Of a DNA stretch of 30,101 nucleotides, positions 1 to 30,101 are shown in pieces (the stretch's first letter is position 1; every line of letters begins with the position of its first letter). The translations under genes were made by a program, and so were the position numbers. The stretch spans positions 1 to 30,101 of the IMG/VR virus record IMGVR_UViG_3300025872_000215. The stretch is one strand, 5' to 3'. Source of the DNA: a virus. The notes under the pieces are model-generated. The model saw only the letters and a program-made list of their open reading frames with translations, was not told where the DNA came from and did no database searches.

Positions 1-43
1 GGTTTATCTCAGATTCGCCGAATGCCTCCGGGGGCCGGCGCTG

Positions 44-1069
44 ATGTCCTACCGTGGCTTCAAAAGACTGCTGGGGGAAAACAGTCTCGAGCGGAAGTGT
101 CGTTTTTTGCTGGGGGGGTTCATCCTCCTGTTGGTGACCGGGAGCTTTTGGCTTTACGCTTCACAAACCGAGTATCTGGCATATGAGCAGGTTCCCAGCA
201 TATGCCGTTTGCTGGTGCTGCAGGTGGTGGAGGAGAAACTCAACACCGTTTGCAGATCCGATAGCACTCCAGCCGACAAGGCCCATCAGTCTCTGGTGGA
301 AGGAATGCGCGATCAGCAGGAGAAGAATTGGCCCGAGGGATTGAGGGCCTACAAGCAGAGGGTGATCGTTCCCGGCTCCATGCGTGAGCAAAACAGCCCG
401 GGAGATGAGTTGAGTCGGGAGAGGCTGCAGGCCTTTCTGGCAAAACCAGATCTCCACGAGGAGAACTACCTGAATCTTTCGCGGTCAACCAATGTGTTTT
501 TCGGGGCCGTCAGGGCCTCGGAAAGTTGCCTGGTTTGTCACCGCAAGGCCCGGCCTGAATTGGTCCTTGGAGATTTGCTGGCCTTGGTCAAGGTTGAATT
601 GAAGGTTCCGACGGAATCATTGGAAAGCCAGGTGCACTTTAATCGGGCCATCCTCATCAGCACCGCATTGGCAACCGCCCTGCTGATCATGGCCGGTTCC
701 TATCTCATTGTCAGGTATGTGATCGTCAAGCCTGTCAAGCACCTCAAGGAGGTCAGTGACGCGATCGCCACGGGGCAATTGAATGTGCGCAGCGAGATCC
801 AGACCGGGGATGAATTCGAGAACCTGAGCCATGCTTTCAACCGCATGTTGCGGACCCTGGTTTCCATGCAGGACAAGCTGAAGCGTGCGAACCTGGAGCT
901 GGATTCCAAGGTCGACGAGTTGGCCCAGGCTAACTTGGCCCTTTACGAGAGCAATCGGTTGAAGGACAGTTTCCTGGCGACGATCAGCCATGAGCTGAGG
1001 ACCCCATTGAACGCCATCCTCGGGTTTTCGGATGTGCTGCTGGCGGCGGGTGGCCTGAGCGACAAGCAG
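44..1069 (+). pseudogene. Histidine kinase fragment with haem-type DUF3365 sensor, truncated in HisKA
   Basis: This is the N-terminal part of a membrane sensor histidine kinase and is bacterial rather than phage in character. In order it shows a transmembrane helix (about residues 20-38), an extracytoplasmic sensor region ending in ESCLVCHRK (residues 160-168), a second transmembrane helix (about 201-225), a HAMP linker (about 225-275), a coiled coil, and the start of HisKA with the phosphoacceptor H316 in SHELRTPLNAILGF. CLVCH is a CxxCH c-type haem motif, as in DUF3365/Tll0287-like sensors. Recognisable kinase sequence stops at about LSDKQ (residue 342). The frame stays open to 1276 only by reading antisense through the phage exonuclease, and the ATPase domain is absent. 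The frame is also open upstream to the window edge, so the ATG at 44 is not certain to be the true start. It was probably truncated by a chimeric join rather than by evolution in place. Confidence 0.85.
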
Positions 1070-1070
1070 G
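1055..1070. other. Chimeric junction between bacterial kinase and phage exonuclease
   Basis: Left of this point the plus strand encodes a histidine kinase; right of it the minus strand encodes a phage exonuclease. Both proteins are interrupted here. In the kinase frame the bases read LSDKQ, which is normal for HisKA. In the exonuclease frame they read LLVAQ, which is normal after the conserved AVTG segment. The overlap of two plausible frames suggests a short stretch of shared sequence used for joining. No integrase, tRNA or long repeat is next to it. Confidence 0.7.
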
Positions 1071-1672
1071 AACGTGCCGTCCTGGCCGGTGACCGCCTTC
1101 AGCGAGTCCAGGTAGAATGCAGCCTGGACATGATAGCGGAAGCTCATCACAGATCGCAGGAATGCCGCAGGACTTGCGTTGTCCGTGGTCTTGTAGTCCA
1201 CGATAACACCATCCTTCCTGATTGCGTCCATCCTGGCCCGGCACTGCACATCTTGAACCTGGTCAATCCAATATAACGATGCTTCAACATACTCGATATT
1301 CTGGACTGCGTTTCGGCAGGCTTTGTCAGCATAAAAAGCATCCTTCATGCCCTCTAGCTGCTGCGCCTCGTCCAGCGTGATGATGGTTCGTCCTGCTGCT
1401 TCACGCATCGCCTGGGCATATGTTTCTTTGCCTTCCTTCGTCCTGCGGTCACAGGGAGGAAGGACAAAGACCTCATCATCGAACTTGTCAGGCTCCAAGA
1501 TGACTGTATGCGCAAGCGTTCCCCAGCGCATCGCTGGTGTCTGCTCCTCTGGGTTGTTCTTCCTGTGAAGGTAGAGAGAGGGAGCGTGCCGAATTAGATC
1601 AAGGCCATGTTTGGAAATGCCAGCACTGCTGTGATAGGCCGCAGCCTCCATCTGTGGGATAAGCTCATTCAT
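1055..1672 (-). CDS. Phage PD-(D/E)XK exonuclease (RecE/DUF3799-like), C-terminus lost
   Basis: The first 206 residues match the PD-(D/E)XK exonucleases that phages pair with an annealing protein or recombinase. Visible features are the helical entry with MRWGTLAHTVILEP (about residues 48-61), the catalytic core RARMDAIRKDGVIVDYKTT with D149 and D159-Y-K161, and the downstream YHVQAAFY helix with Q183. The catalytic centre is therefore present. After LLVAQ (residue 206) the frame runs into antisense kinase sequence, so the last domain is missing from this window. The ATG at 1672 overlaps the stop of the upstream ATPase gene by four bases (ATGA), giving translational coupling. With that ATPase it probably processes double-strand ends for phage recombination or replication. 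Confidence 0.8.
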
Positions 1673-2505
1673 GCTTCCACCTCCTTAGCTTCCAGGTAGT
1701 TTTTGATGCGGGTCAGTTCAGCGTCGTCGCACTCATCAAGATTAGCCTTGTTGAGCTTCAGCAGCAGCCCTGGGACCGTAGCCTTTGCCAGCTTGTGCTG
1801 ACGAATTGCCGTCTTGAGGTCAACAGGCTCAGGCTCGACAACAGGAGCAGGAGCTTCGCCGGCAGAAAGCCATTCAGCGAGACGCTTGCCCGACTCAGCC
1901 GTGATTACTTCCGGCTTGCCGTCAAAAAGCCTTGTGCGGTCTTTCTGCGCTTCAGCCATGTGCTGCGCGTTGATATTCCAGCAGACCGTAAACTCAAAAT
2001 CAATGCCGTCACGCTGCTGCGGGTCCATGCCGCTCTTCTGGACTTTGCCACGTTCGTCCATGCTGTAACCCTGCTTGGCTCTCACCGTGGCGATGATGTG
2101 AGCCTTAGACCGCATCATGGACTGGATAAACCGGTCATGTCGTGGCGTCACTTTGGCCCAATCCTGGAACCGGTCACCGAGCTTTGTCTTGATGTCCAAG
2201 CAGCCACCAGGACCGCTCCATTCATGGGTGATGGAATCAATGATGATGACCTCATATCCTGCCTGTTCTGCTGCCTCAATGGCCTCAGTGAAGCGCTCAG
2301 GAGCATACGGCGGCGACAGTTCCAGAACGTCAAAGTCGAAGCGGTCAGCGTAGAGACTTGCAGAGCCAGCCTCAGTGTCAATGAAGGCGATACGCTTGCC
2401 AAGCTGGCTGGCAACGGTAAGCGCTGCCGTAGTCTTGCCAGAACCGCTGGCACCGGAGAAGAGAAGCCTAGCCTTTGCTTGGCTTTTGGTTGCTTTCTTG
2501 AACAT
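1669..2505 (-). CDS. Sak4-like RecA-fold ATPase (AAA_24), phage recombination
   Basis: This 278-residue P-loop protein has Walker A GASGSGKTTAAL (about residues 18-29), IAFIDTEAGSASLY just after it, and Walker B VIIIDSITHEW (about 85-95). Its core resembles the phage nucleotide-binding proteins grouped as AAA_24, which include the Sak4 single-strand annealing/RecA-like proteins. A charged, Pro-Glu-rich linker (about 215-235) leads to a small helical C-terminal region. It lies directly upstream of the exonuclease with an ATGA overlap, the usual ATPase-exonuclease pairing of phage recombination systems. I infer that it loads on single strands and assists annealing or strand exchange. The family match is by eye, so a more distant AAA/RecA ATPase role is possible. 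Confidence 0.75.
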   Translation of the reverse strand: MFKKATKSQAKARLLFSGASGSGKTTAALTVASQLGKRIAFIDTEAGSASLYADRFDFDVLELSPPYAPERFTEAIEAAEQAGYEVIIIDSITHEWSGPGGCLDIKTKLGDRFQDWAKVTPRHDRFIQSMMRSKAHIIATVRAKQGYSMDERGKVQKSGMDPQQRDGIDFEFTVCWNINAQHMAEAQKDRTRLFDGKPEVITAESGKRLAEWLSAGEAPAPVVEPEPVDLKTAIRQHKLAKATVPGLLLKLNKANLDECDDAELTRIKNYLEAKEVEA

Positions 2506-2523
2506 GTGAGTGTGTGGTTGAGA

Positions 2524-2775
2524 TTACAGGAACATGCAGGCAAGACCTGCACCGATAACGAGGCAGACAACGCAGGCTAGAAAGGCTTCTGCGAGGTCGT
2601 GCATCTTCTTCATGGCTGCACTTTTAGCTAGTGCTTTCTGGCGATTCTCTGCGTCATAGTCAGCAGGAATAGCCTGCTGCTGCTTGCTACGTTCGATCAT
2701 GGCCTGTTGGAAGGCCGTGGTGTGGTCGGTGATACGGTCAGTATTGCGACCAATGCGGCGGACTAGTGTGTTCAT
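2524..2775 (-). CDS. Small protein with C-terminal membrane helix
   Basis: This 83-residue protein is not recognised. It has a basic, Gln-rich N-terminal half and a single hydrophobic helix at the end (AFLACVVCLVIGAGLACMFL), so it looks tail-anchored in the inner membrane. The frame extends to a GTG at 2802, but the ATG at 2775 (MNTLVRR) is preferred; neither has a strong Shine-Dalgarno sequence. It sits between the HTH-like gene and the recombination ATPase in the same minus-strand operon. No function is proposed. Confidence 0.5.
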   Translation of the reverse strand: MNTLVRRIGRNTDRITDHTTAFQQAMIERSKQQQAIPADYDAENRQKALAKSAAMKKMHDLAEAFLACVVCLVIGAGLACMFL

Positions 2776-2837
2776 GTGTGTGAATGCCTTGCGGCTCGGC
2801 ACCTAGAGCGAGTTTTTTTCAGCCGTCAAACGCTTTT

Positions 2838-3170
2838 TTAGACCTTAATGCGGTAAAGGTTGGCGTGCATCCTAACCCCATCTGATCGCCTCGTTCCGAA
2901 GCGCTTTGTCTCCACCTTGCCAGCCTCAATGGCCTTTAGCAGATACTCTTGTGTAGCTGCTCGCTTTCTTCCAATCAACTCTTGAATCTGCGACACGCTT
3001 AACCATTCAGGTCCAGGTTCCTCTGCAATCGCGTTAACTGACAAGGCATTAAGCCATCCCGTAACGTCTAAAGCTGGTTGGCATCCACCAGATTCCGTTG
3101 ATTTCTTTGGCTTCGTTGACGACGAAAGAACCGTCTTGAAAGATTGCGCCGTAGAGGAATCCGTTTTCAT
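2838..3170 (-). CDS. Putative winged-helix-like small phage protein
   Basis: From the ATG at 3170 (MKTDSSTAQ) this encodes 110 residues. The C-terminal half, EWLSVSQIQELIGRKRAATQEYLLKAIEAGKVETKRFG, has the alternation of helices and basic residues expected of a small winged-helix or MarR-like DNA-binding fold, ending in a short strand (LYRIKV). The N-terminal part overlaps the end of the metallophosphoesterase gene by about 120 bases in another frame, an unusually long overlap for this genome. The real start may lie further in, but no better Met codon exists. It may be a small regulator; this is inferred from pattern only. Confidence 0.5.
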   Translation of the reverse strand: MKTDSSTAQSFKTVLSSSTKPKKSTESGGCQPALDVTGWLNALSVNAIAEEPGPEWLSVSQIQELIGRKRAATQEYLLKAIEAGKVETKRFGTRRSDGVRMHANLYRIKV

Positions 3171-3783
3171 GTCGTAGTGTTGATGTATGCCGTTTGTTGT
3201 ATTCCTGATCCACATTCATCAGAGCGCCTGAAGAATGGGCAGTTCTGCGGCCATCAATGGCACCAAACGTGCAACTGTCAAACGCATGAATGTGGCCGAA
3301 CAGGCATGAGCCATAAATCTGGGCGTGTTGTTTGGCGGCATTGATTCCGTGGTGAAAACCGTGCAGCATTTTCAACTGACCGAAGGACAGAACGCCATGT
3401 CTCTTATGATATGGCTTCCAGTCACAGTGGAGCTTGCGAAGCTGGTTCTCTAGCTCTCCGCAGAGCTTGCGAGCATAGTCAGCTTTGATTCCTGCCGTGG
3501 TATTCTCTGCAAGCTCAAAAAGCCGGTCATCGTGGTTTCCCATGAGGAAATGCGAAGGCTTCCAGGAGTGAATGAAGTCCATTCCGGCATTCCAGTCATC
3601 CTGCATCGTCTCACATTGCTCCTCTGCTGACGCTCCACGGCGAAGCGGACGAAGGTCAAAAAGGTCGCCACCGAAAACACGCAATTCAGGCTTGAAGTCC
3701 TTTGTGAAGTCTTTCAAGACCTGCACTGCGGCCAGGTTCTGTCTGTCTCCATGAAGATCAGTGGCGAAGATGAACCTCTTCAT
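3049..3783 (-). CDS. Calcineurin-like metallophosphoesterase
   Basis: The motifs of the calcineurin-like metallophosphoesterase fold appear in order: ATDLHG at the N-terminus (Asp and His metal ligands), FGGDLFD, MGNHDDR, then MLHGFHHG and FGHIHAFD towards the C-terminus. These supply the two-metal site that cleaves phosphomono- or diesters. From the ATG at 3783 the protein has 244 residues, normal for a single-domain enzyme. An upstream in-frame start at 3801 adds six residues and is less likely. Phages often carry such enzymes near replication and recombination genes, where they may act as nucleases or nucleotide phosphatases. The substrate cannot be read from the sequence. Confidence 0.85.
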   Translation of the reverse strand: MKRFIFATDLHGDRQNLAAVQVLKDFTKDFKPELRVFGGDLFDLRPLRRGASAEEQCETMQDDWNAGMDFIHSWKPSHFLMGNHDDRLFELAENTTAGIKADYARKLCGELENQLRKLHCDWKPYHKRHGVLSFGQLKMLHGFHHGINAAKQHAQIYGSCLFGHIHAFDSCTFGAIDGRRTAHSSGALMNVDQEYNKRHTSTLRHENGFLYGAIFQDGSFVVNEAKEINGIWWMPTSFRRYGMA

Positions 3784-3794
3784 AGATGAGATGA

Positions 3795-3938
3795 TTAGCA
3801 CTTGCCTGCTTTACGCATCGCAGCCTTTTTGGTGGCATACGCGATTGCAACGGCCTGCTTCTGGGGTTTGCCAGACTTCATCTCGGTTTTGACGTTTTTG
3901 CTGAACGTCTTGGCGCTGTATCCTTTTTTGAGGGGCAT
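3795..3938 (-). CDS. Small basic phage protein (MPLKKG...KPQKQAVAIA family)
   Basis: This 47-residue, strongly basic protein starts MPLKKGYSAKTFSKNVKTEM and contains SGKPQKQAVAIAY, followed by an Ala/Lys tail. I recognise this as a very widespread tiny phage protein type (MPLKKGxSxKxISxNIxxE...KPQKQAVAIA) of unknown function, common in phages and uncharacterised proviruses. It is too small and basic for an enzyme and may bind nucleic acid. The ATG at 3938 is chosen because the family begins MPLKKG or MPYK; the frame could extend 13 residues upstream. It lies just upstream of the phosphoesterase gene. Confidence 0.75.
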   Translation of the reverse strand: MPLKKGYSAKTFSKNVKTEMKSGKPQKQAVAIAYATKKAAMRKAGKC

Positions 3939-3942
3939 TAGG

Positions 3943-6900
3943 TTATTTGGTTGCCAGCTTGATCGCTGATTGTTCACTTTCTCTTACTCCAAGCAGAGCA
4001 CCGGCCATGTTGTAGACACGATACTTGCCCGAAGCAGACTTAATGATGCGGTTTCCCTTGGAGTCAACAAGGATATTCGGTGATGCAGGATCAGGCTGAA
4101 AGCGTGTTTGATCTTGATTTAGCCATTTAACAAAAAACGCTCCATTTCCAGACCCAATTTGAACGCCATCAGAATTTGGATATATCTGTTTCAAAACAAT
4201 AGCAATATCACTGCCATATTTTTGCTCAAATTCGCTCGCTCTCTTTAATCCCAAAACATCATACTTCAAAAAGTTAAGAAACGATTCAAAAGAAGACATT
4301 GAATCAAAAAACAAAGGTGCAGATGGAACTGCATCTGTTGATGCAATAGACCTTACAATACCATATTCCTTTGCCTGTTTTTTGCTTGTTGTTGTATAAA
4401 GACCCTTCCCTAGAAGAAATGCATTTGTTCCGCTTTTTTCAGTTTCACCACGGAAAACAACAGATGGTATTTTTCCAAAAAGCCCAACTGATGGAGATCG
4501 TGCTATTTTCTTAGCAGCCTCAATTTCAGAAGCAGTCAATTTATCAGGCTGAAAGCGCTTCTCTTCCTTGGCAGATTTCTTGATGAAATCAGCCTGGCCT
4601 TTCATCATCGCAGATTGTTCTGTTGAAGTCGTGCCAATCAATTCACCCTTGTCATCGTAGACCCTGAAGAGCTTGCTGCCTGTTTTCTTCAGGATGCGGT
4701 AACCGTCAGGATTAGTCAGCGTTTCTCCTGCCGGAAGCGTCTCCTTGGTGAAGGCATCAGGCTGGAAGTTCCGCATCGCTCGCTCATAGGTCGTAGCCTC
4801 TTCGAAGGCGAAGGCATGACCACTGTTGACCAGTTTGGCGAAGCGTTCAGCACGATAGCTTTTGATGGTGTCCTGTGACTTGTTAATGATGGATTCAGGA
4901 GCATTGACCAGGCTTTCACCGTTGCGCAGGCGGAAGCCAAGAGTCTCGTAAAAGAGGTTACGCTTCTTTGCCCCTTTCTCGCCACCACCCAGGAGAGTCG
5001 CGGAATCAATCGGGTTGATTTGCGTGATGTTCTCCATGTAACGGCCCAAGTCCTTCAGGGCATCAGCAGGATTGCTGTAAAGCTGCTTAAACTGCGGCTT
5101 TGCCAGCGAGGTCACAAGGCGGTCACGCACCTTTGTCATGTCAACGGCACGGATCAGAACGCCATCCTTGCTGTTCATCTCGACCGAGTAAGGAAGAATC
5201 TCGTTCTGGCTTGCAGACTTCACACCTGCCACCATCTTCCCCTTGCCTTTGCCACGGGTATAAACGCCGTAATAACGGGTGTCGAACGTGGATTTATTCG
5301 GGTTTTGCAGTGACATCAGGACATCGCGCAACACAGCCTTTGCAGACTGGTCAAGCGTTCCGCTATCCAGAATGGCATTTGCAGCAGTCGGGCTGATTTG
5401 CCCCTTGGCGGTCATCACCGTTTTCCCGGTCTTGTCTCGGTTAAATTCGATGCCTTTACGCTCATTCTCCGGCAATGCTGCAAGCCTTTGCGTCATGTCC
5501 TGCCATCGAGCCATGGCTTCAGCATTAATCTGCTGTTCGCTCTTTGGCGTGCCATCATCGTTTAGGATGCCCCTGGCGCCACCATAAGACTTGGCCCAGA
5601 TGACACGATCAGCAGGCTTTGCTGGGATCAGATCAGGCTTCGCCTGAGCCTCAGTTGCTCGCTTCTTCTTGTTCTCAAAAGCACGCTTGACGATTGCATC
5701 AAGCTCAGGAACTCGAATTGGCTTACCTTTGGTATCTCTGAACGTCCTGCTAGGAGCATCAAAGCCAAGTTCCATGCCTTTCTCAAAGAGAACTGTGCGG
5801 AATTTGTCAAGAATGCTGTCCTCAAGGGCATTCAGCGCCTTACGGTAAACAAGCGGCAAACGGTCAGGATTAAAGCGACCTGGGCGAATACGGTTAAACA
5901 GGTTGCCCGTGTAAGATGCTGCCATCTCATCCGCAATCATTGACCTAGCGTTTTGCAGGGCATTAGGGTCAGTGCTGTTCTTCAGCGTGTTGGCGTAGCC
6001 TTCAAAGGCATTAGCGCCATCTGTGCCTTTCCCGTAAGAGTCGCGGATTTGTTCTGCCACTCTTGCAAGTTCAACGTCGTTAAACAGGCCAGGGCGAACG
6101 ATTTCACCAGTGACAGGATCAGCCAGGCCAAAGATAGCGGATTCAATCTCAGGCCGGAAGGCTCGATTGATGACAGATGAGAACAGAACATGAGACGTTT
6201 CATGCGCTGCCGTATCTCCTTTAATCTTGGTCGGGTTCAGGACAACTTCGTTGGTGTCCACGTTCAGCCAGCCCGGATTCTGCCACTGCTTGATTTCATC
6301 GGGTGTTGCCACCCTGATCTTTGCCCCGTTAGCCTCTGCCACCTTTAGAGCGTCAATCTGTGATGCCGCCTTTTCTGGTCCAACCTGTTGAACAAGCCTG
6401 TTCAGCGTGTTTCCCCATGCAGCCTGCTCAACGTCTGGACGCTCACCTAGGAAGGTATTGAGGTCGCCAATGGCTTTCTGTTGTGTCCTGCTTGTTGAGT
6501 ATCCAAGAACTTCCTTGCCAAGATCGAAACCGCTTCGCAGTGATCCCGACATGCCGCCGATTGCAGCACCAGCGCCGGCCCCAGCAGCGGCACCTTCGAT
6601 GTTGCGTTCGGCCAGATATCCAAGACCGGCACCAACAGCAGCGCCAGCACCAGCTTCTTTCAGAGCTTGAGCAGACACCCTTCCTGCGGCGGAAATGGCA
6701 GGTTGAATCTGAGCTAGGCCAGCGGCTAGCTTTTGCGCAGCCGGTGAGATAGTGGCGTCTTGTGCGGCTCGTTCCAACAGGCCAACCCTGGACGCTTCCT
6801 GACGGGCAGCACGGGCAGCAGCACCAGCTACTTCAGCGGCTTTTTCTGCCGTTGTAGCACCACCAAGCACGCCAGCAGTTAGCCCGGCATCAGACATTAG

Positions 6901-7854
6901 CGCTGTTGCAACTGCTCCGCCCTGCATGGCGGCACCAGTCCCAGGAGCTACTGTTTCCGCAACATTCTTGACACCCTGAACAACCTTTCCAGGAAGCGAA
7001 GCAATAGTTTCAACACCTTTTGCGGCCTTCTCAATACCTCGCAGAGCAGTCTGTGCTGCTGCGCCTTTTGTAGTGCTTTTAATGCCAGTTGCAGCGGCAG
7101 TCTTGAACAGGCTTTGGCCTGCGAATTTGGCAAGGGCAGAGCTTCCAAGGCTCGCCAGCATTGTCGGGTCAATATACTGAGCACCTCTGGCAATGTCCTC
7201 GATTGGAGCACCGCGAAGAGTGGATTCAATGGCATAAATCCTATTAACGGCATCAGCATCGCGCTGCTTTTCATTATCAATCAGCGCATTGTAATCTGCT
7301 TCCGTATTTGGCGCTTGTTTGCGTCCAAAGGAGAACGGGAAAGTCTCGTCAGCGATAGTTTCCGCTGGCTGATCTTTGGTAGACTTTAGAAACTCTTCCT
7401 TGCTCGGAATCTTCTGAGCGGGTTCAAGCACTTTGCTGGCAATGTCAGCAAGTCCAACCGTTCCAGCAACGATGCCTTCCCCAGCAGATTGAGCAGCAGG
7501 ACCAAACTGACCGGCAAGAGCAGCTTCACCGGTCGCAGCAAGAGAATTGCCAACCTCACTCACGATGTTGCCAAATACATCACCAGCAATGCCAAGAGCA
7601 TCACCAAGGCTTGTTTTCTTGTTGGCAAGATGCTGACGATACAGGACATAATCATCCCTGGACATATCCAGGAATGGATTCACCAGGTTCCCGCCTTCGA
7701 TGGAAGTATTCTTGGCCTGCTCAACCTCGTATGCAACATCCTCACCAGAACGAGGATATTCATTTTCGATGGCAGACTGAATCTCCTGCTCCGTCATGGA
7801 GTCGGGAAATTCAAGCTCGACATTTCGTGACGGAAGAGAAACTGTGATTGGCAT
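3943..7854 (-). CDS. Giant multidomain virion/polyvalent-type protein with zincin motif and ART-like C-terminus
   Basis: From the ATG at 7854 (MPITVSLPSRN) the protein has 1303 residues. The N-terminus carries a short acidic module (ELEFPDSMTEQEIQSAI) common at the front of large phage proteins. Residues about 245-435 are Ala/Gly-rich and amphipathic, as in ejected internal virion proteins. AAHETSHVLF (HExxH, residues 551-555) is a zinc-peptidase-like motif. Near the C-terminus VVFRGE (about 1132-1137), LLGKGLYTTTSKKQAKEYG (about 1147-1165) and PNSDGVQI (about 1226-1233) resemble an ADP-ribosyltransferase fold. Two related modules of about 37 residues flank this domain, and RF(N/Q)PD-type linkers recur four times. 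Its size and place at the end of the ejection-protein genes recall T7 gp16. I infer a virion-delivered effector; the catalytic Glu of the ART-like domain is not clear. Confidence 0.75.
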   Translation of the reverse strand: MPITVSLPSRNVELEFPDSMTEQEIQSAIENEYPRSGEDVAYEVEQAKNTSIEGGNLVNPFLDMSRDDYVLYRQHLANKKTSLGDALGIAGDVFGNIVSEVGNSLAATGEAALAGQFGPAAQSAGEGIVAGTVGLADIASKVLEPAQKIPSKEEFLKSTKDQPAETIADETFPFSFGRKQAPNTEADYNALIDNEKQRDADAVNRIYAIESTLRGAPIEDIARGAQYIDPTMLASLGSSALAKFAGQSLFKTAAATGIKSTTKGAAAQTALRGIEKAAKGVETIASLPGKVVQGVKNVAETVAPGTGAAMQGGAVATALMSDAGLTAGVLGGATTAEKAAEVAGAAARAARQEASRVGLLERAAQDATISPAAQKLAAGLAQIQPAISAAGRVSAQALKEAGAGAAVGAGLGYLAERNIEGAAAGAGAGAAIGGMSGSLRSGFDLGKEVLGYSTSRTQQKAIGDLNTFLGERPDVEQAAWGNTLNRLVQQVGPEKAASQIDALKVAEANGAKIRVATPDEIKQWQNPGWLNVDTNEVVLNPTKIKGDTAAHETSHVLFSSVINRAFRPEIESAIFGLADPVTGEIVRPGLFNDVELARVAEQIRDSYGKGTDGANAFEGYANTLKNSTDPNALQNARSMIADEMAASYTGNLFNRIRPGRFNPDRLPLVYRKALNALEDSILDKFRTVLFEKGMELGFDAPSRTFRDTKGKPIRVPELDAIVKRAFENKKKRATEAQAKPDLIPAKPADRVIWAKSYGGARGILNDDGTPKSEQQINAEAMARWQDMTQRLAALPENERKGIEFNRDKTGKTVMTAKGQISPTAANAILDSGTLDQSAKAVLRDVLMSLQNPNKSTFDTRYYGVYTRGKGKGKMVAGVKSASQNEILPYSVEMNSKDGVLIRAVDMTKVRDRLVTSLAKPQFKQLYSNPADALKDLGRYMENITQINPIDSATLLGGGEKGAKKRNLFYETLGFRLRNGESLVNAPESIINKSQDTIKSYRAERFAKLVNSGHAFAFEEATTYERAMRNFQPDAFTKETLPAGETLTNPDGYRILKKTGSKLFRVYDDKGELIGTTSTEQSAMMKGQADFIKKSAKEEKRFQPDKLTASEIEAAKKIARSPSVGLFGKIPSVVFRGETEKSGTNAFLLGKGLYTTTSKKQAKEYGIVRSIASTDAVPSAPLFFDSMSSFESFLNFLKYDVLGLKRASEFEQKYGSDIAIVLKQIYPNSDGVQIGSGNGAFFVKWLNQDQTRFQPDPASPNILVDSKGNRIIKSASGKYRVYNMAGALLGVRESEQSAIKLATK
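4090..4104. repeat. 15-base direct repeat, copy 1 (encodes RFQPD linker)
   Basis: The sequence atcaggctgaaagcg is identical to the copy at 4543-4557. On the minus strand both read CGC TTT CAG CCT GAT (R-F-Q-P-D) in the frame of the 1303-residue protein. The pair brackets the AT-rich ART-like domain. Identical codons could result from domain shuffling through the repeat. Confidence 0.9.
4543..4557. repeat. 15-base direct repeat, copy 2 (encodes RFQPD linker)
   Basis: Second identical copy of atcaggctgaaagcg. It marks the N-terminal border of the ART-like domain; the copy at 4090-4104 marks the C-terminal border. Two further versions of the linker (NFQPD at 4756-4770 and GRFNPD at 5863-5880) use diverged codons. 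Confidence 0.9.
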
Positions 7855-7855
7855 A

Positions 7856-8824
7856 TTATTGAAAACCTTTACCTGGAACGAAAACTCTTTTCTGTGGTGC
7901 TGCTGATGGCTGTGTCGTTGCTGCTGGCATTCCCTGCGCTTCCGACTGAAGCCTGTCAAGGATGCCGCCGAACTTCTGTCGAACTGCTTTCAGGCTTCCG
8001 ATCAATTGCTCGTCGGTGCCTTCAGTGATGACCTGAGCAAGAGCTTCTTTCGCCATCTTCTGTTCAGCGTCAGAAATACTGCCTTGGCCCTGTCCAACAA
8101 TAGCCTTGCGTCCAAACAGGCCAATCTGGTCACGAAGCTGCTCAATCTTTTGCCTGATGCCGCTCGTTGTTCCTGGGAACTTGCCAAGCACAGAACCGGT
8201 CATGCCGCCAGCCCATTGAAGGGCGTTTTCATCAGCAAGCAGATTGTCCACGGTGGAAACCACGTCAGCGGCAAGGCCAATGTTTTCAGATGCAGCCTTT
8301 GCTTTCGCTTCAGCAGCCTTTTGAGGTGCTTCAAAGGTTTTCACCTCTCCATTCAGCATTCCCATGCCTGGGATGGGCTGGCCCTGTGCGTCAAAGATGG
8401 GTTGCATCTGTGCAGGTTGAGCAGGCTTTGCAGCTTCGATGAACTGCGGCGATTGCATGCCAGCACCATAAACCATCACTTTCTCTGTTCCTGGGATTGG
8501 CTGAACCTGAAGAGGCTTCTGCGGCTGCTCAATCGTAGGAGCAGGTCCATACAGCATGGCAATATCCTCCATGGCTTTCTGGCGTGCAATATCCATTAAT
8601 CCAGCCCTTGAAACTCGTTCAGCGCCTCCTGCCTGCTGAATCAATTCATTCATCCTGTTTTGAATCAATCCAACGTATTCCTGACGTGCAGGAGATGGAC
8701 GAAGCGGCTGCTGCTGCCTAGGCTGTGGAGCATAGGCAGAAACATCAGGCTGTGCCTGCTGTGGAACAGCAATGCCCATCTGGGCATAGTAGCTCAGAGC
8801 TTCGGGTGAAAGAGGAGTTGCCAT
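7856..8824 (-). CDS. Putative internal virion / DNA-ejection protein
   Basis: The protein has 322 residues and is not matched to a named family. The N-terminus is Pro/Gln-rich and low in complexity. The C-terminal 150 residues form a helical domain (SENIGLAADVVSTVDNLL to ILDRLQSEA) with the segment GQGQGSISDAEQKMAKEAL, a pattern I associate with virion-associated helical proteins of short-tailed phages. It ends in a short Ala/Pro tail. Its stop is next to the start of the giant protein gene (the ATG at 7854 overlaps the end), so the two are probably co-translated. The series of 190-, 273-, 322- and 1303-residue proteins suggests an ejection apparatus analogous to T7 gp14/15/16, by synteny rather than by sequence. 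Confidence 0.6.
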   Translation of the reverse strand: MATPLSPEALSYYAQMGIAVPQQAQPDVSAYAPQPRQQQPLRPSPARQEYVGLIQNRMNELIQQAGGAERVSRAGLMDIARQKAMEDIAMLYGPAPTIEQPQKPLQVQPIPGTEKVMVYGAGMQSPQFIEAAKPAQPAQMQPIFDAQGQPIPGMGMLNGEVKTFEAPQKAAEAKAKAASENIGLAADVVSTVDNLLADENALQWAGGMTGSVLGKFPGTTSGIRQKIEQLRDQIGLFGRKAIVGQGQGSISDAEQKMAKEALAQVITEGTDEQLIGSLKAVRQKFGGILDRLQSEAQGMPAATTQPSAAPQKRVFVPGKGFQ

Positions 8825-8830
8825 AACTTG

Positions 8831-9358
8831 TTAGTATTGACCTGCGCCAGGAAACAACATCGGATTAATGGTTCCGTTGCCAGAAGGCAGACCCATTCCC
8901 CATCCCTGCATGATAGAGGAGCGCTCCTGCTGCAAAGCCTGCTGCTGCATAGCCCTCTGCGCAGCCTGCTGCTGCAACTGGAACTGCTGCTGCTGCCGCT
9001 GGATGTTGGCAAGAGTAATGGCCTGCTGTTGTGCAGCCTGAATATCCTTGTTGAACTGCTGAACCTGCGGTCCGCTCATCTCGCTAAGTCCCTGGTATCG
9101 CTGAAGAATAGTCGGATCAACCTGCTGACCAGTGGCTTGTGCAAGCTGCTGATATTGCGACATATTTGTCGGCGCAGACTGCTGACCCTGCTCTTGCATT
9201 TCCTTGCCAGCACGATAGGCCATGATTCCACCAGCAACAGTGTTTCCCACGCTGCTGATAGCTTTGGCATAGTTGTCTCCAACACTGCGCCAGGCATCCA
9301 TGTAACCGGCTGGCATTGCGTTATAACCGCCTCGATAAGCTCCAAAGGGTGATTGCAT
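8831..9358 (-). CDS. Gln-rich putative virion protein
   Basis: The ATG at 9358 (MQSPFGAYRGGYNAMPAGY) gives 175 residues; upstream in-frame sequence overlaps the preceding gene and is unlikely to be used. The N-terminal third (DAWRSVGDNYAKAISSVGNTVAGGIMAYRAG) is a predicted amphipathic or weakly membrane-active helix. The rest is very Gln-rich, encoded largely by CAG repeats, and likely helical. The composition is typical of internal virion proteins of podoviruses. It lies between the PAPS-reductase-like gene and the 322-residue protein gene, with gaps under ten bases. Confidence 0.6.
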   Translation of the reverse strand: MQSPFGAYRGGYNAMPAGYMDAWRSVGDNYAKAISSVGNTVAGGIMAYRAGKEMQEQGQQSAPTNMSQYQQLAQATGQQVDPTILQRYQGLSEMSGPQVQQFNKDIQAAQQQAITLANIQRQQQQFQLQQQAAQRAMQQQALQQERSSIMQGWGMGLPSGNGTINPMLFPGAGQY

Positions 9359-9363
9359 AGTAT

Positions 9364-10167
9364 TTAGTCCTTCATGTAACTGATTTTTTCCTGGTTGGCC
9401 CAAGGCACCATGTGAGAGATGTTTTCAACGGTCATGCCTAGTTTCGGACACGCCACAAACTTAGCTGCATTTTCGCGCCTATCAAGGCAACGAGTGCAAG
9501 CATGAACATAATCAACATTATGTTTCTTGTCCTGCTTCTCCTGCCAGCCTGATCCTGTCTTTTCATAGCGTCCTTCGTCGTATGGGACACCGTTACTTTC
9601 CAGGTATTCCCAAACGTCAGCATGAGTCCAGTCACGAAGAGGGAACATCATGGTGGCTTGCCCTGGCACAAATCGAGCCTCGATTCTGGTTCCTGCGTCA
9701 CCTCCTAGAATAGGGTCTGAATCGCAGCCCTTATGCCCGATCCAGAGCGCCTGAAAAGGCTGCATTTCCAGCAAAACCTGCTTTGGCCGGTTCAGGATGT
9801 CCAGCGCACAAGTTGAAGGAACATCTGCAACAGGTTCAACGATGCCCGTGGGACATGTCAGCTTCGTTCCGTTGACCTGATAAAGGTTCTGCACTTCAAA
9901 ATCGTCACCGGCCTGCTGAAACGCCGATTCCTGGGGATGCCAGGTGTGAACTAGAAGTTGCCAGTCTCGAATGATCCGGTCATGGAACTCGTATTTCCAG
10001 GGTTGCCAAGGCTCACGGAAGAAGATCAACGGCAGATTGATTCCCATGCTCCGCATAATATGAAGCAGCGCCATGCTGTCTTTCCCACCTGACCAGCAAA
10101 TCAGGCCATTCGGGAAGGCTTTAAAGCCTCGTTCAATGAGGGCTTTTGTCTGGGATAGCTTGTCCAT
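9364..10167 (-). CDS. PAPS-reductase-like PP-loop ATPase (DndC/CysH-like superfamily)
   Basis: The 267-residue protein has the adenine-nucleotide alpha-hydrolase PP-loop SGGKDS (residues 26-31) and the later PLRDWTHADVWEYLESNG (176-193), both characteristic of the PAPS reductase/ATP-pyrophosphatase superfamily. The C-terminal ECGLH motif of true CysH is absent. Instead there are C224-x2-C227 and C240 plus internal cysteines (105, 120, 148), which could hold a metal or Fe-S cluster as in DndC-type enzymes. The likely chemistry is ATP-dependent activation or sulfur transfer; the substrate is unknown. It overlaps the upstream ejection-protein gene by one base (TAATG), so it is expressed late with virion genes, an odd place for a metabolic enzyme. 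Confidence 0.8.
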   Translation of the reverse strand: MDKLSQTKALIERGFKAFPNGLICWSGGKDSMALLHIMRSMGINLPLIFFREPWQPWKYEFHDRIIRDWQLLVHTWHPQESAFQQAGDDFEVQNLYQVNGTKLTCPTGIVEPVADVPSTCALDILNRPKQVLLEMQPFQALWIGHKGCDSDPILGGDAGTRIEARFVPGQATMMFPLRDWTHADVWEYLESNGVPYDEGRYEKTGSGWQEKQDKKHNVDYVHACTRCLDRRENAAKFVACPKLGMTVENISHMVPWANQEKISYMKD

Positions 10168-10988
10168 TAGATCAGCACAGCACCCACCACAGCAACAGCA
10201 CCGGCACCGGCTCCAATCATTGCGCTCTTGTTAGAGGCATTCGCAGCACTAGCTGCGGCCTGGCCCTGGCTCTTTTGCGCTGAGATGTCCATGGCCATCT
10301 GTGATTCAGGATTGAAAAAGCCGCTGCCACTATACTGCTGGGCTGCTCCTGACAGTCCCATGAGGCTCTGAAGGCTTCCGCCGCCCATCATTGACTGGTA
10401 GTATTGAGGCATTCCAGACTGCTCAAGCTGTGCTGCCGTTTGGCCGGCAAACTGCCTGCGCTGCTGAAGCCTTTCCTGGCCTAGTCCATACTGGTTCAGG
10501 ATTTCCGCACCGATTGCCCTGTTGGTCAAGCCAAGTCCCCGACCGGCAAAAGCGGCTCTGCTGGCCTGCTGTGCCTGCCTGGTTTCTTCGGGCGTCAGGT
10601 TGGTTCCAGCCGCAAGTTCCTGCTGTGCCTGAGATTGCAGACCGGAAAGCAAGCCCTGGGAGCCAGCAGCCTGACGGTAGGACTGCACGTAGTCAGGAGC
10701 GAACTGCCCAAGCTGTTTAAGCTCTTCAGCACGAAGTGCAGCGGTGTCCTGTGCCTCAAACTGGCGATATTCAGGCGCAAGTTGCTGCAAGGTCTGCAAG
10801 TATCCCTGCTGATCGCCAGCACCAAACAGGGCATTCTGCATTCCCTGAAGGTTCAGCGAAGTCAGTTCAGGCTGATACTGTTTCTCAAGCGCAATCAGTT
10901 TTGGCGCAATTTTGGCCTGTGCATTCAGGGCAGAAATCATCTGCGACGAATATGAAGGCACTTTTGGAGAACTAGCTTTCGATCCCAT
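10167..10988 (-). CDS. Putative ejection / internal virion protein with C-terminal hydrophobic segment
   Basis: The 273-residue protein is Gln/Ala-rich and helical. The repeated style IALEKQYQPELTSLNLQGMQ and TPEETRQAQQASRAAFAGRGLGLTNRAIGAEIL is one I recognise from internal virion proteins of podovirus-like phages. The end is a hydrophobic Gly/Ala/Val segment (MIGAGAGAVAVVGAVLI) that could insert in a membrane, consistent with ejection into the host envelope. Its start overlaps the 113-residue gene by 17 bases and its stop shares a base with the PP-loop gene start. The function is inferred from composition and position. Confidence 0.65.
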   Translation of the reverse strand: MGSKASSPKVPSYSSQMISALNAQAKIAPKLIALEKQYQPELTSLNLQGMQNALFGAGDQQGYLQTLQQLAPEYRQFEAQDTAALRAEELKQLGQFAPDYVQSYRQAAGSQGLLSGLQSQAQQELAAGTNLTPEETRQAQQASRAAFAGRGLGLTNRAIGAEILNQYGLGQERLQQRRQFAGQTAAQLEQSGMPQYYQSMMGGGSLQSLMGLSGAAQQYSGSGFFNPESQMAMDISAQKSQGQAAASAANASNKSAMIGAGAGAVAVVGAVLI

Positions 10989-11313
10989 TTAGTTTTGATT
11001 GTAGAGTTTGAAACTTGTATGCACGAAAGGAGTCCTGTGCGTGCCTCTGAAACACCAGATACTCAAGCGGAAACGGTGCTGCTCTGAACATATCCCGCAT
11101 ATCACCTGCGGCAAGGTGAAGAAACCAGGCGTTATGGCTGTCTGTTTCCAGGTAAATGTCCTTTCCATCCCAGAAAACAGGACGGAAAAGCATGAATGAA
11201 AGCGGGGATGACCAAACATAACCATTCTTGAAATACTCGGCAAGAAGCTGCTCAAAGGTGTCTCCATTGGAGAACCTAGAGAACCAATTTGCAGCCTTTT
11301 GCCAGGGTTTCAT
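10972..11313 (-). CDS. Conserved-looking hypothetical tail-region protein
   Basis: This 113-residue protein is rich in aromatic residues (WQKAANWFSRF, YVWSSPLSFMLFRPVFWDG). It looks like a compact alpha/beta fold with no membrane segment, and I do not recognise the family. Its ATG shares one base with the stop of the 441-residue gene (TGATG), and its 3' end overlaps the ejection-protein gene by 17 bases. It is therefore a fixed member of the tail/ejection operon. It could be an acetyltransferase-like or virion assembly factor, but nothing in the motifs decides. Confidence 0.65.
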   Translation of the reverse strand: MKPWQKAANWFSRFSNGDTFEQLLAEYFKNGYVWSSPLSFMLFRPVFWDGKDIYLETDSHNAWFLHLAAGDMRDMFRAAPFPLEYLVFQRHAQDSFRAYKFQTLQSKLNGIES

Positions 11314-12638
11314 CAGACATCGCCAAAAAGAGTGAACATGATTGACCCGCCAGAAAACTCAGTAGTTGAGTAACTCATAGTCAAGCTGAACTGATTAACG
11401 GTTCGGTCAAAGCCTGTTGCTCCTTGGATGTTAGCAATGGCAGGAGCGTATAGAGAGGCATCATTGCGATATGGCGTAGCAAGAATGACATAATTGCTAT
11501 TAGCCATCGCTGTGGTTAAATTGAACACAACATCTCCACCAGCTAGAGATGCCTTAAATGCGGACGAGATTCCCAGAGCATTAATTACGCTCAATGCATA
11601 CCATTCAATGGCTACGCTTGAGAGCGTGTTTGTGCTTGTTGTCTGAATGGTGAATTGATGGGCATTAGGAACTGTTTGAATCTGATACCATCCATCAGTA
11701 AAGGTTCCTGCTCCCGTCATATTAAGATACAGGGCATCTCCAACCTTCAAGCCATGGTCATTTTTGTCTATTGTGGCAACTGTGCTTCCAAGCCTAAAGA
11801 TAGTGGCCCCCACTGTTGTAGTGTCACCAGATTTAATTGAAACAATCCCATACAAGCGAGGAAAAGCGACAAATGGAACAGTTTTCAGCTTGTTAGAATC
11901 AGACGCATCTTTGACAAGAAACTGGTCACCGTTAGCAACATTAACCTGAGGGACATTGATAGTGACATCACCCTGAATTGGCCCGTCCAGAGTTGATTGA
12001 ATCGTTGTCGTGGTTTCATACCAGGATACGTTCCCAGATGTTGCACCGCTATCAGCAACAGTAACCGTAAACGTATTGGATGCCGTAACTGTAACGGAAT
12101 ACGAGCCAGAAAGCGCTGTGTTATTCTCAAAGTTCAACCAGCGAGTGTTTCCAGTCGTCAGACCATGGTCAGTTTTGGTTACCGTAACAGTTGTCGTTGA
12201 CCTTGAGTAAGTGCCTGTGATAACAGCTTTGCCAAGAGTTGCATTGTCGTTAAACAGCGCAGGCTTGTTAAAGGTTGCCGTAGCTCCAAAAGAGGAAGCG
12301 GCATTCAGGGTCACAGTGTCGCTGCTGGCATCTCCGATGATCGTATTGCCGTTGATCGTGGCATTGCCCGTGATCGTGGCGTTAGTGCTAACGATCAAAG
12401 ATGAAACTGTGGTATCAGGCAGTTTTGAAGCAATAGTTGCCAGCGTAACCTTTTTGACTGCCGCTCCATTAACATCATTGATGAGAAATTCATCATCTGA
12501 AGCAGGAGTTGAAAGCTCTGTCTGTAATCCAATAAAGTCAGGCAGCGGTGAAGCTCCTGTTACATGGTTATTAAGATCAGATGCCGTAAGCGTCTGTCCA
12601 GTGGTGAAAGGCGAAACGCCCGATTGAAGTCTTGCCAT
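11313..12638 (-). CDS. Fibre-like appendage protein with two FCCH-like beta modules
   Basis: This 441-residue, Thr/Ser-rich, beta-rich protein begins MARLQSGVSPFTTGQTLTAS, a style typical of phage fibre N-termini. Residues about 80-140 contain regular short hydrophobic repeats (NATITGNATINGNTII), suggesting a beta-helical or trimeric shaft. Two related modules follow, at about 148-207 (TKTDHGLTTGN...FTVTVADSG) and 285-347 (DKNDHGLKVGD...FTIQTTS). They resemble the small beta modules often scored as E1_FCCH-like in phage proteins. A beta-rich C-terminal domain ends in FTLFGDV. It is probably a receptor-contacting or tail-decorating protein, next to the hub gene. Confidence 0.7.
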   Translation of the reverse strand: MARLQSGVSPFTTGQTLTASDLNNHVTGASPLPDFIGLQTELSTPASDDEFLINDVNGAAVKKVTLATIASKLPDTTVSSLIVSTNATITGNATINGNTIIGDASSDTVTLNAASSFGATATFNKPALFNDNATLGKAVITGTYSRSTTTVTVTKTDHGLTTGNTRWLNFENNTALSGSYSVTVTASNTFTVTVADSGATSGNVSWYETTTTIQSTLDGPIQGDVTINVPQVNVANGDQFLVKDASDSNKLKTVPFVAFPRLYGIVSIKSGDTTTVGATIFRLGSTVATIDKNDHGLKVGDALYLNMTGAGTFTDGWYQIQTVPNAHQFTIQTTSTNTLSSVAIEWYALSVINALGISSAFKASLAGGDVVFNLTTAMANSNYVILATPYRNDASLYAPAIANIQGATGFDRTVNQFSLTMSYSTTEFSGGSIMFTLFGDV

Positions 12639-12640
12639 GA

Positions 12641-14539
12641 TTATTCAGCGGTTACGAGATTCCTGCCGGAAACAGTAGCGTCAAGTGCATAAGAACGCAA
12701 GACCGGCCTGCCTGCGTTGCTTTGGAAAAGAAGGTCAACAGAATAGCCACGTTTGGCAATCCTGGTTCGCAATGTTTTGTCCTCATTTGCTGCTGATTCA
12801 AAGCGAATAAGCTGCGTCGTTGAGTCTGGGTTAGTCACAACTGCCGAAACAGTCACGTCATCCCCTGCGGACAGCACAAAGTCAGATTGCAGCCCACTGA
12901 ACCGCTTCTCATCGAAGGTCTTGAAGTTGAACCTGCGGGTCAAAAGCTGCCCGTCCATAGGAATGTTTGCTGATCCTTCCGTAAACACGGCAGAAATACC
13001 TGGTGTCGTTGATCCAAGCTGGGCAGTTCCCAAGATTGGCGTTCCCGTGCCATCGTTTACAACGTCAATATCTTCCTGCTCAAGAAGGAAATAATTGTTC
13101 AGGCAGACCGCATACATGCGTTTGCTGTTCTCAAACAGCGCTTGAACAAGATTCTTGGGATGCATCTGGACGGGGTAAGTGTCCACAGACTCCCAGGCTT
13201 GATTCAGCAGAGAATAAACCAGAATGGCATTGTTCGCAGTGCTAGAATCCAGAGGAACGGCCAGATAATATCTGTTATTCCAGAACAGGCCGCATGATGT
13301 GCTCGATGCTGTTGCATTAATCCTGTTGATGATGTCGCTGATAGGCTCAGAAAGCGGTCTTTGATCGCCAATGAGCTTAAGATCTAGTGTATGAGAAAGC
13401 TGATAAATGCCACGGTCAGACAGGAAGAACACCTGCTGGCCTGCAAGCTGGATTGAGCGCCTTGCAGAGCACCCAAACTGAGCGGTTAGTGTCTGGATGA
13501 ACGAATCTGCGCTGATTCCTCGGTCAATGCTGGCAGCAATGGCAGGAGGCGGCAGATAGGCATAGTAAATGCTATTGCGCTGGAAGATGAGGAACTTGTC
13601 CTCCTGGAATGGCGTGAAGCCAACGATGTAATCATTGGCACCAGTGTTTATCTTGAACTGGTCAAGTGTTACGTCAAAGACGTTTGGCTCATAGTAATTC
13701 GAGGCTGCAATCTCATCTCGACTCACACAAAGCACGATGCGACCCTGGAAATACATTCCAAAATCAGCAGGAGGCATGCAGACTGCATCACCGCCTTGCA
13801 AATATGGATACTGCGTCGCCGTAGCCTGCTCGACTACGCTGACCGTGCTGCCATTCCAGACCAAAGGAGCCTTTGCCTTGGTGCAGGTAAAAGTTGTGTG
13901 TGTTTTGTTGCTTGAAGTTGCTGTTACATAAGTCAAAGACGTTGCACCTGGAACGCTTTCAACAAAGTAAGCTCCTGATAGATCTTGATGGCTTGGAACA
14001 TAAACGATGATTTCATCTCCTACACTGTATCCGTGGTTAGTCCCTCCGAAGTCAAGCGTTACCGTGTCTCCAATCCGGCTAACTGCCGGTGATCCTGTAA
14101 TGACATATTCAGTATTACGGGCATATCCACGAAGGATGTAAATATTATCGGCAGCTTGGAAAACGTCACATGGATCGCCTGCGTCAATGTCTGCCTTGTA
14201 GGTTGTTCCGCTGATCGTCCTCGAAGGGAAATCGTATTTTGATGAAGTGTTTCCAGTGCTGGTGTTGTAGGTGTAAAGACCGTCAGAAGCAACCAGAATG
14301 ATGTATTCTGTTCCTGCTGTGTCTAGGAATGTGCAACTGGTGCGAAAGCTGACATTGCCCGTCACCATGCTGGGAAGCGTCAAATCACGGCACCCAGATC
14401 TGACGGCAGCATTTCCCCTGTCCATTCGCATGTTCTGCGCATACTGGACGAATCCTGGCTGAATGTTGACTGGATTATCACGGCTTGCCATGCCGATGAA
14501 TCCAGAGTCTCCATCAGTTTGATAAGGTGTGTTCGGCAT
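12641..14539 (-). CDS. Podovirus tail hub / packaged-DNA stabilisation-like protein
   Basis: The 632-residue protein has the opening typical of podoviral tail-hub or stabilisation proteins (P22 gp10-like): ASRDNPVNIQPGFVQYAQNMRMDRGNA followed by a repetitive beta-rich body consistent with a propeller. One module at about residues 158-210 (NHGYSVGDEIIVYVPS...SGAYFVESV) is related to the two FCCH-like modules in the next gene. The C-terminal third (GISAVFTEGSANIPMDGQLL to RRFNFKTFDEKRFSGLQ) is a second beta domain. Its length, beta composition and place between the lysis cassette and fibre gene fit a component closing the portal channel. The assignment is by architecture, without a catalytic motif. 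Confidence 0.7.
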   Translation of the reverse strand: MPNTPYQTDGDSGFIGMASRDNPVNIQPGFVQYAQNMRMDRGNAAVRSGCRDLTLPSMVTGNVSFRTSCTFLDTAGTEYIILVASDGLYTYNTSTGNTSSKYDFPSRTISGTTYKADIDAGDPCDVFQAADNIYILRGYARNTEYVITGSPAVSRIGDTVTLDFGGTNHGYSVGDEIIVYVPSHQDLSGAYFVESVPGATSLTYVTATSSNKTHTTFTCTKAKAPLVWNGSTVSVVEQATATQYPYLQGGDAVCMPPADFGMYFQGRIVLCVSRDEIAASNYYEPNVFDVTLDQFKINTGANDYIVGFTPFQEDKFLIFQRNSIYYAYLPPPAIAASIDRGISADSFIQTLTAQFGCSARRSIQLAGQQVFFLSDRGIYQLSHTLDLKLIGDQRPLSEPISDIINRINATASSTSCGLFWNNRYYLAVPLDSSTANNAILVYSLLNQAWESVDTYPVQMHPKNLVQALFENSKRMYAVCLNNYFLLEQEDIDVVNDGTGTPILGTAQLGSTTPGISAVFTEGSANIPMDGQLLTRRFNFKTFDEKRFSGLQSDFVLSAGDDVTVSAVVTNPDSTTQLIRFESAANEDKTLRTRIAKRGYSVDLLFQSNAGRPVLRSYALDATVSGRNLVTAE

Positions 14540-14568
14540 TGGCTAACGTGCTCTAAATTTGCGCTGGT

Positions 14569-15129
14569 TCAAGACGTAGCCTGGAAGTGCATGGCATCTC
14601 TGCCCCAGAATGCGCCGGCAGAAAGCCATCCTTCCCTGGCGAATGCTTCCATGACTTCCAGTGGCATTGTTGCTGCGCTAGGCCATGGCGTATGATTGGC
14701 GTTCTGGTCTGGCATCAGGTCAATGGCGGCACCTCTGGCGTGCAAGCTGGGCAGGCTTCCGCCTCTCATCGAGCGGTTATTATAGCAGCCAGCGTATTCG
14801 GCCAGAACCTCGGGATTCGTCTCTTTAAGGCTTTGCAGAACACGCTTCAGCGAAGCTGCCACCTTCTTGTGACACCTGATGCTATGAACTGCCATCCCCT
14901 CATATTTCACACCAAGGCCGGAAACGTCCAGGACGGCAAGCTGGGAATCATCGCCAGCCTGCCCATAAAAAGCAGTTAGGCTTTTCTGGTCGCTTTTCGG
15001 CCAAGGGTTGAGTGCTGGCATCAGGCTGCGCAGGTATTGCTGGCATGCAGCAATGGACTTCGGCCCCCAGAAGCCGTCAGGCTCGGTGCCAATCTTTTCC
15101 TGAATGCGCTTGATGCCGTATTGAGTCAC
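14569..15129 (-). CDS. Endolysin, peptidase M15 (VanY/L-Ala-D-Glu peptidase type)
   Basis: The 186-residue lysin has an N-terminal peptidoglycan-binding-like helical segment (about residues 1-35, IQEKIGTEPDGFWGPKSIAA). The M15 zinc peptidase domain follows, with SLHARGAAIDL (H130 and D137) and the C-terminal DAMHFQ (H181) as the three zinc ligands. It should cut peptide stems of peptidoglycan to release progeny. Translation starts at a GTG at 15129 that overlaps the TGA of the upstream holin-like gene (GTGA), so the two are coupled. There is no signal peptide, so export needs the holin. Confidence 0.9.
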   Translation of the reverse strand: MTQYGIKRIQEKIGTEPDGFWGPKSIAACQQYLRSLMPALNPWPKSDQKSLTAFYGQAGDDSQLAVLDVSGLGVKYEGMAVHSIRCHKKVAASLKRVLQSLKETNPEVLAEYAGCYNNRSMRGGSLPSLHARGAAIDLMPDQNANHTPWPSAATMPLEVMEAFAREGWLSAGAFWGRDAMHFQATS

Positions 15130-15293
15130 TTTTTCGGAGTGATAGCGACCAGGGCAACACCGGCAGCAGCCTGAACGAGGTCACCAACCACGTTGGCAAT
15201 TTCAGGAGGCATGGGAACGCCAAAGGCGGTAAGAATTGTGGCAATGCCCAGCCAGGTGGATTTCTCGCGGAGTTTAGAGAGTAGGGTTTTCAT
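15126..15293 (-). CDS. Small holin-like protein (55 residues)
   Basis: This short gene reads MKTLLSKLREKSTWLGIATI and onward for 55 residues. A basic N-terminus is followed by two hydrophobic stretches (WLGIATILTAFGV and VVGDLVQAAAGVALVAI) around a Pro-rich turn, ending in TPKK. This is the layout of small two-helix phage holins. Its stop overlaps the GTG start of the endolysin and it follows a coiled-coil membrane protein gene, so the three form a lysis cassette. It is short, but its context, composition and exact coupling make it convincing. Confidence 0.75.
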   Translation of the reverse strand: MKTLLSKLREKSTWLGIATILTAFGVPMPPEIANVVGDLVQAAAGVALVAITPKK

Positions 15294-15296
15294 GGG

Positions 15297-15530
15297 TTAT
15301 TTCTTTGCGATGGATTTTAGCGTTTCGAGAATCATCACCGTTCTTTCATCAAGACGGTTTAGAATGGCACTTTGTTGTTTGTCGGAGCCTTGCAGTTCAA
15401 CAATATCCTTCTGAGCATCTTCAATCGCTGAAGCCTTGGCGCTTGCCAGCCAGGTAATATATGCAGCCGTGCTGATTGCCGACAAGACAACTGTTAGCCA
15501 GGCTGAATTGATCTTCACAAGATTGCTCAT
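15297..15530 (-). CDS. Membrane coiled-coil protein of the lysis cassette (holin/spanin-like)
   Basis: The 77-residue protein has one N-terminal transmembrane helix (about residues 8-28, SAWLTVVLSAISTAAYITWLA) followed by a charged coiled coil to the end (SAIEDAQKDIVELQG...LNRLDERTVMILETLKS). This N-in, C-out layout fits an inner-membrane spanin (Rz-like) or a pinholin-type accessory. Its ATG overlaps the stop of the 139-residue gene (ATGA), and the holin-like gene begins a few bases downstream. No outer-membrane lipoprotein partner with a lipobox was seen nested in it. Confidence 0.65.
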   Translation of the reverse strand: MSNLVKINSAWLTVVLSAISTAAYITWLASAKASAIEDAQKDIVELQGSDKQQSAILNRLDERTVMILETLKSIAKK

Positions 15531-15946
15531 TGCTCGTCTATAACTTTGGCTTCTGCAAACCAGGCGTCAACCTCTGCATGAGTCTTTCCCATGGCCTGCC
15601 GGAAGGTTTCGACAGTGGGATGATTGCGGCGAACCGTGGAAGATTCTTTCCACCAGGTCACAGCCCTGAACTTTTCCTCGACATCCTGAATCGAGTTGAT
15701 CCAAGCACCGATTTGAACACAAAGGTTGTAGCCAAGGACGATCTTAAGAGCAGCAAGAGTGACACGAACCGGTTCAGTTGCAGGGGTAGGCCTGTTTGCC
15801 CAAGCGGCTTCAATTGCTGCCTCGGTAGGCTTTGAAGTGCCGTCGAGCATTGTCAGCCCGGCGTAGGTTTCAGGGTTGAGACTAAACTTAGCACCAGGAC
15901 AGGACAGGGCCACGGCTTCGGCTAGGTTGTAAAATGGAACTGGCAT
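15527..15946 (-). CDS. Hypothetical tail-fibre-associated protein
   Basis: This 139-residue protein is placed directly after the tail fibre gene (gap of three bases), which is where fibre assembly chaperones usually sit. The N-terminal part (PVPFYNLAEAVALSCPGAKFSLNPETY) is small and mixed. The C-terminal part, VTWWKESSTVRRNHPTVETF and QAMGKTHAEVDAWFAEA, is a helical segment with a pattern I have seen in unnamed phage proteins. It has no membrane helix or catalytic motif. A role in fibre folding or attachment is inferred from order only. Confidence 0.65.
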   Translation of the reverse strand: MPVPFYNLAEAVALSCPGAKFSLNPETYAGLTMLDGTSKPTEAAIEAAWANRPTPATEPVRVTLAALKIVLGYNLCVQIGAWINSIQDVEEKFRAVTWWKESSTVRRNHPTVETFRQAMGKTHAEVDAWFAEAKVIDEQ

Positions 15947-15949
15947 AAT

Positions 15950-17125
15950 TTAGGCTCCGACCTCCATGAGGATGATTGTTGAGGCTGCGCGAGAGAAAGC
16001 GGCTGTGTCGGTATCTGTTGCCGAGCGGTTTAAATAGACTGCTCCTGTTGAGCTTGATGCCATCTCAATCTCATAGGTGAGCGCTGACGTTGATGATGGA
16101 CTGTCTAGGTAGTTGATTGGTGTCCCTTGAATGCCGCCAGCCTGGTTTGTGTAGCTCTGCCCCGTTATCCTTGTTCGGTTTCCTGCCGCATCACCCTGCA
16201 AAAGTGTTGACCCGCTTTTTGTCAACCGCAAGAGAACAGCCTGACTTGCAGCCTGACCGCAATGAATCATCGCCATCACCAATACCTTTGACGTGGTAGC
16301 GGAAGGCGTGATACTTGCAGTAAATACGCTGGAAAACGTGGTTCCTGTGACGCTGGCGGTGTCGGTCTTAGTTGCCTGAACGACTTGCAGAATCTTGCCG
16401 CCACCGCTTCCTGTGGCTGACAGCGTTGTGCCAGACATGGACAGCCCGGTTCCAAGACTGATTTCTTGGAAATCTCCAGCACCAGAAGCCGAGCCACGAC
16501 CAAGAAGTTTGGAGGCTGCGGAAGCCTGAGCGAGATTAGCAAAAGGCAGGTCACCTGTGACGCCCGTGCTCAACGGTAGCCCCGTGCAGTTGGTCAGTGT
16601 GCCGCTCGAAGGCGTTCCAAGCGCTCCACCGGAAGTCAGATAAGAACCTGCGGCTTGATAAACCGTGTCAAAGTAGGTCTTGAGCGTGGCTTTGATATTC
16701 GCCCATGTGACTTTTTTCAGCACGTTGGATGCTTCGCTGTCAATCAGCGGCACCGTATCGGCATCAACCGGAGTCGTCTTGGCTGTGGCACCGTGAATTG
16801 AGCTTCCTACATTGCCAGCGTCAGTAACGTCAGCAGCCGCTTCAATGCCGTCCAATTTGGCTGCATAAGTCGAGGTCATCAGACCTTTCTGCGATGCCGT
16901 TGCACTCTGAATGTCATCGGTGCCATTGACGTGCGTAGCAGCATGGGCTGTCGGTGTCCTAGAGTTAGTCAGTCTTGAGTCATCACCAGCACAAACTGTT
17001 CCAGCGGTTGTTCCGACATCAAGTGTCGCAGCACCACCAAGCGAATTAACTTCGCCAATGACGCTGTTTAACTTCGATCTTACCGAAGCTCCATCTTCAC
17101 CATTAATGATCGTTGAAATTGGCAT
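15950..17125 (-). CDS. Tail fibre protein
   Basis: The 391-residue protein has low-complexity fibre features. It has a short N-terminal attachment region (MPISTIINGEDGASVRSKLN) and repeats such as RTPTAHAATHVNGTDDI with STYAAKLDGIEAAADVTDAGNV, a shaft signature very common in phage tail fibres. A Gly/Ser/Thr-rich middle (GALGTPSSGTLTNCTGLP) precedes a beta-rich C-terminal head (about residues 250-391) ending ASTIILMEVGA. It should form a trimer and contact the host surface. The neighbouring 51-residue and Fn3-like genes upstream appear to belong to the same appendage. Confidence 0.85.
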   Translation of the reverse strand: MPISTIINGEDGASVRSKLNSVIGEVNSLGGAATLDVGTTAGTVCAGDDSRLTNSRTPTAHAATHVNGTDDIQSATASQKGLMTSTYAAKLDGIEAAADVTDAGNVGSSIHGATAKTTPVDADTVPLIDSEASNVLKKVTWANIKATLKTYFDTVYQAAGSYLTSGGALGTPSSGTLTNCTGLPLSTGVTGDLPFANLAQASAASKLLGRGSASGAGDFQEISLGTGLSMSGTTLSATGSGGGKILQVVQATKTDTASVTGTTFSSVFTASITPSATTSKVLVMAMIHCGQAASQAVLLRLTKSGSTLLQGDAAGNRTRITGQSYTNQAGGIQGTPINYLDSPSSTSALTYEIEMASSSTGAVYLNRSATDTDTAAFSRAASTIILMEVGA

Positions 17126-17127
17126 AA

Positions 17128-17283
17128 TTAATCAATCCAGTTTTGGTCATCCCTCCATACTCCAAGATCATCCCAGAGTCCAGCCGCTAGAATCCAGTCA
17201 CCAGTCGGTATTCCTCCTCCACCTCCTGCGCTGAATTGCGCTGAGTTGAATGTCAATCCAATACTGAGGCTTAGTCCGATCAT
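17128..17283 (-). CDS. Small appendage protein, Gly-rich then Trp/Asp-rich (51 residues)
   Basis: The ATG at 17283 overlaps the stop of the Fn3-like gene (ATGA) and the stop lies two bases before the tail fibre start, so the three are tightly coupled. The protein starts MIGLSLSIGLTFNSAQFSAG, has a run of five Gly, and ends in GLWDDLGVWRDDQNWID. The Trp/Asp repeat (LWDD, VWRDD, NWID) resembles short phage structural modules of the LWDDxxxWxD type. It is likely a minor virion component. The short length lowers certainty, but the coupling supports it. Confidence 0.65.
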   Translation of the reverse strand: MIGLSLSIGLTFNSAQFSAGGGGGIPTGDWILAAGLWDDLGVWRDDQNWID

Positions 17284-17642
17284 ATTACACCTGGAAGGAT
17301 TACTGAGGCGGTATTGCTATCAGGGCCATTACCTGCGTCATTCAATGGAATGACTTTGAAGTAATAAAGTCCTTCTTCTCCAAGACCTATACTGAAATTG
17401 GTTGTAAGGCCTGTGCCGTTGTAAAACTCAACAAAATTAACACCATCAGAACTGTATTGAGCCGAATACGAAAAACCAGCGCTGTCTGTCTTGTTTGAGG
17501 CAGTCCATTCAAGAACAGCGATATAGCTGCCAAAGTCTGCGCTAACTGTCAGGACTGGTGCAACCGTCGGAGGCGTCAAAGTTCCTTCGCCAACCTTAGA
17601 AGATGGCCTGCCAAGGGTCAGAGATAGAAAGACACCGTTCAC
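17280..17642 (-). CDS. Fibronectin type III-like domain protein
   Basis: The 120-residue protein is essentially one Ig/Fn3-like beta sandwich: APVLTVSADFGSYIAVLEW (strands A-B), YSAQYSSDGVNFVEFYNGTG (strands C-C'), EGLYYFKVIPLNDAGNGP (strands F-G). Such domains decorate phage capsids or tails and may bind carbohydrate. It starts at a GTG (17642) that overlaps the TGA of the 87-residue gene (GTGA) and ends at an ATGA overlap with the 51-residue gene. No enzymatic residues are expected. The Fn3 call is by strand pattern. Confidence 0.7.
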   Translation of the reverse strand: MNGVFLSLTLGRPSSKVGEGTLTPPTVAPVLTVSADFGSYIAVLEWTASNKTDSAGFSYSAQYSSDGVNFVEFYNGTGLTTNFSIGLGEEGLYYFKVIPLNDAGNGPDSNTASVILPGVI

Positions 17643-17902
17643 TGCATTTTGTATGCACGAACTTTGCCGCTGGTCAGCGTAAAGGCAGTAAAGCCAAGGC
17701 CGTTGTAAAGGATTGTGCCGGCAGGGATGGTGAAACCGGTCATGGCATCGCCGGACTTGCCGTTTTCAGTCAGCGTGCTGAACTCGCAATCACTGAGCAT
17801 CTGAAGAGCAAAGAACTTTCCAGTTACGGCTGTCGTTCCGGTTTCCACCACGACACCAAGAGCGGCACCGCTATGACCTGAGATTTGGACGTTTTGATTC
17901 AT
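17639..17902 (-). CDS. Small virion-associated protein
   Basis: This 87-residue beta-rich protein contains TAVTGKFFALQMLSDCEFST and GFTIPAGTILYNGLGFTAFTLTSGKVRAYK. I recognise this as a common unnamed phage structural type in which a short beta-sandwich precedes fibre genes. No signal peptide or membrane helix is present. It lies between the adaptor gene (gap of three bases) and the Fn3-like gene (GTGA overlap). A decoration or fibre-base role is likely but not shown. Confidence 0.65.
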   Translation of the reverse strand: MNQNVQISGHSGAALGVVVETGTTAVTGKFFALQMLSDCEFSTLTENGKSGDAMTGFTIPAGTILYNGLGFTAFTLTSGKVRAYKMQ

Positions 17903-17905
17903 TGG

Positions 17906-18670
17906 TTAATAAGTTGAAATCATGTTGATCCTGCGGACCTGGCCTTCAGAGCGAAGTATGCGGTCAACTTGCAGCATTTTGACATTTTCAGCTTCAGCCT
18001 CGGCCATGGTTGCATTGTCAATCTGGCCTTCTGTCCTGAGATAGTCACTAAAGACAGCCTTGGTGACATAATCACCGCAGAAGTATGGAATCTTCACGAT
18101 TGACCAGCTTCCTGGTGTCGAAGTTGGAGACTGTCCCTGGGTTGTCTGCGTCGTGCAGGTGTAGAAATTGCCAGCAGAAGCGGCAGTTGTGGACGGCAGG
18201 TAGCTGCCTGTGCCTGTGCCTGTGTCAAAATATACCTGAGCACCAACAGAATAGGTTGAATTAGCGCTGTAAGGCTCGCCAAACAGGTCGGGCTTAGGCT
18301 GGCGATACTCAACCCAGACAGGAGTCGTGCCATCCATGATAATTATACGGCGATTGCTGCCGTCATCGTCCAGGTAATAGGCCACCGGCACCGCTCTGGC
18401 GGTCACTTTAGGGTTGAGTGAATAGACCTGAAGAACATCGCCAATGCTGCTTGTCAGGTTGATATAGTCCACACCTTCAGAATCTTCTGAAGTGGTCATT
18501 TCAGCAACCCTGACAATATCAGGCCAGGATTCCTGTTCCCAGATATGGGCGATTCGCTGGGATGCAAAGTCACGCACCATACGAAAGGTGCTGTCCTGGA
18601 TCGCGCTACGGTCAAGACCGCAGAGCGTCACCGCCCTATAAAGGATTTCACTGAAGTTGATCGTTCTCAC
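17906..18670 (-). CDS. Head-to-tail adaptor protein with carbohydrate-binding-like insertion
   Basis: The 254-residue protein has a helical N-terminus (INFSEILYRAVTLCGLDRSA to FASQRIAHIWEQESWPDI), a beta middle, and a C-terminal helical part with FCGDYVTKAVFSDYLRTEGQIDNATMAEAEAENV. This is the pattern of podoviral adaptor or tail-tube proteins that dock on the portal (P22 gp4/T7 gp11-like role). Residues about 134-190 (YSANSTYSVGAQVYF...NFYTCTTQ...TPGSW) interrupt the fold and look like a CBM5/12-like sugar-binding module. The GTG start at 18670 overlaps the preceding stop (GTGA). The role is by architecture and synteny. Confidence 0.65.
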   Translation of the reverse strand: MRTINFSEILYRAVTLCGLDRSAIQDSTFRMVRDFASQRIAHIWEQESWPDIVRVAEMTTSEDSEGVDYINLTSSIGDVLQVYSLNPKVTARAVPVAYYLDDDGSNRRIIIMDGTTPVWVEYRQPKPDLFGEPYSANSTYSVGAQVYFDTGTGTGSYLPSTTAASAGNFYTCTTQTTQGQSPTSTPGSWSIVKIPYFCGDYVTKAVFSDYLRTEGQIDNATMAEAEAENVKMLQVDRILRSEGQVRRINMISTY

Positions 18671-19026
18671 GCAAAGACCTTGCGAAACTTAACATGGCGG
18701 GAACCGGAAGGTTCGGAGGCAAATCCGAACTGCATTTTGGTTCCTTTGGAATTCACTTTGCAGTAAGGGTTGTTTTTCTCGTATTCGTTCAGGAAAGTCG
18801 GATCTTTCCAGCAGTCATAGCCGAGACGTTGCCCCCAATAGTGATACGAGTCTGGATCAACTCGCATGCGTAGCCTACCGATTCCGTCAAGACTACGGTG
18901 TTCAAGGTTGTTAACCTTTCCAACCTGTTGTGCCCGTGCCTCCGCCATCACCTTTCTGAAATTCCATCCAGTCTTGAACTCTTTCAGCATGTCGCTGTGA
19001 AGCTCTTCAGGGATGTTTTCAATCAT
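18667..19026 (-). CDS. Hypothetical head-region protein
   Basis: The 119-residue protein has a charged helical N-terminus (EELHSDMLKEFKTGWNFRKVMAE) and a C-terminal RMRVDPDSYHYWGQRLGYDCWKD segment followed by FLNEYEKNNPYCKV. This YHYWGQRLGYECW pattern is one I associate with an unnamed conserved protein between capsid and adaptor genes of podovirus-like phages. It has no enzymatic motif. It sits directly after the capsid gene and is coupled to the adaptor gene by a GTGA overlap. It may act in capsid completion. Confidence 0.65.
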   Translation of the reverse strand: MIENIPEELHSDMLKEFKTGWNFRKVMAEARAQQVGKVNNLEHRSLDGIGRLRMRVDPDSYHYWGQRLGYDCWKDPTFLNEYEKNNPYCKVNSKGTKMQFGFASEPSGSRHVKFRKVFA

Positions 19027-19061
19027 AAGGTGATGACGGAGTTTGTTACGGGGATGCTAGA

Positions 19062-20060
19062 TTAGGCAGGGTCAAACTTGCCAAGGCCCAGCGGATTCTT
19101 CACCACAAGGCCTGCAACGGCCTTGATAAGGCGGGCGGGACCACCACCAGCATCAGGAAGTTCCGTCACTTCAGGAAGGTTCGTGTAACGAAGTTCCAGA
19201 AGCTCCATGTCCAGGACATAACCGTTATCGGCGTCCGGCATGAACAGTGAAGGATGCAGCTTGATGCGACCGAAGTCACCTTCAAAGATGTCAACGCTGG
19301 CGATGTAGGCATCGCTGTTGGCATCGCGGCTGAAGGTGCGGATGGCAGTGCCACCGGCTCCGGTAACTCCGACAGTGGAGGTACTGGAAAGCGTGGTGGT
19401 GAACAGCAGGTTACTGAAGGCGCGCTTCAGGTTGGTGCCGACAACGCCATCATATTCCTTGAAGGTGCCGGTCTGACCGTAAATGGAGGTCAGCACGGCC
19501 TGAATGTTGGTTTCCGTCAGGCTAGCGGTCGCAGTGGTGGCGATGCTGGCCGAAGGCGTGCGGTAAGCGGAGGGAACCTGAAGGGTAGAACCGCCGCTGG
19601 TGCTGATCCAAGTGCCAAGAGCTTTGGTCAGGTAAGGATCGGTGCCGTTATCAGCCTGGGCGTCGTTGTTGCTGGAAACCGTGGCTTCCATGTCACGCTT
19701 GAGCAGCTTAATGCCCTTGGCGACCATGCCAGCAAGTTCGTCACGCAGACCGGCGACAACCGAAACGTCAACCGCAAGGGGAGACACACGAATTGCACGC
19801 TGGAACACCTGAATATAGTTGCTGATGATAGCACGACCACTGTTCAGGTTTTCGTAACTGGACACGTCCACGCCGTCAACCGAACCAGTGGTCACCGCAG
19901 CGGGCATGTTGTCAGCCTGCCACTGAAGCAGGGTGTTACCTGGCTTGTTGCCCTTGGGGGCCATGGAGACGATAGGAGTATCCTTAGCGTCAACGAGGGA
20001 GATGTAATCAGCAAGATCTTCGCGCTTGCCAACCTGAGAGCGTTCAAAAAGAGCGGCCAT
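19062..20060 (-). CDS. Major capsid protein (SU10/DUF5309-like)
   Basis: The 332-residue protein starts MAALFERSQVGKREDLADYI and contains DAKDTPIVSMAPKG near the N-terminus, then a helical segment with VFQRAIRVSPLAVDVSVVAGL and MVAKGIKLLKRDMEATV. It ends in AGGGPARLIKAVAGLVVKNP. This order matches the HK97-fold capsid proteins of the SU10/DUF5309 type. The length is usual for that group, and the gene follows an acidic scaffold gene and precedes small head genes, as expected. It would assemble into the icosahedral shell. No protease gene is seen, so maturation may not need cleavage. Confidence 0.85.
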   Translation of the reverse strand: MAALFERSQVGKREDLADYISLVDAKDTPIVSMAPKGNKPGNTLLQWQADNMPAAVTTGSVDGVDVSSYENLNSGRAIISNYIQVFQRAIRVSPLAVDVSVVAGLRDELAGMVAKGIKLLKRDMEATVSSNNDAQADNGTDPYLTKALGTWISTSGGSTLQVPSAYRTPSASIATTATASLTETNIQAVLTSIYGQTGTFKEYDGVVGTNLKRAFSNLLFTTTLSSTSTVGVTGAGGTAIRTFSRDANSDAYIASVDIFEGDFGRIKLHPSLFMPDADNGYVLDMELLELRYTNLPEVTELPDAGGGPARLIKAVAGLVVKNPLGLGKFDPA

Positions 20061-20090
20061 GATAGTTAGTTTTCTTTGATTGAGTTTTGT

Positions 20091-21116
20091 TTAGAGGAAC
20101 CTTTCGGCAATGAGTGCCTTCAGGTTTGATTCGTTTGGAGCTTTTCGGAAGCTGTCCGCAGCGAATTTAGACTTAGCGGCTTTGGAAGTCACAGAGGCAG
20201 GTGCAGATGTGCTTTTCGGCGTCATCGGTGCCTTCTTAACAGGCTGCGCTGGTTTCTTTGCCTTGCTTTCCCTGACCTTTCGCCCCTCGATCAAGTCTCC
20301 AATAGAGATTTTGAAATCGGGGAACTTCTGGATTTCTGGGAACGCCTGCAAAAGTTCCTTTGCAAACTGATATTCAGGACTATGACGCTGTTTCCAGAAG
20401 GGATATTCTTTCTCTGCTTCAGCATCAAACTGCTTGCGGACTGCAACGTATTGAAGCTGCGCAGGAAGGTATTCTTCCAGTGCATCAATGGCGTTCAGGC
20501 GAATCTTCTTGACTTCTTCAGCGGAATACTCGACTTCCTGTCCATCTTTGCCTTTTACAACAGCACCGTCAGCGTTCTCTTCAGCCCACCGTCTAACCTG
20601 TCGAGCGTTTTTGATTTCATCCTGCACCTCACGCTCTGATTGAAGCGCAAAATACGGGTTCAAATCTTTGCCAACTGGAATGACCTCTTTTTCAACAGGC
20701 TTTTCCGATGACTCTAGCTCTTTCAGCTTTTCGGTAAGCTCGTGAATCTGCTTCTCAGCGTCTTTTTTCTGCGCAGTGAGTTTATCAATACGCTTTTGGA
20801 CGCCTTTTGGCAGACCTTTTGAACTCTGCTCGGCTTCTTCCTCCGTCTCCTTGTCCTCATCGGCTTTGTCAGCCTCTTCAGTTTCGGTTTCAGATTCGTT
20901 TTCGGCTTCCGTGTCCTCGGTTTCCTGCTCGGCATCATCTGCTTCGCTGGTGTCCTCGGTTTCGGTTTCCGTCTCAGTCTCAGCCTGAGCAGGCTGCTTT
21001 TCTTCATCAGCGAAAAGGGACTGGCGCAGAAGTCCGGTCAACTGTTCGGTGTCAATCGGCTTTTGGGGCATCGTGATTTTGGAGGGTTCACTAACCGTTT
21101 CGGAGTTTTCGGGCAT
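20091..21116 (-). CDS. Scaffolding protein with acidic low-complexity N-terminus
   Basis: The 341-residue protein is highly charged. Residues about 44-98 are a Glu/Thr/Asp repeat (ETETETETEDTSEADD and similar). A coiled coil follows (KGVQKRIDKLTAQKKDAEKQIHEL), then a helical middle, and finally a basic Lys/Pro/Ala-rich tail. Acidic, coiled-coil and basic C-terminal parts are typical of phage scaffolds, which bind the capsid protein through the basic tail. The location directly upstream of the capsid gene supports this. The repeat is encoded by imperfect gag/act/gaa triplets that could vary in length between relatives. Confidence 0.8.
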   Translation of the reverse strand: MPENSETVSEPSKITMPQKPIDTEQLTGLLRQSLFADEEKQPAQAETETETETEDTSEADDAEQETEDTEAENESETETEEADKADEDKETEEEAEQSSKGLPKGVQKRIDKLTAQKKDAEKQIHELTEKLKELESSEKPVEKEVIPVGKDLNPYFALQSEREVQDEIKNARQVRRWAEENADGAVVKGKDGQEVEYSAEEVKKIRLNAIDALEEYLPAQLQYVAVRKQFDAEAEKEYPFWKQRHSPEYQFAKELLQAFPEIQKFPDFKISIGDLIEGRKVRESKAKKPAQPVKKAPMTPKSTSAPASVTSKAAKSKFAADSFRKAPNESNLKALIAERFL

Positions 21117-21208
21117 GTTGCAGAAGGTTTAATGACCGTTCAGAGGTCGGAAGGCATGGTTTGAGACACCAAGAAACTTGTGCAAAGCTAATATGCCGTG
21201 ATAGTGGG

Positions 21209-21451
21209 TCAAGGGTTGAATTTGACCTCTATCGAGGCTCGTTCCGCGTATTCATGGATAATGGCACGCAGGTCAATGAGAGCGGCGACCTGTCCAGCAT
21301 AATGCGCCCTGGCTTCTCCGGTGTTTGCGATGTCCAGCAGGTTGGCTAGTGCGTTGTTATGCTCGCTCTGGATCACGGCATTTAGCGCTTCCCAGAACAC
21401 CACCGGCCCTTTCGCTAGGGTGAATGCTTCGATTACGTCTGTTTCGTTCAT
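21209..21451 (-). CDS. Small hypothetical protein between portal and scaffold
   Basis: The 80-residue, mostly helical protein (MNETDVIEAFTLAKGPVVFW; NNALANLLDIANTGEARAHYAGQVAALIDLRAIIHEYAE) has no membrane segment. The ATG at 21451 overlaps the portal stop (ATGA), so it is co-translated with the portal. Small helical proteins at this position occur in many podovirus head operons, but I cannot name this family. About 90 bases without a gene follow it before the scaffold start; only a weak short hairpin is visible there. Confidence 0.65.
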   Translation of the reverse strand: MNETDVIEAFTLAKGPVVFWEALNAVIQSEHNNALANLLDIANTGEARAHYAGQVAALIDLRAIIHEYAERASIEVKFNP

Positions 21452-23571
21452 GCCTGCTGATTGAGTTGTTCGCTAACAGGTGTTACTCCCAGCCTGCCAA
21501 TGGTAGCATTTTGCTGCTGCTGGATGCTCATCTGAAGGTTCTGGACGTAGTTCTTCAGCAAGGTCTGGAAAACAGGGTCAGCCTGTGCGGCCTGCTGTGC
21601 TTTCGGATTCTTGCTGATGACATCCTGGGCATATTGCAGCCTTGCCTGTGCTGTCGGATCGTTTTCACGATACATCGGCTCATTGCCCAGCATCATCATG
21701 CCAATATCAGTCTGCACATCCCTGAACATCTGTTCAGAGGCGGCAGTCTGGTCAACAATAAGCTCACGGGCAGATTCAGGTGCAACTGCCTCAATAATCA
21801 TCTGGATCAGCTTGTTGCGGTTAAGCACGCCACCAGCGTCAAGGGGAACGACAAACTGAGAGATGGCTTGCAGCTTCTTAGCCACAAGATCATTGTCCAG
21901 CGTCTGGATATTAAACCGGATGATGAAATCAAAGTTCCCAGCAATATCAGTGATGTTCTGGTTCAGCGGCACGCCGGTAATCCTGACAATCTCCTCCTGC
22001 GGCATGTATTGCAGGCACAGGCTGAACATCTGAGAGTACACACGGCTCCAGGTGGCAAGCCAGCGGTTCACAAGCTGCTGCTGCATGAGTTGCGACTTGA
22101 GAGGCATAACCGTCATGCGGTTCAGGCCGAAGTAATTGGCGTGATTGTTCTCGACTCGCTCAATCAGGTTGAACGCAGTCGTAGGAGCACGGCCAGGAGC
22201 CTCAAGCCAGGAGTAATCATCTGGACGGGTTACAGGAAGCTGAACGCCTGGGCCAATCTTGTTGATCTGGCCGATTCGCTTCACAACCTTCATCGGCGGC
22301 AGCGTCTCAAAAGCAGTCCGGTCACGGATGCTGTCATGCTGCGCCTTGATTTCGTCCTGATCGGTCATAGCGATTTCAGGAATGCCACGGCTTTCAGTGA
22401 TTGGCCTGCGGACTACTTCACGCCGAAACTCGACGAAAGGATAATCACCATGGGCATAATCAAGCAGTTCATGCTTGGCGAAAAGTCCTTCCTGAACGAG
22501 CGGACTGAACACGGTGCAATAGATGCCTGCGACTCCATCAGGTCCAATCTGGCGGGCATAGGCATACACAATCTCGATCAGGTTATCCTGCCGAACGATA
22601 GGAGCGGATCCCAAGGTCGTGATACTGTCGAGCGGGTCAGAATACCATGACTGCTTGCCAGCCGTGTTTGCGGCCTGGTCAACAAAAGCCTCGTCCCAGC
22701 CGTCATCTTTGATGTGGGAACGAAGCTCAACCTCGGTCATATAGACACGGCGGAAGATGACCCTGGCGTTCTGAAGGTCAATCGTTTCAGGAGGAAAAGC
22801 CACCTCATCGAACGGCTTCAAAGCCGTCACCATCGGCAGGTTCCTGCGCACATAGGTTTCTTCGATCTTACCAACACCAGTTTCACGCAGTTCGTTGACC
22901 AGCTTCTTCGCATCCTTAACGCTGTATTGCGGAATGGCTGCGGTAATTAGCTGTGCTGCAAGGTCTGCGCTCTCTTTGTTGGCGATAAGAGCGGGCAGGT
23001 CAGCCAAGGATGATCCCTGCATCTGCTGGGCAATAGCGCCGATTTCGTCCATTGTGATAGACTGAAAGCGTGTTCCTAGCTGCTGATCCCAGCCAACGTG
23101 AAAGATGGTCCAGCCATAGTGCAGCCCATACTGTGAACCTAATTCAGCCTCCCTGGCGATGTCGGCACGCAGCTTTTGAGTTGTGATCCAGTTCATCAGC
23201 GTGTTGGCACCTGATGCCGCAGCCATGTCGTTGAAATCCGTGGCAGTGATTGCAAGCTGGCTGCGCTCAAAACTTGTCGTAAGCAGACATGAAAGCTCGT
23301 TGATGGTGGAATCAACCAGGCGATTACGAACGTCAGAAGCTCCTTCAAACGGGAATGCCTGGCGATTGTTCGGGAGGTTCTCAGAATGCTTTTTCCCGTC
23401 ATCGGACTGACCAGACCACCGGCAAAAACGGATGTCATCTGAATTGGTGAGACGTTCCAAGTCTGCCGTGGTATAGAGGCAACGGGTCAATTCCGTTGAA
23501 AGCTCATTCACATCTGGCGTTTCACTGTAAAACGTCAGCTTATCACCGTTGGTGCTGTTCTTGTAGTTCAT
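21448..23571 (-). CDS. Portal protein
   Basis: The 707-residue protein has the size and order of a podoviral portal. It shows RQAFPFEGASDVRNRLVDSTINEL near the N-terminus, a wing/stem region with LLDYAHGDYPFVEFRREVVRRPITESRGIPEI (about residues 360-391), and IERVENNHANYFGLNRMTVMP (about 468-488). The C-terminus is helical and Gln-rich (about 620-707), consistent with a crown or barrel. Twelve copies would form the vertex ring that takes DNA from the terminase. The start at 23571 shares one base with the terminase stop (TAATG), as expected for a packaging operon. Confidence 0.9.
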   Translation of the reverse strand: MNYKNSTNGDKLTFYSETPDVNELSTELTRCLYTTADLERLTNSDDIRFCRWSGQSDDGKKHSENLPNNRQAFPFEGASDVRNRLVDSTINELSCLLTTSFERSQLAITATDFNDMAAASGANTLMNWITTQKLRADIAREAELGSQYGLHYGWTIFHVGWDQQLGTRFQSITMDEIGAIAQQMQGSSLADLPALIANKESADLAAQLITAAIPQYSVKDAKKLVNELRETGVGKIEETYVRRNLPMVTALKPFDEVAFPPETIDLQNARVIFRRVYMTEVELRSHIKDDGWDEAFVDQAANTAGKQSWYSDPLDSITTLGSAPIVRQDNLIEIVYAYARQIGPDGVAGIYCTVFSPLVQEGLFAKHELLDYAHGDYPFVEFRREVVRRPITESRGIPEIAMTDQDEIKAQHDSIRDRTAFETLPPMKVVKRIGQINKIGPGVQLPVTRPDDYSWLEAPGRAPTTAFNLIERVENNHANYFGLNRMTVMPLKSQLMQQQLVNRWLATWSRVYSQMFSLCLQYMPQEEIVRITGVPLNQNITDIAGNFDFIIRFNIQTLDNDLVAKKLQAISQFVVPLDAGGVLNRNKLIQMIIEAVAPESARELIVDQTAASEQMFRDVQTDIGMMMLGNEPMYRENDPTAQARLQYAQDVISKNPKAQQAAQADPVFQTLLKNYVQNLQMSIQQQQNATIGRLGVTPVSEQLNQQA

Positions 23572-25220
23572 TAGTAGCTTCCGATCTGTCCCTGAGGTTG
23601 GTAACTTGAAATGGTTTCGTCTGACGGATTCATCACCGCAAGGTATCGCAGAACGTCAACCGGGTCTTTGGTTGCACCCTTGTCTCCGTCTGCTCCTGTC
23701 CACTCGCGGAGTGAATAAATAAGATTGCGGCAGTTATCACTGACATACAACTTAGGCTCATTATGAAGGGCAAGCAAGGGTTCATCCTTGTTCCAGGCCA
23801 GCCAGTCATTGATAATGCTGATTCCCTCCTCGACTCGCAGACCTGCGGCAGGAGTGAACCACATCGGGTCTGGGTCCTCCTGCAAAAGGTCAATCAGGCT
23901 TGTTCCGCCATCCCTGCCGATTGCCTGTGTCCCGCCTGCTCTAGGGTCAATAAAGCGTTCTGCGATGCTTTCCCGGCCTTCTAACTGCCGAATAAGGGAT
24001 TTGTAATCGGCAATGCCTCTTCCAGCGCCATTTCGCTGCGCTGTGCCTGGCCTGCCGTCCGCTTTATCGCTCGGCAAGGCCCATTCTCCATGAGTGATGT
24101 CGGGAAATTCGCGGTAAATGAACTTTCTGCCGTATTCATCCACCCGCAGCCACAACATGAACCAGTTTCGCGCCCCAGCAGGGTCAACGGCCATGTAATT
24201 CGTCCCTTTTTCTGGGATTTTATCATGTGGAATCACGTTCCAGTCGCCGAATCGAGGGAATTGTGATCCTGCAAGGCTTTCAGCATAGCCATAAGCGCGG
24301 ATTTTGACCTCATAACCGGTTCTTCCGTGCAGTGCTCGCTGAATTTCACTGAATGGAGAGTAGGAATTTAACTCCGAATGATACCACATGATGCGGCCAT
24401 TCGGTTTGTGGCACTTGGCAACATGCGGCATCATGCCCTTGTCACCTCCTGGCACGTTGATCGAGTCCTTCAGCAGGCTTGCAGGCTTCCAGTCTGTGAT
24501 GGATGCGCCTGCCATATATTCCTTTACAACGCTGGTATAGCCTGAAATGGGCGTGAAGGTCAGCACCATCTTGCCTCGACGACTTGCGAGACGATAACGA
24601 AGCGTTTTTAGCCAGTCATTGTTCACCTCTTCGTCAATCCAGAGGAAGTCAATCTCACCACCTTCGATGACCTTCATGTCCTGGGACTGGTTCAGAAACC
24701 AGCACTGACTGCGATTAGGCAGCACGAAGGTGTTTTCACTGAAACCGTTCTTCTGCGTGAAACTGACGTTGGTGATTTTGGTCTTTTTAGCGGTCTTGAA
24801 CTCGGCAGGAAGATACTTGTAAACAAGCGGCTGCTGCATCTGCACGCTACTCATGTTCGTGGTATGCACGCACCACACTCGCTTGTCAGGATTCCGGCTC
24901 AACACCTGGGCAACTCGCTTTGCAGCATATTCAGACTTGCCTGCTCGGTTACCTCCAAGGATAACAAGCTCGTTCACCTCTGGGTCAGACAGCAGCGAAT
25001 CTGCGGTTTTCCAGTGCTCCGGCTCGTAACCGTGCCGATAGGGGTCCATCTTCTCCGCCAGAATCTTGTCCTCGCGGAGTTGCAGCCGTCTGACCACCTC
25101 ATCCATGCCGACCTTCTTCACAAGGGCTGCAATCGTCTCAGGAGACGGCGCCACCAGGATCGGATGCGGAGTAGGGCGATACTGGCCAAGATTGTCCTTC
25201 GTGACTTCTAGTTGGAACAT
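23571..25220 (-). CDS. terL: Terminase large subunit (packaging ATPase-nuclease)
   Basis: The 549-residue protein contains Walker A GGNRAGKSEYAAK (residues 89-101), Walker B IDFLWIDEEV (190-199) and the coupling motif TFTPISG (221-227). The C-terminal nuclease half has NYMAVDPAGARNW (first metal-binding Asp) and FIDPRAGGTQAIG (second Asp). These parts pump and cut phage DNA at the portal. No recognisable small terminase is seen next to it; one of the two small genes upstream (25230-25921) could take that place, but neither shows a clear DNA-binding fold. The next plus-strand feature is the structured RNA region, about 750 bases away. Confidence 0.9.
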   Translation of the reverse strand: MFQLEVTKDNLGQYRPTPHPILVAPSPETIAALVKKVGMDEVVRRLQLREDKILAEKMDPYRHGYEPEHWKTADSLLSDPEVNELVILGGNRAGKSEYAAKRVAQVLSRNPDKRVWCVHTTNMSSVQMQQPLVYKYLPAEFKTAKKTKITNVSFTQKNGFSENTFVLPNRSQCWFLNQSQDMKVIEGGEIDFLWIDEEVNNDWLKTLRYRLASRRGKMVLTFTPISGYTSVVKEYMAGASITDWKPASLLKDSINVPGGDKGMMPHVAKCHKPNGRIMWYHSELNSYSPFSEIQRALHGRTGYEVKIRAYGYAESLAGSQFPRFGDWNVIPHDKIPEKGTNYMAVDPAGARNWFMLWLRVDEYGRKFIYREFPDITHGEWALPSDKADGRPGTAQRNGAGRGIADYKSLIRQLEGRESIAERFIDPRAGGTQAIGRDGGTSLIDLLQEDPDPMWFTPAAGLRVEEGISIINDWLAWNKDEPLLALHNEPKLYVSDNCRNLIYSLREWTGADGDKGATKDPVDVLRYLAVMNPSDETISSYQPQGQIGSY

Positions 25221-25229
25221 GCGTTAAGA

Positions 25230-25517
25230 TTAACTGTTTTTCCACTTAGTAGCGGCCCAGTAAGCGGCTGACATCTTGCCTTTTTTAATGTTCTTCTCAT
25301 GTCGAGCAAAAAACGATTCACGGCGGTTCTTGTCAGCTTCGCTTTCTCCTTTTCTAGGAGGCGATCCAGACACTCCCTGCTGGCCAAATCGGATCGTTTT
25401 CACCTCGTTGCCTTGCTTGGCGACCACGACATGACTCTTCGTAGGGTGGCTAGGAGTGCGTTTTGGCTTGTTGTAGCCTTCCACTCCGACTCTGGCTAGT
25501 CTGGGGTCTTTCTTCAT
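25230..25517 (-). CDS. Small basic phage protein next to terminase
   Basis: The 95-residue, Lys/Arg-rich protein contains PSHPTKSHVVVAKQGNEVKTIRFGQQGV and RRESFFARHEKNIKKGKMSAAYWA. I recognise this as a widespread short phage protein of unknown function that often lies beside the terminase (KSHVVVAKxGxKxKxIRFGQQGV). It is beta-rich at the front with a basic helical end. The start overlaps the stop of the 135-residue gene (ATGA) and the stop is nine bases before terL. It could bind DNA and assist packaging. Confidence 0.75.
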   Translation of the reverse strand: MKKDPRLARVGVEGYNKPKRTPSHPTKSHVVVAKQGNEVKTIRFGQQGVSGSPPRKGESEADKNRRESFFARHEKNIKKGKMSAAYWAATKWKNS

Positions 25518-25921
25518 TTTGGAAGCATTGCTTTCAGTTGTTTGACTGCCTTCATTTGCTCTGGTGATGGTGTTCCCGCAGAAGGGTCGCCAGACATAAT
25601 TCGTGAAATGATGGTATGCTGTGCTGCCAGTTTATTTTCTGGCTTGGCATAATCAGCTTTCAGCCCCTGAAAGAACTTCATTTGTTCATCGGTTAGATCG
25701 AACTCAGGCTTAAAGTTTTTCTGCTTCATAAAGAGACGAAGTGCCTCGTTTTGAGCAACTGCCATTTTTTCTTGCTCTGATAGGCCAGAGGCAGGATTTA
25801 GAATGATTCGGTTGTCCTCTGTCGCCATTCCAGCAACGTGCGGATTTTTTGCGAAGTATTGCAACTCTCCTGCGTAAGGTGAACGCAGTTCAAAACCATG
25901 AATTTTTGTTGGAATAGGCAT
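25514..25921 (-). CDS. Hypothetical protein, first gene of the late operon
   Basis: The 135-residue protein begins MPIPTKIHGFELRSPYAGEL and has IILNPASGLSEQEKMAVAQNEA, a short motif seen in unnamed phage proteins. The rest is helical with ISRIMSGDPSAGTPSPEQMKAVKQLKAMLP at the end. I cannot assign a family. It is the first gene after the 475-base non-coding block, so a minus-strand late promoter should lie near 25930-26000. The start has no obvious Shine-Dalgarno sequence. A small-terminase role is possible by position only. Confidence 0.6.
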   Translation of the reverse strand: MPIPTKIHGFELRSPYAGELQYFAKNPHVAGMATEDNRIILNPASGLSEQEKMAVAQNEALRLFMKQKNFKPEFDLTDEQMKFFQGLKADYAKPENKLAAQHTIISRIMSGDPSAGTPSPEQMKAVKQLKAMLPK

Positions 25922-25959
25922 ATGGCTGAACTATGACCTGAGATTTTTCAAAGCAAGAC

Positions 25960-25986
25960 TTGATTGACAAATTCAAGGTATATAGT
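25960..25986 (+). promoter_or_regulatory. Candidate plus-strand promoter for the structured RNA
   Basis: TTGATT (25960-25965) and TATAGT (25981-25986) are separated by 15 bases. A better -35 (TTGACA, 25964-25969) is only 11 bases from the -10 and so cannot pair with it. The surroundings are clearly AT-rich compared with the RNA that follows. A start near 25993 would place transcription just before the first stem. The short spacing keeps confidence low. Confidence 0.35.
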
Positions 25987-25989
25987 AAG

Positions 25990-26006
25990 GCAAACAATAG
26001 GTTTGC
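25990..26006. repeat. Inverted repeat at the 5' end of the RNA region (operator or alternative stem)
   Basis: GCAAAC (25990-25995) and GTTTGC (26001-26006) are perfectly inverted around five bases. The right arm can instead pair with CGCAAAC at 26039-26045, so the two structures exclude each other. As DNA the palindrome overlaps the expected start site and could be a repressor site serving both strands. As RNA it could be a switch. Confidence 0.6.
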
Positions 26007-26314
26007 GTTCTAGCAGGGCGTGATCCGTCCCACTGTGGCGCAAACCGCACTGAGGCCGACGTTCCTGCTAGACGTCGGTCTCTTTGTTTTCGGGCAATCC
26101 TCGCCTGACAGAAGATTGTAGTGTCCCTGAGTGGGCAACGCGGGCAATCGGAGGATTTCGGCGCACGGTGGACAGCAAATCAGCCGTGCAGAAGGCGCAT
26201 CTGCAAAGATGGGTTGCGCTCGTTGCCGTCTGACCTGTGTGCTACTGAGCCAGCCGAGCAGGAAGGCAGCGAGAACATGTGACGAGACTCCCGATCCTTA
26301 TACGGAGGTAGAGC

Positions 26315-26357
26315 TTAGAGCATGGCAGTTCCTAATAATGGGATTGCTATGCTCTAA
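26315..26357 (+). promoter_or_regulatory. 18-bp hairpin between structured RNA and nuclease gene
   Basis: TTAGAGCATGGCAGTTCC pairs fully with the sequence at 26340-26357 around the seven-base loop TAATAAT, with three G-U pairs. No U-run follows, so it is not a standard intrinsic terminator. A second copy of CTCTAA just before the nuclease ATG (26390-26395) could pair with TTAGAG (26315-26320) instead. The element could be an RNase III site, a boundary or a translational switch. Confidence 0.6.
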
Positions 26358-26396
26358 AACAGCCCTCACCTGACCGGAGATGAGCTTCACTCTAAA

Positions 26397-26786
26397 ATGA
26401 TCCAAATACCTCAAAACAAATCAGAGTTTGAACTTCAAGCTGAACTCTTCTCAGCCTTAAAAACGGCTGGCTACCTCGTCAGAGGAGAGGTTTCAGCTAG
26501 ATTGAATGGTAAAAAGAGCATTTTTGACCTTGTGATCTTCAAGGAAGATAAAGCTGTAGTCATTATTGAGGTCAAAGACTCTCCTCATCGCGCAGTTGTC
26601 TATGGGAAAAAGACAAAGCAATCAATGCAGTATAAGGCCTATAATCTGCCCGTAATTTATCACACGACAATCCACTCAGTTCAGCAGACTCTTGCTAGAA
26701 TAGAGCGGGTCTTGGCAGAGAGAGAGGATTTAATCCTTCTTCAGCAGATAGTAAAACATGAAGCTGAAGCCGATAAAATGGATTAG
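26397..26786 (+). CDS. Small PD-(D/E)XK-type nuclease
   Basis: This is the only confident plus-strand phage gene in the window (129 residues). The nuclease core is SIFDLVIF (D44) then AVVIIEVKDS (E58-V-K60), preceded by a helix with acidic residues (SEFELQAELFSALK) and RGEV, and followed by QSMQYKAYNLPVIY. This is the minimal PD-(D/E)XK fold seen in small phage nucleases, restriction-like domains and some homing enzymes. The gene is AT-rich (22 of 60 G+C in 26401-26460, counted by hand) against GC-rich genes to its right, suggesting separate acquisition. GGAGA (26376-26380) is a distant ribosome-binding site candidate. It converges with the minus-strand operon, leaving only eight bases. The target is unknown. 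Confidence 0.75.
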   Translation: MIQIPQNKSEFELQAELFSALKTAGYLVRGEVSARLNGKKSIFDLVIFKEDKAVVIIEVKDSPHRAVVYGKKTKQSMQYKAYNLPVIYHTTIHSVQQTLARIERVLAEREDLILLQQIVKHEAEADKMD

Positions 26787-26794
26787 AAAGTCAA

Positions 26795-27013
26795 TCATAG
26801 GTTTTTGGTCAGTTCTTCCTTGGCAATCATTACTTCCTCGCCGGTTTCAACGACTTTGACGCACCATTCGCCATTCCAGCCATCCTGGTCTGCACCAGGG
26901 TAAAGAGGCTGGACGATGCTGTTAGCCTTCACGACGACCTGTTTCAGCCCGTCCATGGTGCTCACCCAGGTGCTGTTCCGCAGTTTCACTGCTCCTGGGA
27001 GTCCGTAGGGCAT
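26795..27013 (-). CDS. Small beta-rich hypothetical protein
   Basis: The 72-residue protein has short beta segments (LKQVVVKANSIVQPLY; GEWCVKVVETGEEVMIAKEEL) like a small SH3/KOW-type barrel. It is unrecognised. The ATG at 27013 overlaps the end of the 75-residue gene by 28 bases; a later Met at 26956 is possible. It is the last gene of the right-hand minus-strand operon and ends eight bases from the converging nuclease gene. Confidence 0.55.
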   Translation of the reverse strand: MPYGLPGAVKLRNSTWVSTMDGLKQVVVKANSIVQPLYPGADQDGWNGEWCVKVVETGEEVMIAKEELTKNL

Positions 27014-27213
27014 GGCTTATCGTGCTTCTTGATGATCTTGCCGATTTCATGGGCTGCGACTCGGTATGTTCCAGCGATGTTTCCGCAGCACTGCTGCCAT
27101 GGGGTAATCTCGTTCGGCCTGGCTCCGTCTGGAACCTTACCTTGCTTTGCATACCCTAGCGCCTCCCTGGTAAACATCTGCTGAAGGGTCTTTAGATCGT
27201 CAATGATGTTCAT
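26986..27213 (-). CDS. Small hypothetical protein with Cys pair
   Basis: The 75-residue protein starts MNIIDDLKTLQQMFTREALG at 27213, preceded by a good GGAGG seven bases upstream, which decides this start over the longer frame. It is helical at both ends (YRVAAHEIGKIIKKHDKP) with adjacent cysteines (WQQCCGN) and no membrane segment. The family is unrecognised. It overlaps the Cys/HTH gene upstream by 14 bases. Confidence 0.6.
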   Translation of the reverse strand: MNIIDDLKTLQQMFTREALGYAKQGKVPDGARPNEITPWQQCCGNIAGTYRVAAHEIGKIIKKHDKPCPTDSQEQ

Positions 27214-27514
27214 GCTTTTTCCTCCATCCCTGCCCCGGTGCTTTGCCAGCCTTGCGGCGATGCTGCCGGACAGCCTCAAGGGTGACTTCCATGCGGTCAG
27301 CGATGACGTGATTAGACTCTGACCAATCCACTTCAGCCCACATCTTTCGCCTAGTAGCTAGATCATGTGTTCTTTTGGCTTTTGCACGTTCTCTAGCCCT
27401 TCGCTTGGTATAGCACTCCGGTCCCAAAACAAAGCCAGGAATGGCCTGTTCTTTGCAACAGATGCAGATTCCCGCAGCTTTGCGCCGTGCATACCAGGAT
27501 TTTTGGTCATTCAT
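27200..27514 (-). CDS. Putative zinc-binding HTH protein
   Basis: The 104-residue basic protein has CICCKEQAIPGFVLGPECY at residues about 17-35, a likely metal site (CxxC...C). A C-terminal helix-turn-helix-like segment follows (ESNHVIADRMEVTLEAVRQHR, about 65-85), then a basic tail. Short zinc-plus-HTH proteins are common phage regulators or DNA-binding accessories. The ATG overlaps the stop of the 372-residue gene (ATGA), and GGAGG near its end serves the next gene. Specific function is not visible. Confidence 0.6.
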   Translation of the reverse strand: MNDQKSWYARRKAAGICICCKEQAIPGFVLGPECYTKRRARERAKAKRTHDLATRRKMWAEVDWSESNHVIADRMEVTLEAVRQHRRKAGKAPGQGWRKKHEHH

Positions 27515-28629
27515 GGCTTGGCTGGCTCAAGGCAAAGAGTTGTGATCGGCTCAACCTGCAATTCATTGTCGGCATTCATCCAGGCGCACATGAGGGACAG
27601 AGGATCAACGTGCGTCACCGTCATCGGCGGCCCGCCCGACTTGAGCCGCACCGTATCGCCCACGGCGGGCGTCCAGGGCTGGGCAGGCTTCTCACTTTCA
27701 CCGGACAAATCCGGTTCGTTCACGACAACGGGCTTGGCCTGCCCCTCGCGCTTGGCAGGAATCCCAATCGGGCACGGGCTGGCTTTGCACGTCTCACAGA
27801 AAACGTGCGGAGCCGCGTGAGGGCACACGTCAGGACGACCAGCAGCGATGGTGGAATCGCCCTCCACCTCGGCAATACGCAGGCACCGCTCTTTGGTCAG
27901 CCCCTCTAGCCCTTTGATGGGCTGCTGCCCCTCGCCCTTGACGGCGGCGATGAGGCGGGCGCGGACGGCTTCATAATTCACATGCTTCAGTTCGCGCCAC
28001 GGCACCTCCTCCATGCGCCGGATTGCTTGCGCAGTCACCACGTCGGCGACAGCCTGGGCGGAAATCTCTTTGGCCTCTTGATACTCTTGATTGCGGTCCT
28101 CCCATTCCATAACATACCCCAAACGCTTTTTCCACGCATCAAACGCCACCTGCCCCAGGCTGATGCCAACATCAGACTGGATGGGCTGGCGCAGGGAGGC
28201 AAGTTCTGCCAGGGCATCACGCGCTTCCCGCTTCGCCTGCCGCGCCTCCTGGATCAGATCGGTCTGCTTCGCCAGCATGTCCCGGGTGCGTTCGATGAGC
28301 CGCTGGTTCATCTCGGCGACGGCGGCCTGGGCCTTGTCGCGCTCCGCACTCCAAAACTCGGCGTTTTTGCAATATCGCAAAGCGTCTGCCTCCCATTTGT
28401 CGCGCTCGGCCTTGAGCGCGGCAATCTCTTCGTCTTTTGTGCTAACAATGCTGTCATGCGTCGCTGGGTGTATATGCTTAGACCAGGATTCTGCGATCTG
28501 CTGGGCTTCTGCCAACCCCTCCTTGAGCTTGGCAATCTCGCGTTCATGCCATGCCACCAAAGCACGGGCAAGGCGCATTTCGCCTGCATTCATCTCACCG
28601 AATTTAAGCCGAATTTCTTGATCTGTCAT
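27511..28629 (-). CDS. Coiled-coil protein with Cys-rich site and YodC-like C-terminus
   Basis: The 372-residue protein begins with a long coiled coil (about residues 20-155, for example EIAALKAERDKWEADALRYC). A middle helical region precedes CPHAAPHVFCETCKASPC, a possible zinc site, and the last 50 residues (VGDTVRLKSGGPPMTVTHVD...LCLEPA) resemble the small YodC/DUF2158 domain. The combination looks mosaic. This gene is much more GC-rich than the late genes (43 of 60 in 27901-27960, counted by hand), suggesting separate ancestry. Function is unknown. Confidence 0.65.
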   Translation of the reverse strand: MTDQEIRLKFGEMNAGEMRLARALVAWHEREIAKLKEGLAEAQQIAESWSKHIHPATHDSIVSTKDEEIAALKAERDKWEADALRYCKNAEFWSAERDKAQAAVAEMNQRLIERTRDMLAKQTDLIQEARQAKREARDALAELASLRQPIQSDVGISLGQVAFDAWKKRLGYVMEWEDRNQEYQEAKEISAQAVADVVTAQAIRRMEEVPWRELKHVNYEAVRARLIAAVKGEGQQPIKGLEGLTKERCLRIAEVEGDSTIAAGRPDVCPHAAPHVFCETCKASPCPIGIPAKREGQAKPVVVNEPDLSGESEKPAQPWTPAVGDTVRLKSGGPPMTVTHVDPLSLMCAWMNADNELQVEPITTLCLEPAKP

Positions 28630-28717
28630 AGTGTATTAGTGTTGAGTTTACCCCGGTATTTTCGCACCCGCCGGGACGGTCGTTGGCCTTGGTGACGCAG
28701 GAGGCGCTGCAAAGTCT

Positions 28718-28804
28718 TTATGCCGCTTTAATAAGCGTCAGAAGCCAGCTAATAATAGAAATGGCCAAAGTGATGATGATGGCAGGTTTCATAAAGTATC
28801 TCAT
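28718..28804 (-). CDS. Possible 28-residue membrane peptide
   Basis: The peptide MRYFMKPAIIITLAISIISW and onward is one hydrophobic helix with basic residues at the front. It lies alone in the 285-base gap between the 162- and 372-residue genes, just downstream of a structured inverted-repeat block on the same strand. No strong ribosome-binding site precedes either Met. It is too short to be sure. Confidence 0.35.
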   Translation of the reverse strand: MRYFMKPAIIITLAISIISWLLTLIKAA

Positions 28805-28814
28805 GGGAAATGGC

Positions 28815-28895
28815 GCCTGCCGCCGCAAGAGTCCGTCGTCCAACGGTCGAGTGCTCTCTTGCGCTGATTGACAGGCCAGCACAGGCACGGCAGGC
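28815..28895. other. Nested inverted-repeat element (possible structured leader)
   Basis: Outer arms GCCTGCCG (28815-28822) and CGGCAGGC (28888-28895) enclose inner arms CGCAAGAG (28824-28831) and CTCTTGCG (28856-28863). A smaller CCGT/ACGG hairpin lies inside these. All are perfect pairs, so strand cannot be decided from wobble pairs. On the minus strand the element precedes the short membrane peptide. A 3' GCCA-like end suggests but does not prove a tRNA-like fold; D and T arms are absent. Confidence 0.55.
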
Positions 28896-28914
28896 AAATT
28901 GGTTGATGTAAAGA

Positions 28915-29403
28915 TCAGAACTTCCCAAGCCTCCTAGGCTGGAACTTGGCAACAAGGTTTTCACCATCCTGGCGGACAGGTATCACCATGCCGGGAACGA
29001 AGTAATGTGAATCCTTGCAAATGCAAATCTTTTCTTCACCGTGGTGATGCACCTTCAAAAGTCGCCGATTAGGCATCCTGGTCACTAGCACCGTTGCCGT
29101 ATCACTCTCCCTGAGCATCCTAGCGAGTGCAGGCTCGTTCTGCACCTCCTGGGAGTCTTCCACAGGCTTTTCAGCCGGCTCCGGCTCGACTCCGACCACA
29201 ACCTCAGGTTCCTGCACCTCCACAGGAGCAGCAAGCTGGCGCAGAGCTTCCTGGCCGGATTTCGTCAGGTAGGTCTTATTGTAACGTCCGATAGTCCAGT
29301 GCTTGCCTCGCTTTAGGCTGGTTTTAGCAGACTTAGCCTGCGCAGGAGACATACCAAGGTTGGCAGCGTATTCGTCGAGGAGAATGGCTTTAGTTTCGCT
29401 CAT
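28915..29403 (-). CDS. Hypothetical early protein with HTH-like N-terminus
   Basis: The 162-residue protein has three parts: a helical, basic N-terminus (DEYAANLGMSPAQAKSAKTSLKR, then TIGRYNKTYLTKSGQEALRQ) like a small DNA-binding domain; a Pro/Glu-rich linker (about residues 60-90); and a beta-rich C-terminus with CICKDSHYFVPGMVIPV and a basic tail. It is not a family I can name. Position upstream of the coiled-coil gene and next to the methyltransferase suggests an early or regulatory role. Confidence 0.55.
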   Translation of the reverse strand: MSETKAILLDEYAANLGMSPAQAKSAKTSLKRGKHWTIGRYNKTYLTKSGQEALRQLAAPVEVQEPEVVVGVEPEPAEKPVEDSQEVQNEPALARMLRESDTATVLVTRMPNRRLLKVHHHGEEKICICKDSHYFVPGMVIPVRQDGENLVAKFQPRRLGKF

Positions 29404-29433
29404 AAAATGAGTAAAAAGAGGATTTTGCAGGCG

Positions 29434-30101
29434 TCAAATCAAAAGAAGATCAGGTTCAGGCTTTTCCTGCTGAACTGCGCTAATCCTAGCCCTGGCAATC
29501 TGCACGTATTCCGCTTCTCGCTCGATGCCGATGAACCGGAATCCTTCCAGGACAGCAGCCTTTCCAGTGCTTCCACTGCCGGTAAAGGGATCGAGAACGA
29601 CACCACCTGGACAGGTGACAAGTCGGCAGAGGTAGCGCATCAGGTCTGTTGGTTTGACAGTTGGATGGAAATTATTCCGCTCTGTTTTTCCGCGCTGATA
29701 AGCATTGTCAGCAGCCACTGCGCGCCCATCACTGGTTGTGACTTTAGCAAACCCCTCTAGCCCCTCATTTCTGTCCTTCTTGCTCGCCTTTGCGCAGTAG
29801 AAGAACCGGGCGGCAGAACCTTCTCCATCATACCCTCTTGCGCCTCGGTTGCCCTGCATCGTACCCCACTTGTGCCCGGTAATTTCTGGTTCATGGCAAG
29901 GCTTTTCAATACGCTTGGTTTTGCTGTCAGGAAACAACTCCGTCACCTCCTCGCTGCCATCGTGGATCAGGTTGGCGGGCCATCGGCCCCCTTCGTTGTA
30001 CGTGGGCTGCTCGTGCCCCGGGATATTTAACGTCACGGTGTCGCCCGACTGCGCGGTCTTGCACCGCTGCACCGCTGCCTGGTTGTAATCGGGGTTCTCT
30101 A
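29434..30101 (-). CDS. DNA adenine/cytosine-N4 methyltransferase, C-terminal part
   Basis: The frame is open to the window edge, so the gene is cut off at its 5' end. The visible part contains NFHPTVKPTDLMRYLCRLVT and, after it, VLDPFTGSGSTGKAAVLEG and FIGIERE. These are the AdoMet-binding motif (DPFTGSG) and the neighbouring motif X-like region of beta-class DNA methyltransferases. The catalytic (D/N/S)PPY motif is expected earlier and is outside the window. It likely protects phage DNA from host restriction; target sequence cannot be inferred. A GTG at 30072 is not the true start. Confidence 0.85.
   Translation of the reverse strand, partial: ENPDYNQAAVQRCKTAQSGDTVTLNIPGHEQPTYNEGGRWPANLIHDGSEEVTELFPDSKTKRIEKPCHEPEITGHKWGTMQGNRGARGYDGEGSAARFFYCAKASKKDRNEGLEGFAKVTTSDGRAVAADNAYQRGKTERNNFHPTVKPTDLMRYLCRLVTCPGGVVLDPFTGSGSTGKAAVLEGFRFIGIEREAEYVQIARARISAVQQEKPEPDLLLI

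Follow-up and report, generated by a model that had tools for sequence, protein, structure and literature searches.

Layout of the locus

The window, meaning the whole stretch of DNA that was analysed, is a virus record of 30,101 bases. The ORF list and family matches assign its terminase, portal, exonuclease, Sak4-like and methylase genes to the minus strand, while an RNA and an ORF of 129 aa (nt 26,397–26,786) lie on the plus strand, in agreement with an earlier, sequence-only reading that had described a plus-strand island in a minus-strand genome. The island is bounded by a terS-like gene and its neighbour (nt 25,230–25,921) on one side and by a gene of 72 aa (nt 26,795–27,013) on the other. 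A 135-aa gene (nt 25,514–25,921, minus strand) without a family match is 99% identical in L008 only and is not present in the remaining related loci that were searched, which suggests that it was recently exchanged beside the RNA.

The island opens with a sigma-70-like promoter sequence (nt 25,960–25,986, plus strand), which consists of TTGATT (nt 25,960–25,965), a spacer of 15 nt and TATAGT (nt 25,981–25,986), and is missing from the list of a generic scanner because of the length of that spacer. The prediction draws on the sequence itself (score 9/12 in the window) and on its conserved position, as nearly all relatives have a TTG-type -35/-10 pair directly 5' of the RNA, with a mean best score of 8.1 compared with 5.1 for shuffled sequences; the candidate promoter proposed earlier is thereby strengthened. 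It is oriented against the late genes, and behind it lies an RNA-like element of about 390 nt with covarying structure. The fold of nt 25,990–26,400 has a predicted energy of -170 kcal/mol (z = -4.4), and none of 100 shuffled sequences folded as well.

Novelty was gauged against Rfam 15 and the open-access literature. Rfam searches at gathering and relaxed thresholds returned nothing real, the GOLLD, ROOL, C4, RNAI and pRNA models included, and the scan of the window and nine related loci gave nothing at the gathering threshold. A sub-threshold match to STnc70 (27.7 bits, cutoff 40) spanning the promoter was attributed to chance.

Architecture of the 5' domain

The first 97 nt or so of the RNA form a 5' domain (nt 25,993–26,089, plus strand) comprising helix P1, a pseudoknot (pk), hairpins P2 and P3, and a U-tract. 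Covariance model R1 recognises it with 88.9 bits (E 9e-22), a score that is partly self-matching because the window's own sequence is one of the 20 from which the model was built; the R1 search returned 33 loci at E below 1e-8. P1 (nt 26,000–26,046) joins GGTTTGC (nt 26,000–26,006) to GCAAACC (nt 26,040–26,046), with double changes in four of its seven pairs. Inside it lies P2 (nt 26,016–26,030), formed by nt 26,016–26,020 and 26,026–26,030, and 3' of it follows P3 with its U-tract (nt 26,052–26,090, TTTGTTTT), an intrinsic-terminator-like hairpin (nt 26,052–26,082) that escaped the sequence-only reading. Across 27 distinct sequences the proportion of cells paired is 96% for P1, 97% for P3 and 74% for P2; double changes occur in 16 of the 23 pairs of the domain, and the covariation score is 0.436 compared with 0.07–0.11 for slid partners. 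P3 scores as a terminator, and a U-rich tail follows it in 29 of the 29 5' domains examined. One feature of an attenuator, the intrinsic terminator in the leader, is therefore present at the sequence level as P3 and its U-tract.

The most unusual element of the domain is a strand of 7–10 nt within P1 that is hypervariable and pairs with the loop of P3. In the window the strand (pk5, nt 26,009–26,017, TCTAGCAGG) and its partner in the loop (pk3, nt 26,064–26,072, CCTGCTAGA) show a perfect complementarity of 9 nt, which had also gone unnoticed. The 5' arm of P2 is in addition complementary to the top of the 5' arm of P3, by which the pseudoknot helix reaches 11–13 bp in many sequences. This alternative pairing (columns 28–30/70–72) has 85% of cells paired and 15 double-change cells, over three columns only. 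Since it cannot form together with P2 and the top of P3, the domain may be a two-state element. Folding energies mostly favour the three-hairpin fold over the antiterminator-type alternative, and in the window the former is predicted to be better by about 11 kcal/mol, with the pseudoknot uncounted. For a different, one-hairpin fold, the outer helix, in which the 5' leader would pair with the 3' arm of P3, was judged unsupported, as variation in the P3 column is met by an invariant P1 column.

Exchangeable 3' domains

In the window the 5' domain is followed by a multi-helix structured RNA designated form A (nt 26,091–26,366, plus strand), in which 27 of 57 pairs are compensatory and 98% of cells are paired, compared with 31–43% for slid partners. 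Its helices include nt 26,099–26,102/26,151–26,154, 26,114–26,119/26,144–26,149, 26,163–26,172/26,180–26,189, 26,194–26,202/26,207–26,215 and 26,224–26,227/26,265–26,268. Near its 3' end lies the hairpin reported from the sequence alone as 18 bp long (nt 26,315–26,357, plus strand), the arms of which (nt 26,315–26,332 and 26,340–26,357) are 18 nt each and 83% complementary. Cells with G-U exceed those with A-C by 111:22, which indicates that the plus strand is the RNA. A coding frame at nt 26,131–26,373 was dismissed, as it has no family match and relatives differ by indels of 1–2 nt.

A second type of 3' domain, form B, is represented by fewer sequences, with double changes in five of 52 pairs and 96 G-U compared with three A-C cells. 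Its 3' end (e.g. in L009 and L030) carries a GGGGGGAGGGGGGG run and then TCTTGGCAGAGAGAGAGG, and is nearly invariant within the form; the run looks similar to R-loop-forming G runs, and a partial relic of this end is found in the window at nt 26,705–26,768. In the G020–G023 records, form A is set off from the 5' domain by extra structured segments. L157 has a long, structured stretch inserted 3' of the 5' domain (nt 6,947–7,038, minus strand) and ahead of form A, which includes the T-arm-like hairpin ACTGGTTCAAGTCCAGT; the idea of a tRNA or tmRNA, which arose from this stretch, was dropped, as ARAGORN and Rfam see neither. The mobile 3' domains may be undescribed effector RNAs. Covarying base pairs are thus found among relatives in the 5' domain, the pseudoknot and the 3' domain, and the structured non-coding RNA first suggested by the window's fold is well supported.

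Distribution among phages

A search anchored on the nuclease returned only close copies and two distant ones; as the nuclease was no useful anchor, the terminase was used instead. This gave 35 related loci, in most of which the same intergenic slot holds the RNA, and further lineages were added by pattern scans for form-specific and P1/P3 motifs. In total, the 5' domain was found in 43 viral contigs, the window included (27 with form A, 13 with form B and three with other 3' sequences), where duplicate loci of one contig are counted once and the contigs, partly fragments, are not independent events. The carriers, among them several unrelated freshwater phages, fall into at least five phage lineages: the terminase clade of the window, a clade with an HTVC010P-type portal, the G020–G023 records (43–60 kb), G025 and G026. 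A tyrosine integrase was not found in 11 records searched, some of which are fragments.

Outside these contigs, a P1/P3 pattern scan of a prokaryote genome collection gave 13 matches, all of which were due to chance as judged by nhmmer and by eye, although the scan required an exact P1 and could miss divergent copies. DNA searches of phage, plasmid and E. coli collections gave no match. A weak R1 match in L174 (E 7.5e-5) and a second match in L156 proved to be ordinary terminators.

The sequence 3' of the RNA also differs between carriers. Same-strand ORFs in this position encode 71 aa in L042/L065, 52 aa in L012 and an HTH protein in L155, and elsewhere there is no obvious gene. The L155 ORF (nt 6,176–6,433, plus strand) belongs to the G025 phage and specifies an HTH_3/XRE regulator, a possible cargo gene. 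Another conserved intergenic element also came up in the comparisons (CCGCTCTAAAACTCC..GACGCTGTTTTAGAC..AGCGAAAGCACGGCAAAAGGG); its CTAAAAC/GTTTTAG hairpin is superficially like a type II CRISPR repeat. The element occurs in L167 (nt 1,627–1,643, minus strand), L168 (nt 3,619, plus), L169 (nt 2,848, plus), L173 (nt 9,310, plus) and L141 (nt 946, minus). In L014/L169 it takes the place of the large RNA, and in L141 it lies downstream of that RNA.

The genomic positions bear on the question of whether the RNA could be a nucleic-acid machine, either a replication primer acting through an R-loop in the manner of ColE1 RNA II or a packaging RNA like the pRNA of phi29. In one lineage the RNA adjoins terS/terL, the R-loop-prone run lies at the end of form B, and incompatibility-type loop evolution is a feature of RNA I/II. 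However, the clade with the HTVC010P-type portal carries the RNA between scaffold/protease and capsid genes, the loci of the TerL clade at 64% identity lack it, and form A has no G run. Considered as evidence of an origin, the GC-skew extreme is not clearly above the shuffled range, and the RNAI and pRNA models are unmatched. A role of this kind is decidedly improbable.

The nuclease is a passenger

The ORF 3' of the RNA in the window (nt 26,397–26,786, plus strand) had been taken for a small PD-(D/E)XK nuclease, and both signature and fold prediction agree. The active site reads D44...E58-V-K60, with E16, D44, E58 and K60 invariant, and the predicted model (pLDDT 71) has an alpha-beta-beta-beta-alpha-beta core. 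Fold-match E-values are weak; Bax1 and other nucleases head the structural matches, and no match falls below E 0.001.

The nuclease accompanies the RNA in three of the 43 contigs only (the window, L003 and L019/L041). In L004, the RNA of the window (nt 25,922–26,391) is present at 99.5% identity and is followed by a different sequence without the nuclease, and two distant homologues of the nuclease, in L165 and L166 (29–30% identity), occur without the RNA. The proposal that RNA and nuclease travel together as one module is thereby refuted, and the gene is best described as accessory.

The sequence-only reading had likened the locus to type III toxin‒antitoxin systems and considered an RNA-regulated toxin or an RNA-guided or RNA-inhibited nuclease. 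The order of promoter, RNA, hairpin and protein stands in the window, while tandem repeats, a ToxN fold and constant linkage do not: no tandem repeat was detected at nt 25,900–26,900 and the only direct repeat is one of 9 nt, no family match to a ToxN/AbiQ-type endoribonuclease was found for the protein, the fold of which is PD-(D/E)XK, and PADLOC returned no match. With the sparse association and the homologues that lack the RNA, such a function is very remote.

The 3' end of the gene records an exchange. The last 25 or so residues of the nuclease are encoded by the relic of the form B 3' end (nt 26,705–26,768, plus strand; nhmmer E 5e-9, and BLAST matches to L030/L002), which marks a recombination junction within the gene. 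The simplest reading of these sequences is that form A and the nuclease replaced a form B RNA in the window. Antisense to the 3' end of the gene runs a small ORF of 22 codons (nt 26,730–26,798, minus strand, MIDFLIHFIGFSFMFYYLLKKD) that would specify a hydrophobic peptide of 22 residues; it reads nearly identically in the form B relatives L002/L030 and its coordinates overlap with the end of the neighbouring gene of 72 aa. Both relic and antisense ORF, which underlie the last 80 nt or so of the nuclease gene, had been overlooked.

That the nuclease might be a homing endonuclease which mobilises the RNA locus is suggested by a fold weakly similar to I-Ssp6803I and I-Bth0305I, among others, by the clean module exchange between phages and by the junction inside its 3' end. 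Exchange of the RNA without the nuclease is common, however (L004, L056), the distant homologues are found at other places that lack the RNA, in one case directly behind a DnaB-helicase-like gene, and the best structural matches are Bax1 and the like, so that this explanation is improbable.

A hypervariable, self-complementary pseudoknot

Pairing between the two pseudoknot strands is found in 146 of 147 cells (99.3%), with 82 double-change cells and a covariation score of 1.373 compared with at most 0.183 for slid partners. These counts derive from 21 distinct strand/loop combinations that were cut out by complementarity; as this selection is circular, the comparison of own with foreign partners provides the fair control. 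When the covariance model sets the regions, the longest stretch of Watson-Crick pairs averages 7.8 within molecules compared with 3.6 between different ones, a value of 7.8 being reached in none of 20,000 permutations. Among the sequences compared, the strand is hypervariable yet self-complementary.

Of ten pairs of loci with 3' domains 92–99% identical, nine differ in pk type, and the 5' domains of these pairs are 57–88% identical. Among the pk base pairs 64% have changed, compared with 18% for P1 and 26% for P3 (Fisher p 1e-7, helix base pairs not being independent), a rate that is based on few close pairs (8) and that recombination among types inflates. The types are shuffled between phage backbones and between 3' forms: TCTGATCA occurs in L128 (form A) and L141 (form B), and GTGATGG in L011 (form A) and L009 (form B). 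A third copy of the strand was not found in the genomes with long pk types (WIN, G009, G011, G012 and G015), short types being uninformative, which makes it unlikely that the strand has a fixed target within the genome of its own phage.

Covariation alone does not separate an intramolecular pseudoknot, an antiterminator and an intermolecular kissing interaction, as all three share the same base pairs. If the pairing were intermolecular, the P3 loop of one copy could kiss the P1-internal strand of the next, giving a homo-oligomer, and hypervariability would keep apart the particles of co-infecting phages. The complementarity of 7–10 bp between loop and strand, the large structured 3' domains, the presence in phages and the want of a target elsewhere in the genomes are all consistent with such self-assembly, which would explain the pairing as well as an attenuator does. 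Kissing loops also mediate the assembly of two kinds of phage RNA, GOLLD and ROOL (PMC12286853). The GOLLD and ROOL models are unmatched, however, tRNAs are not nearby, and the internal terminator-like U-tract would go unexplained, which makes self-assembly unlikely.

The terminator hairpin with its U-tail and hypervariable loop would also suit a separate, terminated small RNA of about 97 nt, the loop of which acts as a seed on a target in the host or a rival phage, in the manner of C4 or of Hfq-type RNAs. Type-specific antisense immunity has a precedent among phages in the C4 RNA of P1/P7 (PMC12197685). Such a seed would be masked by its own perfect partner, though, no third copy is present in the phage genome, and C4 models are unmatched. 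As no integrase was found in the 11 records, there is probably no lysogen to protect. This possibility is considered quite unlikely.

A possible type-specific attenuator

Taken together, the island is an exchangeable plus-strand RNA element that carries, as read from its sequences, a promoter-like sequence of its own, a hypervariable 5' domain and swappable 3' domains. From this anatomy we infer promoter activity, termination, control of read-through and feedback between copies. The explanation tentatively preferred, though it falls somewhat short of being probable, is that the island is accessory and self-contained, and that its 5' domain may serve as a type-specific, self-recognising attenuator controlling the 3' structured RNA and its cargo. 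Completion of P3 in the nascent RNA would lead to termination at about nt 26,090 and release of a short RNA, while the alternative, an extended helix between the P1 strand and the 5' arm of P3, would let transcription continue through the effector RNA of the 3' domain and into the cargo. The same-strand cargo genes behind the RNA, of which the nuclease is one, are present in some carriers and absent from others. Since two copies of the RNA could also pair with each other, short RNA that has accumulated could feed back on nascent RNA of its own type, so that output would respond only to copies of that type. A response limited in this way would give orthogonal types an advantage, as with the incompatibility RNAs of plasmids, and could explain the fast compensated change. 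A more far-reaching proposal, which we regard as doubtful, is that this RNA family is under diversifying selection for orthogonal self-recognition, and that phages without an integrase sense their own kind via matching strands and set the output of effector RNA and cargo accordingly.

Comparison with known systems

The island resembles ToxIN in the window's order of promoter, RNA, hairpin and small protein, and differs in that ToxN fold and tandem repeats are lacking and the protein is optional. With phi29 pRNA the RNA shares complementary variable loops, a phage origin and, in one lineage, adjoining terminase genes; its genome positions, accessory distribution and architecture are different, and Rfam provides no match. 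Like C4 of P1/P7 it is a phage RNA that would have sequence-type specificity through loop pairing, but its structure is different, it has no separate target copy (long pk types) and it occurs in lineages without an integrase. GOLLD and ROOL are likewise large, phage-borne, heavily structured non-coding RNAs with loop-mediated pairing, whereas the RNA described here has no covariance-model match to them, a shorter core, swappable 3' domains, hypervariable self-pairing and an internal terminator-like hairpin, and no tRNA neighbours were found.

Few structured RNAs of this size are known from phages, and neither Rfam 15 nor the open-access literature yielded one that combines a conserved scaffold with fast compensated pairing and swappable 3' domains. 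The 20-odd natural types provide ready matched and mismatched pairs for testing recognition. ColE1 RNA I/II and the pT181-type attenuators are plasmid copy-control and incompatibility RNAs, the loops of which are hypervariable with compensated change. The RNA of the island shares such loops with them, as well as the link between RNA pairing and a terminator or structured transcript, but carries both partners in one transcript, belongs to phages, needs no counter-transcribed antisense gene and has no Rfam match. Should its pairing serve as a code for recognition, phages would have in it an RNA counterpart of plasmid incompatibility.
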